64,000 nt of DNA from Natronoarchaeum rubrum (lineage in GTDB: Archaea; Halobacteriota; Halobacteria; Halobacteriales; Natronoarchaeaceae): positions 186,001 to 250,000 of the forward strand of contig NZ_JANHDP010000003.1 in assembly GCF_024494695.1 (NCBI RefSeq), given 5' to 3'. Under the pieces are notes generated by a model that was not told the DNA's origin, made no database searches, and saw only the letters and a list, made by a program, of their open reading frames with translations. The translations under genes were made by a program, and so were the position numbers. Below, one piece after another: positions 1 through 64,000 of this stretch. Position 1 is the first letter of the stretch. Each line of letters begins with the position of its first letter.

Positions 1-2
1 CC

Positions 3-1418
3 GGGAGCCTGCCGTGCATGCCCGCCCGGCGCGAGTGGCACGCCGGCGTCCAGGAGTTCCTCTGGCGCTCCTGGGGGCCGATCGAGCCCTCCGACGACCA
101 CCTCGCACGGGTCGCGCGCGACGACGGCGTCCTGACCCAGTTGATCACCGATCACTTCCACTACTTCCAGCACGGCGCCCACGGCTACTACGAGGACTAC
201 ACGGGCTTCGAGTTCGTGCGGGGCCACGAGTACGACGCCTGGCAGACCGCCCCCAGACAGCCCGACGATCGCCTGCTCGACCAGACCCTCGATCGCGAGA
301 CCGACCCGCCCGGCGGCGTCGGCTACGTCAACCGGTCGGTGTACGCCCGGAACGCCGCCCGGCGCGGCGTCGAGGACGACGAGCGCAACGCGTTCGCACC
401 GCGGCTGTTCTCGCGGGCCGCGGAGTGGCTTCGCGCAAACCGGGAGTGGGACCGGTGGCTCTGCTACGTCGACAGCTTCGACGTCCACGAGCCGTTCCAC
501 TGTCCGGAGCCGTACGCCTCCATGTACACCGACGAGGACCCGCGCGACCCCGACCTCGACGTCTGGCCGTACTACGGCCCGGTCGACGAAGGGCAAAGCC
601 AACTCTCCGACCGCCAGCTCGAATTCGTCCGCTCCCAGTTCGCCGGCAAGGTCACCATGGCCGACGAGTGGTTCGGGCGCGTGCTCGACGCGTTAGACGA
701 CGAGGAGCTGTGGGACGACACCGCGGTTATCGTCACGAGCGATCACGGCTTCCTGCTCGGCGAGCACGGCTGGGTCGGGAAGAACGAGCCGCCGGTGTAC
801 GACGTGCTCGCGCGGACGCCGCTGTTCGTCTGGCATCCCGAGGGCGCGCACAACGGCGAGCGGATCGCGTCGCTCACCTCGGCGGTCGACCTGTACGCGA
901 CCGTGCTGGATCTGCTCGGTATCGACGCCGAGGCCGCCGATCGCGTCCACAGCCGGAGTCTCCTGCCCTTGCTCGCGGGTGATGCCGACGCCGATGATCT
1001 CCACGCCCACCGCGATCGGGCGCTGTACGGCTACTGGGGATCGGCGGTCAACGTCACCGACGGCGAGTACACGTACCTCCACCCCTGTGACCCGTCGGTC
1101 GAGAGCTACTGCCACTCGACGACGATGATGAACGCCCGGGGGTTCCCGCTGCCGACGACGCCGAAGACCGACGCCGAGGCCGGCGGGTTCGTCGCCCACG
1201 CCGACGGTCCAGTCTGGCGGTTCGCGGCCGACAGCTACGCTCAGCTCGACGAGCCGTTGCTGTTCGACGTTCGCGACGATCCGACCCAGGAGACGAACCT
1301 CGCCGACGAGCGCACCGAGGAGCGCGAGCGACTACGGGCGGAACTGGTCGCGGGCCTCGAGGCCCTCGACGCGCCCGAGCATCAGCTCGACCGGCTGAAC
1401 TTGGACCCGCCCGCGTGA
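3..1418 (+). CDS. Sulfatase family hydrolase, 5' end outside window
   Basis: The reading frame is open from the first bases of the window, so the gene starts upstream and at least 471 residues are present. The first in-frame residues are GSLPCMPARREW. The CMPAR part fits the C-x-P-x-R sulfatase signature, in which the Cys (codon 15-17) is oxidised to formylglycine, so the ATG at 18 is internal and not the true start. Further along, TSDHGFLLGEHGW supplies the Asp-His metal ligands, followed by a typical C-terminal sulfatase region. The family cleaves sulfate esters; the substrate cannot be told. A second member of the superfamily follows 162 bases downstream in the same direction. Sulfatases next to each other often sit near glycan or exopolysaccharide genes, but that context lies outside the window. 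Confidence 0.88.
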   Translation, partial: GSLPCMPARREWHAGVQEFLWRSWGPIEPSDDHLARVARDDGVLTQLITDHFHYFQHGAHGYYEDYTGFEFVRGHEYDAWQTAPRQPDDRLLDQTLDRETDPPGGVGYVNRSVYARNAARRGVEDDERNAFAPRLFSRAAEWLRANREWDRWLCYVDSFDVHEPFHCPEPYASMYTDEDPRDPDLDVWPYYGPVDEGQSQLSDRQLEFVRSQFAGKVTMADEWFGRVLDALDDEELWDDTAVIVTSDHGFLLGEHGWVGKNEPPVYDVLARTPLFVWHPEGAHNGERIASLTSAVDLYATVLDLLGIDAEAADRVHSRSLLPLLAGDADADDLHAHRDRALYGYWGSAVNVTDGEYTYLHPCDPSVESYCHSTTMMNARGFPLPTTPKTDAEAGGFVAHADGPVWRFAADSYAQLDEPLLFDVRDDPTQETNLADERTEERERLRAELVAGLEALDAPEHQLDRLNLDPPA

Positions 1419-1496
1419 CGTGCTCCACGGCACCACACCACGGGAACCAATCCTCGCCACGCCGGACGGCACCGAAACCAATCGGCTACAAGCGTC

Positions 1497-1510
1497 AGTA
1501 TATATTATAG
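1497..1510 (+). promoter_or_regulatory. TATA-type promoter for second sulfatase
   Basis: An AT-only run (agtatatattatag) interrupts GC-rich surroundings about 75 bases before the ATG at 1581. A start of transcription 25 bases on would leave a leader of roughly 50 bases. A second weaker AT-rich patch lies near 1527-1537. The site suggests that the second sulfatase can be transcribed separately from the first. Confidence 0.45.
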
Positions 1511-1580
1511 AACGGGGTGCGAACCTACTTTTAGCCCAATAACGGCTTACAGGGCATCCGTCGTAGCGCACCTGTAACCT

Positions 1581-3038
1581 ATGCGAGACTCACCGAATAT
1601 CGCGGTCGTCGTGATGGATACTGCACGGGACAGCGACGTGACATCTTCTACCGCCCCGACGGTCGCGGAACTCGGGGAGGCCGGCACCCGCTACACTCGG
1701 GCGTTTTCGGCGGCGCCGTGGACGCTACCCTCGCACGGATCGATGTTCACGGGCTGTTACCCCTCCAAGCACGGGGCGTACTCGGGCCACGAACACCTCG
1801 ACGGCGCGCTGCCGACGCTCCCCGAACTGCTCGGAGACGCCGGCTACGAGACGTTCGGCGTCACCAACAACACCTGGATCACCGACGAGTTCGGGTTCGG
1901 ACGCGGCTTCGACCGGTTGCGGAAGGCCTGGCAGCTGCTCCCCGGCGACGGCAACATGCTCTGGGAGATGGTCCAGGTGCAAGACGAGGAGCGCTCGCAA
2001 GGGCTTCTCGAACGCGCGATGTCCGGCAATCCGATACGTAACGCCGTCAACGCGGCGTACGCTCGCCTGGCGTACGCTCGGCGCGACAGCGGTGCCGGGC
2101 GAACGGTCGACCTGATCGACGACTGGCTCGGCGGCCGAAACGACGACCGCCCGTTCTTCCTGTTCGCGAACTGCATCGAACCGCACCTGGAGTACGAACC
2201 GGCCCGCGAGTACGCCGAGACGTTCCTGCCCGACGACGTCGACTACGCCGACGCGACGGCGCTCGAACAGGATCCCTGGGAGTACCTCGTCGGCAACGTC
2301 AACCACTCCAGCGAGGAGTTCGACGTGCTCCGGGCGCTGTACCGCGCCGAGATCGCATCGCTCGACGATCAGATCGCCGCGCTTCGCGACGCGCTCGTCG
2401 CCGCGGGCGAGTGGGAAGACACGATCCTCGTCGTCGTCGGCGACCACGGCGAGAACGTCGGCGACCACGGGATGATGGACCACCAGTACTGCCTGTACGA
2501 CACACTGTTGCACGTCCCGCTCGTGATCTGCGGCCCCGGCTTCGAGGACGGCGACGAGGTCGACGACCTGACGAGCCTCGTCGATCTCGTGCCGACGCTG
2601 CTTGACGCCGCCGGCGTCGACGCACCCGACGCCCGCGAGCGGTTCCAGGGCCGGTCGGTCCATCCGGACGCCGACGCCGAACCGCGCGAGGAACTTTACG
2701 CCGAGTACATGAACCCTCAGCCGACGATGGCCGCGCTGGAGCGTCAGGTGGGCGAGCTGCCCGAGTACGTCTACCGCTTCGACCGGTCGCTCCGAGCTGT
2801 GCGCACGGAGGAGTACAAGTTCATCCGCGGCTCTGACGGCACCAGAGAGCTGTATCACGTCGCCGAGGACTCGGCCGAGCGGTCGAGTCTGGAGAACGAG
2901 CGCCCCGAGATGGTGACGGAGATGGAAGAGCAACTCGACGAGTGGCTCGACTCGTTCGAGCGCGCCGAGACGAGCGAAGAGGTCGACATCAGCGGCGCGC
3001 GGAAGCAGCAACTGGAGGAACTGGGCTATCTGCAGTAA
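1581..3038 (+). CDS. Sulfatase-like alkaline phosphatase superfamily hydrolase
   Basis: This 485-residue protein has the sulfatase fold markers: an N-terminal VVVMDTARD metal-binding strand (Asp13), and VVGDHGENVGDHG with the second set of Asp/His ligands near residue 290. At the nucleophile site the sequence is PWTLPSHGS, so the C/S-x-P-x-R signature reads T-L-P-S-H, with Thr48 where formylglycine would be formed and His in place of Arg. Thr nucleophiles are used by related phosphotransferases such as EptA and LtaS. The protein may therefore be a phospho- or sulfo-ester hydrolase or transferase that needs no formylglycine maturation. It has no membrane segment and no signal peptide, so it probably acts in the cytoplasm. 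Start: first ATG after the TATA box. Confidence 0.85.
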   Translation: MRDSPNIAVVVMDTARDSDVTSSTAPTVAELGEAGTRYTRAFSAAPWTLPSHGSMFTGCYPSKHGAYSGHEHLDGALPTLPELLGDAGYETFGVTNNTWITDEFGFGRGFDRLRKAWQLLPGDGNMLWEMVQVQDEERSQGLLERAMSGNPIRNAVNAAYARLAYARRDSGAGRTVDLIDDWLGGRNDDRPFFLFANCIEPHLEYEPAREYAETFLPDDVDYADATALEQDPWEYLVGNVNHSSEEFDVLRALYRAEIASLDDQIAALRDALVAAGEWEDTILVVVGDHGENVGDHGMMDHQYCLYDTLLHVPLVICGPGFEDGDEVDDLTSLVDLVPTLLDAAGVDAPDARERFQGRSVHPDADAEPREELYAEYMNPQPTMAALERQVGELPEYVYRFDRSLRAVRTEEYKFIRGSDGTRELYHVAEDSAERSSLENERPEMVTEMEEQLDEWLDSFERAETSEEVDISGARKQQLEELGYLQ

Positions 3039-3123
3039 CGGGCGGTAGTAACGCGGATTCTTCTCCGGGACCGTCGCGAGACCTGCGTTCAGCGGCGGAA
3101 CAGCTGATCGCCACGAGCACCGA

Positions 3124-3405
3124 TCAATGCTCTCGAATCCGCGTTTCGACGACGTGGCATCTTCGAGGAAGCTCGATAACCAACTCCTCGTAGACCTTCT
3201 CCGGTGAGGGATCGGGACTATCGATCGCCGTTTCGACGTTCGAGACCACTGTCTGCACCTCACCCGCGATATCGCCGTCGTACTCTACCGACCGATCTCG
3301 CCGCACGACTCCCCGATCGCCGTTCTCGTCGATGAAGAGGAGGTCCATTGTCTCGAGATTCGTTAGCACGGGTAGATAAACGCTCTCGGACTCGGATCGC
3401 CACAC
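3124..3405 (-). CDS. Small hypothetical protein
   Basis: A 93-residue ORF lies alone between the convergent sulfatase gene and the Lhr helicase gene. The protein is acidic and mixed alpha/beta in character (MDLLFIDENGD, EELVIELPRR), with no cysteine pair or membrane segment that I can see. Its GC content is visibly lower than that of its neighbours. I do not recognise the family. The ATG at 3405 gives the full ORF; an internal Met at residue 20 is an alternative start. Acidic composition and the absence of a better ORF on the other strand favour a real gene. Confidence 0.5.
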   Translation of the reverse strand: MWRSESESVYLPVLTNLETMDLLFIDENGDRGVVRRDRSVEYDGDIAGEVQTVVSNVETAIDSPDPSPEKVYEELVIELPRRCHVVETRIREH

Positions 3406-3514
3406 GACACGTAGCTGGTCGTTCTCGCGGACGGATCATAGTTGACTGATCGATCCGCGCGCGAGCACGAACACCGACGACGAATTTCCAATCGGGCGAA
3501 CCGCTCGCGGTCGG

Positions 3515-6442
3515 TCAGTCCCAGAACGACTGCGTCCGCGCGTACTGCCGTTCCTGCTCCAGAATGTCCCGGTAGAACGCGTCCTCGTCCTCCCGGAGCT
3601 TGTTGATGATCCGGGCGGCGTTGTGCGGCCCGACGCCGCGGGCCGCCAGCGCGATGACGGCTTGCTTGCCGTGGCTCTGAACGAGACTCCCGGACCGAAA
3701 CGCCCGCTCGGTCATCTCCTCTTGCTCCTCGTTTTTATCCTGCGAGCGGACCGCCTGTACCACCTCGTCGGCCCACGGATTCAGCGCGGCGATCCGGGTC
3801 GAGCCGCACTCGGGACACGTCGGCCGGTCGCGCACCCTGCGCACCGGCTTCGAGGTCTTCCAGTCGGTGCAGTGGAGACACAGCAGGATCACCCGATCGT
3901 TCTGGATGCGCTCGCGGACCGTCTCGATGACGCTCGCGTCGGCGTTCTCCGGGGAGAGCAACTCTTGGCCCGACGAGCGCCCGCCGGCACCGATCGGCGT
4001 GTGGCCGCCGACGGTCTCGACGACGAGTTCGCTCGACTGGATCGCGTCCAGCACCTCGCCGGCGGCGTCGACCGCCAAGTCCTCGTGGAACACCTCGCGG
4101 ACGGCCTCCTCGTAGACGGGGGTATCTTCGAGCGCCGCCAGCAGGCGGTTCTGGGAGACGCTCGCGTCGCCCTGCCAGCGCTTGATTCGGCCGAACTGCT
4201 CGGCGACCTGCGCGAGCCGGAACTTCAGCGCGTCGGAGTTCTTGAGGCTCAGCTCGATGATCGCCCTGACGTGGTCGGGGTCGGTCTCCTCCAATACCTC
4301 GACGATCTCCGGCGTCGAGATGCTGGTCGGCACTTCGAGTTCGATCCGGTACGGGTCGACCTCCAGCCCGACCGACGACCCGCTACGCTGGCCCAGCATC
4401 GACGACAGCAGCCGGCCCAGCGTCTCGTTGACAGTGTGGCCCAGACAGGCGTTCACCACGACGGTCCGGCCCTGACGCTCGATCAGAATTCGGTCGTCGG
4501 TCGGCAACGGCGACCCCGCCTCGACGTGACGCCGAACCTGCTCTAAGGCTTCGCTCGCGGTGAACTGGTCGGTCGGATAGCGCCCGGTGAACTCACCCGC
4601 GACCGCGGCGGCGTCCACAATTCCGCTCTCAGACGGACCCCGGGAAAACTGCGGTCCTGCGACGCGGCGCATCTCGCCCACCTCGCCGGCAACTGCCTCG
4701 GGGACCGGGATCTCCTGGCCGATCCAGGACGGCACCTCGCCGGCGGGATCCTCGATCGGCGAGACCTTCACCTCGCTTTCCTCGTCGTCGATCGTCGTGA
4801 TCCGCCACATCTCGCCGCGCTGGATGAACACCTCGCCGGGCTGGGCGAAGTTGACGACGAACCGCTCGTCTAACGTGCCGATCTGGCGGCCGCTGGCGAC
4901 GTCGTGGACCTCGTAGGTCTCCTCGTCGGGGATCATCGAGAGGTTGGCGTACACGTACTGCCAGGTGCCGCCGGTCTTCTCGATCCGGTCGTACTCCTCT
5001 TCGAGCCAGATCACCCGGTTGTCCGCCAGTTCGCGGACGACTTCGCGGAACGTCTCCTCCGGAAGGTTCCGGAACGGGTACGCCGCGGTGACGATATCGT
5101 AGGCTTCGCGGGCGCCGATCTCCTCGTGGCCCATCGCCAGCGCGACGATCTGGTTCGCGACGGCGTCGAGACTGCCCTCGTGGATCGGCAGGCGCTCGAC
5201 CTCGCCGGCCTTCGCGCGGCGGGCGATCGCCAGCGCCTCGAACGTGTCGTCCGGTCGGGTCGTGAGGATCGTCCCGCGCGAGATCTGGTCGCTGCGGTGG
5301 CCCGCGCGCCCGACGCGCTGGAGGATTCGGGTGACCTGCCGGGGGCTGGAGTACTGGACGACGTGGTCGACGTGGCCCACGTCGATCCCCAACTCCATCG
5401 AGGAGGTACACAGCAAGGCGTCGATCTCGCCGGCCTTGAACCGGTCCTCGACGTCGATCCGGGCCTCCTTCGAGAGCGAGCCGTGGTGAACGCCGACCGA
5501 GACCTCGGCGCCGGGAGCGTCTGCCGAGCCGTCCGGTCCGATCGCTTTGAACCGCGATCCCAGCGCCTCTGCAGTTTGTCGGGTGTTGACGAAGATCAGG
5601 GTCGACTCGTTCTCGTCGACGATCTCGGCGATCGCCCGGACGTGGCTGGCGATCTCGGCCGAGGTCATCAGCTGCCCCGAAAGCGTCTCGTCGGCGTCGG
5701 TGATCTCGGGCTCTCTGACCGCGAGGTCGATCCGGCTCCCGACGTCGACCTCCCGAATCGCGCAGGGCCGGCCGCCCGTGAGGAAGTCGGCGACCTCCTG
5801 AGGATCACCCACCGTCGCCGAGAGGCCGATCCGCTGGAACGGTCCCGCCACCTCGCGCAGGCGCTCCAGCGCGATCGAGAGCTGGGCGCCGCGCTTCGAC
5901 GCCGCCAGTTCGTGGACCTCGTCGATCACGACGTGGTCGATCGTCGACAGCGCTTTGCGGAGTTTCGACCCGGTAAACATCGCCTGCAGCGTCTCCGGCG
6001 TCGTGACGAGCACGTCCGGCGGGTCCGACGCCTGCTTCTGGCGCTGGTAGTCGGTCGTGTCGCCGTGACGCACGTCGACCTCGACGTCCAACTGCTTGCC
6101 CCACCACTCCAGTCGCTCGCGCATATCACGGTTCAGCGCGCGCAGCGGCGTGATATACAGCGCGGCGAACCCCTCGTAGGGATCGGCTTCAGCTTCGGTC
6201 TCGGCAGCGGCCGCCCTCCGCCGCTCCGCGATGGCGTCGAACACCGGCAACATCGCGGTCTCGGTCTTGCCGGTCCCCGTGGGCGCGATCACCAGCGCGT
6301 TCTCGCCGGCCGCAAGCGGCGGGATCGCCCGACGCTGGGGCTCGGTCGGCGTCTCGAATCCCCGCTCGGACAGCGCCGCGCGAACGTCCGGTCCGAGGCG
6401 CGCGAACGCCGCCGGATCGGGTGCGATCTCCCCCTCCGTCAT
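3515..6442 (-). CDS. lhr: Lhr-type large ATP-dependent helicase
   Basis: This is a 975-residue superfamily 2 helicase. The Q-motif region is followed by Walker A APTGTGKTE (residues 53-61), the DEVH box (174-177), SATVGD (motif III), SSMELGIDVG and QRVGRAGHR (motif VI). The C-terminal half matches the winged-helix and beta-barrel part of the Lhr family. Near residues 855-885 two Cys pairs (CLHC and CPEC) form a probable zinc site. Lhr proteins translocate along single-stranded nucleic acid and unwind RNA:DNA or branched DNA; in archaea they are linked to DNA repair and RNA surveillance. The gene stands alone on the minus strand, downstream of the rpa operon but separated from it. Start is the ATG at 6442; the GTG-rich region upstream gives no better option. 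Confidence 0.93.
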   Translation of the reverse strand: MTEGEIAPDPAAFARLGPDVRAALSERGFETPTEPQRRAIPPLAAGENALVIAPTGTGKTETAMLPVFDAIAERRRAAAAETEAEADPYEGFAALYITPLRALNRDMRERLEWWGKQLDVEVDVRHGDTTDYQRQKQASDPPDVLVTTPETLQAMFTGSKLRKALSTIDHVVIDEVHELAASKRGAQLSIALERLREVAGPFQRIGLSATVGDPQEVADFLTGGRPCAIREVDVGSRIDLAVREPEITDADETLSGQLMTSAEIASHVRAIAEIVDENESTLIFVNTRQTAEALGSRFKAIGPDGSADAPGAEVSVGVHHGSLSKEARIDVEDRFKAGEIDALLCTSSMELGIDVGHVDHVVQYSSPRQVTRILQRVGRAGHRSDQISRGTILTTRPDDTFEALAIARRAKAGEVERLPIHEGSLDAVANQIVALAMGHEEIGAREAYDIVTAAYPFRNLPEETFREVVRELADNRVIWLEEEYDRIEKTGGTWQYVYANLSMIPDEETYEVHDVASGRQIGTLDERFVVNFAQPGEVFIQRGEMWRITTIDDEESEVKVSPIEDPAGEVPSWIGQEIPVPEAVAGEVGEMRRVAGPQFSRGPSESGIVDAAAVAGEFTGRYPTDQFTASEALEQVRRHVEAGSPLPTDDRILIERQGRTVVVNACLGHTVNETLGRLLSSMLGQRSGSSVGLEVDPYRIELEVPTSISTPEIVEVLEETDPDHVRAIIELSLKNSDALKFRLAQVAEQFGRIKRWQGDASVSQNRLLAALEDTPVYEEAVREVFHEDLAVDAAGEVLDAIQSSELVVETVGGHTPIGAGGRSSGQELLSPENADASVIETVRERIQNDRVILLCLHCTDWKTSKPVRRVRDRPTCPECGSTRIAALNPWADEVVQAVRSQDKNEEQEEMTERAFRSGSLVQSHGKQAVIALAARGVGPHNAARIINKLREDEDAFYRDILEQERQYARTQSFWD

Positions 6443-6723
6443 CGCGGGCGAGTAGGGTCGGGACGCGGTTAAGCCATTTGTTCGGCGCTCGGCGGCGCGT
6501 TACCCCGTCGAGCGGCGTCTTCTCGCGCTCGTCGTTCGAGGCGAATCTCGGTCAGCGGGCGAGTAACGACCACATACTCAAGGCCGGTTTTCTCGTAGAG
6601 CGATTCGGGATTCCGGGGCGCAACGCCGGCCCGGTATCGGCGGCGGCGACGGACCGCTACCGGCCGCGACGACCGCCAGCGCCGCCGATCGACATCAGCG
6701 CCCCGCCGTCCGCTACCCGCCCT

Positions 6724-7452
6724 ATGACCTCCGACTCGACGTTCGTCCGACTGCTCGCCGCGCCGCTCCGGATCGCGTACCGACTGGTGACCTCGCTGGT
6801 GGCGGTCGCTCTCGGACTGGTGAAACTCGTCGTCGTGGCGGCGCTGTTCGTCGTCGCGTCCGCGTTCGTGCTCCAGGCCGTCGGCGTCGGAGTCGATCCC
6901 GGCGCCGTCGGCCTTCCCGACCCGCTCGACGACGGCGCCGAGATGGCACCGGGCGATCCGAACGAATCCGGCTACACCGACGGGAGCGTCGAGATCGACA
7001 GCGGAACCGTCGAGCGACTGGTCCACGAGAAGGTCAACGAGCGCCGAACCGAGCGGGGGCTCGACCCGCTGGAGTGGAATCCGACGGCGGCGTCGGTCTC
7101 GCGCGCCCACAGCGAGGACATGGCCGACCGGGACTACTTCTCGCACACTAATCCCGACGGGCAGGGGCCGTTCGATCGGTACCGGGAGGTCGCGTCGGGC
7201 TGTCGCGCCTACGGCGAGAACATCGCGCTCTCGTGGGCGGGGCGACCGGTCGAGACCGACAGCGGCGCCGTCGAGACCTACGAGAGCGACGAGGAACTGG
7301 CGACGGCGCTGGTCGGCCAGTGGATGAACTCCACGGGCCACCGCGAGAACATGCTCCGGGAGCGCTGGGAGAGCGGCGGCGTCGGCGTCTACATCACCGA
7401 CGACGGGAAGGTGCTTGCCACCCACAACTTCTGTCGCGGATGGACGCTGTAA
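6724..7452 (+). CDS. CAP/SCP domain protein with N-terminal membrane anchor
   Basis: The protein has 242 residues. Residues about 15-55 form a hydrophobic stretch (LVTSLVAVALGLVKLVVVAALFVV part) that acts as signal anchor, followed by an acidic linker. From residue 100 on the CAP domain is clear: VHEKVNERRTERGL, RAHSEDMADRDYFSHTNPDG, CRAYGENIA, WMNSTGHRENML and a closing ATHNFC. The two His and the Glu residues of the CAP cavity are present. CAP domains outside animals are secreted proteins with lipid, metal or protease-like roles; the function here is unknown. I chose the ATG at 6724 because everything upstream in this frame is Arg/Pro-rich shadow sequence over the divergent lhr start. Confidence 0.85.
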   Translation: MTSDSTFVRLLAAPLRIAYRLVTSLVAVALGLVKLVVVAALFVVASAFVLQAVGVGVDPGAVGLPDPLDDGAEMAPGDPNESGYTDGSVEIDSGTVERLVHEKVNERRTERGLDPLEWNPTAASVSRAHSEDMADRDYFSHTNPDGQGPFDRYREVASGCRAYGENIALSWAGRPVETDSGAVETYESDEELATALVGQWMNSTGHRENMLRERWESGGVGVYITDDGKVLATHNFCRGWTL

Positions 7453-7479
7453 GAACGTTCGAGGGGATCGACAGTCCGA

Positions 7480-7617
7480 TCACTCGCGAGCGACCGCGAT
7501 ATTGATCGTCTGGGCGCCACAGCGAGGACAGACGCCGCTGGTGTCCGTCGTCGTCCGCATTTCGCAGCGGGTGCACTCGTAGGTCGGTCGGACGGGGGTG
7601 TACGGATCTCCGCGCAT
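7480..7617 (-). CDS. Zinc-ribbon microprotein, rubrerythrin-like
   Basis: A 45-residue ORF begins MRGDPYTPVRPTYECTRC and ends NIAVARE. The two pairs CTRC and CPRC, about 12 residues apart, form a rubredoxin-like zinc or iron knuckle. The N-terminal DPYTP and C-terminal AVARE motifs are those of a haloarchaeal family usually called rubrerythrin-like domain protein. A likely TATA box (minus-strand AGATATAGCC, around 7648-7658) lies 30-40 bases upstream of the ATG at 7617. A paralogue lies 161 bases upstream on the same strand. Function unknown; such short zinc ribbons may act in stress responses or as protein-protein adaptors. Confidence 0.8.
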   Translation of the reverse strand: MRGDPYTPVRPTYECTRCEMRTTTDTSGVCPRCGAQTINIAVARE

Positions 7618-7778
7618 GGTACTCGAATACCAGTTCGCGACGAGCGGCTATATCTGTTCCTAGCAGTTCGTCGATTATGCAACTACTTTCGAAAATACAG
7701 GGCATTCGTACACATGATTCCGAGAAAACGGTTAGATGGAGAGAACAGATCAGCGGCGTCGTGAAGCGCCGCTGGCGC

Positions 7779-7919
7779 TCACCACCGCCCGACGGCCACG
7801 TTTCGGACCGTGCCGCCGCACTCGGGACACTCGCCGACCGCTTCGCCGGTCGTCCTGTTGAGACACTCGGTACACTCGTAGCGTTTCTCCGACGGCGTGT
7901 GCGGATCTGTGAACACCAT
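7779..7919 (-). CDS. Zinc-ribbon microprotein, second copy
   Basis: This 46-residue ORF is a paralogue of the next gene downstream. It starts MVFTDPHTPSEKRYECTEC, has the second pair CPEC, and ends RNVAVGRW. The shared plan is D-P-x-T-P, CxxC, CxxC, then a hydrophobic AVxR tail. A TATA-like run (minus-strand CCTTAACC, 7944-7951) lies 28 bases before the ATG, which suits a leaderless transcript. The start at 7919 is the only one that keeps the family N-terminus. The two copies differ at more than half of their residues, so the duplication is old. Confidence 0.8.
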   Translation of the reverse strand: MVFTDPHTPSEKRYECTECLNRTTGEAVGECPECGGTVRNVAVGRW

Positions 7920-8022
7920 GTGGGAAGTTGACGAACAACAACGGTTAAGGATTGCCCATAATCAGAACAATCGAACTAATAGTCCCTCATATTTTGCCCG
8001 GACGTACGGTTCTCGCGGGCCG

Positions 8023-8772
8023 TCAGATATCGCCGTACGCCCCGAGCCGCGTCCCGTCGAGCAGGTACGCCTGCCCGTCAGCCAACCCCTGCGGCAAGAA
8101 CGGCGCCAGAAAGTCGTCCCCGGCGACGTTGACCCACGTCCCGCCCACGAGGTCGTTGTACGCCGGGAACGCGATCAGCTCCGGATCGGTCCACTCGACG
8201 CCGTCGAGTCGGTCCGCGACGGCGGTGCGGTCGAGCGGGCCGCGCAGCCAGACGCGCTCGACGCGACTGCCGCCGACCTCGTCTTCGAGGCGGACGCAGG
8301 GGTGCTCGTGGCCGATACAGACTACGTCGGCCGAGAGCACCTCCGGGGCCGGCCAGGTGTGGCCGTGGACGAAGCCGACGGCGCCGATGCGCACCCCGGC
8401 GCCGTCGGTGACGTCGACGCCCTCGATCCACGACTCGATGTCGCCGTCGTGGTTCCCCTTTACCAGGGTGACGGCGACGCCGTCGGGCAGCGACTCGACG
8501 AGCACCTCGATTTCGCCGCGCTCGGCGCCGCCGGGGCCGCCGATCGAGTGCATAAAGTCGCCCAGCACCACGAGCCGATCGGCGTCGGTCCGTTCGACGA
8601 GGTCGAGCACGCGCTCGCGGCGCTCCTCGGCGCGGCTCTCCAGGTTGATGCCCCGCTCCGATCGAAAGGCGGCCTCGACGCCGGCGTGAACGTCCGCGAT
8701 CACGAGCCCGCGCTCCTCGCCGAGGTCGGCGGTCGCGGCCGGTGCCCCGGGAATCGGCTCGACGAGCGCCAT
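8023..8772 (-). CDS. rpe: RPA-operon calcineurin-like phosphoesterase
   Basis: A 249-residue metallophosphoesterase with ADVHAG (D-x-H), GDFMHS, KGNHDGD, GHTWPAPE and GHEHP, the complete ligand set for a dinuclear metal centre. Its start overlaps the stop of the upstream gene by one base (TGATG), so it is the last gene of rpa1-rpap1-rpe. In Haloferax volcanii the same gene order is known and the third gene is called rpe. The family cleaves phosphodiesters. Its position with a single-stranded DNA-binding protein suggests a role in DNA repair or end processing, which is inference. Confidence 0.88.
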   Translation of the reverse strand: MALVEPIPGAPAATADLGEERGLVIADVHAGVEAAFRSERGINLESRAEERRERVLDLVERTDADRLVVLGDFMHSIGGPGGAERGEIEVLVESLPDGVAVTLVKGNHDGDIESWIEGVDVTDGAGVRIGAVGFVHGHTWPAPEVLSADVVCIGHEHPCVRLEDEVGGSRVERVWLRGPLDRTAVADRLDGVEWTDPELIAFPAYNDLVGGTWVNVAGDDFLAPFLPQGLADGQAYLLDGTRLGAYGDI

Positions 8773-10637
8773 CAGATGGGCTTGAGCGTGTCGTCGGTCG
8801 GCTCGTAGCAGCGCCCGCCCATCAGGGCCTCCTCGATGGCGTCCTCGACGTCGGGCTCGGTCATGCCGGTGTCGCCGATCACTTCGTCGATCAGGTCGCC
8901 GCGCTCGACGCCGTCGCCGTCGTCCATCTCCCGCATCGTCTCGACGACCACGTCGGTCAGCGAGACATCGTCCGGAATCGACGGCTCGGCGGGGTCCGCC
9001 GATTCGTCCGTCGGTTCGGCGTCGTCCGTCGGTTCGGCGTCGTCGGCCGGTTCCTCGTCCGGTTCGACCTCGCCGGACGCCGCGCCGGCGTCCTCAGACT
9101 TCTGGGCGGTTTCGGCTTCCGACACCGGTTCGGCCGCCTCCTCGGCGACCGCTTCGCCCTCGGCGACGGTTTCGTCGGTTTCCGAGACGTCGACCTCGCT
9201 TTCGGCCGCCTCGTCAGGATCGGGCGTCTCGATGTCTGCTTCGCCGGGTTCGGCGACCTCCGTGCCGGTCGAGAACTCGGTGCCGTACTCCTCCTCGATC
9301 TCCGCACGTTCCTCCTCGGAGAACTCGTACATCTCGTCGCCGCCGACCGGCGTTTCGGCCGCCTGATCGGCGTCCGCAGTTGTGCCGTTCGTCTCGACGG
9401 ACGCATCGCCCGTCTCGAGAGATGCGTCGTCAGCTTCGACGTCGGCGCCCGCATCCGACTCGTCGTCTGCCTCACCGATGCCGCCGGGCTCGAAGTCGTC
9501 GAGGCGGTCCGCGTCCTCGTCGTCCGGCTCGTCCTCGGCGCTGGTTTCGGCGTCGCCGGTCGTTTCGGCCTCGGAAGTCGGGGCGGTCGCAGCCGCGGGG
9601 TCGGCGGCGGTGGACTCCTCGGCAGTCGAGTCGGCCGACGCCGACGCCCCGGAGTCGGATCCGGTGGACGCCGTCGCCGCGTCGGCGTCGGTCGCGGTCG
9701 ATTCCGTTTGCGCATCCGTCGGCGCGGAGTCCGCTTCCGCGTCGGTCGATGCCGGTTCGGCTTCCGTGTCGGTCGACACGGATTCCGTTCCCACGTCGGT
9801 CGATGCCGACTCCGCTTCGGCGTCAGTCGCCGCAGCCTCGCCGCTCGCGGCTGCCGAACCGGTCGTCCCCACCTCGGGAACGGCGTCGACGAGGTCGATC
9901 AGATCGCCGGGATCGACGCTACCGTCGCCGTCGCCCGGCCGCACGCCGAGCTGGCCGGCCTCGTCGCGGTCGCCGGCGACGACCTCGGCGGCCTCGATCG
10001 CGAGATCGCGGACGGCCGCGAGGTACTCCGGCGTCGTCCCGTAGTGATCGATCGCGAGTGCGACGCCGCTGGCGAGGCCGGCGTCGACGCCGCGGTCGCG
10101 CAGGTGCTCGGCCAGCTCGTCGCCGCGCTCGGGCTGCTCCAGCGCGGTCGCCATCGTGGCGACGCGTTCGAGAGTCTGCTCGGCGGCCTGAACCGCCCAG
10201 CGGTCGCGCGTCTCGGCGTCGACCTCGTTGATGCTTTCCGGGCGGACCGACGTGTACACGCGATCGGAGTCGTCGGGCTGGAAGGTTCGGGCTTTCCCCG
10301 TCACGGCGAGGAACGCCGGCGGGTCGGTCCGTTCGAGAAAGGCCATCTCGTCGGGCTGGTACTGCCCGGCGTAGACGACGAAGGCGCCCGTCGGGTCGAC
10401 GATCCGGGCGCGCAGCACCTCCTCGTTGACTTCCTCGATCTCGGTGAGGACGCCGACGGCGAACAGCCGGTTCACGCGAGCGCCCGTCGGCGTCACGACG
10501 TAGTTGGGGGCGCGCTCCTCGTCGCTCTCGGAGTGGTCGAGCGTCGCGTCGTCGTACTCCGCGGCGAACAGCCGGTAAGCGACCTCGCGGCGGCCCGCGC
10601 CGCTCTGGTCGTCGCCGTCCTCGCCGTTCGCGCTCAT
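8772..10637 (-). CDS. rpap1: RPA-associated protein with long acidic tail
   Basis: The 621-residue protein starts MSANGEDGDD with an ATG overlapping the rpa1 stop by four bases (ATGA). Residues 15-245 hold the conserved OB-fold RPA-associated domain (COG3390 type: EVAYRLFAAEYDDA, VGVLTEIEEV, FVVYAGQYQPDE). Residues about 270-560 are low-complexity Asp/Glu/Ser/Thr/Ala sequence, including degenerate repeats of about ten residues with a recurring TDAE/STD core. The last 50 residues (IPDDVSLTDVVVETMREMD to DTLKPI) look like a winged-helix module. The family partners with RPA on single-stranded DNA; in Haloferax rpap genes are co-transcribed with their rpa. The acidic linker may act as a DNA mimic or a flexible tether. 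Confidence 0.88.
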   Translation of the reverse strand: MSANGEDGDDQSGAGRREVAYRLFAAEYDDATLDHSESDEERAPNYVVTPTGARVNRLFAVGVLTEIEEVNEEVLRARIVDPTGAFVVYAGQYQPDEMAFLERTDPPAFLAVTGKARTFQPDDSDRVYTSVRPESINEVDAETRDRWAVQAAEQTLERVATMATALEQPERGDELAEHLRDRGVDAGLASGVALAIDHYGTTPEYLAAVRDLAIEAAEVVAGDRDEAGQLGVRPGDGDGSVDPGDLIDLVDAVPEVGTTGSAAASGEAAATDAEAESASTDVGTESVSTDTEAEPASTDAEADSAPTDAQTESTATDADAATASTGSDSGASASADSTAEESTAADPAAATAPTSEAETTGDAETSAEDEPDDEDADRLDDFEPGGIGEADDESDAGADVEADDASLETGDASVETNGTTADADQAAETPVGGDEMYEFSEEERAEIEEEYGTEFSTGTEVAEPGEADIETPDPDEAAESEVDVSETDETVAEGEAVAEEAAEPVSEAETAQKSEDAGAASGEVEPDEEPADDAEPTDDAEPTDESADPAEPSIPDDVSLTDVVVETMREMDDGDGVERGDLIDEVIGDTGMTEPDVEDAIEEALMGGRCYEPTDDTLKPI

Positions 10638-11908
10638 GCGTCCACCTCGCTGAGCAGGTCGGCAGCGCGATCCGCGGGGTCGTCCTCGACCTCGGCGAAG
10701 CTGCTGGCGTCCAAGTTCGCGCCGTACTCGTCGACCGAGAGGTGGCCGCGGACGCGGTACTCCCGGCCGACGACGCGCTCGCGGATCGTGTCCGCGACCA
10801 CGGTCTGGTCCATCGCCTCTCGGGCCTGCTCGCGGGCGTCCTCCAGGTCGCCGCCGTAGACCTGCTCGGTGATCTCGTCGTCGAGCACGGCGGTGACGGT
10901 GCCGGTGCCGTCGTCGAGGATCGCCTTGACGCGCAGGTCGTCCTCGCCGTCCACGTCGCCGTGGGTTCGGCACTGACCCTTCTGGATGACCCGGCCGCAC
11001 TCGGGACAGCGCTGGATCAGCCCCGACCCGTCGCGGATCGAGATGATGTGCCCCACCGCCTCGACGTCGTAGACGCCGCCGGCCTCGACGGCCTCGCGAA
11101 TCGGCAGTCGGGTGCCGCTCTCGCTGACCGGCACGTCGTCGGCGAGCGCCTCGACCGTCGAGAACTCCGAGACGTTGATCGAGGGGACGCCGCGGTACTC
11201 GCGGACGTACGTGTTCTCGATCCGGACCGAGGCGCCCTCCTCGATCTCGGGATGGGGATCCCAGTCGGTGAACGGCAGCTTGGCGGTCTCGTCGGCGAGC
11301 ACGCCGCTGAGGATCTCCGTCTCGCCGTCGCGGCCGTCGATCGTCCGGCGCTCGACCTCCGAGACGCGCACCTCCACGTCGACGCCGCGGTCGCCCGTCT
11401 CGATATCGACCAGTTCGGCGTCGCCGCCGATCTCGTAGGGCACTTCGAGAGTTTCCTCCTCGAAGGCGACGCTGGTCGACTCGCCGAGGTTGAGCTCGGG
11501 GCTACCGTCCCACTCGCGGACGCCGGCGTTCCCGGCGGTGATCGTGTCGCCCGGCGAGAGGCCGAAGTCCTGCCAGGCCGTGTAGTCGATCGTCCCCGAC
11601 GCGTCGGCGAGGACGCCCTCGAAGATCACCTGATCCGATCCCTGATAGCGGATCGACCGCTTGCCGACGTTGAGCACGCGCGCGGTGACCGTGACGTTGC
11701 CGTCGGCGGTTGTGATCTCGTCGATGCTGTCCTTGGAGCGCGTGCCGCCGGAGCCGTCGCCTCCGTCGCCGTACTTTCGACGGAGGCTCTGAACGGCCTC
11801 GTCGATCGGCACGCTGTACTCGACCAGATTCTCCAGGTCCTCTTTGACCTCCTCTTTGTCGACACCGAGGTCGGAGGCGAGCTCCTCGGCACGTTCGTCT
11901 ACCGTCAT
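10634..11908 (-). CDS. rpa1: Replication protein A, three OB folds plus zinc finger
   Basis: A 424-residue single-stranded DNA-binding protein. After a short helical N-terminus come three OB folds (around residues 65-165, 170-265 and 275-390; for example VTARVLNVGKRS, VRVSEVERRT, YDVEAVGHIISIRDGSG). A zinc finger sits in the third (RCPECGRVIQKGQCRTHG, ligands C, C, C, H). Length and plan fit Haloferax Rpa1. A TATA-like patch (minus-strand CTTTTTAGT at 11931-11938) lies 27 bases before the ATG at 11908, so I prefer MTVDERAEEL as the start, leaderless, over the GTG at 11932, which overlaps the TATA box. Essential for replication and repair. First gene of a three-gene operon. Confidence 0.93.
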   Translation of the reverse strand: MTVDERAEELASDLGVDKEEVKEDLENLVEYSVPIDEAVQSLRRKYGDGGDGSGGTRSKDSIDEITTADGNVTVTARVLNVGKRSIRYQGSDQVIFEGVLADASGTIDYTAWQDFGLSPGDTITAGNAGVREWDGSPELNLGESTSVAFEEETLEVPYEIGGDAELVDIETGDRGVDVEVRVSEVERRTIDGRDGETEILSGVLADETAKLPFTDWDPHPEIEEGASVRIENTYVREYRGVPSINVSEFSTVEALADDVPVSESGTRLPIREAVEAGGVYDVEAVGHIISIRDGSGLIQRCPECGRVIQKGQCRTHGDVDGEDDLRVKAILDDGTGTVTAVLDDEITEQVYGGDLEDAREQAREAMDQTVVADTIRERVVGREYRVRGHLSVDEYGANLDASSFAEVEDDPADRAADLLSEVDA

Positions 11909-12052
11909 CGTCCGTAGTTGGAGCGGCCCCACTAAAAAGGATTCGCGGGTGGGAACTTCCGACCGACGCCAACGTCACGCTCGGTTTGCCGGTCGAACCG
12001 CCGGATCGGCGTCCTAGCTGGGGTTTGAGACGGCGCGACAACTCACCCGCGC

Positions 12053-12613
12053 TCAGTCTCGCCACTTGATCGAGCAGCCCTGGGACCGGAGCCACTCCTG
12101 CTCGACGGGCTCGCCGGCGAGGATCGACTCGACCGCGTCGCGGACGTAGAACTCGGTCGCCTCCTCGTCGGGATTCATCGCGTCGTCGAGTCGGCCCTGG
12201 TAGACGAGTCGGAACTCTCCCTCGTCCTTGCGGAACAGGAACGGATCGGGCGTACAGACGGCGCCGTACGCGCGGGCGACCTCCTGACTCTCGTCCCGGA
12301 GATAGGCGTCGTAGGCGACCCGGCCCTCCTCGACGTACTCCTGCATCGCGTCGAAGGAGTCGTCGGGATACTCCTCGGCGTCGTTGGAGTTGATTCCGAC
12401 CACGGCGAGGTCGTCGTACGACGCCGCCAGTTCGTTGAGGTGCTCGAACTTCGCCTGCGCGTACGGGCAGTGGTTGCAGGTGAACACTACCAGCAGCGCC
12501 TCGGAGTCGTCGAACGACGAGGGAGAGTACGTGCCGCCGTCGACGCCGGGCAACTCGAACTCGGGCGCCGCGTCGCCGGCCTCCAGCGCCGGATCGGATT
12601 CTTTCAGAACCAT
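12053..12613 (-). CDS. Thioredoxin-fold peroxiredoxin-like protein
   Basis: A 186-residue protein of the AhpC/TSA-redoxin superfamily. It has AGDAAPEFELPGVDGG, then VVFTCNHCPYAQA with a CxxC active site near residue 55, and GINSNDAEEYPDD. The conserved CTPDPFLF segment near residue 118 carries the cis-proline loop. The best fit is the PRX-like1 group (a redoxin with CNHCPYA motif), a cytoplasmic thiol oxidoreductase of unknown target. The start at 12613 is the ATG right before the conserved N-terminus. It is transcribed divergently from the halocyanin gene, with about 118 bases between the starts. Confidence 0.85.
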   Translation of the reverse strand: MVLKESDPALEAGDAAPEFELPGVDGGTYSPSSFDDSEALLVVFTCNHCPYAQAKFEHLNELAASYDDLAVVGINSNDAEEYPDDSFDAMQEYVEEGRVAYDAYLRDESQEVARAYGAVCTPDPFLFRKDEGEFRLVYQGRLDDAMNPDEEATEFYVRDAVESILAGEPVEQEWLRSQGCSIKWRD

Positions 12614-12690
12614 ATCGGTCGGTAACGTGGGAACGTAGTTGGTCGTTGTGACTCCGGAAGCGGGGGAACGGGAGGCGAACGGCGCGGGAG

Positions 12691-12700
12691 AATTTAAAAA
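12691..12700 (+). promoter_or_regulatory. TATA box of halocyanin gene
   Basis: aatttaaaaa stands out in GC-rich sequence and lies about 36 bases from the ATG at 12732. A transcription start near 12722 would give a leader of about ten bases. It lies in the divergent region shared with the redoxin gene. Confidence 0.55.
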
Positions 12701-12731
12701 TGTATTAGCCGTGGGCCGACAAACCTCAGCT

Positions 12732-13442
12732 ATGGACGACAGCGATAGGGACGGCGGTCCTCGGTTTACTCGTCGCAGCGCACTCCGGCGGACGCTCGGT
12801 GCCGGCACCGCACTCGGCGCTGCGAGCGTCGCCGGCAGCGGCTCGGCGCTCGCACAGCAAAACGAGTCCGGCAACGAGTCCGGCGGCGACGCCGGGGAGG
12901 GTCCCGACTGGGGCGACTGGTTCTCGGACGTCAGCAACTACCAGAGCACGCAGGACCTGCGCGGGCAGGACTCGGTCACCGTCGCGGTCGGCGCCGGCAA
13001 CGGGTTCCTGTTCGATCCGCCGGCGATCTGGGTCGATCCCGGTACAACCGTCACCTGGGAGTGGACCGGCGAGGGCGTCCCCCACAACGTCGTCCACGAA
13101 GGCGGCGACGCGTTCGGCAGCGACCTGCTGAGCGAGGAGGGGGCGACGTTCGAGCACACGTTCGAGGAGGACGGACAGTACCGGTACATCTGTGAACCCC
13201 ACGTCGGTGCCGGAATGAAAGGCGGCGTCGCGGTCGGCGATGTCTCCGAGCAGGCTGGCGGCGGCGGCGGTGGCGACGGCGGCGAGGAGTCCGGCGGCTC
13301 GGGCGGCATCCCGCCGATGCTCCAGATGATCGGCGCGGCGTTCATCGTGGCGTTCCTCTCGCCGCTACTGTTCGCGCTGTTCCTGTTCAGCCGCGGCAAC
13401 TCTGGCGGCGACGCCGGCGGCCAGCGCGAGTACAGTCCCTGA
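12732..13442 (+). CDS. Halocyanin-like blue copper protein, Tat-exported
   Basis: The 236-residue precursor carries a twin-arginine signal (FTRRSALRRTLGAGTALGAAS) with an AlaGlnGln boundary near residue 40. A Ser/Gly/acidic linker follows, then a plastocyanin-type domain at about residues 75-175. The copper ligands are visible: His in GVPHNVVH, then Cys and His in YICEPHVGAGMKG, with Met as axial ligand. A Gly-rich linker leads to a C-terminal transmembrane helix (MLQMIGAAFIVAFLSPLLFALFLF), so the cupredoxin domain is probably anchored by its C-terminus facing outward. It should carry electrons at the outer membrane face for the respiratory chain. Confidence 0.9.
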   Translation: MDDSDRDGGPRFTRRSALRRTLGAGTALGAASVAGSGSALAQQNESGNESGGDAGEGPDWGDWFSDVSNYQSTQDLRGQDSVTVAVGAGNGFLFDPPAIWVDPGTTVTWEWTGEGVPHNVVHEGGDAFGSDLLSEEGATFEHTFEEDGQYRYICEPHVGAGMKGGVAVGDVSEQAGGGGGGDGGEESGGSGGIPPMLQMIGAAFIVAFLSPLLFALFLFSRGNSGGDAGGQREYSP

Positions 13443-13457
13443 ACACCGTCAGGACGT

Positions 13458-13577
13458 GGCGTCGACGCCGCGGCTGCCGCGGCGTCCCGACGCCGTCGCA
13501 TCGAACCTTCACTGCGGCGTCCGGACGCCGCGACGAAGAGTCGTTGCTGCGGGAGTGACGCGGCGTCAAGACGCCGC
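13458..13577. repeat. Cluster of four GC palindromes
   Basis: In the 266 bases between the halocyanin stop and the acyl-CoA dehydrogenase start I find four inverted repeats built on GGCGTC/GACGCC: 13458-13469 (perfect 12 bp), 13481-13494 (2-base centre), 13514-13531 (GCGGCGTCCGGACGCCGC, perfect) and 13560-13577 (centre aa). The last two share an 18-bp frame that recurs at 42742, 43370 and 46225. The cluster could end halocyanin transcripts or bind a protein. No gene is visible in this stretch. Confidence 0.7.
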
Positions 13578-13708
13578 TCCGTAGGCTGGATTCGAGAGCT
13601 GGCGACTGCGGGGGCACTCGAAACCGACCGCCGGACCGGAAAACAAATCGTTCGCACCGTGCTATGCGTTCCCTGAGATATATCGGGGTCGCTCCCTTCG
13701 TCGGAGAC

Positions 13709-14857
13709 ATGGAACTGCTGGACGAGACCATCGTGCCGGAACACGCGCACGACGTCAAACAGGAAGCCCGCGAGTTCGCCGAGGAACACATCGCCCCCAA
13801 CGCCGAGGAGTACTTCCGCAAGGGTGAGTACCCTCACGACATCCTCGAAGCCGGGCAGGAGGCCGGGCTGGTGGCCCAGGACATCAGCGAAGACCTGGGC
13901 GGGCGGGGCCTCTCGCTGACCGAAGTGCTCGCGATCGCCGAGGAGTTTTATCGGGCGGACGCCGGCATCGCGCTGACGCTCCAGCTCGCGAGCTTCGGCG
14001 CCGAGATCGTCGAGGAGTACGGCAACGAGGAACAGCACGAGGAGTATCTCCGCCCGGTCGCCGAGGGCGACCAGATCACCGGCCTCGCCGTGTCGGAGCC
14101 CGAAACCGGCAGCGACCTCGCGGGGATGCAGACCCGCGCCGAGAAAGACGGCGACGAGTACGTGCTCAACGGCGAGAAGTACTGGATCGGCAACGGCGTC
14201 GAGGGCGACTGGCTCACCGTCTACGCCCGGACCGGCGACGACGAAGAGAACCGCTACGGCAACCACTCGATGTTCATCGTCCCGACCGACGCCGAGGGGT
14301 ACGAGGCCGAGCACATCCCCGAGAAGATGGGCTTCCGAGCGAGCAAGCAGGCCCACATCGTCTTCGACGACTGCCGCATCCCCGAGGAGAACCTCGTCGG
14401 CGCCGAGGGCGCCGGCTTCTGGATGCTCGCGGAGTTCTTCAACCACGGCCGCGTCGTCGTGTCGGGCCACGGCCTCGGGCTGGCCGCCGCAGCGATCGAG
14501 GAGGCCTGGGAGTTCGCGGAGGGCCGCGAGCAGTTCGGCCGATCGATCAGCGACTTCCAGGCCGTCCAGCACGGCCTCGCGGACATGCGACTGGAGTTCG
14601 AGAGCGCCCGCGCGCTCGCGTGGCGCGCCGCCGAGAAGGTCGAGCAGGGTGAGGACCCCGGCCTCTGGGCCGCGATGGCCAAGACGAAAACGACCGAAGT
14701 GGCGACCGACTGCGCCGAGCAGGGGATGCAGTTCCACGGCGGTCGCTCGGTGCTGACCGACCGCCGGATCGCGCGGGTGTACCGCGACGTTCGCATCCCG
14801 GTGATCTACGAGGGCGCCAACGAGATCCAGCGCAACCTGATCTACCGGCAGTCCTGA
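13709..14857 (+). CDS. Acyl-CoA dehydrogenase
   Basis: A 382-residue FAD flavoprotein that inserts the 2,3-double bond into acyl-CoA. N-terminal helical domain (residues 1-115), a beta domain with TGLAVSEPETGSDLAGMQT (flavin and substrate loop) and KYWIGNGVEGDWLTV, and a C-terminal helical domain with GREQFGRSISDFQAVQ and RVYRDVRIPVIYEGANEIQRNLI. In VIYEGANEIQ the Glu is at the catalytic base position. ATG 13709 is chosen over the ATG at 13664, whose extra 15 residues (MRSLRYIGV...) do not fit the family. It probably serves fatty acid or branched-chain amino acid breakdown; which chain length is not clear. Confidence 0.92.
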   Translation: MELLDETIVPEHAHDVKQEAREFAEEHIAPNAEEYFRKGEYPHDILEAGQEAGLVAQDISEDLGGRGLSLTEVLAIAEEFYRADAGIALTLQLASFGAEIVEEYGNEEQHEEYLRPVAEGDQITGLAVSEPETGSDLAGMQTRAEKDGDEYVLNGEKYWIGNGVEGDWLTVYARTGDDEENRYGNHSMFIVPTDAEGYEAEHIPEKMGFRASKQAHIVFDDCRIPEENLVGAEGAGFWMLAEFFNHGRVVVSGHGLGLAAAAIEEAWEFAEGREQFGRSISDFQAVQHGLADMRLEFESARALAWRAAEKVEQGEDPGLWAAMAKTKTTEVATDCAEQGMQFHGGRSVLTDRRIARVYRDVRIPVIYEGANEIQRNLIYRQS

Positions 14858-15009
14858 ACGGGACCGACGCCCGCTTCGAGCGATCGAACAGCGGAATCGA
14901 CGGTGATGTCCTGTCCGGGATCCTCGATAACTGTTAACGCCCCACACGACCTATCGTTACACGACGCCCGCCGGTGCTGAGGGGATCCGAACGGGCGCGG
15001 GAGAGAATC

Positions 15010-15444
15010 ATGTCTCAAAGAACTACAGACGATATCGAACAGATCGCGCGACAGTACCCCGAGGAGGTGGCGACGAAGGGGAATCTCGACCACCTGGAAG
15101 ACCTGCTAGCGGACGACTACGTCGAGCACGGCCCGTTCGGCGAGGATGTTCGGGGCCGAGACGCCGACGTCGAGAAGATGCGGGAGTTCCTGAACGCCTT
15201 CGAGAACTTCGAGGCGACGGTCGAGGATACCGTCACCGAGGGAGACACGGTCGCGATGCGCGTGACGCTCCGCGGAACTCACGAGGGGCCGTTCCAGGGG
15301 ATCGAGCCGACGGGGAACTCTATCGAGGTGCAGAACATGGTGTTCACGCGCGTCGAGGACGGGAAAATCGCGGAGCGCTGGCTCCAGCTCGACACGCTCG
15401 GCCTGATGGAGCAACTCGATGCCGTCGAGCGGCCCTCGGTGTGA
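15010..15444 (+). CDS. SnoaL-like polyketide cyclase/ester cyclase family protein
   Basis: A 144-residue NTF2-fold protein: DHLEDLLADDYVEHGPF, then RGRDADVEKMREFLNAFENFEATVED, GDTVAMRVTLRGTHEGPFQGIEPTG and IAERWLQLDTLGLMEQL. This is the pattern of the SnoaL-like/ester cyclase group, small barrel proteins common in haloarchaea whose substrates are mostly unknown. It has no signal peptide. ATG 15010 is preferred because upstream codons are Arg-rich shadow. It is followed in the same direction by a small Cys-rich gene with its own AT-rich promoter patch at 15461-15471. Confidence 0.8.
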   Translation: MSQRTTDDIEQIARQYPEEVATKGNLDHLEDLLADDYVEHGPFGEDVRGRDADVEKMREFLNAFENFEATVEDTVTEGDTVAMRVTLRGTHEGPFQGIEPTGNSIEVQNMVFTRVEDGKIAERWLQLDTLGLMEQLDAVERPSV

Positions 15445-15561
15445 GGGACGGCAGTAGACACCTCTTTTACTAGCGGTTGGGACGGCGAGCACGATGTCCG
15501 CGATCGCTCACTGGCCACAAGGTATGTACCAGTTGCCTACCCGGTCGGCACCAGCACACCG

Positions 15562-15807
15562 ATGCCGACCTCCATCGAATCCGACGACGGAACCGTCACC
15601 GTAGACACCTACTGCCCGACCTGCGGCGGCGACGCCGTTCCGCTGCTGGGCCGCGACTGCGACTGCGATCTCTCCGAGGACATCGTCTGCAGCGCCGTGA
15701 TCGAGTACCCCGACAGGGAGCCGCTCCGGACGACGATCACCGACGAGGACCTGACCGTCGAGAAGCTGCTTTCGGCCGCCGTGCGGGCGCTCGATCGGCA
15801 CGTCTGA
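15562..15807 (+). CDS. Small cysteine-rich hypothetical protein
   Basis: An 81-residue protein that begins with an acidic segment, followed by YCPTCGGDAVPLLGRDCDCD and a single Cys in DIVCSAVIEY. Four Cys within 20 residues suggest a zinc or redox site. The C-terminal half (EDLTVEKLLSAAVRALDRHV) is amphipathic helix. I do not recognise the family. No in-frame start exists between the upstream AT-rich patch (15461-15471) and ATG 15562, so a leader of about 70 bases is likely. Confidence 0.6.
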   Translation: MPTSIESDDGTVTVDTYCPTCGGDAVPLLGRDCDCDLSEDIVCSAVIEYPDREPLRTTITDEDLTVEKLLSAAVRALDRHV

Positions 15808-16127
15808 GCGCGCAAGGAGGAGAAGTCGTGCGACCACCGAGTCGCGGCCTCGACGCCGAACTCTGCTGCAGATAGTACCGCGACCCCGACGTTCGGTTGC
15901 GTCCCGATCGGACGTGGTCCACGGATGGGTACGCGTTTGTGACCAGTTGGAACGGTACGAGTGCCCGTTCGACCTGTTTCGTTTCCAACCGTTTGATCGG
16001 GGTAAGCACGCTCTAGCGGAGTGAACAACCTCGAACCGACGTCCCGAGCGCCGAGGAGAGAGAGGTTAACCCCGCCGCCGTCCGGATAAGCGCAGAGATA
16101 CAATGTACGGCGTCGCTCTCCGCTGCA
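15808..16127. other. Intergenic stretch without recognised gene
   Basis: About 320 bases between the small Cys-rich gene and the ABC transporter operon. I see a palindrome ggttaacc at 16062-16069 and an AT-rich patch agagatacaatgtac (16095-16109) about 25 bases before the GTG start at 16128, which may be the operon promoter. No convincing ORF on either strand; the ORFs crossing it are Arg/Pro-rich shadows. Confidence 0.5.
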
Positions 16128-16898
16128 GTGAGTGACTCCGTGAGAATACTCGATCGCTCGGGGCGCGGCCAGTCCGCGTCGCCGGACGAGGGCGAATCGA
16201 CTGCCGCCGTCCGGCTCGACGACGTCACCCACGAGTACGGGACCGACAGCAGCCGGTTCGGCTCCGGCAACGAGCGGACACTGACGGCGCTCCGAGACGT
16301 CTCGCTGGACGTCCAGCCCGGGACGATCGTCGGGCTGAAGGGCCCGAGCGGCAGCGGCAAGTCCACGATCCTGCACGCCGTGTCGGGGCTGCTGGTCCCG
16401 ACCTCAGGGACCGTCGAGCTGCTGGGGACCGACCTCACCGCTCTCTCGGCCCGCGAGCGCGTCCAGATCCGGCGTGATCACGTCGGGATCGTGTTCCAGC
16501 GGTTCCACCTGCTCCCGTCGCTGACGGCGCGGGCGAACGTCGCGCTCCCGCTCGTGCAGGCCGGCGTCCCGCGGTCGAAGCGCCGCGAGCGGGCCGAGCG
16601 GCTGCTGGAGCAGGTCGGTCTCGGCGACCGGACGACGCACCTCCCCGGCGAACTGAGCGGCGGGGAGCGCCAGCGCGTCGCGATCGCGCGGTCGCTGTCG
16701 ACCGATCCCGACGTGATCGTCGCCGACGAGCCGACCGGCGAACTCGACACCGCGACGGGCGCCGAAGTGCTCGAACTGCTGACCTCGCTGGGCGACGACC
16801 GGGCCGTGCTGGTCGCCTCTCACGACAGCGCGACGCTGGCGATCGCCGACGACGTCGTCCGGCTCCGCGACGGCATGGTGATCGACGATGCGGGATGA
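16128..16898 (+). CDS. LolD/MacB-type ABC transporter ATPase
   Basis: A 256-residue ATPase with Walker A GPSGSGKST near residue 70, Q-loop VGIVFQRFHLLPSLT, signature LSGGERQRVAIARSL, Walker B VIVADEPTGELD and switch His in VASHDS. The extended Q-loop and DEPTGELD are typical of the MacB/LolD group that drives mechanotransmission of FtsX-type permeases. Translation starts with GTG at 16128 (VSDSVRILDRS); an ATG is not available before the conserved region. Its stop overlaps the next gene by 11 bases. It powers the two permeases that follow. Confidence 0.9.
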   Translation: MSDSVRILDRSGRGQSASPDEGESTAAVRLDDVTHEYGTDSSRFGSGNERTLTALRDVSLDVQPGTIVGLKGPSGSGKSTILHAVSGLLVPTSGTVELLGTDLTALSARERVQIRRDHVGIVFQRFHLLPSLTARANVALPLVQAGVPRSKRRERAERLLEQVGLGDRTTHLPGELSGGERQRVAIARSLSTDPDVIVADEPTGELDTATGAEVLELLTSLGDDRAVLVASHDSATLAIADDVVRLRDGMVIDDAG

Positions 16899-18192
16899 CG
16901 CCGGCGACAGGCGGCGCTCGCGCTGGCGGGGGCTCGTCGGGCTCTCGGCGACGCGGCTCTGGAAGCAGGCGACGACGACCAGGACCGGCCGGATGGCGGC
17001 GTCGACCGGCGCGGTCGCGCTGACGATCTCGATCCTGCTGGTCGTGACCGGAATCGCGCTGGCGCTGGCGACCGCCGGCGTCGTAACCGAGACCGACGCC
17101 GACGCCACCGTGGTCCCCCAGCAGGGCGAGACGCTCTCGGACGTCGGCGGCGTCGAGCCGGTGCAGCTCGGCGCCGCCAACGAGCGCGCCGCCGCGATCC
17201 GCAACCGTGGGGGCGTCGACCACGCGTCGCCCGTGCTCGTCGAGACGGTGCGACTGGAGGGCGCCGATAGCGAGGTGTCCGACGCCGAGAGCGGGGAGTC
17301 CGCCGCCGAGAGTCGATCATCGGGACTCGTCGCCCTCGTGGGCGTCGTCCCCGACGACGAGGAGCGCACCGTCGCGGGGCTGTCGACGGCCGGACTCGAA
17401 CCCGGCGATCCACAGTACGCGAACGGGACCTACGACGGCCAGCGGACGGGCGAGATTGTACTCTCGCGGGCTGCGGCGGATCGGCTCGACGCCGCCGAAG
17501 GCGAGGCGTTTCGCGTCGTCGGGAACAGGACCGCGACCGATCGGACGACGTTTACGGTCGCCGGCGTCGACGCCGCGACGGGCAACGAGCGCGACGCCGA
17601 CGTGCCCGTGGCGCTGGTCCACTTGAGCGAGCTTCAGTCGATCTCCGGCGCGAGCGCGGGCGAGCTCGCCGACAGAGTGCTGGTGTGGGGCGACGCCGAG
17701 GCGACCGAAGCGGCCGCCGGAGACGCCTATCCGAACGCCACCGTCGAGACCGCCGACGGCACCGACCCCTCGCAGCTGTTCGACGACGGGCTGGCCTTCG
17801 CCACCAGCCTGATCGCGCTGGTCGTCGGCGTCGCGATCTGCGCGGCGTTCGTCGCGACGACGATGGGGATCACGGTCAACGAGGATCGCCGAATGCTCGC
17901 CGTGCTGGAGGCAGTCGGCTTCCCGACCCACAGCCGACTCGCCGTCGTCGGCGTCTCGACGCTGGTGACGACGCTGCTGGGCGCCGTTCTGGGGATCGTC
18001 GGCGGCGTGCTGGGCGTCCTCGCCGTCGACGCCGTCGCCGGGGCGACCGTCGCCACCAGAACCGTCGCCGTGATCCACCCGCTGTTCGTTCCCTACGCCT
18101 TCGCCGTCGCCCTCGTCTCGGGACTGGTCGCCGTCCCGTACCCGCTCGTGGTGGCCGCGCGAACGAGCGTGCTCGACGAGGTGGGACGGTGA
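16888..18192 (+). CDS. FtsX/MacB-type ABC permease, first subunit
   Basis: A 434-residue permease. One transmembrane helix near residues 35-60 (AVALTISILLVVTGIALALATAGVV) is followed by a large extracytoplasmic MacB_PCD-like domain (60-295). Three more helices close the protein (LIALVVGVAICAAFVATTMGI, LVTTLLGAVLGIVGGVLGVLAV, LFVPYAFAVALVSGLVAVPYPLVV). The 1+3 layout and the cytoplasmic LEAVGFPTHSRL coupling loop fit FtsX-like subunits. Overlaps both neighbours (11 bases upstream, 4 downstream), so all three genes are probably translated together. Substrate unknown; such systems move lipoproteins, peptides or drugs outward. Confidence 0.87.
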   Translation: MRDDAGDRRRSRWRGLVGLSATRLWKQATTTRTGRMAASTGAVALTISILLVVTGIALALATAGVVTETDADATVVPQQGETLSDVGGVEPVQLGAANERAAAIRNRGGVDHASPVLVETVRLEGADSEVSDAESGESAAESRSSGLVALVGVVPDDEERTVAGLSTAGLEPGDPQYANGTYDGQRTGEIVLSRAAADRLDAAEGEAFRVVGNRTATDRTTFTVAGVDAATGNERDADVPVALVHLSELQSISGASAGELADRVLVWGDAEATEAAAGDAYPNATVETADGTDPSQLFDDGLAFATSLIALVVGVAICAAFVATTMGITVNEDRRMLAVLEAVGFPTHSRLAVVGVSTLVTTLLGAVLGIVGGVLGVLAVDAVAGATVATRTVAVIHPLFVPYAFAVALVSGLVAVPYPLVVAARTSVLDEVGR

Positions 18193-19415
18193 GCGTCCGC
18201 GGCGCTCTCGTCCGAATGCGCGCGGTCCTCGGACTGGCGTTCGCGCAGCTCCGCCGGGCGCCGGGACGCACCGCGCTCACCGTGCTGGCCGTCGCGCTCG
18301 CGGTGCTCTCGGTGACGCTGCTGGCCAGCCTCGGCGCCGGCGTCGTCGACAAGGGCGAGGAGGGGTTAGAGCAGGCCGACCGCGATCTCTGGGTGTCGAA
18401 CGACCCGATCGATCCGGCCGCGAGCGGCACCGAGAACCCGATCGTCGACGCCCACGAAGTGGCGTCGAACGTGCAGGCGCGCGAGGACGTCCGCGTCGCC
18501 GAACCGGTTGCGTTGCACGGGCTGTACGTCGGGGCCGAGCGGTCGGACCTCCGGCGCGTTCCGGCCGTCGGCACGCGGCGAACGCACGAGGGCTTCGCCT
18601 TCGAGCGCGGCAGCGGGTTCGTGCTCGACGACGAGGACTACGCCGCGGCGAGCCCCTACGAGCCGACGCGAGAGGAGATCGTTCTCGACCCGCGGACCGC
18701 CGAGACGCTGGGCGTCGGCGTCGGCGACGCCGTCTACGTCGGCTCCACCAGGGCGAGCCTCCACGAGGTCACCGTCGTCGGACTCTCCTCGCATTACTCG
18801 CAGTTCCTGGGCTCGCCCGCCGCCACCGTCCCGATCACCGACCTCCAGGCGATGACCGGGACCGCCGGGACGGATCGGGCGACGTTCGTCATGGCCGATA
18901 CGGTGGAGGGCGCCGACCCCGCCGCGGTTCGGGACGAGCTCGCGGCCGAGTACCCCGCCTACGACGTCCGGACGGGCGACGAGCAGGTCGAGAAACTACT
19001 TCAGGAGCGCACGCTCGTGCTCGCCAGCGGCGTCACGCTGGTCGGCTTCGCCATCCTCGGCGGCGCCGTCCTGACGATCAACCTGTTCGCGCTCGTGGCC
19101 TACCAGCAGCGCGACGAACTCGCCGCGCTCCGCGCGATCGGGCTCTCGCGCGGCGTGCTCGCGGGGACGATCGGCGCTCAGGGACTGGTCATCGGCGTCC
19201 TCGGCGGGCTCGTCGGCGCCGCCGCGACGCGCCCGCTCGCCGTCGGACTGAATCGCCTCGCCGAGCGGGTCGTCGGATTCGAGGCGCTCCTCCAGCCGTC
19301 GCCGCTGATCTACGCCGCCGGGCTCGCGCTCGCGATCGTGCTCGGGGGCGTCGTCGCGCTCGTCACCGGCTGGCAGGCCGGGCGGTACGCGAACGTCGAG
19401 CACCTGCTGGCGTGA
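18189..19415 (+). CDS. FtsX/MacB-type ABC permease, second subunit
   Basis: A 408-residue permease with the same 1+3 helix plan as the upstream gene: helix one at about 20-45 (ALTVLAVALAVLSVTLLASLGAGVV), an external domain, then helices around VTLVGFAILGGAVLTINLFALV, VIGVLGGLVGAAA and LIYAAGLALAIVLGGVVALV. The coupling loop is ELAALRAIGLSRG. The GTG start overlaps the previous stop as GTGA; an internal ATG (18216, MRAVLGLAF) is the alternative. Paired unequal permeases point to a heterodimeric transporter. Confidence 0.87.
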   Translation: MSVRGALVRMRAVLGLAFAQLRRAPGRTALTVLAVALAVLSVTLLASLGAGVVDKGEEGLEQADRDLWVSNDPIDPAASGTENPIVDAHEVASNVQAREDVRVAEPVALHGLYVGAERSDLRRVPAVGTRRTHEGFAFERGSGFVLDDEDYAAASPYEPTREEIVLDPRTAETLGVGVGDAVYVGSTRASLHEVTVVGLSSHYSQFLGSPAATVPITDLQAMTGTAGTDRATFVMADTVEGADPAAVRDELAAEYPAYDVRTGDEQVEKLLQERTLVLASGVTLVGFAILGGAVLTINLFALVAYQQRDELAALRAIGLSRGVLAGTIGAQGLVIGVLGGLVGAAATRPLAVGLNRLAERVVGFEALLQPSPLIYAAGLALAIVLGGVVALVTGWQAGRYANVEHLLA

Positions 19416-19491
19416 CCGCTACGATGGCCGCGGGACGGCTCCGCACGGACCCAAACACGTTTCGCGCTCGATCCGCAACCTCGAAGCAACC

Positions 19492-20085
19492 GTGGCGCTC
19501 GACGAGACCGACGCCGAGATACTGGAACTGCTGATCGAAGACGCCAGCCGATCGTACCGCGAGATCGCCGACCGCGTCGGGCTGACGGCGCCGACCGTCT
19601 CCGAGCGCGTCGAGCGCATGCGCGAACTCGGCATCCTCGAACGGTTCACCGTCGCCGTCGACCAGTCGATGCTGGCGACCCAGGACGCCCGGCTCGTCGA
19701 GGTCCAGCTCGCGCCCGGCGACGCCGAAGCGCTGGCCGACGAGCTCCGGGATATCGACGTCGTCGAGCACGTCATCCGGACGGAGAGCGGGCGAGTGCTG
19801 ACCCACGTCCACGCCGGCGAGCCCGAGGTCCGGCGCCTGTTCTCTGACCTGCTGGAGGGCCAGGACGTGCTGTCCTACGACGTCGGCGGCGTCGTCGAGT
19901 CGTCGTGGAACCCGGATCTCCGCAGGGGCGAGTTCGCCATCTCCTGCGTGGAGTGCGGGAAGGAGGTCGACGACGACGGGCTCTCGCTCGAACTCGACGA
20001 CCGGCAGTACTTCGTCTGCTGCGAGTCCTGCGAGTCGCTGTTTCGGGAACGGTACGCCGAACTGCAAGACGGGGCCGAGAGCTGA
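19492..20085 (+). CDS. Lrp/AsnC-family regulator with TRASH metal-binding domain
   Basis: A 197-residue regulator starting with GTG (19492). Residues 1-60 are the AsnC winged helix (DAEILELLIEDASRSYREIADRVGLTAPTVSERVERM), 60-140 an AsnC-like ligand region, and 150-190 a TRASH domain (SCVECGKEVDDD and VCCESCESLF), whose Cys residues bind metal. In Halobacterium a Lrp-TRASH protein controls a neighbouring copper ATPase gene. The same layout here (copA follows 188 bases downstream, same strand) strongly suggests copper sensing. Its own promoter is not clear; the ABC operon ends only 76 bases upstream. Confidence 0.88.
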   Translation: MALDETDAEILELLIEDASRSYREIADRVGLTAPTVSERVERMRELGILERFTVAVDQSMLATQDARLVEVQLAPGDAEALADELRDIDVVEHVIRTESGRVLTHVHAGEPEVRRLFSDLLEGQDVLSYDVGGVVESSWNPDLRRGEFAISCVECGKEVDDDGLSLELDDRQYFVCCESCESLFRERYAELQDGAES

Positions 20086-20190
20086 ACACGCCCGACTAGC
20101 CGGCGTTCGGGATGGCGCTCGCCGACGAGTATATCGAAATTCCCAGTTCCTCCCGCGACACCGCGGGTTCAGATCGGCGAGAAAGACCAA

Positions 20191-20253
20191 TTCGTTAGCT
20201 TCGTTCGCCACGAGAACCGAAGTTCGTTAGGGGAAACCCGCTTCAAACTATAG
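20191..20253 (+). promoter_or_regulatory. copA promoter with candidate operator repeats
   Basis: A TATA-like aaactatag at 20245-20253 lies 25 bases before ATG 20274, suiting a leaderless transcript. Upstream lie a direct repeat TTCGTTAG at 20191-20198 and 20223-20230 and a GAAC-CGAA-GTTC inverted repeat at 20214-20225. These are candidate sites for the Lrp-TRASH regulator encoded next door. Confidence 0.4.
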
Positions 20254-20273
20254 CCCGTATCTAGAGACAAGTG

Positions 20274-22886
<2,613 letters not shown>

Positions 22887-22925
22887 TCGGGGCGGTCGCG
22901 ACGGTGCAGTCGCCGTTCCGGGGTG

Positions 22926-22959
22926 CGACGCCGCCCGCCGTTTTTGTCCGGCGGCGTCG
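22926..22959. repeat. Inverted repeat over the lipid-kinase promoter
   Basis: Arms CGACGCCGCC (22926-22935) and GGCGGCGTCG (22950-22959), 10 bp each with a 14-base loop. The loop and right arm contain tttttgtcc, which is at TATA distance (about 28 bases) from the ATG at 22972. It may serve as copA terminator or as a regulatory site; it resembles the palindrome family seen elsewhere in the window. Confidence 0.5.
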
Positions 22960-22971
22960 TGCGTACGCGTG

Positions 22972-23961
22972 ATGGTCCCAACGTCGAGTGAGGACTCGCC
23001 GGACGAGGATGGCGACCGCTCCGCCGAGAATCGGCGCGCGATCCTGAACCCGACGAGCGGCCGCGCCGACCACGTCGAGCGGGTGCGCGACCTCGCCGCC
23101 GAGCGCGGGTTCGACGTCGTCGAGACCGAACGGGCGGGCCACGCGATCGAACTCGCCGAGCGCGCGGCCGCCGACGGCGTCGACCTGCTCGCGGTCTGTG
23201 GCGGCGACGGGACGCTCCACGAGGTCGTGGAGGGGCTGTACGACGCCGACTCGCTCGACGACGTGACGCTGTCCGTGGTCCCGTCCGGGACCGAGAACAT
23301 CGTCGCCGAGCACCTCGGCGTCCAGTCGCTCGTCGACGGGTTCGACCTCGCCGAGACCGGCGAGACGCGGCGCATCGACCTCGGCGTCGCGGGCGACGAG
23401 CCGTTCGTGATGTCGGCGATCGCCGGGCTGCCGGCGGAGGCCAGCGCGGCCGCCACCCACGATCTCAAGCGGCGGTTCGGGTCGCTCGCGTTCGTCATCG
23501 GCGGCGTCCAGGAGACGCTGGCGTTCGACGGGCTGCGCGTCGCGGTCGAGGCGGACGCCGACGACGCGGCCCTCGAGGAGTCGACCGTCGAGGACGCGAC
23601 CGGCGACGACGGCATCACCTGGCGCGGCGAAGCGTTGACCGTGCTGGTGGGCAACCTCCGGGAGTTCGGCAGCGAGGGCGCGCCGGCGGACGCCGAAGAC
23701 GGGCTGCTCGACGTGACGATCGGCGAGCGGATGCCGCCGAGCGACGCCGTCGCCGAGACCGTCGCCCAGCGACTGCTCGGGCAGGACACCGAGCACGTCA
23801 CGACGCTCAAAGCGAGCGCGATCGAGTTCGAACACCTCGGCGGGGATCCGGTGACGTTCAGCCTCGACGGCGAGATCCGACGGTTCGATACGGTGGCGTT
23901 CTCGGTGGTCCCGGGCGCGTTGCGGGTCCGCGTGGGGGAGGAGTACGGTCAGACCGGGTGA
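22972..23961 (+). CDS. Diacylglycerol kinase catalytic domain protein
   Basis: A 329-residue protein with the DAGK_cat pattern: an acidic N-terminus, NPTSGRADHVERVRDLA (nucleotide contact), CGGDGTLHEVVEGL (GGDGT motif), VVPSGTENIVAEHL, and a C-terminal lipid kinase barrel ending in SLDGEIRRFDTVAFSVVPGALRV. The family phosphorylates lipids such as diacylglycerol, sphingosine or, in archaea, possibly isoprenoid glycerols; substrate cannot be told. ATG 22972 and GTG 22969 are both possible; a TATA-like patch 28 bases upstream favours 22972. It follows copA in the same direction but with its own promoter. Confidence 0.85.
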   Translation: MVPTSSEDSPDEDGDRSAENRRAILNPTSGRADHVERVRDLAAERGFDVVETERAGHAIELAERAAADGVDLLAVCGGDGTLHEVVEGLYDADSLDDVTLSVVPSGTENIVAEHLGVQSLVDGFDLAETGETRRIDLGVAGDEPFVMSAIAGLPAEASAAATHDLKRRFGSLAFVIGGVQETLAFDGLRVAVEADADDAALEESTVEDATGDDGITWRGEALTVLVGNLREFGSEGAPADAEDGLLDVTIGERMPPSDAVAETVAQRLLGQDTEHVTTLKASAIEFEHLGGDPVTFSLDGEIRRFDTVAFSVVPGALRVRVGEEYGQTG

Positions 23962-23988
23962 CGCCGACGCGTGGACTGCCGGAGAAAA

Positions 23989-24651
23989 TCACGCCAGCCT
24001 GTCGTCGAGCCACGCCAGCAGGTCTTGGAGTTCGTCCGGCCCGATCCCGTGGCCGACGTCGTAGGTGTTCGAGTCGACGGCGTAGCCCACTTCGCTCAGC
24101 CGGATGGCGGCGTTCTCGGCGCGGGCGGGCGGGATGATCTGATCCTGCTGCCCGGCGCCGACGAACACCGGCGTCCCCTCGATACCCTCGGGCGTCAGGT
24201 CGGCGTGAGACTCGGGCAGGTAGCCGTGAAGTCCGGCGGCCCACGCGAACCGGCCGGGATGTTCGAGCAGCAGCGCGAACGTCGATATCGCCCCCTGGCT
24301 GAAGCCGAGCAGGCCCAGCCGATCGGGATCGAGGTCGTACGCCTCGACGGCGGCGTCGATCGACTCGTCGATCAGATCGAGGCTCCGGCGGAACTCCTCG
24401 GCGTCGGGCTGGCTCTGGTGGAGCCCCCCGGCGGAGAGGTCGAGGTCGTACCAGGTGTATCCGCCCTGAAGGCGGTCGGGAGCGCGGAAGCTGACGACGA
24501 ACAGCTCGTCGGGGAACCGCTGGGCGACCGGCAGCAAGTCGGTCTCGTCGGCGCCGCGGCCGTGAAACACGAAGACGGCCGGATGCGGGCCGTCGGCGTC
24601 GTCGGGCGGGCTGATCGTCTTGTGTTCGAGCGGAACGTCGGACTTCGTCAT
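23989..24651 (-). CDS. Alpha/beta hydrolase, phospholipase/carboxylesterase type
   Basis: A 220-residue esterase: HGRGADETDLLPVAQRF supplies the oxyanion region, LLGFSQGAIST the nucleophilic Ser in G-x-S-x-G, GAGQQDQIIPP the acid Asp and DVGHGIG the His. This fits the phospholipase/carboxylesterase (YpfH/Abhydrolase_2) group, cytoplasmic, with short-chain ester substrates. The start at ATG 24651 (MTKSDVPLEHK) leaves out Arg/Pro-rich upstream codons. It is convergent with the lipid kinase, the two stops being 27 bases apart. Confidence 0.87.
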   Translation of the reverse strand: MTKSDVPLEHKTISPPDDADGPHPAVFVFHGRGADETDLLPVAQRFPDELFVVSFRAPDRLQGGYTWYDLDLSAGGLHQSQPDAEEFRRSLDLIDESIDAAVEAYDLDPDRLGLLGFSQGAISTFALLLEHPGRFAWAAGLHGYLPESHADLTPEGIEGTPVFVGAGQQDQIIPPARAENAAIRLSEVGYAVDSNTYDVGHGIGPDELQDLLAWLDDRLA

Positions 24652-24798
24652 GGACGGACGCAAGCGTCCCAAGCGCTTGAATCCCGGCGTCCGCGGCCGG
24701 GCTGGCCGCATGCTCGCCGAGGCGGGAGTCCGCCAGGCGTCGTCACCCTCGCTTCAGTAACGTACGTGTTATACGTCGTGAGTCGCTACGAAGGTGCA

Positions 24799-25845
24799 AT
24801 GAGCGAGCAGACGTACAGCGAGGGCGACCTCCGGAACACGGGGATGTCGCTCAAGCACGACCGGGAGTGGGACTACGAACTCGACCGCATCGTAACGGCG
24901 GTCGAGGAGCGCGACGCCGAGAAGGTCGGCTTGCAGTTCCCCGAGGGGCTCAAGCGCCGCGGGCCGCGAGTGGCCGACGATCTGCGCGAGCTCGTCGACG
25001 ACGACGTGACGATCATGCTGTCGGGCCAGCCGTGTTACGGCGCCTGCGACCTCGACACGTTCCTGATGCGGCGGACCGACGTGTTCGTCCACTTCGGGCA
25101 CAGCCCGATGAAGGAATCGGAGAAGATCATCTACGTGCCGCTGTTCTCGAACGTCGACGTGCTGCCGATCATGGAGGAGGCCGAGGAGAAACTCGCCGAC
25201 CCCGAAGACGATCCCGAGGTCGGCCTCGTCACCACGGCCCAGCACATGAACCGGTTCGACGACATGGCCGACTGGCTCGAAGACCGTGGCTACGAGGTCC
25301 AGACCCGCCGCGGCGACGAGCGGCTCACCCACGAGGGGCAGGTGCTGGGCTGTAACTACGCCTCCGCGGACGTCCCCGCGGACCAGGTGCTGTACGTCGG
25401 CGGCGGGAAGTTCCACCCGCTCGGGCTGGCGATGGAACACCCCGACAAGAAAGTCGTCATCGGCGACCCCGTCAACAACGTCGTGACGATCGCCGACACC
25501 GAGAAGTTCCTCAAGCAGCGCTACGCCACCGTCCACAAGGCGATGGACGCCGAGACGTGGGGCGTCATCTTCTGCACGAAGATCGGCCAGGGCCGCATGG
25601 ACCAAGCCGAGAAGATTCTCGACGAGAACGAGAACGCCTACCTCATCACGATGGACGAGGTGACGCCGGATCGGCTGCGCAACTTCGGCTTCGACGCCTT
25701 CGTCAACACCGGCTGCCCGCGGATCACGACCGACGACGGCCCGCAGTTCCACAAGCCGCTCTTGACACCCGGCGAGTACGAGATCGCCGTCGGCAACAAG
25801 CCGCTGGACGAACTCAGCTTCGACACGTTCCACGGCACCTGGTAG
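24799..25845 (+). CDS. dph2: Diphthamide synthase, 3-amino-3-carboxypropyl transferase
   Basis: A 348-residue radical enzyme that transfers the 3-amino-3-carboxypropyl group of SAM to a His of elongation factor 2, the first step of diphthamide formation. The three widely spaced cluster cysteines are visible: GQPCYGACD (near residue 78), VLGCNYAS (near 180) and NTGCPRI (near 300). Also typical are LQFPEGLKRR and VHFGHSPM. In archaea one homodimeric Dph2 does the job of eukaryotic Dph1-Dph2. Start ATG 24799 has a TATA-like tgttatacg 27 bases upstream. Monocistronic. Confidence 0.92.
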   Translation: MSEQTYSEGDLRNTGMSLKHDREWDYELDRIVTAVEERDAEKVGLQFPEGLKRRGPRVADDLRELVDDDVTIMLSGQPCYGACDLDTFLMRRTDVFVHFGHSPMKESEKIIYVPLFSNVDVLPIMEEAEEKLADPEDDPEVGLVTTAQHMNRFDDMADWLEDRGYEVQTRRGDERLTHEGQVLGCNYASADVPADQVLYVGGGKFHPLGLAMEHPDKKVVIGDPVNNVVTIADTEKFLKQRYATVHKAMDAETWGVIFCTKIGQGRMDQAEKILDENENAYLITMDEVTPDRLRNFGFDAFVNTGCPRITTDDGPQFHKPLLTPGEYEIAVGNKPLDELSFDTFHGTW

Positions 25846-25937
25846 TCAGACGCCGTTCGTTCTCCATCGTCGTTTTTCTCCGATCGCCGCTCTTCACCAG
25901 CCGCCGCGCCCGACGCCGTTCGTCCATCCTACCAAAC

Positions 25938-25950
25938 AGGAAATAATTAG
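25938..25950 (+). promoter_or_regulatory. AT-rich promoter element
   Basis: ggaaataattagc lies some 45 bases upstream of the ATG at 25989, giving a predicted leader of about 15-20 bases. It separates this gene from dph2. Confidence 0.4.
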
Positions 25951-25988
25951 CAGAACAGTCATGACCATGGGGTAAGTAATCGGCGTCA

Positions 25989-26915
25989 ATGACAGAGGAC
26001 GCGACGGGGGAGCTCCCCGACAACAAACTGTTCGAGCTCTACGAACAGTACCTCGGCGAACCGGACGCGGAGACGGACGTCTATCTCGGGTTCGGGTTGT
26101 TCTTCGTCGGCATCGCCTTCGCGGTGACCGGGCTCGGCCTGTTCGCGTGGTCGGGCGCGTTCGAGTACGGGACCGGCGCGTTCTGGTCCCGCCGAGCGCT
26201 GTCGTTCGCGCTCGGGATGCTGTCGGTGCCGACGCTGATGTTGAGCCTCGTCGTGCTGCTGCCGGTCGAACGGCGCGCGACATTGAGCGCGTCGGGCGGC
26301 TGGGCGATCACGCTGCTTTCGGTCGTCGCGTTCTGGCAGGTGTACCCGAGCAACTGGAACGTCGCCGAGGCGGCCGACTACAGCATCCAGGTGACTGCGG
26401 TGTACGCGCTGGGGATGACCGTCATCACGGCTTCGACCGGCGCGGCGCTGATCGCTCACCAACTGGCGCGCGCCCGCCCCGGCCCGGCCGACATCGACCC
26501 CGTCGAGGACGACGAGGACGAGGAGACCACCTACACGACCGAACAGATCGAGGATGACATCGAGGACGCGATGGAGGGCGTCGACCTCTCGTGGGGCGGC
26601 GTCGAGAAACACGAGTCCAAGCGCCTGGAGTTCTCCACCGGCCCGGAGTTCGACGCCTCCGGCGTCGACGTCGAGGCGACCACCACCCGACAGGAAGGCA
26701 GCGTCGACGATCAGGTCAGCGGACTCCGCCAGCTCAAGGGCGGCGATAAGAAGACCGCCACCTCGGAGTCGACGGTCGACGACCAGACGAACAAGCTCAA
26801 AGAACTGCGCGAGAAGCGCCGCAAGGAGGAAGCGGCCGACGACGACGAAGGGATCGTCGCCGGTATCGGCGGCTCGGGCCTGCTCGATCGGGTCCGGAGC
26901 GCGCTCCGTCGCTGA
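25989..26915 (+). CDS. Membrane protein with long charged cytoplasmic tail
   Basis: A 308-residue protein. Residues 1-30 are acidic; four hydrophobic helices follow at about 33-55, 68-95, 98-120 and 133-160 ([45 protein letters not shown] and others). Then comes a charged, probably unstructured or helical tail of about 145 residues ([41 protein letters not shown]) ending in a basic RVRSALRR. I do not assign a function. Its gene lies 122 bases before an actin homologue on the same strand, and the tail faces the cytoplasm in the simplest topology, so a link to the filament is an attractive guess. Confidence 0.75.
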
Positions 26916-26930
26916 CTGGACCGCGGTCTC

Positions 26931-26950
26931 GCCGGCATCCCGACGCCGGC
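26931..26950. terminator. GC-rich inverted repeat after membrane protein gene
   Basis: GCCGGC-atc-ccg-ac-GCCGGC-type hairpin 16 bases after the stop codon at 26915; arms pair over about eight bases. It may end the upstream transcript before the actin promoter. Confidence 0.4.
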
Positions 26951-27003
26951 TCCCTTCGTTCGGACATGTTTTCTTACCAGAAAGTTACGCAATTATTTCA
27001 CAT

Positions 27004-27013
27004 AGTTTTATTG
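27004..27013 (+). promoter_or_regulatory. TATA box of actin homologue
   Basis: agttttattg is about 28 bases upstream of ATG 27038. The predicted transcript begins at or a few bases before the ATG. This decides for MAKGLDVG as the protein start and against the upstream ATG at 26966, which lies before the promoter. Confidence 0.55.
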
Positions 27014-27037
27014 TACGTGGGACAGGTTGTTCCGGAT

Positions 27038-28066
27038 ATGGCGAAAGGCCTAGACGTCGGCACGATGAACATCCTGTCGGCACAGCAGGATGGGAACGAC
27101 ACAGTATTCGTCCAGCAGCGTAACTCCTTCGTGGAGATTGACTACTCCGACATGGCGGAACAGATGCTTTCGCGGAGCGAAGTCCTCCACATCCGGAAGG
27201 ACGACAAGGTGTACGTCGTCGGTGACGACGCCCTGAACTTCGCGAACATCTTCAATCGGGAGACGCGCCGCCCGATGCAGCACGGCATCCTGTCGTCCGA
27301 CGAGAAGTCCGCGATCCCGATGATGAAACTGATCATCGAGCAGGTCGTCGGCGAACCGAACCATCCCAACGAGAAGCTGTACTTCTCCTCGCCCGCGGAC
27401 CCGATGGACTCGGACATCTCGACCCTGTATCACCAGAAGACTCTGGAGTCGTTCATCGACGACATGGGGTACGACGCCGAGCCGATCAACGAGGGGATGT
27501 CCGTCATCTACAGCGAACTCGCCGACAACGACTTCACCGGGCTGGGCATCAGCTTCGGCGCCGGGATGACGAACGTCTGTCTGGCGTACTACGCGGTGCC
27601 GGTCATGAAGTTCTCGGTCGCCCGCGGCGGCGACTGGGTCGACGAGCAGGCCGCGCAGGCGACCGGCACGCCGGTCGACAAGGTCACCTCCATCAAGGAG
27701 GAGGACTTCGAACTCGACTTCGAGACGGACGTCGGCGGCGTCGAAGGCGCGCTGTCGATCTACTACGAGAACCTGCTCGACTACGTCATCGAGAAGATCG
27801 TCGAGGAAGTCGACGACGAGGACGTCGAGGAGGGCCTCGACGTGCCGGTCGTCGTCACGGGCGGCACCTCCAGCCCCGACGGGTTCGAGGCGCTGTTCCG
27901 CGACCACCTGCAGGACGCCAACATTCCGTTCTCGATCAGCGGCGTCAGCCACGCCGACGAGCCCCTCTACAGCGTCGCGCGCGGTGGCCTCGTGGCCGCA
28001 CGCTCCGACGAAGAAGAGCAGGCGACGAGCGGCGGCGCGGAAGCCGAAGCGGCGGCAGACGAGTAA
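27038..28066 (+). CDS. Actin/MreB-like cytoskeletal protein, salactin type
   Basis: A 342-residue actin-superfamily ATPase. It starts [17 protein letters not shown] (phosphate-1 loop D-V-G-T), has [15 protein letters not shown] (phosphate-2), [16 protein letters not shown] (adenosine loop) and ends with an acidic Ala/Glu tail. It resembles the haloarchaeal actin homologues salactin (Halobacterium) and volactin (Haloferax), which form dynamic filaments involved in cell growth or shape. No membrane-binding helix is visible. Only about 122 bases separate it from the upstream membrane protein gene. Highly expressed character is suggested by the strong TATA box and regular codon use. Confidence 0.85.
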
Positions 28067-28089
28067 GCAGTCGGCGCGACGAACGACAC

Positions 28090-28260
28090 TCAGTTACTTT
28101 TTTTGAAGCGATCGAGCGCCTCCTGCCAGGATTCCAGTTCATCAGGCTTGCTCTCGTGGCTCACGGCGACCCCCACGTAGCCGCACTTCTCGCAGCCTTC
28201 GGCCTCGCGACCGAACAGCGCGTACGTCTCGAGCGTACCCGAACAGCGCGGACAGTCCAT
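28090..28260 (-). CDS. Small zinc-ribbon protein
   Basis: A 56-residue protein starting MDCPRCSGTLETY. Two pairs CPRC and CEKC form a zinc ribbon (TFIIB/TFIIS-like fold), followed by GVAVSHESKPDE and an amphipathic helix ending RFKKSN. Minus-strand AATTATTAAGAG at about 28284-28295 lies about 28 bases before the ATG at 28260 and fits a leaderless promoter; the longer ORF upstream would overlap this TATA box. Function unknown; the family is widespread in haloarchaea. Convergent with the actin gene, whose stop is 23 bases away. Confidence 0.75.
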   Translation of the reverse strand: MDCPRCSGTLETYALFGREAEGCEKCGYVGVAVSHESKPDELESWQEALDRFKKSN

Positions 28261-28437
28261 GGACGTGCGATCGAGTGGCACCCTCTTAATAATTGGTTCA
28301 TCGTGATCGCGCTCGCCCCGGAGACGCGCCACAGGGACCGTCTCCAACCAGCCTTCTGTGATCAGAGGAGCGGAAATAAAATGACTCCTGAGCATGTACC
28401 AACGTTTTTGAATTCACACCGTGTATGGTCGTCCAGT

Positions 28438-28578
28438 ATGACCATCACGCGGACGCCCCTCGTCGACCGACCGATCGTACGACGCCGCGGCGACGGCGTC
28501 GCGCCGGTGCGAACCGACGCCGCCGCGGGGCAGGCACAGGACGACGGACCGACGGCCGCGTGCGAGCGTCGGACATGA
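28438..28578 (+). CDS. Possible short ORF coupled to methyltransferase
   Basis: A 46-codon ORF begins MTITRTPLVDRPIVRRRG and ends CERRT. A TATA-like tttttgaatt (28405-28414) lies 28 bases before its ATG, so the ATG would be the first codon of the transcript. Its stop overlaps the methyltransferase ATG as ATGA, the pattern of translational coupling. Its composition is basic (many Arg), unlike most haloarchaeal proteins, and I do not recognise it. It may be a leader peptide or simply untranslated leader. Confidence 0.35.
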   Translation: MTITRTPLVDRPIVRRRGDGVAPVRTDAAAGQAQDDGPTAACERRT

Positions 28579-29195
28579 GTACGAAGCGGCAGCTCGCCCA
28601 GCAGCTGGCGGTCGTGGCGGGCTTCGAGAGCCCGAGCGCCGAACTCGAACAGTACCCCACGCCGCCGGAGCTGGCGGCCCACCTGATCCACGTCGCGGAC
28701 CTGCAGGGCGACGTCGAGGATCGGACGGTCGTCGACCTCGGGACGGGAACGGGGATGCTCGCGCTCGGCGCCGCGCTCCGGGGCCCGCACAGGGTCGTCG
28801 GCGTCGACGTCGACCGCGCCGCGCTGGGAACCGCCAGGGAGAACGAGCGGCGGGTCGGTACGGCCGCCGAGATCGGGTGGGTGCAAGCCGACGCCACCCG
28901 AGCGCCGCTGGCGGTCGAGGACGCAACCGTCGTGATGAACCCGCCCTTCGGCGCTCAGGATGGTAACGAACACGCCGACCGGGCGTTTCTGGAGACCGCC
29001 AGCGAGATTGCGGCGGTGTCGTATTCGATCCACAACGAGGACAGCGCCGAGTTCGTCGAGGCGTTCGCCGACGACAACGGGGGCGAGGTCACGCACGCGT
29101 TCCGCGCGGAGCTGGACATCGAGCGCCAGTTCGAGTTCCACGACGCCGACAGCGAGGCGCTCGACGCCGAGGTCTTCCGGATCGAGTGGTCCTGA
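28575..29195 (+). CDS. Predicted N6-adenine RNA methyltransferase (METTL5-like)
   Basis: A 206-residue class I methyltransferase: TVVDLGTGTGMLALGAALRG (SAM motif I), VVGVDVD (motif II) and VVMNPPFGAQ (motif IV, N-P-P-F). NPPF is the catalytic motif of N6-adenine methyltransferases, and the fit is best to COG2263 and METTL5, which methylates an adenine in small-subunit rRNA. The opening QLAQQLAVVAGFESPSAELEQYPTP is family-typical. Start at ATG 28575, which overlaps a short upstream ORF by four bases. It needs a Trm112-like partner in eukaryotes; none is seen in the window. Confidence 0.85.
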   Translation: MSTKRQLAQQLAVVAGFESPSAELEQYPTPPELAAHLIHVADLQGDVEDRTVVDLGTGTGMLALGAALRGPHRVVGVDVDRAALGTARENERRVGTAAEIGWVQADATRAPLAVEDATVVMNPPFGAQDGNEHADRAFLETASEIAAVSYSIHNEDSAEFVEAFADDNGGEVTHAFRAELDIERQFEFHDADSEALDAEVFRIEWS

Positions 29196-31046
29196 CTACC
29201 GGTACACTTCCTCGCGGGCTACGGCGACGCTGGTGCCGCCTCGCTCGGCCGTGACGACGAGTCGGCCGTCGCGACGCTCGGTCGAGAACGTCACCCCGCC
29301 CGCGTCCGCAACGGCGCCGGCGTCCGGAATCGCGACGCGACCGAGTGACCCGTTGTCGCGCTCGACCCGGAGGTAGAACTCCCCTTCCTCCGGGACGACC
29401 GACACCGAGCGGTTGTCGATCCGCGGTTCGGCCGTGTAGCTTTCTGACGCGAACGCGTGGCGCTTCGGACCGCTGGCGGAATCGAGCCACACCTGATAGG
29501 CCGTGTCGTTGCCCGCCGCGGTCCAGCCCTGGCGGGTGGCGACGACCCGCTCGCTCCAGCCGACGCCGCCGAGTCGGAAGCGTACCTCCCCGGTGTAGGC
29601 GAGTCGTTGGCTCGATGCCTGACGCAACCAGAGGTGCCGCTGCTCGCTGGTGACGATCACCCCGCTGGTCTTGACCGCGGTCGTCTCGCCGGCCGCCTCG
29701 ATCTCGATCACGGACACCATCTGATTGGTGACGTTCTCGGCGTACGTGACGGTGTAGTCCTCGACGTCGACGGCTTCGCCCTCGGGGACGGCGTCGTCGC
29801 CGACGGTGACGAGGTTTGGGACGATCCCCGGCCCGGCCAGCACCGCCAGACCGATCAGGACGGCAGTGATGGCGACGTGGCGGCGGGTGATCCCTCCGAA
29901 CGGCGACCGGTCGGAGCCAGCTACCCACACGACCATCGTGTATAGTATCTGTATCCCGACTGTTATCGCGACAGCCACGCTGACGCTGCCGACGAACGCC
30001 GGACCGACGCCCAGGTACACGACGAGCGACAGTCCGGTGATCAACGCGATCGATAGCGCCGTCTGCAAGGGCGAAAATGGATCGATCAGCGTTCGCTTTC
30101 GGGAAACCAGCGGCCGATCGGACGCCACGGCGGCGACGGTGACCAGCAGCGCGAGCAACAGCACGAGCGCGACGCCGACGCCGCGGTACAGGACGTACGT
30201 CCCGCCGCCGCGGAACCAGTAGACGGCCCAGAGCCCCTGTACGACGGCGAACACGAGCGCGGCGAGCCAGACGCGCGCGGCGCTCGGCCGCCCCTCGCGG
30301 CGGTACAGCACCGCCAGCCCGAGCACCAGCCCGAGAAAGAGCCCGAGCGCGTGGCCCTGGATCGCGATCCCGGCCCACGACGGCGGCGAGGGCGGGCTCG
30401 CCGAGACCGTCACCGACACGACCGGGTCGAGCAGCGCCGGGACGACCGTCGAGACGACGCTGGAGACCAGCAGTGCGACCACCGTCGCGACGGGGTAGTG
30501 GACCAGGGCGAACCCGGCGAACGCGAACACGACGCCCGAAAAGCCGATGACGGGGCCGAGCGCGAACAGACTGGTCAGCAGTCCGAGACCGAGCACCGCG
30601 GCCGGGAAGATCACGAACGCCCTGATCCAGGGGTTCGTGCGCCACGAGTCGAACGAGTTGCTGCCTCGCTCCTGGGGCAAGTGCCCCCACGCGTACTCGG
30701 CGATCGGCGCGAGCACGAGCGTCGCCCGGAGGTTACCCCGCAGATGGCCGGGGCCGGCGTGGGAAAAGCCCGATGCGAGCCATCCCGTCGGGTAGAGATA
30801 CGACCACGACCGGAACGGGATCGTCACGGGGTCGAACCAGTACCAGTACCCTCGCTGGAGGAACAGGTACACCGCGAGGACGAACGCCACGGAGACGAGC
30901 GTCCCCCAGGGGACGCCGAGCAGGAGGCGAGAGCGGAGGCGGCGCCCCCACGCCCCGCCGGGCCGGTCGACGCGAACGATCGCGATCGCCGACACCGCGA
31001 GCAGCGCGACGACGCCGCCGACCAGCGCGGCCCACAGCGGATTCAT
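29196..31046 (-). CDS. Rhomboid family intramembrane serine protease, long form
   Basis: A 616-residue membrane protein. Many helices run through residues 1-410. The rhomboid signs are HAGPGHLRGNLRATL (H-x5-G-N like region), VIGFSGVVFAFAG with the G-x-S-G catalytic Ser near residue 180, and IAIQGHALGLFLG with the catalytic His near 235. After further helices (down to about 410) comes an extracytoplasmic domain of about 200 residues rich in beta-type sequence. That is much longer than a minimal rhomboid of six helices. Start at ATG 31046 (MNPLWAALVGG). Substrates unknown. Confidence 0.82.
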   Translation of the reverse strand: MNPLWAALVGGVVALLAVSAIAIVRVDRPGGAWGRRLRSRLLLGVPWGTLVSVAFVLAVYLFLQRGYWYWFDPVTIPFRSWSYLYPTGWLASGFSHAGPGHLRGNLRATLVLAPIAEYAWGHLPQERGSNSFDSWRTNPWIRAFVIFPAAVLGLGLLTSLFALGPVIGFSGVVFAFAGFALVHYPVATVVALLVSSVVSTVVPALLDPVVSVTVSASPPSPPSWAGIAIQGHALGLFLGLVLGLAVLYRREGRPSAARVWLAALVFAVVQGLWAVYWFRGGGTYVLYRGVGVALVLLLALLVTVAAVASDRPLVSRKRTLIDPFSPLQTALSIALITGLSLVVYLGVGPAFVGSVSVAVAITVGIQILYTMVVWVAGSDRSPFGGITRRHVAITAVLIGLAVLAGPGIVPNLVTVGDDAVPEGEAVDVEDYTVTYAENVTNQMVSVIEIEAAGETTAVKTSGVIVTSEQRHLWLRQASSQRLAYTGEVRFRLGGVGWSERVVATRQGWTAAGNDTAYQVWLDSASGPKRHAFASESYTAEPRIDNRSVSVVPEEGEFYLRVERDNGSLGRVAIPDAGAVADAGGVTFSTERRDGRLVVTAERGGTSVAVAREEVYR

Positions 31047-31347
31047 ACCAGTCAAAGGGAGCGTGGTGTTGAAAGAAGTTGCGAGGACCGGAGCAGTACG
31101 AAGCGTTTGATCGTGAGATGCGCCTTCCGGTAGTGTCACGACCACCACGAAAGCCCCCGCCGGCTTCGGTCGAGGGGCTCCGTGCGCGTGCTCGCTTCGC
31201 TCGCGTGCTACGGTCGCCCGTCTTCCCGGAGCCGGCAGCCCCTTTCAGTCCCGCCCGTGTCGGCTGATCAGTCAGGCATCGCGGGTGGGACTTTCGCGGT
31301 GTTGGTCGCCGCTGTTCCGGTCCCGAGGTATTCGAGCAAGCCGTAAC
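31047..31347. other. Intergenic region with dispersed element copy A
   Basis: About 300 bases between the rhomboid gene start and the helicase stop. No gene is visible. Most of it (31141-31323, read on the minus strand) is a non-coding element with a diverged second copy at 38155-38304. See the repeat entry. Confidence 0.6.
31141..31323 (-). repeat. Dispersed non-coding element, copy A
   Basis: On the minus strand the element runs GGAACAGC near 31323, GGCGGGACTGAAAGGGGC (31239-31256), then CTCCGGGAAGACGGGCGAC, CGTAGCACGCGAGCGAAGC and GGGCTTTCGTGGTGGTC at 31141-31157. All blocks recur in the same order in copy B. Both copies lie in intergenic sequence, and no long ORF is shared between them. 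Confidence 0.65.
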
Positions 31348-33732
31348 TTACTGAGGATCGAGCAGCCGATCGACCAGATCCAGCGCCAGCCCCTTCGAGA
31401 GCGGGTCGTTGGCGTTCCCGCAGTGGGGCGACTGCACGCAGCTCGGACAGCCGTCGTCGCAGGGACACTCCGCGAGCAGCTCTCGCGTGCGGCCGAGCAT
31501 CTCCGGCAGGCGCTGGTACCCCTCGCGCGTCAGCCCGACCCCGCCGGGGTAGCCGTCGTAGACGAAGATCGTGCTCTCGCCGGTGTGGGGATGCCGGGGC
31601 GTCGACAGGCCCCCGATGTCGCGCCGGTCACACAGCACCTGCAGCGGGAACAGCGAGATGAGCGCGTGCTCGGCGGCGTGGATCGCGCCCTCGAACGTGT
31701 CCTCCAAATCCGTCGCAGTCGCCCGGAGATCGGCCTGCATCGAATCGGGCTGGGTGAAGTACAGCGCGCGCGTCCGGAGCGTCGTCTCCGGTAGGTTCAG
31801 CGTCTCGCGGGCGATCGGCTCGCCGCGCTTGGCGTCGCGGCGCTCGAAGCCGGTGATCTGCTTGCGCATCGTCACCTCCGCGAAGCGAACCGTCACGTCA
31901 TCCTGACGAGGCGAAGCCGAGTCAGGGCTCGTTGAGCTTTGCTCAACGGTGTCGCGGTCGGAAAGCCGTCGCTCGTCGATGTCGCGCTCAACGGTGATCT
32001 CCTTGTCGTGCAGGACGCGCGTATGGTAGTCCGTCCACGTCGGCGAGAGCTCCGCGAGATCCCGCTCCAGATCGAGTTCGGTCACCTCGTAGCGCTGGCC
32101 CTGGTGGTGGTAGATCGCGCCGGGATGGGCGTCCCGGAGCGCGTCGCCGAACGGCAGACTGGCGATGGCGTCGCCCGAGCGCGCGTCGAGGAGCTGGATC
32201 TCGCGATCGTCGATCGAGCGCAGGCTCATCTCGTGGTGCGGGCTGCCGTCGACGTCGGCCGTCCAGCGGACGCCCTCGTTGGTCGTCCGGCGCTCGAGGT
32301 CGCCGACGGACTCCAGCTCCGCGACGACGTCCGGAAACTGGGCGCCGAAGTGGCGCTCGTCGCCGGCCGAGAGCCAGTTCTCGCGCGCCGCTGCGAGGAC
32401 GTGCGGCGGGACGAGCTGGTCGTTCTCGGGGTTGGCGACGGCGTGCTCGGGATCGCCGGAAAACAGCTCCTCGGGCGTGCGCATCACGTACTGGTCGAGC
32501 TGGTCCTCGCCGGCGACCAGCGCGACGAGCGAGGGATCTGTTCCCCGTCCCGCGCGCCCGGCCTGCTGCCACGTCGCCATCTTCGTCCCGGGGTAGCCGT
32601 CCAGAATCACGGCGTCGAGCCCGCCGATGTCGACGCCGAGTTCGAGCGCGTTCGTGCTCCAGGCGCCCCGAATGTCGCCGTCGTGGAGCCCGGCCTCGAT
32701 CTCGTCGCGACGCTCGCGTCTGAGCGCTGCCTGATACGCGGTGACGCCTGCGGCCTCGTCCGAAAAGCCGCGGTCTCGCAGTTCCTCGGCGCTGTCGCTC
32801 GCGTAGCGCTCGGCGGTCTGGCGCGCCCGCGTGAATACGACCGTCTGGTAGCCCTTGCCGACGAGGTCGACGAACAGGCGTTTGGCCTCGACGTGGTTCG
32901 AGCGCCGATGACCGGAACCCTGATTCTCGCGTTCGTACTCCGGCGGGTTCCACAGCAGCCAGTGGGTCGGGCCGGACGCCGAAGCGTCCTCGTCGACGAC
33001 CGAAAACGAGTCGGCGGGCTGGCCGGTCACGTTCCCGGCGTGCTCGGCGGGGTTGGCGATCGTCGCCGAGCAACAGACGAACTGCGGATCCGAATCGAAC
33101 CGCTCGCACAGGCGCTGGAGTCGGCGCATCACGAGCGCGACCTGACTGCCGAACACGCCGCGGTACTCGTGAACTTCGTCGATCACCACGGTTTCGAGGC
33201 GCTGGAAGAACCAGTCCCACAGCCGGTGGCCGTGGGGCAGGATGCCGTAGTGGAGCATGTCGGGCGTCGTCAGCAGTACGGTGGGCTGCCGGTCGCGGAC
33301 GCTTTCCTTCTCGGATTTCGAGAGCCGACCGGTGTACCGGTCGACGGTGACGCCGCTGGCGAAGCCCAGGTCGTGAGCCAGATCCGACAGCGTCTCGGCC
33401 TGATCGTTGATCAGCGCGACCTGCGGGGCGATATACAGCGTCGTCGCCCGGCGGTCCAGCGCCCGCTCGAACGCCGGGACGGTGTACGCGAGGCTCTTGC
33501 CGCTCGCGGTCGGCGTCGCCAGCACGGCGTTGCGCCCGTCGCGGATCTTCTCGATCGCATCGGCCTGATGCGCGTACGCCGACTCGATACCCCGGTCGGC
33601 CAGCGCGTCCGCCAGCCGATCCTCGACGTCGAGAGCTGCGAGGTCGGCGTCACTTCCGGGGACGACGCGCCGGTCCGCGATCTGGCCCTCGTAGTACGGA
33701 CGCCCGCGCAGCCACTCGATCGTCTCGTCCAC
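31348..33732 (-). CDS. Hrq1/MrfA-type DEAD/DEAH helicase with DUF1998 end
   Basis: A 794-residue superfamily 2 helicase: Walker A TPTASGKSLA (near residue 72), DEVHEY (near 190), SATIAN and QQAGRAGRG. The C-terminus carries a four-Cys metal cluster in ECPCDDGCPSCVQSPHCGN. This is the layout of Hrq1 and of bacterial MrfA, 3'-5' DNA helicases acting on interstrand crosslinks. It differs from the Lhr gene in this window by the C-terminal part and by the DUF1998 Cys cluster. Start ATG 33732 keeps the family-typical MDETIEWLRGRPYYEGQIA. Divergent from the GRAM-like gene. Confidence 0.92.
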   Translation of the reverse strand: MDETIEWLRGRPYYEGQIADRRVVPGSDADLAALDVEDRLADALADRGIESAYAHQADAIEKIRDGRNAVLATPTASGKSLAYTVPAFERALDRRATTLYIAPQVALINDQAETLSDLAHDLGFASGVTVDRYTGRLSKSEKESVRDRQPTVLLTTPDMLHYGILPHGHRLWDWFFQRLETVVIDEVHEYRGVFGSQVALVMRRLQRLCERFDSDPQFVCCSATIANPAEHAGNVTGQPADSFSVVDEDASASGPTHWLLWNPPEYERENQGSGHRRSNHVEAKRLFVDLVGKGYQTVVFTRARQTAERYASDSAEELRDRGFSDEAAGVTAYQAALRRERRDEIEAGLHDGDIRGAWSTNALELGVDIGGLDAVILDGYPGTKMATWQQAGRAGRGTDPSLVALVAGEDQLDQYVMRTPEELFSGDPEHAVANPENDQLVPPHVLAAARENWLSAGDERHFGAQFPDVVAELESVGDLERRTTNEGVRWTADVDGSPHHEMSLRSIDDREIQLLDARSGDAIASLPFGDALRDAHPGAIYHHQGQRYEVTELDLERDLAELSPTWTDYHTRVLHDKEITVERDIDERRLSDRDTVEQSSTSPDSASPRQDDVTVRFAEVTMRKQITGFERRDAKRGEPIARETLNLPETTLRTRALYFTQPDSMQADLRATATDLEDTFEGAIHAAEHALISLFPLQVLCDRRDIGGLSTPRHPHTGESTIFVYDGYPGGVGLTREGYQRLPEMLGRTRELLAECPCDDGCPSCVQSPHCGNANDPLSKGLALDLVDRLLDPQ

Positions 33733-33831
33733 GGGCGCTCTTTCGACTCGGTAGTAGTAACGATGTCGACCGCAGGAGGCGTGAAGCCCATGACCGGCGC
33801 GCTCCGACGGGGATTCCTGCCGAGGAACGTC

Positions 33832-33842
33832 GATAAATTCAA
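33832..33842 (+). promoter_or_regulatory. TATA box of GRAM-like gene
   Basis: gataaattcaa lies 26-30 bases before ATG 33868 and supports that start over the GTG at 33859. Confidence 0.45.
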
Positions 33843-33867
33843 CTTGTAAGCGCCCGGTGTGGCGATC

Positions 33868-34302
33868 ATGTCGGCGCTCGACGTGTTCATGCGGCTACTG
33901 GGCGAGCCGTCTCGGGACGAGTTCGATCTCGACGACGACGAGGCGGTGCGATTCGAGGCGCGCGCGAACCACACCCAGAACCGGCGCCGGGCGGTCGGCG
34001 GGAAGCTGTTCGTAACCGACCGGCGCGTGGGGTTTCGCCCGCACTCGTTCGACGACACGCTCGGTGGCAAGCACGTCGACGCGCCGCTGGAGGCGATCGA
34101 GACCGTTACGACCGAACCAGCCCGCCGGTCGCTCGGGGCCATCCTCCGCAGTCCGCTCGAAGCGCTGTTCGGCGGCGGCCTGCGGGCGCGACTCCGCATC
34201 GAAACCGACGACGGAGACGCGGAACTGTTCTTCGTCGACGACATCGAGACTGCGATCGACGTGATCGAGGACGCCCGACGGCAGCGCACAGCGAGTCGCT
34301 GA
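33868..34302 (+). CDS. GRAM/PH-like domain protein
   Basis: A 144-residue protein with the pattern AVGGKLFVTDRRVGFRPHSFDD, which matches the GRAM domain core (a PH-like fold that turns a ligand or lipid surface into signalling), followed by APLEAIETVTTE and an acidic AELFFVDDIETAIDVIED. No membrane helix. Proteins of this size with a lone GRAM-like domain occur in haloarchaea without known role. Its stop is 9 bases from the convergent GNAT gene. Confidence 0.7.
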   Translation: MSALDVFMRLLGEPSRDEFDLDDDEAVRFEARANHTQNRRRAVGGKLFVTDRRVGFRPHSFDDTLGGKHVDAPLEAIETVTTEPARRSLGAILRSPLEALFGGGLRARLRIETDDGDAELFFVDDIETAIDVIEDARRQRTASR

Positions 34303-34311
34303 GCCGCGAGA

Positions 34312-34791
34312 CTATCGGCGCCGGACGAGATCGCTGAGCTTGCTCGCGAGGCCCGCGTCGTCGCCGAGTTTGAGGTAGTAGGCGTCGCCGCCGTCCTCGT
34401 AGTAGGCGTCGATGCGGCGCTTGATCTCGAAGCCCAGCGACTCGTAGAACTGCAGGGCGCTGTCGTTCGTCGCGCGGGCGTGGCAGGTCACCGAGTCGTG
34501 TTCCTCCGCCACGGTGGCGACGAGTCGCTTGCCGAACCCCTCGCCGCGATAGCCGGGCGCGACCGCGAGAAACAGGATGTAGCCGTCCCGGCGTACCGCC
34601 GCGAAACCCACGAGGTCGTCGCCGTCGACCAGCAGGTGGACCGTGGATCGTCGGTAGGCGTCGGCGAAGAAGCTGCGGCGCTGCTTGAGCACCCCGTCGG
34701 ACTGGCGAATGGTCTCCTTGAGGTCCCAGGCGTCCTCCAGGCGGTCGTCGCTGCCGGGGGCGACGACGCTCGTGTCGACGTTGACGCTCAC
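34312..34791 (-). CDS. GNAT-family N-acetyltransferase
   Basis: A 159-residue acetyltransferase with ILFLAVAPGYRGEGFGKRLV (acetyl-CoA loop Q/R-x-x-G-x-G/A) and CHARATNDSALQFYESLGFEIKRR, typical of RimI-like enzymes. The start is the GTG at 34791: a TATA-like gaatataatt (34815-34824) lies 28 bases upstream on the minus strand, so the transcript would be leaderless. Substrate not predictable. Confidence 0.8.
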   Translation of the reverse strand: MSVNVDTSVVAPGSDDRLEDAWDLKETIRQSDGVLKQRRSFFADAYRRSTVHLLVDGDDLVGFAAVRRDGYILFLAVAPGYRGEGFGKRLVATVAEEHDSVTCHARATNDSALQFYESLGFEIKRRIDAYYEDGGDAYYLKLGDDAGLASKLSDLVRRR

Positions 34792-34814
34792 TACCGGTAC
34801 GTATTCGGGACGCG

Positions 34815-34824
34815 AATATAATTC
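34815..34824 (-). promoter_or_regulatory. TATA box of GNAT gene
   Basis: Minus-strand AATTATATTC sits 28 bases from the GTG start codon at 34791 and decides that start. Confidence 0.5.
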
Positions 34825-34836
34825 CACCGGCAATCT

Positions 34837-34888
34837 CCCTCCGGTCGATTGCCGGGCGTTGCCTCGCTTCGCTCGGCAACACACCGGC
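34837..34888. repeat. Inverted-repeat region before archease
   Basis: Short arms GTTGCC (34857-34862) and GGCAAC (34875-34880) enclose a TCGCTTCGCTC loop, with further partial pairing outside (ccggtc and gattgccggg). Possibly a hairpin in the divergent GNAT/archease spacer. Confidence 0.35.
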
Positions 34889-34975
34889 AGACTCGCTGCG
34901 ATCCGCTGACTGACGATCCGGTGCGCCGCCGCCGAACCGACCGATTGACGGTCGCCACTCCCGTCCGTTAGCGCA

Positions 34976-35386
34976 GTGAGCTACGAGTTGCGCGATCACA
35001 CGGCCGACGTGGCCGTCGAGGCCGAGGGACCGACGTTCGACGCCGTCGCCGGGGCCGTCGCGGACGGGCTGGCCGCGGCGATGTGCGACGACGTCCCCGG
35101 AGAGGGCGAGCGCTTCGACGTGCGCGTCGACGCCGAAAGCCGGGAGGCGTTGCTCTTTGACTATCTCGACGAACTGATCTACCAGCGCGACGTGCGCGGC
35201 GTGCTGCCGGTCGACAACGAGGTCGAGATCGCCGAGCGAAGCGGCGAGTTCGAACTGCACGGATCGGCCCGCGGCGTCCCGCTGTCTGTGGTGTCGGCCC
35301 GCGAGATCAAGGCCGTCACCTACTCCGAGATGGAGATCGCGGAAACGGCGGACGGCTGGCGCGCGTACGTCGTCTTCGACGTCTGA
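34976..35386 (+). CDS. Archease, RtcB activation factor
   Basis: A 136-residue archease: YELRDHTADVAVEAEG, FDAVAGAVADGLAAAMCDD, LFDYLDELIYQRD and EIKAVTYSEMEIAE. Archease binds RtcB and helps load GMP so that tRNA splicing can go through multiple turnovers. RtcB itself lies 1.2 kb downstream on the same strand, with one membrane protein gene between. Start is a GTG at 34976; the conserved YELRDHTAD leaves no other choice. Confidence 0.93.
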   Translation: MSYELRDHTADVAVEAEGPTFDAVAGAVADGLAAAMCDDVPGEGERFDVRVDAESREALLFDYLDELIYQRDVRGVLPVDNEVEIAERSGEFELHGSARGVPLSVVSAREIKAVTYSEMEIAETADGWRAYVVFDV

Positions 35387-35427
35387 GTTTCGGCGCGGGG
35401 TCCGCGTTCGGGCGTCCCGAAGCGGAT

Positions 35428-35437
35428 CACGTTTTAC
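35428..35437 (+). promoter_or_regulatory. TATA-like element of DoxX-like gene
   Basis: cgttttactc lies about 27 bases before ATG 35460 and implies a leaderless transcript separate from archease. Confidence 0.4.
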
Positions 35438-35459
35438 TCTGGCTCCCCAAGTACCGGCC

Positions 35460-36545
35460 ATGAACCGTCATATGGCGGGGTACGCGGGAGCGATCGTTGC
35501 GGCGCTGTGGCTGCTCGTTCAGCCCGCGGCGGCCCACGTCAGGTACGTCTCCGACGAGCAAGAGGGACAGGCCGGGCTGGCGTTCGCCGTCGACGTGCTC
35601 TCCGAGCCGCTCAATCTGGCGCTGGTCGGCGGCGGCGCCGTCGCGACGCTGGCCGGCGCGGTCGCGTACCTGCGATTCCGCCCGGCCCGGACTGATCTGG
35701 CCGTGCTCCGCGAGACGCTGTCGGGGTATCGCGATCTGGTCCCGTGGATGCTCCGGCTCTCGCTGGGGCTTCCCCTCGTGGGCGCGGGCTTCGCGGGCTA
35801 CTTCTTCAGCCCCGAAGTGATGTGGTCGGTGCGCGTGTTCCAGGTCGCGGTCGGCTTCCTGCTCCTCTTCGGCCTCGCAACGCGGGCCGTGGCGGCGATC
35901 GGGTTACTCGCCTACCTCGTCGCGCTGCCGTTCGCCCCCGACCTGCTGCTCGCGTTCGAGTACATTCCGGGGTTCATCGCGATCGTGCTGGTCGGCAGCG
36001 GCCGGCCCAGCGCGGATCACATGCTCAAGCAGGTCGCCGGGACGCCGGGGACGATCTACGGGCGCTTCGACCCCGTCTACGGACTTGCGGACTGGTTCGA
36101 CGGAGTGATCGAGCCCTACGAGCGCTACGCGCCGACGGTGGTCCGGGCCGGTCTCGGGATCGCGTTCGCGTACCTCGGGATCGTCGAGAAGCTGCTCGCG
36201 CCCGGCACGGGACTGGCGGTCGTCGCGAAGTACGACCTCACGGCGGTCGTGCCCGTCGACGCCGGACTCTGGGTGCTCGGCGCGGGTCTGACCGAGCTCG
36301 CGCTCGGCGTCGCGCTGTTCCTCGGCGTGTTCACGCGCGGCGGCGCCGCCGTCGCATTTCTGATGTTCACGCTGACGCTGTTCGGACTGCCGGACGATCC
36401 GGTGCTTGCCCACGTCACCCTGTACGGCATGGTGTCGATGCTCCTTATCACGGGGAGCGGCCCGCTGGCGGTCGACAACTGGCTGCGCGAACCCACGGAG
36501 GACGCCGAGGCGTCCGGGCGCGCTGGCGTGCCCGGAGACGACTGA
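35460..36545 (+). CDS. DoxX-like membrane protein
   Basis: A 361-residue protein with an N-terminal signal or helix (residues 5-25, GAIVAALWLLVQPAAAH) followed by about eight further helices. There are two DoxX-like halves: FVRVFQVAVGFLLLFGLATR-type helices and TVVRAGLGIAFAYLGIVEKLLAPG with the typical acid in helix one. DoxX proteins are linked to respiratory or redox chemistry in the membrane, often without known electron donors. Stop at 36545, 89 bases before rtcB. An internal Met at residue 5 is an alternative start. Confidence 0.75.
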   Translation: MNRHMAGYAGAIVAALWLLVQPAAAHVRYVSDEQEGQAGLAFAVDVLSEPLNLALVGGGAVATLAGAVAYLRFRPARTDLAVLRETLSGYRDLVPWMLRLSLGLPLVGAGFAGYFFSPEVMWSVRVFQVAVGFLLLFGLATRAVAAIGLLAYLVALPFAPDLLLAFEYIPGFIAIVLVGSGRPSADHMLKQVAGTPGTIYGRFDPVYGLADWFDGVIEPYERYAPTVVRAGLGIAFAYLGIVEKLLAPGTGLAVVAKYDLTAVVPVDAGLWVLGAGLTELALGVALFLGVFTRGGAAVAFLMFTLTLFGLPDDPVLAHVTLYGMVSMLLITGSGPLAVDNWLREPTEDAEASGRAGVPGDD

Positions 36546-36634
36546 CGGCGTCTGTCCGTCCGTCACCGACCGACGACACGTCGGTGCGGCGACGACTCGA
36601 AACCTATTCCGGTGCTGCGAGGCGATATACGGGT

Positions 36635-38095
36635 ATGACCACCTACGACGCCGACGGTATCACCCTGCACAAACTGCGGGACTACGTCTGGGAGATTCCA
36701 CAGGAGGGAGAGATGCGCGCGCCGGCGCGCGTGCTCGCCAGCGAGCAGTTGCTCGACGAGATTTCTGAGGACAAGACGCTCCAGCAACTCAAGAACGCGA
36801 CCCACCTGCCCGGGATCTCGAAGTACGCCATCTGCATGCCGGACGGCCACCAGGGGTACGGCTTCCCGGTCGGCGGCGTCGGCGCGCTCGACGCCGAAGA
36901 CGGCTGCATCTCGCCGGGCGCGGTCGGCTACGACATCAACTGCGGCGTCCGGATGATGACGACGAACCTCACGTACGACGACGTGCAGGGCAAGGAAGAG
37001 GAGCTCGTCGACGCGCTCTTTGCGAACGTTCCGTCGGGACTCGGCGGCGGCGGCATCGTCGAGAGCGGAATCGACACGGTCGAAGCGGTGCTGGAGCGCG
37101 GCGTCGAGTGGGCCGTCGAGGAGGGGTACGGCGTCGAGGACGACCTCCGGGCCTGCGAAGACGAAGGGCGGCGTCCCGACGCCGATCCGAGCGCGATCTC
37201 CCAGAAGGCCAAGGACCGCGGGAAAAACCAGCTCGGAAGCCTCGGCAGCGGGAACCACTTCCTCGAAGTCCAGCGCGTCACCGACGTGTTCCGCCAGGAC
37301 GTCGCCGACGAGTTCGACCTCGAAGAGGACCAGATCGTCGTGCTGATCCACTGCGGGAGCCGAGGTCTCGGGCACCAGACCTGCAACGACTACCTCCGAG
37401 AGATCGAGAAGACCCACTCGGGACTGCTGGACCAGCTGCCCGACAAGGAACTCGCGTCGGCGCCCGCCGGCTCGCAGCTCGCCGAGGAGTACTACGGCGC
37501 GATGTGCGCGGCGATCAACTTCGCGTGGGTGAACCGGCAGCTCATCATGCACCGCACGCGCCGGGTGTTCGAGAAGGTGTTCGACCGGACGTGGGAGCAG
37601 ATGGAGATGCAGCTGCTGTACGACGTCGCCCACAACATCGCCAAGAAGGAGACCCACGAGGTCGACGGCGAGGAGAAGAGCCTGTACGTCCACCGAAAGG
37701 GCGCGACGCGGGCGTTCCCCGCCGGCCACCCCGAGGTGCCCGCGGCGTACCGCGATGTCGGCCAGCCGATCATCATCCCCGGCAGCATGGGCGCGGGCAG
37801 CTACGTCCTCCGGGGCGGCGACCAGTCGATGGCCGAGACGTTCGGCTCGACGGCTCACGGCGCCGGCCGACTGATGTCCCGGACGCAGGCGAAAAACGAG
37901 TTCTGGGGCGGCGACGTGCAGGACGATCTCGAAGAACAGCAACAGATCTACGTCAAGGCCCAGAGCGGCGCCACGGTGGCTGAGGAAGCGCCTGGCGTCT
38001 ACAAAGACGTCGACGAGGTGGTGCGCGTCTCCGACGCGCTGGGGATCGGCGACAAGGTCGCCCGGACGTTCCCGGTGTGTAACATCAAGGGCTGA
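36635..38095 (+). CDS. rtcB: tRNA-splicing ligase RtcB
   Basis: A 486-residue RNA ligase that joins 2',3'-cyclic phosphate and 5'-hydroxyl ends using GTP and Mn. Signature segments: MPDGHQGYGFPVGGV, GYDINCGVRMM (metal Cys), LGSLGSGNHFLEVQ, IHCGSRGLGHQ, IIIPGSMGAGSYVLRGG and STAHGAGRLMSR (His that takes GMP). Start ATG 36635. AT-poor aaacctatt at 36601-36609 may be its TATA element. Works with archease from the same locus in intron-containing tRNA splicing and repair. Confidence 0.95.
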   Translation: MTTYDADGITLHKLRDYVWEIPQEGEMRAPARVLASEQLLDEISEDKTLQQLKNATHLPGISKYAICMPDGHQGYGFPVGGVGALDAEDGCISPGAVGYDINCGVRMMTTNLTYDDVQGKEEELVDALFANVPSGLGGGGIVESGIDTVEAVLERGVEWAVEEGYGVEDDLRACEDEGRRPDADPSAISQKAKDRGKNQLGSLGSGNHFLEVQRVTDVFRQDVADEFDLEEDQIVVLIHCGSRGLGHQTCNDYLREIEKTHSGLLDQLPDKELASAPAGSQLAEEYYGAMCAAINFAWVNRQLIMHRTRRVFEKVFDRTWEQMEMQLLYDVAHNIAKKETHEVDGEEKSLYVHRKGATRAFPAGHPEVPAAYRDVGQPIIIPGSMGAGSYVLRGGDQSMAETFGSTAHGAGRLMSRTQAKNEFWGGDVQDDLEEQQQIYVKAQSGATVAEEAPGVYKDVDEVVRVSDALGIGDKVARTFPVCNIKG

Positions 38096-38154
38096 TCAGA
38101 TCACCCGGCGCGCGTGAGCAACGCGCGCGAGGGCTCTCGCGCCCCTCCGTGGGC

Positions 38155-38304
38155 GCGGAACAGGTTGGGGAGGTGGAGGTTGCGGTCGGTTTCTGGCGGA
38201 CTAAAAGGGCGAGCCGCGCTCCGGGAAAATCGGCGAAGTAGCACCGAAGCGGAGCGAAGCGAGCCGCGCGACCGGAGCGTGCCGAGGGCTTTCGAGGAGT
38301 AGTC
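38155..38304 (+). repeat. Dispersed non-coding element, copy B
   Basis: Blocks in order: GGAACAGG (38157-38164), GGCGGACTAAAAGGGCGAGC (38195-38214), CTCCGGGAAAATCGGCGAA, GTAGCACCGAAGCGGAGCG, and GGGCTTTCGAGGAGTAGTC (38286-38304). Copy A at 31141-31323 on the other strand has the same blocks in the same order. The middle is purine-rich and carries GAGCGAAGCGAGC, which can fold on itself. Confidence 0.65.
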
Positions 38305-38463
38305 GTCCGGACCAGCAGTCGCCAGAAGCGCAGTAAGAGCTTTCGAGGCGTTCAGACGTGATCGCGTACTCCCAGCAGTAGTGGCTAGCGCGGTTCCGTA
38401 TTCGGAAATGCGGTTGAAAATGGATCGCGTGGTTCGGGAGCCCCGTGTGCCTACTGAACGGCA

Positions 38464-38472
38464 GATATTTAA
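38464..38472 (+). promoter_or_regulatory. TATA box deciding the next start
   Basis: gatatttaa. Transcription would begin near 38493-38497. The ATG at 38479 lies before that point, the ATG at 38497 just at it. Confidence 0.5.
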
Positions 38473-38496
38473 GCAATAATGGTTGACATGAACTCT

Positions 38497-38823
38497 ATGG
38501 ACGCCCTCCAAAAGCACAGGAGTTCCCCCACGCTCTCCGAGTCGAGTATTGTCCTTATTGGTCTCGTGTTTGCTATTGTCGGCCTCACATTTCGAGACTC
38601 GTTCGGATTCATGTCACTTCTCGCTGCGCTAGGGATTGGCCTTGTCGTCGCTGGAGTGGTCTATCTCGCTGTCGAAGGTCCCGAACTAATCCGACTATCA
38701 CTGGCGTTCATTTCACTCGTTGCGCTGCCACTGTTCGCCTATGGCAGCCTCGTCCGATGGATTGGTGCGGTTCTGATTGGTGTCGTCGTCGTTGGCGCTT
38801 TGTACAGTAGGATCTCGGAGTAA
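38497..38823 (+). CDS. Small membrane protein, unknown function
   Basis: A 108-residue protein with four hydrophobic stretches (SIVLIGLVFAIVGLTF, LLAALGIGLVVAGVVYLAV, LAFISLVALPLFAYG, AVLIGVVVVGALY). The ATG at 38497 is chosen from the TATA position; ATG codons at 38479 and 38488 would add six or three residues. Base composition is clearly lower in GC than the neighbours (more A/T in third positions), which hints at transfer or a recent insertion along with the repeat-rich upstream stretch. I do not recognise the family. Confidence 0.6.
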   Translation: MDALQKHRSSPTLSESSIVLIGLVFAIVGLTFRDSFGFMSLLAALGIGLVVAGVVYLAVEGPELIRLSLAFISLVALPLFAYGSLVRWIGAVLIGVVVVGALYSRISE

Positions 38824-38900
38824 GCGAACGGTTTGCATCCTGTACTGAACGCGAGTTTCACGCCGCCCTCTGAATACGGAAATCGTAGTACCAACTGCTG

Positions 38901-39284
38901 CTAGTGCTCGACGAACTCGATCAGCACGCCGCCCGTGTCGTCGGGATGCAGAAACGCCACGTCGTGCCCCCAAGCACCTTCTCGCGGCTCCTCGTCGATC
39001 AGGTCGATGCCCATCTCTCGTGCGGTCTCCAGCGCCGCTTCGATGTCGTCGGTCGCCACCGCCAGATGGTGAACGCCGGGGCCGTGCTTGTCGAGAAAGC
39101 GCGCGACGGTGGCGTGTTTGATCGGTTCGAGCAACTCGAAGAAGCCGTCGCCCAGATCGAGAAACGCGATCCGAAGCCCGTCGAGTTCTTCCTCGTGGGC
39201 GACCGGGGCGCCCAGTAGCTCGCCGTACAGCTCCGCCGCGGCGTCGAGATCGTTCGTCGCGATCCCGGCGTGGTCGAAGTGCAT
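38901..39284 (-). CDS. mce: Methylmalonyl-CoA epimerase
   Basis: A 127-residue vicinal-oxygen-chelate protein: MHFDHAGIATNDLD (metal His5), EELDGLRIAFLDLGDGFFELLEP, GPGVHHLAVATDDIEAALE and closing GGVLIEFVE (metal Glu). It converts (R)- and (S)-methylmalonyl-CoA between propionyl-CoA carboxylase and the mutase encoded 1.7 kb away on the same strand. Start ATG 39284 is set by the metal-binding His; the longer ORF has non-family residues. Confidence 0.92.
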   Translation of the reverse strand: MHFDHAGIATNDLDAAAELYGELLGAPVAHEEELDGLRIAFLDLGDGFFELLEPIKHATVARFLDKHGPGVHHLAVATDDIEAALETAREMGIDLIDEEPREGAWGHDVAFLHPDDTGGVLIEFVEH

Positions 39285-39368
39285 ACGAGAACCGACATCC
39301 CGAGGGAAGTTCACAGTTCGGGTCCCAATCCGGCGATCGGGCGTTTTGCCCCGAAATGACAATTAAAA

Positions 39369-39376
39369 GTTATATA
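39369..39376 (+). promoter_or_regulatory. TATA box of YbjQ gene
   Basis: gttatata is 27 bases before ATG 39399 in an AT-rich spacer (39361-39398). Predicted leaderless. Confidence 0.55.
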
Positions 39377-39398
39377 GTTTCAAAATACATATAATAGT

Positions 39399-39713
39399 AT
39401 GGAGATCACCACGACCGAAACGGTCCCCGGCAGCGATATCGAGGAAGTACTCGGCGTCGCGCGGGGCAACACTGTCAAGGCCCGGAACGTCGGTCGAGAC
39501 ATCACCCAGTCGCTGCGGAACGTGACTGGCGGGGAGCTCAAGTCCTACTCGTCGCTGATGTCGGAGGCGCGCGAGGAAGCTCTCGACCGAATGCGACAGG
39601 ACGCCGAAGAGCTCGGCGCGGACGCGGTGGTCAACGTCCGGTTCGACTCCGCCGAGGTCGTCAGCAAGGGCGCCGAGATCATCGCCTACGGGACCGCCGT
39701 CAGCCTGGACTGA
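39399..39713 (+). CDS. YbjQ/UPF0145-family protein
   Basis: A 104-residue protein: MEITTTETVPGSDIEEVLG, GNTVKARNVGRDITQSLRN, MRQDAEELGADAVVNVRF and IIAYGTAVSL. This is the YbjQ fold, which forms oligomers and has been called a heavy-metal-binding domain without firm evidence. The next gene begins 6 bases after its stop, so the two are probably one transcript. Confidence 0.88.
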   Translation: MEITTTETVPGSDIEEVLGVARGNTVKARNVGRDITQSLRNVTGGELKSYSSLMSEAREEALDRMRQDAEELGADAVVNVRFDSAEVVSKGAEIIAYGTAVSLD

Positions 39714-39719
39714 GTGGCG

Positions 39720-40946
39720 ATGAGCGACAACGATCCCGCTGGCGCGGGCGTCGTCGCTGGCAGCGCCGTCGGTGTCGCGACCGGGGCGTTCGTCCTGGTG
39801 ACGCTCGTGCTCGGCCGCGCCGAGGTGATCGCGGATTTCCGGACTGCGATGCCAGCCGGTCGCACAGATCTCTCCCCGGAGATCGTGTTCTGGATCACGG
39901 CGATCGTCGGACCGGCGTTCCGGCTGGCGATCGGAACGATCGTCGGATCGCTCGTCGGTGTCGTCTACGACTGGCTGGACAGTCCGGGGGCGCTCGTCCT
40001 GTTCGGGATCGTGGCGATCGTCGGCGCTCTCGACACCGTGACGACGAACGTCCCGGCGAGTCAGTCGGCCACGGTCGCCGTCGTCCTCGGAAGCTGGATC
40101 ATCTACGTCCCGCTGTTTCTGTACATCCACGGCAGAAACGACTCGAGGACGGCGACGGCAGCGGCAGGGAGAAGCGATGTCGCGACGCGGTCCGCAGGCG
40201 GTTCCTTTCCCGTCGATCGACGCCCGTTCGCGCTCCTGACAGCTGTCGGCGTCCTCGGCGTGCTCGCCGGGGCTCCGTACGTGCTGGCCCTTCAGTCGGG
40301 TGGCGAACCGATCGCGGTCGCCGCGGGGTTCGTGTTCACGAACGGGTTGCTGGTCACGGGCGCCGTGATCGTGGGGCTCCGCGCCGGTCCGGCGATCGGA
40401 TTCGACGCGCCGACGTTCGACAGGTGGAAGCCCAGCCTGCGCTCGCAGCCGTTGCTCGTACCGGCGACAGCGGGCGCACTCGTGGGAGTTGCGCTGATCG
40501 CGCTGGACGCGTGGGTGTTCGCACCGCGTGTGTCGACGGCTGGGAACGTTGAAGCGCCCGCTCAGTGGCGGAGTTGGCTGCTCGTGCTGTACGGCGGCAT
40601 CACGGAGGAGCTGTTGTTGCGGTTCGGCCTGCTCACCGGGCTGGTGTGGGTCGCGACGACTATATTTCGGGGGAATCGGCCGGACGGGACCGACGCATCG
40701 CAGTCGATCGTCTGGGGTGCGATCGTCGCGAGCGCGGTTGGGTTCGGTGCGCTTCACCTCTCGGCCGCCGCCCTGACCTTCGAGATGACCGCCGCCGTCG
40801 TCGTCCGGACGTTGACGCTGAACGGGCTCGCAGGCGTCGTCTTCGGATGGCTCTACTGGCGCCGAGGACTCGTCGGAGCGATCGCCGCCCACCTCGCGAC
40901 CGATCTCGTGCTCAACGTCGTGGCGCCACTGGCCCTGGGTGGGTGA
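39720..40946 (+). CDS. CPBP family intramembrane metalloprotease
   Basis: A 408-residue membrane protein with ten or so helices. The CPBP (Abi/CAAX protease-like) motifs are in the second half: EELLLRFGLL (E-E-x3-R, near residue 298), FGALHLSAAAL (His) and HLATDLVLN (His and Asp/Asn near 398). The first half, residues 1-140, is a separate membrane region. Haloarchaeal CPBP proteins may cleave prenylated or membrane substrates or act in bacteriocin-like immunity. Start ATG 39720; a GTG at 39714 is possible. Confidence 0.82.
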   Translation: MSDNDPAGAGVVAGSAVGVATGAFVLVTLVLGRAEVIADFRTAMPAGRTDLSPEIVFWITAIVGPAFRLAIGTIVGSLVGVVYDWLDSPGALVLFGIVAIVGALDTVTTNVPASQSATVAVVLGSWIIYVPLFLYIHGRNDSRTATAAAGRSDVATRSAGGSFPVDRRPFALLTAVGVLGVLAGAPYVLALQSGGEPIAVAAGFVFTNGLLVTGAVIVGLRAGPAIGFDAPTFDRWKPSLRSQPLLVPATAGALVGVALIALDAWVFAPRVSTAGNVEAPAQWRSWLLVLYGGITEELLLRFGLLTGLVWVATTIFRGNRPDGTDASQSIVWGAIVASAVGFGALHLSAAALTFEMTAAVVVRTLTLNGLAGVVFGWLYWRRGLVGAIAAHLATDLVLNVVAPLALGG

Positions 40947-40979
40947 CCGAACGCCGCCGACCGGAGACAAGCGGGACGC

Positions 40980-42665
40980 TCAAACGGCCCCGCCGCCCTG
41001 ATACTCGCCGAACTCGTCGCGCAACACGTTACAGATCTCGCCGACCGTCGCGTAGGCTTTCACCGCGTCGATCAGCGGCGGCATCAGGTTCTGCTCGCTC
41101 TGAGCGGCGTCGCGGACGGCCGCCAGCCGGTCCTCGACGACCTCGTCGTCGCGCTCTTCGCGCACCGACTCCAGCCGTTCGACTTGCCGGCGCTCGTCCT
41201 CCTCGGTGACCTCTTCCAGGTCCATCGCCTGTTCTTCTTCTTCGATCTGGAACTCGTTGACGCCGACGATGATCCGGTCGCCCGACTCGACGTTCTGCTG
41301 GCGGTCGTAGGCGACGTCCTGGATCTCGCGCTGGACCCACTGCTGATCGATCGCCCGGAGCATCCCGCCGCGCTCGTCGACCTCGTCGATGAGCTCGAAG
41401 GCTTCGTCCTCCAGATCGTCGGTGAGCGACTCGACGTAGTAGCTCCCGCCCAGCGGGTCGATCGTGTCGGCGGCACCGGACTCGTGGGCGAGGATCTGCT
41501 GGGTACGGAGGGCGGTCCGCACCGATTCCTCCGTGGGAAGCGCGAGCGCCTCGTCTTTCCCGTTGGTGTGGAGGCTCTGGGTGCCCCCCAGCACCGCCGC
41601 CAACGCCTGATACGCCACGCGAACGACGTTGTTCTCGATCTGCTGGGCGGTCAGCGTCGAGCCGGCGGTCTGGGTGTGGAACTTCAGCTGCTTCGATTTG
41701 GGATCTTCGGCGTCGAACCGTTCGTCCATGATTTTCGCCCACATCCGCCGGGCGGCGCGGAACTTCGCGACCTCCTCGAGGATGTTGTTGTACGAGGCGA
41801 AAAAGAACGAGAGCTGCGGGGCGAACTCGTCGACGTCGAGTCCGGCCTCCAGCGCCGCTTCGACGTACTCGATGCCGTTGGCGAGCGTGAACGCGATCTC
41901 CTGGGCGGCCGTGGCGCCGGCTTCGCGGATGTGGTACCCCGAGATCGAGATGGTGTTGAACTTCGGCGTCTCGGCGGCGCAGAAGTCGAACACGTCGGTG
42001 ATGATCCGCATCGACTGCTCGGGCGGGTAGATGTAGGTGTTCCGTGCGACGTACTCCTTGAGCACGTCGTTCTGGATGGTCCCTCGCAGTTCCTCGCGAT
42101 CGACGCCCTGCTGGTCCCCGAGCGCGATGTACATCGCCAGCAGCACCGACGCGGGCGCGTTGATCGTCATGCTCGTCGAAACCTCCGAGAGGTCGATGCC
42201 CTCGAAGACGGTCTCGAAGTCCCGGAGCGAGTCGATGGCGACGCCGGACTTGCCGACCTCGCCGCTGGCCATCGGGTCGTCCGAGTCGTACCCCATCTGG
42301 GTCGGCAGATCGAACGCCATCGAGAGTCCGGTCTGACCCTGATCGAGCAGGTAGCGGAAGCGCTCGTTGGTCTCCTCGGCGGTGCCCATCCCCGCGTACT
42401 GGCGCATCGTCCAGAGCCGCCCGCGATAGCCCGTCGGGTAGACGCCGCGGGTGTAGGGCTCCTCGCCGGGGAAGCCAATCTCCTCGTCGTAGTCCTGCTC
42501 GGCGACGTCGGCGGGCGTGTACAGCCGGTCGACGGGCTGGCCCCCGGTATCGGTCCTGAACTGCTCCTGGCGCTCGCCGAACCGTTCCACGGTGGGGTCG
42601 ACCTGCTCGGCCTCCCACTCCTCCTTCTTGGAACGGATCTCCTCCAAGTCGTCGGAATCGAACAT
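40980..42665 (-). CDS. mcmA: Methylmalonyl-CoA mutase, large subunit
   Basis: A 561-residue adenosylcobalamin-dependent mutase: the catalytic (beta/alpha)8 barrel alone, with [21 protein letters not shown] (substrate loop), [29 protein letters not shown] and [20 protein letters not shown]. The cobalamin-binding domain is missing, as usual in haloarchaea where it is a separate small subunit, which is not in this window. It turns methylmalonyl-CoA into succinyl-CoA in propionate use. Start ATG 42665 ([20 protein letters not shown]). Confidence 0.94.
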
Positions 42666-42741
42666 TGTTTATCACGATGGATGGTGCCGGCTTAAGGATT
42701 GGCGACCGTCGACGCCGAACTCGTCGCGACGCGCGACCCGA

Positions 42742-42763
42742 CGGCGGCGTCCGGACGCCGCCG
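42742..42763. repeat. Perfect 22-bp GC palindrome
   Basis: Contains the family core GCGGCGTCCGGACGCCGC. It lies in the divergent spacer between mcmA and a small membrane protein gene, 38 bases from the ATG of the latter, so here it is not a terminator. Confidence 0.7.
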
Positions 42764-42803
42764 ACCGGTTCGTTTTTGCCGCCGGACGACCGAAGGTCGA
42801 CTG

Positions 42804-43043
42804 ATGGACGCTCCCATTCCCGACGTCGACGACGCCGAGGACGGGCCGGGAACGAGTCGCCTGCGCGCCACGCTGGCGATCCTCCCGTTCCTCGTGCTCG
42901 GACTGACCAGCGTCGCGCTCGTCCTGCAATGGGGGCTCAAGCCGCTGTGGGTGTTCGTGATGCTGCCGCCGATCCTCTTTATCAGCGTGATCGGCTGGAT
43001 CGCGTTCAAGTACGGCATCGGCGAGGAGCCCGAGGCAGGGTGA
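42804..43043 (+). CDS. Small membrane protein
   Basis: A 79-residue protein. An acidic N-terminus (MDAPIPDVDDAEDG) is followed by two helices (ATLAILPFLVLGLTSVALVLQW and PLWVFVMLPPILFISVIGWIAF). No known family recognised. Start ATG 42804 because upstream in-frame codons run through the 22-bp palindrome and are Arg-rich. Confidence 0.65.
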   Translation: MDAPIPDVDDAEDGPGTSRLRATLAILPFLVLGLTSVALVLQWGLKPLWVFVMLPPILFISVIGWIAFKYGIGEEPEAG

Positions 43044-43481
43044 GCGATCGATCCAGACCGTCGATACCGACTCGCATTCCGACAGGTTCCCGGAAAAACT
43101 ATCAACTAGAATCTTCCACATCCGCCGATCCGACGGCTTTCGTAATCCCAAATCTTCCCTCAACCCACTACAGCGCCCCGCTCTCGTCTGTCGTGAACTA
43201 TCCTCCAATTTGTCACCCCGACAATTGATTCTTAACTCCCCGTCCCCTCGGTTCTGGTATGACGTGGAACTACCGCCGCAACCGAACCAGAGCAGAAGAG
43301 AAGAAAGAAGAAGCGACCGCGGGCGTCGACGACACGTCCGTTCTCGCGGCCGTTCTCTCGACCTGAACGGCGGCGTCACGACGCCGCGCCCCGGACCGAA
43401 GACGTACCCGGGTCGAAAACGCCGTTCCGCAACCGCTGATCTGCGGCCCTCCGACGTGCGATTTTGCGCTCTCCTCCCCGC
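43044..43481. other. Intergenic stretch with possible micro-ORF
   Basis: About 440 bases. It is AT-richer than surroundings up to 43240. A TTAAC patch at 43232-43236 precedes a 35-codon ORF (43259-43366, MTWNYRRNRTRAEEKKEE...) by 25 bases; a palindrome GCGGCGTC-ac-GACGCCGC follows at 43370-43387. The ORF may be real but I give it low weight. Nothing else is visible. Confidence 0.45.
43370..43387. repeat. GC palindrome with ac centre
   Basis: Member of the 18-bp palindrome family, three bases after the stop of a possible 35-codon ORF and about 95 bases before the end of the convergent GNAT gene. A hairpin terminator is plausible here. Confidence 0.6.
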
Positions 43482-44063
43482 TCAGCGACCGGTGTCGTAC
43501 TTGTAGGTCGCCGATTCGGGATCGATGCCGAAGTCCTCGGCGTTCTCGTCGGGGTCGGACTCGGTCTCCTCCTCGTCGGCGTGCTTGAACCGCTCGCGCA
43601 GCCGGTCGGGCATCTCGAACTCGTCGACGTCGACGACGACCGGCGTCGCGTCCGGCGCGCTCGCCTCGCGCTTGGCGTCGAGACGCTCTCGTAGCTTCTC
43701 GGGCAGTTCCTCGGCGGCGACGCTCTGGAACCCGAACTGCGCGAGATACCCCGGCTCGTCGGTGAGGCTGTAGACGCGCTCGAACCCCTGATCGCGGGCC
43801 TGCTCGATCAGCCGTTCGAGCACGTGCGCGCCGACGCCCTGCTCGCGCCAGCCCGTCAGGACGCCGATGCTCGTGAGCTCGCAGCGTTCGCCGTCGTCGG
43901 GCTTGTGGATGCGGATCCGTCCGAAGCCGGCTTTCGTCCCGGACCGCTCGTCGATCGCGATCACGTAGTCGCGCGAGCGAAACGCGGTCGCGTCGAGGCC
44001 CATCTCCTCGATGTGATCCAAGAGCCACACCTCCTCGCGGTTCTTCGCGTCCCGGACGTACAT
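43482..44063 (-). CDS. GNAT-family acetyltransferase with acidic tail
   Basis: A 193-residue protein: DHIEEMGLDATAFRSRDYVIAID, TSIGVLTGWREQGVGAHVLERLIEQA (acetyl-CoA loop W-R-x-x-G-V-G) and FERVYSLTDEPGYLAQFGFQSV. Best fit is the ArgA/N-acetylglutamate-synthase-like branch of GNAT, as often annotated in haloarchaea. The C-terminal 55 residues are acidic and poorly conserved. Start ATG 44063. Divergent from acs (138 bases between starts). Confidence 0.85.
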   Translation of the reverse strand: MYVRDAKNREEVWLLDHIEEMGLDATAFRSRDYVIAIDERSGTKAGFGRIRIHKPDDGERCELTSIGVLTGWREQGVGAHVLERLIEQARDQGFERVYSLTDEPGYLAQFGFQSVAAEELPEKLRERLDAKREASAPDATPVVVDVDEFEMPDRLRERFKHADEEETESDPDENAEDFGIDPESATYKYDTGR

Positions 44064-44165
44064 GTCCGGTACTACTCGCTCCGCGACAAAGACGTTACCG
44101 ACGGCGGTGGCCGTTCGTGGGGCGATCCGCTCCGCGCGGCCGCGGACCGATCGGCGGCGCGAAAC

Positions 44166-44175
44166 TTCTTAATCG
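44166..44175 (+). promoter_or_regulatory. TATA-like element of acs
   Basis: cttcttaatc is about 30 bases before ATG 44201 and supports that start for the synthetase. Confidence 0.45.
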
Positions 44176-44200
44176 TTCGTGCAAAATTTGCGCGTACGCC

Positions 44201-46207
44201 ATGCCATCTCTCAGCGACGTCGACGAGGTCGTCCACGAGCCCACCGAGGCGTTCGTCGAGTCGACGAACGTCTCCGAGTTCATGCAGGAGTACGGCATCG
44301 ACGACTACGACGAGTTGATCGCCCGCACGACCGGCGACGTGGCGGGCGAGGAAGCGTCGGGGATCGACTGGTTCTGGGACGAGATCGTCGACTACCTCGG
44401 CGTCGAGTTCTACGAAGAGTACGATCAAGTACGCGACGACGCCGAGGGGCCGCAGTTCACCGACTGGTACCCCGGCGGCCGGATCAACGCGGCCCACAAC
44501 GTCGTCGACCGCCACGCCGCCGACGCCGAGGCGCGCGACGACGTCGCCGTGCTCTGGGAGGGCGAGGGCGGCGAGGTTCGAGAGATCACCTTCGCCGACC
44601 TCGCCGCCGAGACGAACCGGGTCGCCAACGCGCTGGAGGCTCGCGGGATCGACACCGGCGACACCGTTGGCATCTACATGCCGATGGTGCCCGCGGTCGT
44701 CCCGATTCTCTACGGCTGCCTGAAAGTCGGCGCGGTCGCCGTCCCGATCTTCTCGGGCTTCGGCGTCGACGCCGTCGCGACCCGGATCGACGACGCCGAG
44801 TGCTCGGTGCTATTTACTGCGGACGGGTTCTACCGCCGGGGCGACCCCGTCTTCCTCAAGGACACCGCCGACGAGGCGATCGGACAGGCGGGCCACGTCG
44901 AGGACACGATCGTCTACGACCGGCTGGGATCGGGCGACCCGGACGTCGCCGCCGACATCCCGTGGCGCGACGAGCGCGACCAGTGGTGGAAACACGCCGT
45001 CGACCCGCAGGACGACGAGTACGAAACCAAGTCGCTCCCGAGCGATCAGGAATCGATGCTGCTGTACTCGTCGGGGACGACCGGCGAGCCGAAGGGGATC
45101 GTCCACACGCACGCCGGGGCGCTGCTGCAGGCCGCCAAGGAGATCTACTTCGGCTTCGATCACGAGCCCGACGACCGCTTTTTCTGGGTGTCTGACATCG
45201 GCTGGATGATGGGCCCCTGGACGCTGCTGGGCAACCACGCCTTCGGCGGCACCGTCGTGCTCTACGAGGGCGCGCCGGACTACCCCGATCCCGACCGCTT
45301 CTGGGAGATGATCGATCACCACGACGTGACGGCGTTCGGCGTCTCGCCGACGGCGATCCGGGCGCTGCGCAAGCACGGCGAGGACTGGGTGGACGACCAC
45401 GACCTCTCCAGCCTGCGCCTGCTCGGCTCGACCGGCGAACCCTGGGATCCCGAGTCCTGGCGCTGGTTCTACGAGCACGTGGGGAACGGAGAGTGCCCGA
45501 TCATCAACATCTCCGGCGGCACCGAGATCATGGGCTGTTTCCTGATGCCGATGCCGACCCAGTCGCTCAAGCCCTGCACCCTCGGCGGGCCGGGGCTCGG
45601 GATGGCCGTCGACGTGGTCGACTCGTCGGGCGAATCGGTCGCCGCCGACGGCGAGCAGGGCTTTCTGGTCGCCCGGGACTCCTGTCCCTCCATGACGAAG
45701 TCGCTGTGGAGCGGCGACGAGCGCTATCTCGAGGAGTACTGGTCGAGTTGGGATGGCCTCTGGGATCACGGCGACTGGGCGCAGGTCGACGACGACGGGT
45801 TCTGGTTCCTCCACGGACGGGCCGACGACGCGATCAACGTCGCCGGGCGCAAGGTCGGCCCCGCCGAGGTGGAGGGCGCGCTGATCGACCACGGCGCCGT
45901 CAACCAGGCCGCCGCCGTCGGCGTCCCCGACGAGACGACCGGGCAAGCGGTCGTGTCCTACGTGGTACTCGAATCCGATAGGCAAGGAACCGAGGATCTC
46001 CGGCTCGAACTCCGCGAGCACGTCGGTACCGAGCTGGGCAAACCGTTCCGCCCGCGCGACGTGCTGTTCGTCGACGAGTTCCCCAAAACCCAGAGCGGGA
46101 AAATCATCCGCCGGGCGATGGCGGCGGCCTACGCCGGCGAGGATCCGGGCGACCTCTCCAGCATCGAGAATCCGGAGGCGCTGGAAGCGATCCGGTCGAA
46201 GCGCTGA
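44201..46207 (+). CDS. acs: Acetyl-CoA synthetase family (AMP-forming)
   Basis: A 668-residue acyl-CoA synthetase. ACAS_N-like start (DELIARTTGDVAGEEASGIDWFWDE), phosphate loop LYSSGTTGEPKGIVHTH, adenylate site NISGGTEIMG, hinge region DDAINVAGRKVGPAEVEGAL and the acetylation-prone Lys in PKTQSGKIIRR. It activates acetate or propionate with ATP and CoA; the context with methylmalonyl-CoA genes makes propionate plausible. Start ATG 44201. Convergent with a truncated synthetase-like gene, with an 18-bp palindrome between the two stops. Confidence 0.9.
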   Translation: MPSLSDVDEVVHEPTEAFVESTNVSEFMQEYGIDDYDELIARTTGDVAGEEASGIDWFWDEIVDYLGVEFYEEYDQVRDDAEGPQFTDWYPGGRINAAHNVVDRHAADAEARDDVAVLWEGEGGEVREITFADLAAETNRVANALEARGIDTGDTVGIYMPMVPAVVPILYGCLKVGAVAVPIFSGFGVDAVATRIDDAECSVLFTADGFYRRGDPVFLKDTADEAIGQAGHVEDTIVYDRLGSGDPDVAADIPWRDERDQWWKHAVDPQDDEYETKSLPSDQESMLLYSSGTTGEPKGIVHTHAGALLQAAKEIYFGFDHEPDDRFFWVSDIGWMMGPWTLLGNHAFGGTVVLYEGAPDYPDPDRFWEMIDHHDVTAFGVSPTAIRALRKHGEDWVDDHDLSSLRLLGSTGEPWDPESWRWFYEHVGNGECPIINISGGTEIMGCFLMPMPTQSLKPCTLGGPGLGMAVDVVDSSGESVAADGEQGFLVARDSCPSMTKSLWSGDERYLEEYWSSWDGLWDHGDWAQVDDDGFWFLHGRADDAINVAGRKVGPAEVEGALIDHGAVNQAAAVGVPDETTGQAVVSYVVLESDRQGTEDLRLELREHVGTELGKPFRPRDVLFVDEFPKTQSGKIIRRAMAAAYAGEDPGDLSSIENPEALEAIRSKR

Positions 46208-46224
46208 GCGGTTTCGGCGTCACC

Positions 46225-46242
46225 GCGGCGTCCGGACGCCGC
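46225..46242. terminator. 18-bp palindrome between convergent genes
   Basis: GCGGCGTCCGGACGCCGC lies exactly between the acs stop (46207) and the stop of the opposite gene (46246). It is identical to 13514-13531. A bidirectional terminator is the simplest reading. Confidence 0.5.
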
Positions 46243-46245
46243 CGC

Positions 46246-46971
46246 TCAGAGCGAAACGTCGTCGAGCGAGATCGACCGCGACTCGGGGGCGTCCGCCGCG
46301 TCGCCCACCGGCGCGACGGCGACGTCGCCCTGCGCGTCCTCGTCGGGGAACAGCACGGAACCGCCGGCGATCAGCGGCGCCAGCGCGCCCGCGACGACCG
46401 TCCGGGGATCGGCGAGCGAGGCGCGGACCGCCACTGCGTCGTCGGCGTCGAGCCCGAACTCCGACGCCACCTCGACCGCGGCGTCGACGAGTTCGGCGTG
46501 GGAATACCGGCGGTCGGCGTCTTCGAGTGCCGGCGTCGACGGGTCGCGATCGACCGGCGGAAAAGAGGGATTCTCGCTCCACACCTCCTCCTCGAAGTAC
46601 CGCGTCGCGGGATCCGCCGGATCGTCGCCGTAGCCGACGCGCTGACCGCCTGCCGGCAGTTCGTACGCCTCGACGGCCTCACTCCGGGCGACCACGGCGC
46701 GACCGTCGAACTCGGTCGGCGGATCGAATCGCGTCCGTCCGCCCAGCAGCGCCGTGCCGAAGAACGCCAGCAGCGACTGGGGGACCGGATCGGCCGCGAC
46801 GCCGACGGCGACGCCGTCGCCGACGCCGAGGTGTCGCAGGAAGTTGCCCGTCTTCCAGGCGGTCGTACAGAATCGGTGGTACGTGTACGTTCGCTCCGGT
46901 TCACCCGCGGCCCGGACGGCGAGGTCCTGCGAGTGCCGCTCCCGCGCGACGACGTCGTCGAGACTCTCCAT
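46246..46971 (-). CDS. Truncated acyl-CoA synthetase-like protein
   Basis: A 241-residue protein whose first 130 residues look like the start of an AMP-binding synthetase (DVVARERHSQDLAVRAAGEPERTYTYHRFCTTAWKTGNFLRHLGVGDGVAVGV, then LAFFGTALLGGRTRF). The ATP loop, adenylate site and C-terminal domain of the family are absent; the rest (SHAELVDAAVEVASEFGLDADD, VVAGALAPLIAGGSVLF) resembles a second copy of the same N-terminal part. It is therefore unlikely to be an active ligase. No frameshift is visible, and the ORF keeps a clean acidic composition. It faces acs, suggesting descent from or regulation of a synthetase. Start ATG 46971. Confidence 0.7.
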   Translation of the reverse strand: MESLDDVVARERHSQDLAVRAAGEPERTYTYHRFCTTAWKTGNFLRHLGVGDGVAVGVAADPVPQSLLAFFGTALLGGRTRFDPPTEFDGRAVVARSEAVEAYELPAGGQRVGYGDDPADPATRYFEEEVWSENPSFPPVDRDPSTPALEDADRRYSHAELVDAAVEVASEFGLDADDAVAVRASLADPRTVVAGALAPLIAGGSVLFPDEDAQGDVAVAPVGDAADAPESRSISLDDVSL

Positions 46972-47069
46972 GCGCGGTCGTTCGGACGCCGCCGTCAAAA
47001 GAGCGCAGATTCCCGCCGGGGCCACCCCCGTGTCCCCGGCGGCACGCACCGGTCAGCGACGAGCGGGCG

Positions 47070-47567
47070 TCACGGCAGGAGTCCGCCGACGCGTCGGCGG
47101 TCCCGGATCGACTCCAGCCGGACGCGCTCGTCGAACACCTCGTCGATCGTCTCGATCGTGATCGGATCGACCGCATCCCCGAGGGTACACACGAGCCGAC
47201 CGCCGGTGCCCGCCACGCGCCACCGTAGCAAGTGGAGGAAGCGGAACAGCGTGAACGGGCAGACCGATCCCGCGTCGGCGAGCGCGTCGCCGCTCACCAG
47301 GACGTCCGGCTCGCTCCGACGAGCGACCCGGTCCGAGACCGAAATACCGAGCTCGGAGAGCGGCTCTGCGCCGCCGCTCTCGGGCACGACAGCGACGTCG
47401 GCGTCCGCCGTCGCGAGCGACTCGTCGAGGCGGTCGTCGACCCCCGGGACGACGACGACCTCGTCGGTCACGAGTTCGGTCGCGCGCTCGAATCGCTCCG
47501 GCGCCGGGCCGGTCACGAGAACGCTGCCGGTCGGGGCGCCTGCGGCATCGGGGTCGGTATCGGTCAT
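47070..47567 (-). CDS. DUF7504-like protein (degenerate RecA fold)
   Basis: A 165-residue protein. SVLVTGPAPERFERATELVTDE starts it, and CPFTLFRFLHLLRWRVAGTGGRLVCTLGDAV and IETIDEVFDERVRLES in the second half resemble haloarchaeal proteins of the DUF7504 kind, which look like KaiC/RecA ATPases without a Walker A. No nucleotide-binding loop is visible here. Role unknown; such proteins are often found with signalling genes. ATG 47567 is used; 14 more codons are available upstream. Confidence 0.55.
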   Translation of the reverse strand: MTDTDPDAAGAPTGSVLVTGPAPERFERATELVTDEVVVVPGVDDRLDESLATADADVAVVPESGGAEPLSELGISVSDRVARRSEPDVLVSGDALADAGSVCPFTLFRFLHLLRWRVAGTGGRLVCTLGDAVDPITIETIDEVFDERVRLESIRDRRRVGGLLP

Positions 47568-47733
47568 GTCGCGTGTTCCCTCGTCCGTCGGAACACCCGG
47601 TTTCCCCATAGTTACTCGCCGGCTACTTGCCGGTTAATTACCGTTTACGGGCGCTCGACCCGGCGGTCGCGGACCCGTCGCTACCGCAAACGTCGGAGAC
47701 CGAAAAACGGGAACTGCGACGGCCGAAACCCGC

Positions 47734-48942
47734 TCAGAAGGAGTTCTTGATCTTCTCGAAGAACCCGGTCTCGACCTCGATCTCCTCGCCGCCGGCTTCG
47801 GCGAACTGCTCCAGCGCCTCGCGCTGGTCCTCGTTGAGCGAGTCGGGCGTGACGATCTGGACCTGCACGTAGAGATCGCCCTGGCCTCGACCGCGGAGCC
47901 GCGGCATCCCCTTGTTCTCCAGGCGGAACGTCTCCCCGCTCTGGGTGCCCTCGGGAACGTCCATCTCGACGGGGCCGTCGAGCGTCGGCACCTCGATCGT
48001 GTCGCCGAAGGTCGCCTGCGGGAACGAGATCGGCTCGCGGTGCTGGAGGTCGTCGCCGTCGCGCTCGAAGTCGGGGTGGTCCGCGACCGACACCTCGATC
48101 AGCAGGTCGCCGTTCTGTCGGCGGGTGTCGCCGGGTTCGCCCTCGTTCTCCATCCGGAGCGTCTGACCGTCCTGGATGCCGGCGGGGATGTCGACGGTCA
48201 GCGTCGACGTCTTGGTCACCTGTCCGTCGCCGCCGCAGTCGCTGCAGGTTTCCTCGTACAGTTCGCCCTGTCCCGAGCAGCGCCGACAGGTCTGGGTCTG
48301 CTGGACGCGCCCGAGCGGCGTCTGCTGGACCTGCGTGACCTGCCCGCGGCCCTCACACTCCGGGCAGGTTCGTGCGTCGGCGTCCGGCGGGTGGCCGGCG
48401 CCGTCGCAGGTGTCGCAGTTCTCGGGGCGGCGCACGGTCACTTCCTTCTGGACGCCCTCGTAGGCTTCCTCGAGGTCGAGTTCCAGTGTCGTCCGGAGGT
48501 CGGCGCCCCGGCCGGAGTCGCCGCGGCCGCGACCGCCGCCACCGCCGCCGAAAATCTGGTCGAAGATGTCGCCCATGCCGCCGCCTCCGCCGCCCGCGCC
48601 GCCGAAGGGACCGCCGGCACCGCCACCGCCGCCGCCGAACGGTCCCCCCGCACCGCCGCCGAACGGGCCGCCCGCGCCACCGCCGCCGCGACCGCCGTCG
48701 AAGCCGCCGTGCTTCTCGGCTTCCTGGAAGCGCTCGTGGCCGAGGCGGTCGTAGGCGTTGCGCTTCTCCTCGTCGGTCAGTACCTCCTTGGCTTTCTGGG
48801 CTTTCTTGAACTTCTCCTCGGCGTTCGGGTCGTCGCTGACGTCGGGATGGAGCTCGCTGGCTTTCTTCCGGTAGGCCTGCTGAATCTCGTCCTCGGACGC
48901 GTCCTGACTCACGCCGAGAATATCGTAGAAGTCCTCGCTCAT
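47734..48942 (-). CDS. dnaJ: Chaperone DnaJ
   Basis: A 402-residue type I J-protein. J-domain residues 1-70 with HPD (ASELHPDVSDD), a Gly/Phe-rich region of about 75 residues made of GGPFGG-type repeats, a zinc domain with four CxxCxGxG motifs (CDTCDGAG, CPECEGRG, CRRCSGQG, CSDCGGDG) and a C-terminal client-binding domain. It stimulates DnaK and holds unfolded proteins. DnaK and GrpE are not in the window. Start ATG 48942 (MSEDFYDILGVS); the longer ORF adds non-family residues. Confidence 0.95.
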   Translation of the reverse strand: MSEDFYDILGVSQDASEDEIQQAYRKKASELHPDVSDDPNAEEKFKKAQKAKEVLTDEEKRNAYDRLGHERFQEAEKHGGFDGGRGGGGAGGPFGGGAGGPFGGGGGGAGGPFGGAGGGGGGMGDIFDQIFGGGGGGRGRGDSGRGADLRTTLELDLEEAYEGVQKEVTVRRPENCDTCDGAGHPPDADARTCPECEGRGQVTQVQQTPLGRVQQTQTCRRCSGQGELYEETCSDCGGDGQVTKTSTLTVDIPAGIQDGQTLRMENEGEPGDTRRQNGDLLIEVSVADHPDFERDGDDLQHREPISFPQATFGDTIEVPTLDGPVEMDVPEGTQSGETFRLENKGMPRLRGRGQGDLYVQVQIVTPDSLNEDQREALEQFAEAGGEEIEVETGFFEKIKNSF

Positions 48943-49182
48943 TCGTTGTAGCCCCGTAGACGGTTGGGACACTTGAAAAGAACGGCTTGGCCGGGACGGG
49001 CGCGACGCCGCCGCGAAATAGCCGCGGGCGAGTGTGGTCACCCAGAAAATGGCTACGGGCGAGTTGGATACCGCCGCGGAGTAGCCGCGCCGGCAGGAGG
49101 TCGCCGAGTAGCCGCATCGGTAGGACGCCGCGGCGTCAGCGGCGTCCCGACCGGCCCACCGGGCGTCAATCGCGCTCGCCGA
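48943..49182. other. Intergenic stretch with short direct repeats
   Basis: About 240 bases. The motif tagccgc recurs at about 49019, 49083 and 49109, each in a longer imperfect context (cgag/gag-tagccgc-ncgg). A perfect palindrome GACGCCGCGGCGTC lies at 49124-49137. No gene is visible. Confidence 0.45.
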
Positions 49183-49929
49183 TCACTCGTCGAGCGCCAG
49201 CGTCACGTCCTCGTAGTCGGTCTCGCAGGGCGGCCCGTCGGCGAACCGGTAGGTCGCGCCCGACCGGCCGATCGCGATAAGCGAGGAGGACTGCGTTCCG
49301 TAGCCGTCGCCGTGGATGCAGACGCCGAACTCGTGGTCGCCCAGCGCCTCGCCGGCCCGATCGATCCAGCCGGTCGCCGTCTCGCCGGGTTCGACCGCGA
49401 GCGCCTCGCGGAGTCGGGTCGCGTTCTCCGCCTGTCGTTCGCCCGCGTCAGGGCGTCGCTTCGGGATCGAAAACCGGCCGTCGGCGCCGACGTTGACGAC
49501 GACGTGGACGCCGGGATCGAACTGCAGGAAGTCGAGGCTCCCGTCCCACTCGTAGTACAGCGCCGCTCCGGCGTCGGCGATCACCAGGTTGAACCCCTCG
49601 TACTCGCGGTCGCGGACCGCTCGTTCGACGAATCGACCCGCAGCCTCGGCGCTCGGCCGGCGGAGCGCGTCGCGGACGAGCAGGCCCCGCGAGCGCTCGC
49701 CGGCGAGGTCGGCGTCGTTCCACCGGTTGGTGATCGCGACGAGGAGGCCCCGTTCGTTGTACCCGATCCAGGTCCCCCCGGCCTCGGCGTCCCGCGGCGC
49801 GACGACGCGGGGATCGCGTTCGAGCACCGCCGGCGGTTCGGACGGCCGACCGTCGGCCTCGTCGCGGTTCGCCGCGACCGCGACGGGCGTGTCGGGAAAC
49901 ACCTGCCAGGCGAGGGTCAGCGTGCACAC
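49183..49929 (-). CDS. NRDE/TANGO2 family protein
   Basis: A 248-residue protein with the family N-terminus M/V-C-T-L and VAVAANRDEADGRPSEPP (N-R-D-E motif), then GGTWIGYNERGLLVAITNRW, GFNLVIADAGAALYYEWDG and VNVGADGRFSIPKR. The GTG at 49929 encodes the residue before Cys2, which in this Ntn-like fold would be exposed after Met removal. TANGO2 proteins are tied to lipid or haem metabolism in eukaryotes; archaeal role unknown. Upstream extension of the ORF is shadow sequence. Confidence 0.87.
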   Translation of the reverse strand: MCTLTLAWQVFPDTPVAVAANRDEADGRPSEPPAVLERDPRVVAPRDAEAGGTWIGYNERGLLVAITNRWNDADLAGERSRGLLVRDALRRPSAEAAGRFVERAVRDREYEGFNLVIADAGAALYYEWDGSLDFLQFDPGVHVVVNVGADGRFSIPKRRPDAGERQAENATRLREALAVEPGETATGWIDRAGEALGDHEFGVCIHGDGYGTQSSSLIAIGRSGATYRFADGPPCETDYEDVTLALDE

Positions 49930-50112
49930 GCGAACACGTACGCGGACGGCGCCGATAAACCCACTGTCGACGATGCGCACGCCGATCACTGTCGGCCGAA
50001 ATCGATGGAGGGCACCGTTCTGTGACCGCACTCCGCAGTGTTGATTTCGTAGTGTTTGTACCTGCAACAACGAGAGAAGTAGCAGACATATACGGAATCC
50101 GCAACGTATAAT

Positions 50113-50127
50113 CTTAATTTTATAAAA
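50113..50127 (+). promoter_or_regulatory. AT-rich promoter of Lrp/HalOD1 pair
   Basis: taattttataaaata lies about 70 bases before ATG 50192; the transcript would start around 50150 and carry a leader of about 40 bases. An in-frame ATG at 50129 lies within the promoter and is unlikely to be used. Confidence 0.5.
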
Positions 50128-50191
50128 TATGAATGTCTTGGGGCATAAAATACGAAAACGTGATTTAGGGGTGCAACAGAGTGACCATGAG

Positions 50192-50668
50192 ATGGAACTC
50201 GACGACGTCGATAAGGGGATCCTCTTTCTCCTCCAACAGGACGCGCGACACCTGACGACAAAGGAGATGGGCGAGCGCGTCGGCGTGTCGGCGAGCACCG
50301 TACGAAACCGCATCGAGCGACTCGAAGACGAGGGGATCATCCGGGGGTATCATCCCGACATCGACTACGACAAGGCGGGACTCCAGTTGCACGTGCTGTT
50401 CATCTGTAGCGCCGAGAGCGCCGATCGCGACCGCCTCGCCACGGAAGCCTGTTCGGTCAACGGCGTCGTGCAGACACAAGAGGTGCTCAACGGTAGCGAC
50501 AACCTGCAGGTCGAGGCCGTGGGCACCGACACCGACGACATCGCTCGGATCAGCGACGCGCTCCACGACCTCGGACTCGACGTCGTGAACTCGAAGATCC
50601 TCAAGAGCACCCGCGTCCAGCCGTTCGATCACTTCGGCCGGAGCGTCGTCGAGGATGACGATGAGTGA
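50192..50668 (+). CDS. Lrp/AsnC family transcriptional regulator
   Basis: A 158-residue regulator: winged helix DDVDKGILFLLQQDARHLTTKEMGERVGVSASTVRNRIERLEDEGIIRGY (residues 4-55) and an AsnC-type ligand domain (LQLHVLFICSAES, GVVQTQEVLNGSDNLQVEAVG). In contrast to the other Lrp gene it has no TRASH domain. Start ATG 50192 from promoter position and family length; GTG 50171 is possible. Its last 8 bases overlap the following gene. Confidence 0.85.
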   Translation: MELDDVDKGILFLLQQDARHLTTKEMGERVGVSASTVRNRIERLEDEGIIRGYHPDIDYDKAGLQLHVLFICSAESADRDRLATEACSVNGVVQTQEVLNGSDNLQVEAVGTDTDDIARISDALHDLGLDVVNSKILKSTRVQPFDHFGRSVVEDDDE

Positions 50669-50933
50669 CGAGCACCGGTTCACGTTCGACCCGGGCCAAC
50701 AACCGAGCGCGGCCGTAATCGCGGCCGTCGCCGAAGTCCGTAACCGCGAGCAGGACGAGCTTCCGTCGCTGTACAGCACCATCGACGGGGATCGCCTGGA
50801 CGACGTAGTCCAGTCGGACGATCCGCTCCCGGCGGGCGAGCCGGTCCGCGTCCAGTTCACCTACGCCAACTGCGAGATCACAGTCACCAGCCACGGCGCG
50901 ATCACCGTCTCCGAAGCCACCGACGGCGACTGA
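50661..50933 (+). CDS. HalOD1 output-domain protein
   Basis: A 90-residue protein with the HalOD1 pattern: SAAVIAAVAEVRNREQDELPSLYSTIDGDRLDDVV, then VRVQFTYANCEITVTSHGAITV. HalOD1 is a haloarchaeal domain thought to be an output module of signalling proteins. The gene overlaps the Lrp regulator by 8 bases, so the two are made together. ATG 50655 is also possible. Confidence 0.8.
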   Translation: MSDEHRFTFDPGQQPSAAVIAAVAEVRNREQDELPSLYSTIDGDRLDDVVQSDDPLPAGEPVRVQFTYANCEITVTSHGAITVSEATDGD

Positions 50934-50935
50934 AG

Positions 50936-52561
50936 CTACTTCTCGCCCGCCATCTCCCGGTCCGCGTCGCGTAGCGTCTCGCGCACGCGCTCCCTGTCGA
51001 CGGTGCCCGACGCCGTTCGGGGGAGCGCGTCCGCGAACGCCACCGTCCGCGGGAGCTTGTACCCCGCGAGGCGCTCGCGACAGTGTTCGCGCACCGCGTC
51101 GGCGTCGAGCGTCTCGACCGCGTCCCGCTCGTTCGCAGCGTCCTCGGGCGCGACGAGCGCGGCGACGCGCTCGCCCCATTCGGCGTCGTCGATCCCGAGC
51201 ACCGCCGCGTCGCGGATTTTCGGATGGTCGCGGAGCGCCTCCACCACCTCCCCGGGGTCGACGTTCTCGCCGCCGGTGACGATCCGGTCGTCGCGACGGT
51301 TGAGCACCCACAGGCGCCCGCCCCGATCGCGGTAGCCCACGTCACCGGTGTGCAGCCCGTGCTCGCCGAACGACGCCTCGGTCGCCGCGGCGTCGCCGTA
51401 GTAGCCCGGCGTCACGGTCGGCCCGTCGACGACGAGTTCGCCCGTCTCGCCGGCCGGCAGCGGATCGCCGTCCTCGTCGACGATCGTCACCGTGGTTCCG
51501 AGCAGCGGTCGCCCGACCGTTCCTTCGTGTGCGAACGCCTCGCGGGGGGTCGCCGTGGCGACCTGCGAGGCCGTCTCGGTCATCCCGAACGTGGGGTTGA
51601 CGGGCACGTCGCGGCGCTCGCAGGCGTCGATCAGGTCGGTGCCGGCCGGCGCGCCGCCGAGCAGGACGAACCGCAGCGAGTCGGGCAGCTCCGCGCCCCC
51701 ATCGATGATCCGCCGAAGCATCGTCGGCACCAGCGAGACGCCCGTGACGCCGTACTCGCGGGCGACCGCTGGCGTCCGCTCGGCGTCGAACGTCGACTGG
51801 AGGACGACGGTGGTGCCGTACAGCGTCGACCGGAGCACGGGCGCCAGCCCGCCCATGTGGTACATCGGGAGACAGCAGAGCCACCGGTCGTCGGGTACGA
51901 CGCCGAGCCGGAACGCCGACCCGACGGCGCTGGCGAGCAGGTTGCCCGCGGTCAGCGGGACGGCTTTCGGCTCGCCGGTGGTCCCCGAAGTGAACAGGAT
52001 CACGCGCACGTCGACGGGGGTCCGCTCGACGCGGGGAAACACGCTGTCGTCGATATCCCGGTCGGAAGCGCTCGGATCGGTCGCGCTCGGGTCGATCGCG
52101 TCGACCGACACCACGGCGGGCGGCTCCGCGCACCGCTCGGCGGCCTCGCGGGCGCTCGCCTCGGTGTCGGCGTCGCACAGCAGCGTCGTCACGTCGGCGT
52201 TCTCGCAGGCTCGCGAGAGCTCTCCCGGGGTGTGCCGGACGTTCAGCGGGACGAGCACGGCGCCGAGCCGGTCGAGGGCGTGGACGACCAGCACGAACGG
52301 GAGGCCGGTGTCGAGCAGCGTCCCGACGTGGTCGCCGGGGGCGACGCCGCGGGCCGCGAGCGATCGGGCGACGGCGTCGGTCGCGGCATCGAGATCGGCG
52401 TAGGACCAGCGGGCGGCGCGTCCGGCGCTCGCCCCGGTGTCGGCCTCAGAGCCCGCGTCGGCGTCACCATCGGCGCTCGCCCCGGTGTCGATCACCGCTT
52501 CGGCGTCGGGCGACGCCGCGGCGCGGGCCGCGAGCCAGTCGGACTGGGGCCAGTCCGTCAC
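50936..52561 (-). CDS. menE: 2-succinylbenzoate--CoA ligase
   Basis: A 541-residue AMP-binding ligase: ATP loop VILFTSGTTGEPKAVPLT, MYHMGGLAPVLRS, TFGMTETASQVAT, LHTGDVGYRD and the C-terminal Lys in LPRTASGTVDRE is replaced by T-V context (P-R-T-A-S-G-T-V), so the usual catalytic K of the A-x-G-K motif is not seen. It adds CoA to o-succinylbenzoate in menaquinone synthesis. Residues 30-55 hold a low-complexity acidic insertion (GASADGDADAGSEADTGAS). The GTG start at 52561 overlaps the menC stop as GTGA. Last gene of menA-menC-menE. Confidence 0.88.
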   Translation of the reverse strand: MTDWPQSDWLAARAAASPDAEAVIDTGASADGDADAGSEADTGASAGRAARWSYADLDAATDAVARSLAARGVAPGDHVGTLLDTGLPFVLVVHALDRLGAVLVPLNVRHTPGELSRACENADVTTLLCDADTEASAREAAERCAEPPAVVSVDAIDPSATDPSASDRDIDDSVFPRVERTPVDVRVILFTSGTTGEPKAVPLTAGNLLASAVGSAFRLGVVPDDRWLCCLPMYHMGGLAPVLRSTLYGTTVVLQSTFDAERTPAVAREYGVTGVSLVPTMLRRIIDGGAELPDSLRFVLLGGAPAGTDLIDACERRDVPVNPTFGMTETASQVATATPREAFAHEGTVGRPLLGTTVTIVDEDGDPLPAGETGELVVDGPTVTPGYYGDAAATEASFGEHGLHTGDVGYRDRGGRLWVLNRRDDRIVTGGENVDPGEVVEALRDHPKIRDAAVLGIDDAEWGERVAALVAPEDAANERDAVETLDADAVREHCRERLAGYKLPRTVAFADALPRTASGTVDRERVRETLRDADREMAGEK

Positions 52562-53613
52562 GCGTCGGCACCTCCGTCCCACGGCCCGGCGGTGCCGAGT
52601 CCGTCGTCCTGCGGAATCGCGATATCGCCGCTCTCGACCGGCGCGGGATCGGGCGTGAGATCCGTCGCGAGCCGGTCGGCCGTCGCCAGCCCGCAGGGAT
52701 CGATCCCGGGAATCGACGCCGCGAGGTGGACCGCGGCCGTGCGGGCGACGACGGCGTCGACGGTGGTCGTCACGATCGGCGTGACGCCGACGCGGCGCGC
52801 GCGCAGCGCTGCTCGGCGAGCGCGGTCGAGCCCGCCCAGCACCATCGGCTTGAGCACGATCACGTCGGCCGCGCCAGTTTCGACGATCTCGTCGACCGAC
52901 GCCGTCCGCAGCGACTCGTCGAGCGCGACGCCGACGCCAACGGCGTCACGCCGGAGCGCGGCGTGTCCGTCGAGATCGTCCGGCGCGAGGGGTTGCTCGA
53001 CGTACTCGACGCCGCTGTCGGCGAACGCTCGGAACGCCTCGCTCGCTCGTTCGCGATCCCAGGCGCCGTTGGCGTCGGCCCGGAGCGCCACCCCGCGCGG
53101 GAGCGCATCGCGGACGGCCGCGACGCGCTCGGCATCCTCCGCGACGGTGTCCGACCCGACCTTGAGTTTGAGACATCGGAACCCCTGCTCGACGGCACCC
53201 TCGGCGGCCGCAGCGACTTCGTCGGGCGAGCCGACGCCGATGGTCGCGTTGACCGGCACGCGCTCGACGCGGCCGACGGAGCCGAGATAGCGGTACAGCG
53301 GGACGGCGTCCTGTCGCGCCCGGAGGTCCGCGAGCGCGAGGTGGACGGCGTGGCGGGCGGCGGGCGACCCGTCGACGGCTTCGAGCGCGGCTGCGGGGTC
53401 GTCGTCGTTCAGCCGGTCTGCAGCCGCGTCGAGGCGGTCGCGGCAGGTTTCGAGGGATTCGGTCCAGCCGGGCAGCGGCGTCGCCTCGCCGACGCCCGCG
53501 GCGGCCACTTCCGATACGCGAAGCAGAACTCCCTCGCGGCGCTCCATCGTTCCCGCGGCCGTTTCGAGCGGGGCGTCGAGATCGATCGCGAACTCCCGGA
53601 GTTCGGCGTCCAT
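52558..53613 (-). CDS. menC: o-Succinylbenzoate synthase
   Basis: A 351-residue enolase-superfamily enzyme that dehydrates SHCHC to o-succinylbenzoate. Catalytic pieces: CLKLKVGS (K-x-K), ALRADANGAWD (Asp), VEYVEQPLAPDD (Glu), ALDESLR (Asp) and VIVLKPMVLGG (Lys). The start ATG at 53613 overlaps the menA stop by one base. Family cannot always be told from N-acylamino acid racemase by sequence alone, but the men context decides. Confidence 0.92.
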   Translation of the reverse strand: MDAELREFAIDLDAPLETAAGTMERREGVLLRVSEVAAAGVGEATPLPGWTESLETCRDRLDAAADRLNDDDPAAALEAVDGSPAARHAVHLALADLRARQDAVPLYRYLGSVGRVERVPVNATIGVGSPDEVAAAAEGAVEQGFRCLKLKVGSDTVAEDAERVAAVRDALPRGVALRADANGAWDRERASEAFRAFADSGVEYVEQPLAPDDLDGHAALRRDAVGVGVALDESLRTASVDEIVETGAADVIVLKPMVLGGLDRARRAALRARRVGVTPIVTTTVDAVVARTAAVHLAASIPGIDPCGLATADRLATDLTPDPAPVESGDIAIPQDDGLGTAGPWDGGADA

Positions 53614-54548
53614 CAGATCACCACTCCGAGCGCGAACAGCGCCGAGAACGCCGCGAGCAGCTTCCCGGTGCGTTCCAGTGCGGGGTTGAGCGCCTCGCCG
53701 TCGGTGCGCGTACAGACGGTTCGGGCGACGCTCGCGGCCAGCGGAATCGTGAGCAGCGGCAGCAGGACGCCGGGGCCGAACGCGTCGCGAGTCGCCCACA
53801 GCAGGAGGGGGACGGCGTAGGCCAGCGCCAGCAGGCCGACGTACTCGACGCGGCTCCAGCGGTAGCCGATCAGCACGGCGAGGGTGTACTTGCCGGCCTC
53901 GCGGTCGGTCTCCATGTCGCGGACGTTGTTCACGACGATGATGTTCGTCGAGATCGCGGCGACCGGCAGACTGGCGAGGATCGCGACGGCGGGGATCGTC
54001 CCCGCGGGAATCGTCGTCGCCAGCGGCTCCGCGAGGACGGCCGCGGCCTGCACGTACACCGTCCCGACGACGGCGACGACGCCGAAAAAGACGAACACGA
54101 ACAGATCGCCCAGCCCGTGGGATCCCAGCGGATAGGGCCCGCCCGCGTAGGCGTAGCCGCTCGCGACGCTCAGGAGACCGATCACCAGTATGGGGAGCCC
54201 GCCGACGTAGACGAGGTACGTTCCCAGGAGGATCGCCAGCCCGAACGTGGCGGCCATCGCGAATTTGACCTGCTCGGCCGGGATCAGCCCCGACTGGGTG
54301 ACGCGGGTGAAGCCCTCGCGGCTCTCGTCGTCGACGCCCTTGACGGCGTCGTAGTAGTCGTTCGCGAAGTTCGTCCCGATCTGGATCAGCAGGGCGCCGA
54401 CCAGCGCCGCCAGCGCCGGCCACGGCGCGAACACGCCCTCGTGGACCGCGATCGCGGCGCCGACGACGACCGGCGCGGCGCCCGCGGGCAGCGTCTGGGG
54501 ACGGGTGGCCATCAGCCACGCTCGGCCCCGGCTCACGTCGGTACTCAT
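53613..54548 (-). CDS. menA: 1,4-dihydroxy-2-naphthoate polyprenyltransferase
   Basis: A 311-residue UbiA-type membrane enzyme with about eight or nine helices. The first Asp-rich motif is NFANDYYDAVKGVDDESREG, the second NNVRDMETDREAGK. It attaches the isoprenoid tail to dihydroxynaphthoate to give demethylmenaquinone. Start ATG 54548 gives MSTDVSRGRAWLMATRPQTLP, family-typical. First gene of menA-menC-menE. Confidence 0.93.
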   Translation of the reverse strand: MSTDVSRGRAWLMATRPQTLPAGAAPVVVGAAIAVHEGVFAPWPALAALVGALLIQIGTNFANDYYDAVKGVDDESREGFTRVTQSGLIPAEQVKFAMAATFGLAILLGTYLVYVGGLPILVIGLLSVASGYAYAGGPYPLGSHGLGDLFVFVFFGVVAVVGTVYVQAAAVLAEPLATTIPAGTIPAVAILASLPVAAISTNIIVVNNVRDMETDREAGKYTLAVLIGYRWSRVEYVGLLALAYAVPLLLWATRDAFGPGVLLPLLTIPLAASVARTVCTRTDGEALNPALERTGKLLAAFSALFALGVVI

Positions 54549-54701
54549 TGGCTCGAAATCGGGACCGGTCGCGTGTTAAGCTTGGCATCTAGCGCGAGCG
54601 GCGAGAGGGACTGTAGGGCGTCGACGTACCGTCTCGAACGCGCTCGACCGCCCGGAAGCACTCATTCGATCGTCGCACCGGACGGCGGTTCGGGACTCGT
54701 T

Positions 54702-54905
54702 TCAGTCCTCGCCGTCGTCGGGGTCGAAAATATCCTCGATCGCACAGTCGAAGTGAGTTGCGAGATCGAACGCGAGTTCCAGCGACGGATCGTATCGGTT
54801 GCGTTCGATCGCGTTGATCGTCTGTCGGGTGACGTCGACGGCCTCGGCGAGATCGCCCTGACTGATGCCCTCGGCTTCGCGTCGCTCGGAGAGATTGTTC
54901 TGCAT
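54702..54905 (-). CDS. XRE-family transcriptional regulator
   Basis: A 67-residue helix-turn-helix protein of the short YozG/XRE type: MQNNLSERREAEGISQGDLAEAVDVTRQTINAIERNRYDPSLELAFDLA, ending acidic. It starts 10 bases after the stop of the upstream DUF2178 gene, so both are one transcript. The inverted repeat GTAAA-N6-TTTAC in front of that operon and twice before the ABC transporter operon is the natural candidate for its operator, which would make it autoregulated. Confidence 0.88.
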   Translation of the reverse strand: MQNNLSERREAEGISQGDLAEAVDVTRQTINAIERNRYDPSLELAFDLATHFDCAIEDIFDPDDGED

Positions 54906-54914
54906 GAAAGTGCG

Positions 54915-55325
54915 CTATTTGACGATTCCGTAACAGATGCCGTACAACAGGAACAGCGCCGAGAGGGTGAGAACCATCCCGGAAACCGCCCCCGAGATCT
55001 CGAACTGGCCGCCGGCGTCGAGGACGTACAGCACCGGAAGCACGCTCAGGCCTAGAACCATCGTGACCCGGAGCGCCAGCCCGCTGGCGTGGTTGTGTAA
55101 CTCGTAGTCCCGCTCGTCCTGGAGCGTCCGATCGCTCAGTCGCGGCGCGGCGACGGTGATCGTGCCGCCGATCCACGTGCCGAGCAAGTAGACGACCGCG
55201 CCGGCGAGGTGCTGCCCGAGTGCGATCCCGACGAACAGTCCGAGAACGGCGACGGCGACGATGCCGTACACGAGCCGTCTGTACGTCCGGCGTCCGAGTC
55301 GCGACATCACTGTGATGGTTGTCAT
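54915..55325 (-). CDS. DUF2178-like membrane protein
   Basis: A 136-residue membrane protein with four helices (RLVYGIVAVAVLGLFVGIAL, LAGAVVYLLGTWIGGTITVA, TMVLGLSVLPVLYVL, SGMVLTLSALFLLYGICYGIV) and a central DERDYELHNHASG segment, typical of DUF2178 proteins found with small XRE regulators. In analogy to membrane anti-repressor pairs such as SdpI/SdpR it may sense the envelope or hold the regulator. ATG 55325; an ATG at 55307 is a second option. Confidence 0.8.
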   Translation of the reverse strand: MTTITVMSRLGRRTYRRLVYGIVAVAVLGLFVGIALGQHLAGAVVYLLGTWIGGTITVAAPRLSDRTLQDERDYELHNHASGLALRVTMVLGLSVLPVLYVLDAGGQFEISGAVSGMVLTLSALFLLYGICYGIVK

Positions 55326-55343
55326 GGCGAACGGCCCTGGCTA

Positions 55344-55359
55344 GTAAAGAGTCTTTTAC
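55344..55359 (-). promoter_or_regulatory. Operator GTAAA-N6-TTTAC, single copy
   Basis: Perfect 5-bp arms with 6-base spacer. On the minus strand it lies directly after the TATA-like TTTTAATA (55366-55374) and 19-34 bases before the DUF2178 start, covering the predicted transcription start. A bound protein would block initiation. Confidence 0.65.
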
Positions 55360-55365
55360 ACCCGG

Positions 55366-55375
55366 TATTAAAATT
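55366..55375 (-). promoter_or_regulatory. TATA box of DUF2178-XRE operon
   Basis: Minus-strand ATTTTAATAC; predicted transcription start about 55345, within the operator. Confidence 0.55.
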
Positions 55376-55443
55376 GGCGTTCGATCGACGGTCGGAGGGC
55401 GGCCGTTCCGAGAATCGCGTTCGGCTCCGGCTCTCGCCCGGTC

Positions 55444-57189
55444 TCAGGCGACCCGATACGTTTCGATACGGCGAACGGCGAGCCGGTAGGCGCCCGGAAT
55501 CGCGAGAGCGCTCCCGACGATCACGACCCAGCCGAGCGCTCGCAGCGCGTCGACGCCGACGTCGAGGCCGAAGGGCAGCCGCTCCGAGAGCACGAGGGCG
55601 GCGACAGTGCGTGCAGTCTCGTTGGCGACGACAGCCACCGCGAACACGGTAACGCTCAGGTACGTCGAGAAGATGCTGTACGCGCGCTTGCTCGGCGGTA
55701 CCGCCCGTCTGGCGGCGTCCAGACTGACCGCATCGAACCGCGGGAACGCCGATCCGATACCGGTCGCGACGACCGCGCTCCCGACGACCGCAGCGCCTCC
55801 GGCGACGCCGAGGCCGATCAGCTCCCGGAGAGGCGCGCCGGCCATCTGACCCGCGACGACGGCGATGCCCGCGGTCAGCGGGGCGCCGACGAGCGACGCC
55901 GCGACGACGTTGCCGCGGACGACGTGTCGGCCGCGCGCCGGCGCCGTCAGCAGCGTCGGCAGTACCGCGCCCTGGTTCCCGAGCGGGTTCAACGGCACCA
56001 CGGCGCCGGACGCCCACGCGCCGTACCAGACGACGAACCACGGCACGTACCACGGGACCGCCCCGGTCGTCACCGCCGTCTCGACGAAGACGATCGCAGC
56101 GAGGAGCGGCGGGGCGACGAACACGAACTGGAACGGCGAGCGCACCGCTCGGTGGAGCGTCGTGCTCGCGATGCCGCGCGTCGCGGGCGTTCGGCAGACG
56201 GCCGCGAGCACGGCGTCGAGGTGGGAGCTCGGTGCCGTCGGCAGCTCCGACTCCTCGTCGTCGGCGTCCGGAGCGGGGCCGTCTGCCAGCCACGCGTACC
56301 GGGCGGCGGGCACCGCGAGCGCCGTCCCGCCGACGGTGACGACCGGCGCGAGTACGAGCAGGGCGATCGCGCCGGCGACGTCGACGCCGGCGTTCGGCGT
56401 CGTGGCGAACGCGAGCTGTCCGAACCACGCCAGCGGCGGGGACTGCAGCACCGGCTCCAGCCGCTGGACGATGGTCAACAGTTCGCCGGTCACCGAGAGG
56501 ACGACGTACGCGGTCCCGACGCCGACGCCGAGAACGGTCGTGAGCCGCTGGAGGTTCCGCGATCGGCGAGCGATCCCCTTGAGCGCGAAGCCGATCGGAT
56601 AGCCGACCGCGGCCGCCGTGACCGGGATGACGACCGCCACGGCGGTGATTCCGAGCAAGGGACGCAACGAGCCGGTTCCCGCGACCAGCCCGGCACCGAC
56701 GGCCGCTCCCAGCCCGATCGTGTAGACGGAGAACTTGGCCGCCGCGGCGAGCAGCAACCCGCCGACGATGTCGGCGGCCGGTCGAATCGTGAGGTACTGA
56801 TTGTCGTTGTCGAGGTCGCCGTTCCCGCCGAGACTGTCGGCCACGAGGAGGATCGTCAGGAAGAGCCAGAGAACGCTCGTGGCGATCACCGGCCACGAGG
56901 GGAGGGGTGCGCCAGCGGAGACGGTCGAGCCGACGGATCTGGCCGCCTCGAACGTTTCGAGGAGCAAGAACGCGCCGACGAATCCCATCAGGACGGTGAA
57001 GGCGAGCCAGAGGTCCTGATGTCTCACCCACCGGTAGCCGCGGAGGAGCTCGACTCTCGCGACCTCCAGGCTCGGTCGGGGCGACGGCACCACAGTCCGA
57101 AGCCGCCGTCGCGACGCCGCGTCGTGACGCCGAGCCGGCGTCGTCGCGGACGAGGCCGCGTCCGAAAGATCGGGCGACTTCTCAGACAT
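55444..57189 (-). CDS. ABC-2-type transporter permease
   Basis: A 581-residue membrane protein with about twelve helices in two halves. The N-terminal 60 residues are Arg-rich and cytoplasmic (ARRHDAASRRRLRTVVPSPRP). Each half has the pattern of long hydrophobic helices with few charges (LAFTVLMGFVGAFLLLE; FVFVAPPLLAAIVFVETAV). It overlaps the ATPase gene by 8 bases. Homologous position and size fit haloarchaeal ABC-2 permeases. Substrate unknown; export of a drug, peptide or lipid is possible. Confidence 0.8.
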   Translation of the reverse strand: MSEKSPDLSDAASSATTPARRHDAASRRRLRTVVPSPRPSLEVARVELLRGYRWVRHQDLWLAFTVLMGFVGAFLLLETFEAARSVGSTVSAGAPLPSWPVIATSVLWLFLTILLVADSLGGNGDLDNDNQYLTIRPAADIVGGLLLAAAAKFSVYTIGLGAAVGAGLVAGTGSLRPLLGITAVAVVIPVTAAAVGYPIGFALKGIARRSRNLQRLTTVLGVGVGTAYVVLSVTGELLTIVQRLEPVLQSPPLAWFGQLAFATTPNAGVDVAGAIALLVLAPVVTVGGTALAVPAARYAWLADGPAPDADDEESELPTAPSSHLDAVLAAVCRTPATRGIASTTLHRAVRSPFQFVFVAPPLLAAIVFVETAVTTGAVPWYVPWFVVWYGAWASGAVVPLNPLGNQGAVLPTLLTAPARGRHVVRGNVVAASLVGAPLTAGIAVVAGQMAGAPLRELIGLGVAGGAAVVGSAVVATGIGSAFPRFDAVSLDAARRAVPPSKRAYSIFSTYLSVTVFAVAVVANETARTVAALVLSERLPFGLDVGVDALRALGWVVIVGSALAIPGAYRLAVRRIETYRVA

Positions 57190-57985
57190 CGGTTCGGCCC
57201 CCGTCGGAGGCCGGGGCTCCGGCTTCCGCCGATCGAGTGTCCGTGGCGTCGGGCTCCCGTTCGGCGGTGATCTCCAGGAAGGCGGTTTCGAGATCCGGCG
57301 ACTCGTCGGCGAGAGCCTTGAGTTCCGCGGGCGGCGCCTCCGCGACGAGCGCGCCCTCGTTGATGACGCCGATCGTGTCGGCGAGTTCGTCGACGATCGG
57401 GAGGATGTGCGTCGAGAGGAAGACGGTCATCTCACGGGTCACGAGATCGGCGATCGTGTCCCGAACGGTGCGAGCCGCGCGCGGATCGAGGCCGCTGGTG
57501 GGCTCGTCGAGAAAGACGACGTCTGGCTCGTGAAACAGCGCCGCGATGATCCCGACCTTCTTGGCCATGCCGGTCGAGTACGACGCGATCCGTTCGTCGG
57601 CGTCGGCGAGGAGGCCGAAGCGGTCGAGCAGCGTCTCGATGCGCTCGTCGGCGTCGCCGTCGGACATGCCGTGAAGTCGAGCGACGTGACGGAGCTGCTC
57701 CCACGCGGTGAGCTCGTCGAAGACCGGCGGATCGGCGGGCAGGTAGCCGATGTGTTGGGTGAGCTCGCGGCGGTTCGACACCGGGACGCCGGCGACCGTC
57801 GCCGACCCGGCCGTGGGCTCGGTGAGCGCGGTCAGCATCCGCATCGTGGTCGTCTTGCCGGCGCCGTTCGGGCCGAGGAATCCGTAGACCGTTCCTCTCG
57901 GGATCGACAGCGAGACGTCGTTCACCGCCGTCTTCTCGCCGAAGCGCTTCGTCAGCCCGTCGGCGACGATCGCGTCCTCGGTCAT
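57182..57985 (-). CDS. ABC-2-type transporter ATPase
   Basis: A 267-residue ATPase: Walker A GPNGAGKTTTMRML, signature YSTGMAKKVGIIAAL (in the LSGGQ position), Walker B VVFLDEPTSGLD and switch His in LSTHILP. The DrrA/CcmA-type C-terminus ends with an acidic tail. Start ATG 57985. The 5' region carries two tandem operators, so transcription is probably controlled by the XRE protein encoded downstream. Confidence 0.92.
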   Translation of the reverse strand: MTEDAIVADGLTKRFGEKTAVNDVSLSIPRGTVYGFLGPNGAGKTTTMRMLTALTEPTAGSATVAGVPVSNRRELTQHIGYLPADPPVFDELTAWEQLRHVARLHGMSDGDADERIETLLDRFGLLADADERIASYSTGMAKKVGIIAALFHEPDVVFLDEPTSGLDPRAARTVRDTIADLVTREMTVFLSTHILPIVDELADTIGVINEGALVAEAPPAELKALADESPDLETAFLEITAEREPDATDTRSAEAGAPASDGGRTDV

Positions 57986-58318
57986 GGGCGGGTCACCGCC
58001 GGGAGGGCAGCGACTCTGCGACTCGCGACACTAGCTCGGGCGGTCGTGGACGCCGGTGGTGCGGCGGGGTGCTCGAGGGGCATGGGGGTGTAAACACTCC
58101 TTTACAGTAAAACGTTCTTTACACCCCTGGCATTAAAGCTGTCGGTGGGACCACACCCTCACCGATAATCGGTCGCCGCGGCGGCGACGACGGCGCCGTC
58201 TGCTCATCGGAGACTCGCACGAAACGCAGCGACGACGCTGCAGAGAACGTCGGTAGTCCGGGAGGCGGCGTCCGTACCGGTCGAAAAGTGTGCTCGCGTG
58301 GCGTCGCTCGACGCCGAA
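57986..58318. other. Regulatory spacer of the ABC-2 operon
   Basis: About 330 bases between the ATPase start and menB stop. The first part is the leader of the ABC operon and contains a 33-codon ORF (57982-58083) whose stop overlaps the ATPase ATG; then two operators (58090-58122) and a TATA box (58131-58138). The remainder, 58140-58318, shows no gene; GTCGCC/GGCGAC arms near 58172-58190 could form a hairpin. Confidence 0.55.
58090..58122 (-). promoter_or_regulatory. Two tandem GTAAA-N6-TTTAC operators
   Basis: Copies at 58090-58105 and 58107-58122 are one base apart, so their centres are 17 bp apart, near two turns if the proteins bind side by side. Minus-strand CTTTAATG at 58131-58138 is the TATA element, so both sites lie between it and the leader, over the predicted start. 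Confidence 0.65.
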
Positions 58319-59206
58319 TCAGTACTTCCAGGGGAACTCGTCGAAGTCGGGCTCTCGGCCCTCGTTGAACGCGTCCCGGCCCTCCTGGGCCTCGTCGGTC
58401 ATGTAGCCGAGCCGCGTCGCCTCGCCGGCGAACACCTGCTGACCGACCAGTCCGTCGGAATCCAGATTGAACGCGTACTTGAGCATCCGCATCGCGTTCG
58501 GACTCTTCGAGTTGATCCGCTCGCCCCACTCCAGCGCTCGCTCTTCGAGTTCCTCGTGGGGAACCGCCTCGTTGACCATCCCCATGTCGGCGGCCTCCTC
58601 GGCGCTGTAGGTCTTTCCGAGGAAAAACACTTCGCGAGCCTTCTTCTGGCCGATCTGGCGCGCGAGGTAGGCCGACCCGAACCCAGCGTCGAAACTGCCC
58701 ACGTCGGGGTCGGTCTGGAGGAACTTGGCGTGCTCCTCGCTGGCGATCGTCAGGTCACAGACCACGTGCAGGCTGTGGCCGCCGCCGACCGCCCAGCCCG
58801 GCACCACGGCGACGACGACTTTCGGGATGTGCCGGATCAGGCGCTGGACTTCGAGGATGTGCAGGCGCCCGTGCTCGCTGGCGCGCTCCTCGTCGCCCTC
58901 GTACTCGTAGCCGTCCGCGCCGCGGATTCCCTGGTCGCCGCCCGACGAAAAGGCCCAGCCGCCGTCGTCGGGCGAGGGGCCGTTGCCCGTCAGCAGCACG
59001 CAGCCGACATCTGTCTGGCGCTTGGCGTGGTCGAGCGCGTCGTACAGTTCGTCGACCGTTTTGGGACGGAAGGCGTTCCGCTTTTCGGGCCGGTCGAACG
59101 CGATCCGGACGGTGTGGCCCGACGCGGAGCGGTGGTAGGTGACGTCGTCGAAGTCGAACGCCTCGATCGGCTCCCAGCGCTCGGGGTCGAATATCTCCGA
59201 GACCAT
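58319..59206 (-). CDS. menB: 1,4-dihydroxy-2-naphthoyl-CoA synthase
   Basis: A 295-residue crotonase-fold enzyme. FDDVTYHRSASGHTVRIAFDRPEKRNAFRP is the MenB start; AFSSGGDQGIRG and VPGWAVGGGHSLHVVCDLTIAS form the oxyanion hole; QTDPDVGSFDAGFGSAYLARQIGQKKAREVFFLG carries the catalytic Asp and helix typical of MenB rather than enoyl hydratase. It closes the second ring of the naphthoquinone. Start ATG 59206 (MVSEIFDPERWEP). Its partner genes menA, menC, menE lie 3.8 kb downstream and menD-menF 2.2 kb upstream. Confidence 0.93.
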   Translation of the reverse strand: MVSEIFDPERWEPIEAFDFDDVTYHRSASGHTVRIAFDRPEKRNAFRPKTVDELYDALDHAKRQTDVGCVLLTGNGPSPDDGGWAFSSGGDQGIRGADGYEYEGDEERASEHGRLHILEVQRLIRHIPKVVVAVVPGWAVGGGHSLHVVCDLTIASEEHAKFLQTDPDVGSFDAGFGSAYLARQIGQKKAREVFFLGKTYSAEEAADMGMVNEAVPHEELEERALEWGERINSKSPNAMRMLKYAFNLDSDGLVGQQVFAGEATRLGYMTDEAQEGRDAFNEGREPDFDEFPWKY

Positions 59207-59377
59207 TTTCGCGTGACTCGGGGCGGTACGGGCAAATAGGTTGCCGTCCGGGCGTCGGACGGCCCTGCCGTCAGCCCAACCATTAGACGTGATGCCGACG
59301 TAGCTCCGAGCGAGACAGATGACCGAGAACCAGCGACGCCGCGACCGCAGTTCGACGCCGAAAACGGGTGAGCGACC

Positions 59378-60334
59378 GTGAACGCGGGCGATCCTGACGC
59401 CGACGCTGCGGCTGGAACCGATCCCGGCGCAGACGATCCGCTGGGACTCCACGGCATCGTGCCGCCGATGATCACCGCCTTCGCCGAGGACGAATCGGTC
59501 GACGAGGCCGCCACCGCCACCCACGCGCGGTTCCTCGTCGATCGCGGCGTCCACGGCGTCTTCGCGCTCGGGACGAACGGCGAGTTTCCGCTACTGACCG
59601 CCGAGGAGCGTGACCGAGTGGTCGAGACCGTCGTCGACGAGGTCGGCGGCGAGGTACCCGTGCTGGCGGGCGTCGGCGCCGAAAGCACCCGCGAGACGAT
59701 CGAGCGCGCCAACGCCGCCGAGGCGGCCGGCGCGGACGGGCTGGTCGTCGTGGTGCCGTACTACTTCCCGGTCGACGACGACGGCCTCGTCGAGCACTAC
59801 CGCCGCGTCGCCGACGCCGTCGACACTCCCGTCTACGCGTACACGTTCCCCGACATGACGGGCAACGAGCTCTCGCCCGCGGCGCTCGACGGCATCGCCG
59901 CGATCGACGGTGTCGAAGGGCTCAAAGACACCAGCGAGGACGTCGTCCAGATGCAGCGGAGCCTCCGCGAACATCCCGATTTTACCTACCTGATCGGAGC
60001 GAACCGACTGGCTCACGTCGGTCTCTCGATGGGCTGTGACGGCGCGGTGCTTTCGGTCGCCAACGCCTTCCCGGAGCTCGCCGTCGACCTCTACGAGGCC
60101 GTCCAAGCGGGCGACGACGAGCGCGCTCGCGAGTTGCAGGGCGACCTTTCGGACCTGCTGGACGCGATGGAGCGGGGACCGTTCCTCGCGGGCGTCAAGG
60201 CTGCCCTCGACCTGCGCGGGTTCGACGTCGGCCCGATGCGGAGCCCGCTGCGGTCGTTCTCGACCGAACAGAAAGACGCGCTGCAGGACGCGCTGGTCGA
60301 CCTGCACGACGACGACAAGCTGCTCGTCGAGTAA
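59378..60334 (+). CDS. Dihydrodipicolinate synthase/aldolase family protein
   Basis: A 318-residue TIM-barrel class I aldolase: FALGTNGEFPLLTAEER, VVVPYYFP, PVYAYTFPDMTG (catalytic Tyr) and GVEGLKDTSEDV (Schiff-base Lys). The T-N-G-E-F variant of the G-T-T-G-E motif differs from classic DapA, so it may be a 2-keto-3-deoxygluconate-type aldolase or another N-acetylneuraminate-lyase-family enzyme. The first 20 residues are acidic and extra. Start GTG 59378. Divergent from menB (171-base spacer). Confidence 0.85.
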   Translation: MNAGDPDADAAAGTDPGADDPLGLHGIVPPMITAFAEDESVDEAATATHARFLVDRGVHGVFALGTNGEFPLLTAEERDRVVETVVDEVGGEVPVLAGVGAESTRETIERANAAEAAGADGLVVVVPYYFPVDDDGLVEHYRRVADAVDTPVYAYTFPDMTGNELSPAALDGIAAIDGVEGLKDTSEDVVQMQRSLREHPDFTYLIGANRLAHVGLSMGCDGAVLSVANAFPELAVDLYEAVQAGDDERARELQGDLSDLLDAMERGPFLAGVKAALDLRGFDVGPMRSPLRSFSTEQKDALQDALVDLHDDDKLLVE

Positions 60335-60434
60335 ATTCGGCCCGCGCCCGGACGACGCCGTGCAGCGGGGCCGGCGCACCGAACCGTTTTTGACGCGACG
60401 AGACATATCGGGAAGCCAATAGCTACGCGCACAG

Positions 60435-61352
60435 ATGACGGAAACGTTCTACGACGTGCTCGGCGTGCCCGAGACCGCCGACCAGGACGACATCCAGTCG
60501 GCCTACCGGGAGAAGGTCAAGGAGTACCACCCGGACGTCAGCGACCGCGACGACGCCGCCGAGCGCTTCAAGGCGGTTACTCGGGCCGAGGAGGTGCTCG
60601 GCGACGAGGCCGAGCGGGCCCGGTACGACCGGCTGGGCCACGACGCGTACGTGCGCCACCTCGACGGCGCCAACGCCGCCGGGAACGAGCGCTCGCCGTG
60701 GACGAACGCGGGCGGAAGCGGGGGCGACGAATCGATGGACGAGGAGAGCGGATCGACCGCCAGCGGGTCGGGATCGACCGCTAGCGGGTCGTCCTCGACG
60801 CGTGAGCGCGCCCGAGCGGCGGCGGGCGCCGAAGAAAGCGGGGGCGGAACGAGCCAGCACCGCAAACAGCGGCGCCGACGCCGCACCGCCGAGCGACGGT
60901 CGGACCCGTCGTGGACGCCCGACGACGCCGACGCCCGGCGCGAGTCCGCCGAGGCGTCGAGCGCGGCGGGCGACGGCGGGTACACCGTCCACGACTGGGA
61001 GCCGGCCGACAGGTCGTTCATCGGCGAGCGACCGTCGCTGACGCGCAACGAGTTCGTCCAGATCGCGATTCTGGGGTTGCTGTATCCGGCGTTGCTCTAC
61101 AGCGCGGTGACGCCCGCGTTTCCGCTGCTGATCAACGGCGTCGTCGCGGCGCTGGTACTGCTTCTGATCGGGTATCTCATCACGCGCCCGCTGATCGCCG
61201 GCATGGTCTTCGGCGCCTGGAGCGTGCTCGCGCCCGCGGCGTTGCTGTCGCTCGGCGTCGAGATGCTCTCGGTGATGGCGCTGACCGTGGTGCTCGGCTG
61301 CTGGATCCCGCTCGGGTACTCCGTCACCGTCGCGTTCGTCCTCCGGTGGTAA
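60435..61352 (+). CDS. J-domain protein with membrane anchor
   Basis: A 305-residue protein. J-domain residues 3-70 with YHPDVSDRDD (HPD intact), then a low-complexity Ser/Gly/Ala and Arg-rich linker (about 75-200), and four helices from residue 205 on (FVQIAILGLLYPALLYSAV, LLINGVVAALVLLLIGYLI, GMVFGAWSVLAPAALLSLGV, MALTVVLGCWIPLGYSVTV). The J-domain would face the cytoplasm and recruit DnaK to the membrane. Unlike dnaJ it has no zinc domain. TATA-like acatatcgg 60403-60411 precedes ATG 60435 by about 27 bases. Confidence 0.85.
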   Translation: MTETFYDVLGVPETADQDDIQSAYREKVKEYHPDVSDRDDAAERFKAVTRAEEVLGDEAERARYDRLGHDAYVRHLDGANAAGNERSPWTNAGGSGGDESMDEESGSTASGSGSTASGSSSTRERARAAAGAEESGGGTSQHRKQRRRRRTAERRSDPSWTPDDADARRESAEASSAAGDGGYTVHDWEPADRSFIGERPSLTRNEFVQIAILGLLYPALLYSAVTPAFPLLINGVVAALVLLLIGYLITRPLIAGMVFGAWSVLAPAALLSLGVEMLSVMALTVVLGCWIPLGYSVTVAFVLRW

Positions 61353-61391
61353 CGACGGGGCGCCGCGGCGTCGCAGCCGGCGCTGGGGAAC

Positions 61392-63257
61392 TCACCGTCC
61401 GAGTCGCTCGCAGACGGCGTCGTGGATCGCCTCGCGCGTGCGGTGGCTCTCCTCGCCGTCGATCCGGAACTCGATCACTTGCGTACCCTCGGCGGCCAGC
61501 GACGCGTCGTAGGCGTCGCGGAACGCCGACAGCGTCTCGACGCGAGAGAAGTCGAGTCCGTAGAGTTCGCCGGTCGGCGCGAAGTCGAGTCCGTGGGGCG
61601 TCTTGAACTGGTCGGTGAAGGGCGGATCGAACGCCTCGATCGGCAGCAGGTGGAAGATGCCGCCGCCGTCGTTGTTGACGAGGACGATCGTGGCGTCGAC
61701 GCCGCAGCGCGCGACCGCCAGCAGCCCGTTCATGTCGTGGTAGTACGCCAGATCGCCCGTCACGAGCACGAGCGGGTCGTCGGTCGCGCTGCCCGCGCCC
61801 AGCGCCGTGCTCGCGATGCCGTCGATGCCGCTGGCGCCGCGGTTCCCCAGCGCGGTGAGATCGGCGCCCCGCGGTCGACCGAAGCGGTCGAGGTCGCGGA
61901 CCGGCATGCTGTTGGACACGAACACGGTCGCCGGGTCGGGGGCGCGCTCGATCGCGGCCGCGACGACCGCCCCCTCGTACGGTTCGCCCTCATCGAGATC
62001 GTCGTCGAACTTGTCGATCGCCGCCCAGTAGTCGCGCTCGGCGGCGAGCCAGCGGTCGCGCCAGTTTGCGGCGTCGGCCGACGCCGCTGTGGCGTCTGCC
62101 GACAGCCGTTCGGCGAGCGTCCGGATCGTTCGCTCGGGGTCGGCACTCAGAAGGTCGGTCGTCGTGAACGTCGCGTCGCGCCACTCGCCGGCGGGATCGA
62201 GCAGGTACTGGCGGGCGTCAGCGTCTCGGAGGTAGTTCCGCAGCGGCTTCGAGGTCGGCGAGGCGCCGAAGCGCACGACGACCTCGGGATCGGGCCAGTC
62301 GCCGACGACCCGGTCGTCGAGATAGCCGTCGTAGCCGCCGAGCACCGGCGCCGCGTCGGCGTGCGAGCCGAAGCGGAGCCCCGAGAGCGGGTCCGCGAGA
62401 ATCGGGAACCCCGTCAGGTCGGCGAGCCGGGCGACGGCGTCGGGATCGACGCCGGGCGACGCCGCGGCGTCCGCGGCGGAAGTGCCGGCGTCGGCGGCCG
62501 CAGTGTCGGAGTCCGCGGCCGCAGTCATCGGATCCGCCGGCCCGGCGACGATCAGCCCGCGGTCGGCGCCCGCGAGATCGTCTGCGAGCCGGTCCAGCGC
62601 GGCGTCGTCGAGCGTCGGCCGCCCGCCGGTCGACCGGACGAAGGGGCCACCTCTCCCCGCCGCACCGAGCGGCTCGCGCTCGGCGAGGTCGTCGGGCACG
62701 TCGTCGGACACCTCGATCGGCTCCAGCGGCTTCCGGAACGGGACGTTGAGATGCACCGGCCCGGCGGGGACGCCGGTCGACTCGGCGATGGCGCGGGCAG
62801 CATCGGTCCGCAGGCGCCGGAGCTTCCGCCCCGTCGGTTCGGGCTCCGGAAGATCCCGGAACCAGCGCACGGCGTCGCCGTAGAGCTTCTCCTGATCGAT
62901 CGTCTGGTTGGCGCCGCTGTCTCTGAGTTCCGGCGGACGATCGGCCGTCAGGAGGACCATCGGGACTCTTGCCTGACTAGCCTCGATCACGGCGGGGTGG
63001 AAGTTCGCCGCCGCGGTGCCCGAGGTGCAGATCAGCGGCGTCGGCTCGCCGGTCCGCCGGGCGCGGCCGAGCGCGAAGTACGCCGCCGAGCGCTCGTCGA
63101 AGTGCGAGAAGACGGTCAGATCGGGATGATCGGCGGCGGCGACGGTCAGCGGCGTCGAGCGGCTGCCCGGCGCGACGCAGACCGCCGATACTCCGCCGGC
63201 GACCAACTCCGCGATCAGCGTCTCGGCCCACAGCGTGTTTCGATTGGGGTGGCTCAT
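61392..63257 (-). CDS. menD: SEPHCHC synthase
   Basis: A 621-residue thiamine-diphosphate enzyme that adds a 2-oxoglutarate-derived unit to isochorismate. N-terminus VCVAPGSRSTPLTVAAADHP and FSHFDERSAAYFALG (TPP Glu region); C-terminal ThDP/Mg site VTGDLAYYHDMNGLLAVAR with NNDGGGIFHLLP. Around residues 250-280 there is a low-complexity Ala/Asp/Ser insertion (DSDTAAADAGTSAADAAAS). ATG 63257 overlaps the menF stop as ATGA. Confidence 0.94.
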   Translation of the reverse strand: MSHPNRNTLWAETLIAELVAGGVSAVCVAPGSRSTPLTVAAADHPDLTVFSHFDERSAAYFALGRARRTGEPTPLICTSGTAAANFHPAVIEASQARVPMVLLTADRPPELRDSGANQTIDQEKLYGDAVRWFRDLPEPEPTGRKLRRLRTDAARAIAESTGVPAGPVHLNVPFRKPLEPIEVSDDVPDDLAEREPLGAAGRGGPFVRSTGGRPTLDDAALDRLADDLAGADRGLIVAGPADPMTAAADSDTAAADAGTSAADAAASPGVDPDAVARLADLTGFPILADPLSGLRFGSHADAAPVLGGYDGYLDDRVVGDWPDPEVVVRFGASPTSKPLRNYLRDADARQYLLDPAGEWRDATFTTTDLLSADPERTIRTLAERLSADATAASADAANWRDRWLAAERDYWAAIDKFDDDLDEGEPYEGAVVAAAIERAPDPATVFVSNSMPVRDLDRFGRPRGADLTALGNRGASGIDGIASTALGAGSATDDPLVLVTGDLAYYHDMNGLLAVARCGVDATIVLVNNDGGGIFHLLPIEAFDPPFTDQFKTPHGLDFAPTGELYGLDFSRVETLSAFRDAYDASLAAEGTQVIEFRIDGEESHRTREAIHDAVCERLGR

Positions 63258-64000
63258 TCTAGCGCGTCGAGCATCGGCCCGTACTTCAGCTGTACCTCGT
63301 CCCACTCGCGGTCGGGGTCGCTGTCGGCGACGATGCCGGCGCCGGCGAACAGGGTCGCCCGGTCGCCGCGGGCCAGCGCCGAGCGGATGCCGACCGCGAA
63401 GGCGCCGTCGCCGGCGGCGTCGAACCAGCCGACCGGCGCGGCGTACCAGCCCCGATCGAACGTCTCGGTCTCCTTGATCGTCTCCCAGGCGGTCTCGGGC
63501 GGCAGCCCGCCGACCGCGGGCGTCGGGTGCAGCGCCTCGACCAGCGAGAGCACGTGTTCGACGTCGTCTAGCTCGGCGGTGATCGGCGTCTGGAGGTGCT
63601 GGACGGTCGGGAGCTTTCGGACCGTCCGCTGGCCCGTCCGGACCGACCCGGCGAAGGGAGCGAGCTGGTCGCGGACAGCCTCGGCGACCAGCTCGTGCTC
63701 GTGGATGTCCTTCTCGCTGCCCAGCAGCTCGTTGGCGAGCCACTCGTCCTCCTCGGGCGTGTCGCCCCGGCCCGTCGAGCCGGCCAGCGCCTCGGTCCTG
63801 ACTGTGCGCCCCGACAGCGAGACGAGCCGCTCGGGCGTCGCGCCGAAGAAGCTCGCGCCCGCCTCGGGCTGGACGAGAAACCGGTGACAGTCCGGGTAGG
63901 AGCGATCGAGCCGGGCCATCGCGTCGGGGAGCGATAGCGGCGCGGCGAGCTCGGTCGACAGCGCCTGCGCGAGCACGACCTTCCGGAGGTCGCCGCCCTC
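63254..64000 (-). CDS. menF: Isochorismate synthase, 5' end outside window
   Basis: At least 249 residues are open to the window edge; the true start lies beyond 64000. Chorismate-binding signatures: LRKVVLAQA at the very start of the visible part, EALAGSTGRGDTPEEDEW, KDIHEHELVAEAVRDQL, VRKLPTVQHLQTPI, ALHPTPAVGGLPPETAW and GWYAAPVGWFDAAGDGAFAVGIRSAL. It makes isochorismate for MenD. With menD, B, A, C, E the window thus holds the classical menaquinone route except methylation and thioesterase steps. Confidence 0.92.
   Translation of the reverse strand, partial: EGGDLRKVVLAQALSTELAAPLSLPDAMARLDRSYPDCHRFLVQPEAGASFFGATPERLVSLSGRTVRTEALAGSTGRGDTPEEDEWLANELLGSEKDIHEHELVAEAVRDQLAPFAGSVRTGQRTVRKLPTVQHLQTPITAELDDVEHVLSLVEALHPTPAVGGLPPETAWETIKETETFDRGWYAAPVGWFDAAGDGAFAVGIRSALARGDRATLFAGAGIVADSDPDREWDEVQLKYGPMLDALE

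Follow-up and report, generated by a model that had tools for sequence, protein, structure and literature searches.

The locus described here is, judging from its sequence, rather probably a haloarchaeal pair of the CylR1/CylR2 type, in which an autoregulated XRE repressor and its membrane partner would control an ABC exporter. The operator, its conservation, the geometry of the promoters, the target genes and the homology of the XRE protein to CylR2 were all computed directly.

Sites and genes in the window

The window is the whole 64-kb stretch of DNA that was analysed. A preliminary description had reported in it three copies of the inverted repeat GTAAA-N6-TTTAC, one before a membrane-protein/XRE gene pair and two in tandem before an ABC operon, and all three are exact matches (table 1). 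The palindrome is far more frequent in the window than expected by chance: four matches with at most one mismatch were found versus 0.02 expected, and at least four were obtained in none of 100 shuffles. The window contains 201 perfect 5-N6-5 palindromes, and no arm other than GTAAA is AT-rich (at least 4 of 5 letters) among them. The fourth match, which carries one mismatch, lies at 47633-47648. A TTTAATR box was also said to precede the repeat in both promoters, and it is indeed present on the minus strand, 6 nt upstream in one and 8 nt in the other. The gap between the membrane-protein gene and the XRE gene, given as 10 bases, counts 9 (54906-54914).

Table 1. Coordinates of the genes, operators and promoter elements of the locus
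Feature	Position	Strand	Remarks
UbiA-family, menA-like neighbour gene	53613-54548		men name putative
XRE/HTH_3 regulator, 67 aa, CylR2 homologue	54702..54905	minus	HTH_3 5.9e-15; recognition region VTRQTINAIERNRYDPS
DUF2178-like membrane protein, 136 aa	54915..55325	minus	four helices (low-confidence model); conserved LQDERDYELHNRASG around start of helix 3
Operator copy 1	55344..55359	minus	GTAAAAGACTCTTTAC on minus strand; promoter region of membrane-protein/XRE pair
TATA-like box TTTAATA of the pair	55366..55372	minus	6 nt before site; position agrees with 85-promoter alignment
Putative ABC permease, 581 aa	55444..57189	minus	without Pfam or NCBIfam match; weak fold matches
ABC ATPase, 267 aa	57182..57985	minus	above ABC_tran cut-off; best NCBIfam match is a DrrA subfamily model
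33-codon upstream ORF	57982..58083	minus	starts 6 nt past second operator; 4-nt ATGA overlap with ATPase start
Operator copy 3 (tandem site 2, farther from TATA-like box)	58090..58105	minus	ABC operon promoter
Operator copy 2 (tandem site 1, nearer TATA-like box)	58107..58122	minus	ABC operon promoter
TATA-like box TTTAATG of the ABC operon	58131..58137	minus	8 nt before site; position agrees with 85-promoter alignment
Enoyl-CoA-hydratase-family, menB-like neighbour gene	58319-59215		men name putative

By aligning 85 promoters, we found a TTTAA-like box spanning -13 to -9, a T at -1 in 97% of them, and the second copy of the operator 17 bp on, although a perfect second copy is present in only 36 of 66 pair promoters. 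On this consensus, site 1 falls after the TATA-like box but before the expected transcription start, and site 2 just past the start. The location of site 1 fits an autoregulated repressor, and would thus agree with the autoregulated circuit proposed in the preliminary description. The upstream ORF of the ABC operon recurs in relatives, with the same location and ATGA overlap.

The best match of the XRE protein in the PDB is CylR2 (phmmer; 2xiu, 2.7e-15; 1utx, 7.7e-14), the 2.7e-15 match spanning residues 3-61 of 67. Its partner scores 21.1 bits against Pfam DUF2178 (PF09946), just below the curated cut-off of 22.8, and the protein database lists PF09946 for an identical protein. The structural model of the partner is too weak (pLDDT 66) to assign a fold; the best match in a fold search with it had an E-value of 1.2, and a sequence search of the PDB returned implausible weak matches only. 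A DE[RM] motif is present in 80 of 91 partner proteins, and the DER-type stretch probably faces the cytoplasm, according to a topology judged by eye from flanking charges. In the ABC operon, the ATPase reaches 242.5 bits against the DrrA-type model TIGR01188, below its cut-off of 312.45, whereas the general ABC_tran cut-off is exceeded. No fold match of the permease model reached an E-value of 0.001; the closest was a mycobacterial efflux pump (PDB 8k1n; E 1.1e-3, TM 0.43 over the query), a likeness of the permease fold only, at 14% identity and with no PDB sequence match. NosDFY chains were also weakly matched.

Distribution of the operator and of the pair

The preliminary description had made its proposal depend on conservation of the repeat in orthologous promoters of related haloarchaeal genomes, and we find it conserved there, at pair and ABC promoters alike, in several genera. 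Of 391 haloarchaeal genomes, 124 contain the tandem 33-bp operator and none its reversed pattern; in one genome of a set of eight, the real and the reversed pattern were equally common, with 2 matches each. A DUF2178 relative was detected in 138 of the 391 genomes and together with the tandem operator in 97 (odds ratio 19.8, p 7e-34, with kinship ignored and genome lists transcribed by hand). Thirty loci listed from the tandem-pattern search, some of them from closely related genomes, have the operator before the pair (25), before the same exporter (4) or before a lipoprotein with a DUF3887 hydrolase (1), and a recognised target was lacking for one of 59 tandem sites. Conversely, the DUF2178 search yielded 30 loci from the best-scoring genomes, 29 with an exact site in the sequence retrieved and the remaining one with a site matching 9 of 10. 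A single DUF2178 sequence found no relative in genome contigs, and an alignment of relatives found 8 loci. The DUF2178 family was also detected in Haloferax volcanii, taken as a control genome. Four viral contigs carry the tandem pattern, two of them with distant XRE-like stretches only, and no DUF2178 relative was found in the viral contigs searched. A halocin C8-like gene near a Haloferax pair was considered as a target and rejected, as no site matching 9 of 10 precedes it.

The association extends to the XRE family as a whole. Among 93 distinct homologues, a site matching at least 9 of 10 lies within 700 bp upstream of 67 of 75 archaeal genes, a set retrieved in part by the operator pattern itself, and of 14 of 18 bacterial genes; the reversed-sequence control gave 0/75 and 0/18. 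Of the 12 genes with no site within this distance, two are preceded by a more distant one, from which an additional gene separates them, and none was seen farther upstream of the other ten. A hydrophobicity script identified a neighbouring membrane partner in 91 of 92 XRE rows. Of 16 bacterial XRE/membrane operons picked by hand, 13 have the same site at the operon or shortly upstream of it, and bacterial relatives exist with almost the same recognition helix and operator as in archaea. In some bacteria the second operator arm reads TTGACA, which resembles a -35 hexamer and thus fits repression. Homologues of the pair are present on many plasmids.

The module had also been described as interrupting the men genes and as possibly moveable. 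N. mannanilyticum likewise carries it flanked by menA-like and menB-like genes, an arrangement absent from the 18 kb of N. philippinense that was read. Mobility is weakly suggested by this varying position among Natronoarchaeum species and by the location of relatives of the module on plasmids; on the other side, no recombinase or other mobility gene was found among the six proteins scanned at the locus. The 25 inverted-repeat pairs listed, of 48, include no clear element ends, and the repeat that brackets the module (54703-54720 / 58185-58202; 18 nt, 83%) is weak for such GC-rich DNA.

Known systems and possible mechanisms

What the haloarchaeal pair has in common with CylR1/CylR2 of the enterococcal cytolysin operon is a small CylR2-type HTH protein encoded together with a small membrane protein of several helices, a likeness that lies in HTH-protein homology and membrane-partner type. 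In the cited portion of a review of that system (PMC3709268), the CylR2-type HTH protein binds its target promoter and the two proteins are proposed to form a two-component system that lacks a phosphorelay; induction requires CylR1, by an unsettled mechanism, and how CylR1 signals to CylR2 is "not currently understood". The two systems differ in that CylR1/CylR2 uses overlapping divergent promoters and a CylR1 with three predicted helices, whereas here both operons are on the minus strand with separate, archaeal TATA-like promoters about 2.7 kb apart, the membrane protein has four helices in a low-confidence model, and an ABC exporter is the target. Repressors of the P22 c2 and 434 Cro-C1 type are also HTH_3-type dimers, which bind palindromic sites of about 14-16 bp; they belong to phage immunity regions, of which there is none here, a membrane partner and an exporter target being found instead. 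A membrane protein is likewise paired with an Xre repressor in the conserved two-gene units, for example YoaS-like, described by Makarova et al. 2009 (PMC2701414), whose cited passages name no operator or target and whose main text does not contain the words haloarchaea or Halobacteri. Searching the literature by title, with subscription papers mostly outside its scope, returned no study of this operator or regulon among the matches listed, and no mention of DUF2178 was found in the literature searched.

In the mechanism we favor, a dimer of the CylR2-family XRE protein would bind GTAAAG-N4-CTTTAC operators, occupying one site at its own promoter here, and two in many relatives, as well as two sites 17 bp apart at the ABC promoter, one before the expected transcription start and one just beyond. 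Binding would block transcription initiation, so that both the exporter and the pair itself would be repressed by the pair. The membrane protein may sense a membrane or extracellular condition and alter XRE binding, which would release the exporter, with export as the presumed output.

As a rule, activators bind upstream of core promoters. In the 85-promoter consensus, however, the sites follow the TATA-like box and lie around the point where transcription is expected to begin, and in bacteria with the -35-like hexamer the site coincides with it. We thus regard it as unlikely that the XRE protein is an activator or dual regulator of the exporter instead of a simple repressor, even though the tandem sites could have opposite roles and CylR1 is required for induction in the reviewed bacterial case, with its mechanism unsettled there (cited portion of PMC3709268). 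A two-gene operon with an XRE gene and homologues on many plasmids also brings to mind a toxin-antitoxin pair, with the membrane protein as toxin, the XRE protein as autoregulating antitoxin and the exporter as bystander. This is quite improbable because the same operator also precedes the exporter and the hydrolase lipoprotein. Moreover, the cited passages of a type II survey set membrane-protein/Xre pairs aside because a type II system that includes a membrane component had not been detected (PMC2701414), and the defence-system models of PADLOC gave weak shared-domain matches only, linking the XRE protein to other HTH-containing models and the membrane protein to none.

The XRE protein is the candidate binder by deduction from sequence, and the palindrome could be the site of a different, general regulator of haloarchaea and mark these promoters by chance. 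We give this no more credence than the toxin-antitoxin pair, as the site accompanies the XRE family into bacteria with different promoter machinery, and all 30 loci listed from the pattern search have targets within the set formed by pair, exporter and lipoprotein. Finally, site 2 would fall in the 5' leader, followed by the recurrent upstream ORF, and the repeats might therefore work at the RNA level, forming a hairpin or a signal for processing, instead of being DNA operators. This is the least probable reading, and a very improbable one: site 1 precedes the point where transcription is expected to start, and the arms, although required by the search, keep their sequence and not just their pairing across targets, with the free positions 6 and 11 also biased in the alignment.

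Significance of the proposed circuit

The autoregulated repressor circuit with its membrane partner looks real and little-studied. We see an even chance that phosphorylation-free transmembrane signalling, by a CylR2-type repressor and a membrane partner with a DER motif, is common to Bacteria and Archaea, both proteins and the operator word being kept across two dissimilar transcription machineries, where it overlaps a -35-like hexamer in some bacteria and straddles the start in haloarchaea; the small haloarchaeal regulon of pair, ABC exporter and secreted hydrolase may then answer membrane-active compounds. For a widespread archaeal regulator family on which our searches returned no study, the present analysis defines the operator and its targets and supplies a model that can be tested directly. 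Because bacteria have relatives with an almost identical recognition helix and operator, experiments in a genetically easy haloarchaeon could also help to clarify how membrane proteins of the CylR1 type pass their signal to repressors of the CylR2 type.

The operator and its recurrence in haloarchaea

Three exact copies of GTAAA-N6-TTTAC are present in the window (55344-55359, 58090-58105 and 58107-58122), as the preliminary description had reported, and the TTTAATR boxes it placed ahead of them are confirmed, each separated from its nearest site by 6 or 8 nt, respectively. When at most one mismatch is tolerated, the window contains four matches versus 0.02 in shuffled sequence. The genes for the DUF2178-like membrane protein and the XRE regulator are indeed closely spaced, but the gap is 9 nt, not the 10 first given. 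Among named organisms, Natronoarchaeum rubrum supplies the nearest relatives of the window's proteins (99%) and is therefore its probable source.

Eight genomes with a DUF2178 orthologue carry between 1 and 11 exact sites each (28 in total), against 0-2 for the reversed pattern (5 in total; one genome, G007, has two of each), and by their coordinates 25 of the 28 fall at the module or at another membrane protein/XRE pair. The 33-bp tandem form was found in 124 of the 391 genomes of the class, with zero in the control columns, and DUF2178 relatives (E-value up to 1e-8) in 138; the two occur together in 97 of the 391, an odds ratio of 19.8 whose P value overstates the significance, kinship being uncorrected. 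Twenty-seven genomes have the tandem and no match to the DUF2178 alignment; all ten examined encode an XRE protein and a small membrane partner (script-called), and their membrane proteins are therefore more diverged. No site with 9 of 10 arm letters precedes the pair in four of ten named haloarchaeal plasmid records (L098, L100, L104 and L105), so the link between operator and pair is not universal in archaea.

Genes and promoters behind the tandem operator

The direct output of a pattern search (30 loci, L039-L068) placed the tandem ahead of a membrane protein/XRE pair in 25 cases, an ABC operon in 4 and a hydrolase lipoprotein in 1. This cross-genome recurrence gives good support to the earlier proposal that a single operator ties the pair to the exporter. 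Over all loci taken, a partly hand-chosen set, 59 distinct tandem sites were counted, of which 38 precede pairs, 12 ABC operons and 8 hydrolase genes, with 1 unassigned. The hydrolase resembles a lipoprotein and combines DUF3887 and alpha/beta-hydrolase domains. A single cluster brings together the pair, the exporter, the hydrolase and a further ABC gene pair in Halovenus rubra (L078) and likewise on the archaeon DL31 plasmid (L094). The tandem pattern was also seen in four viral contigs (L124-L127), in two of which (L125 and L126) it stands directly ahead of an ATG and contains a GGAGG stretch.

Features associated with the tandem operator
Feature	Location	Strand	Remark
Short upstream ORF between tandem operator and ATPase gene	window 57982-58083	-	position and ATGA overlap recur in relatives
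Hydrolase lipoprotein, second recurrent tandem target	L078:6887-8359; L074:3544-4989; L072:3510-4967; L094 Halar_0167
Tandem operator without XRE, ABC or hydrolase target	L075:4908-4940		small membrane protein downstream

Promoters were aligned on 85 upstream-most sites taken from 140 oriented sites. A TTTAA-like box occupies -13 to -9 (60-89% per position), 97% of the promoters have a T directly ahead of the site, G at 6 (68%), C at 11 (83%) and T at 17 (92%) are favored, and the second copy occupies 18-33. This copy is perfect in every ABC (12) and every hydrolase (7) promoter; among the 66 pair promoters it is perfect in 36, a 9 of 10 match in 8 and weaker in 22. Because archaeal transcription starts about 25 nt downstream of the TATA box, the start is expected about where the two copies meet.

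In each of ten distinct ABC promoters examined, an ORF of 30-36 codons begins 4-7 nt past the second operator, and in nine its end overlaps the ATPase start by 4 nt (for the remaining promoter, L001/L055, the position of the ATPase start is only an estimate). The encoded peptides show little sequence conservation, so translational coupling seems more likely than a functional peptide. In the window, the ATPase and permease genes share 8 nt. Pfam and NCBIfam searches gave no match for the permease; 68 relatives were found among 7996 candidates scored, all organism-named ones being haloarchaeal, and the predicted structure of the permease (pLDDT 73.7) weakly matches efflux-type ABC permeases.

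Regulator, membrane partner and location of the module

Within the PDB, the XRE protein comes closest to CylR2 (2xiu; also 1utx), the repressor of the bacterial CylR1/CylR2 pair, with the PbsX-family regulator 9k3w close behind. Most archaeal and many bacterial homologues examined share a recognition region, RQTIN, followed by a YDPS stretch. A script accepting any position found DE[RM] in 80 of 91 partner proteins, and several of the others carry DEL. The window protein has this stretch after predicted helix 2 and before helix 3 begins, and flanking charges suggest that it faces the cytoplasm. On the Halobacterium salinarum R1 plasmid PHS1, an "ISH7A transposase" just upstream of the XRE gene (L098:3602-3997) has a DER stretch and resembles the small membrane partner, so that its annotation may be wrong. 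On a Haloferax lucentense plasmid a halocin C8-like gene (PF22862) adjoins the pair (L099:3600-6210); no 9 of 10 operator precedes the halocin gene.

The module had also been regarded as possibly moveable. Its place does differ between Natronoarchaeum species: in N. mannanilyticum it is flanked by menB-like and menA-like genes, as in the window, and in N. philippinense both are absent from the 18 kb examined (L118/L119 comparison). Relatives also occur on plasmids. No mobility gene was found among the six window proteins scanned. At 0.62-0.74 per 500 bp, the module resembles its flanks in GC content, and the weak 18-nt inverted repeat (83%) bracketing it (window 54703-54720 and 58185-58202) is probably due to chance in GC-rich DNA.

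Bacterial copies of the operator

In 16 plasmid records from bacteria that encode an XRE homologue, 22 sites agree with the arms at 9 or more of the 10 letters versus 1 in reversed sequence, and 8 are perfect versus 0; independent cases are fewer than 16, since two Streptomyces records are closely related and two records are from Priestia. A site lies at or just ahead of the operon in 13 of the 16, overlapping the annotated start in Arthrobacter, and in several records, those of Streptomyces and Azospirillum among them, TTGACA forms the second arm. Sphingomonas, Deinococcus and Qipengyuania have no match at the operon or immediately before it. Two of these three records have an altered recognition helix (RQAVN and RQSVN), a hint, from two of three misses, that the helix co-varies with the site. 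At the level of sequence, the repeat is a putative CylR2-family operator common to haloarchaea and bacteria, a step beyond what the preliminary description had itself claimed.
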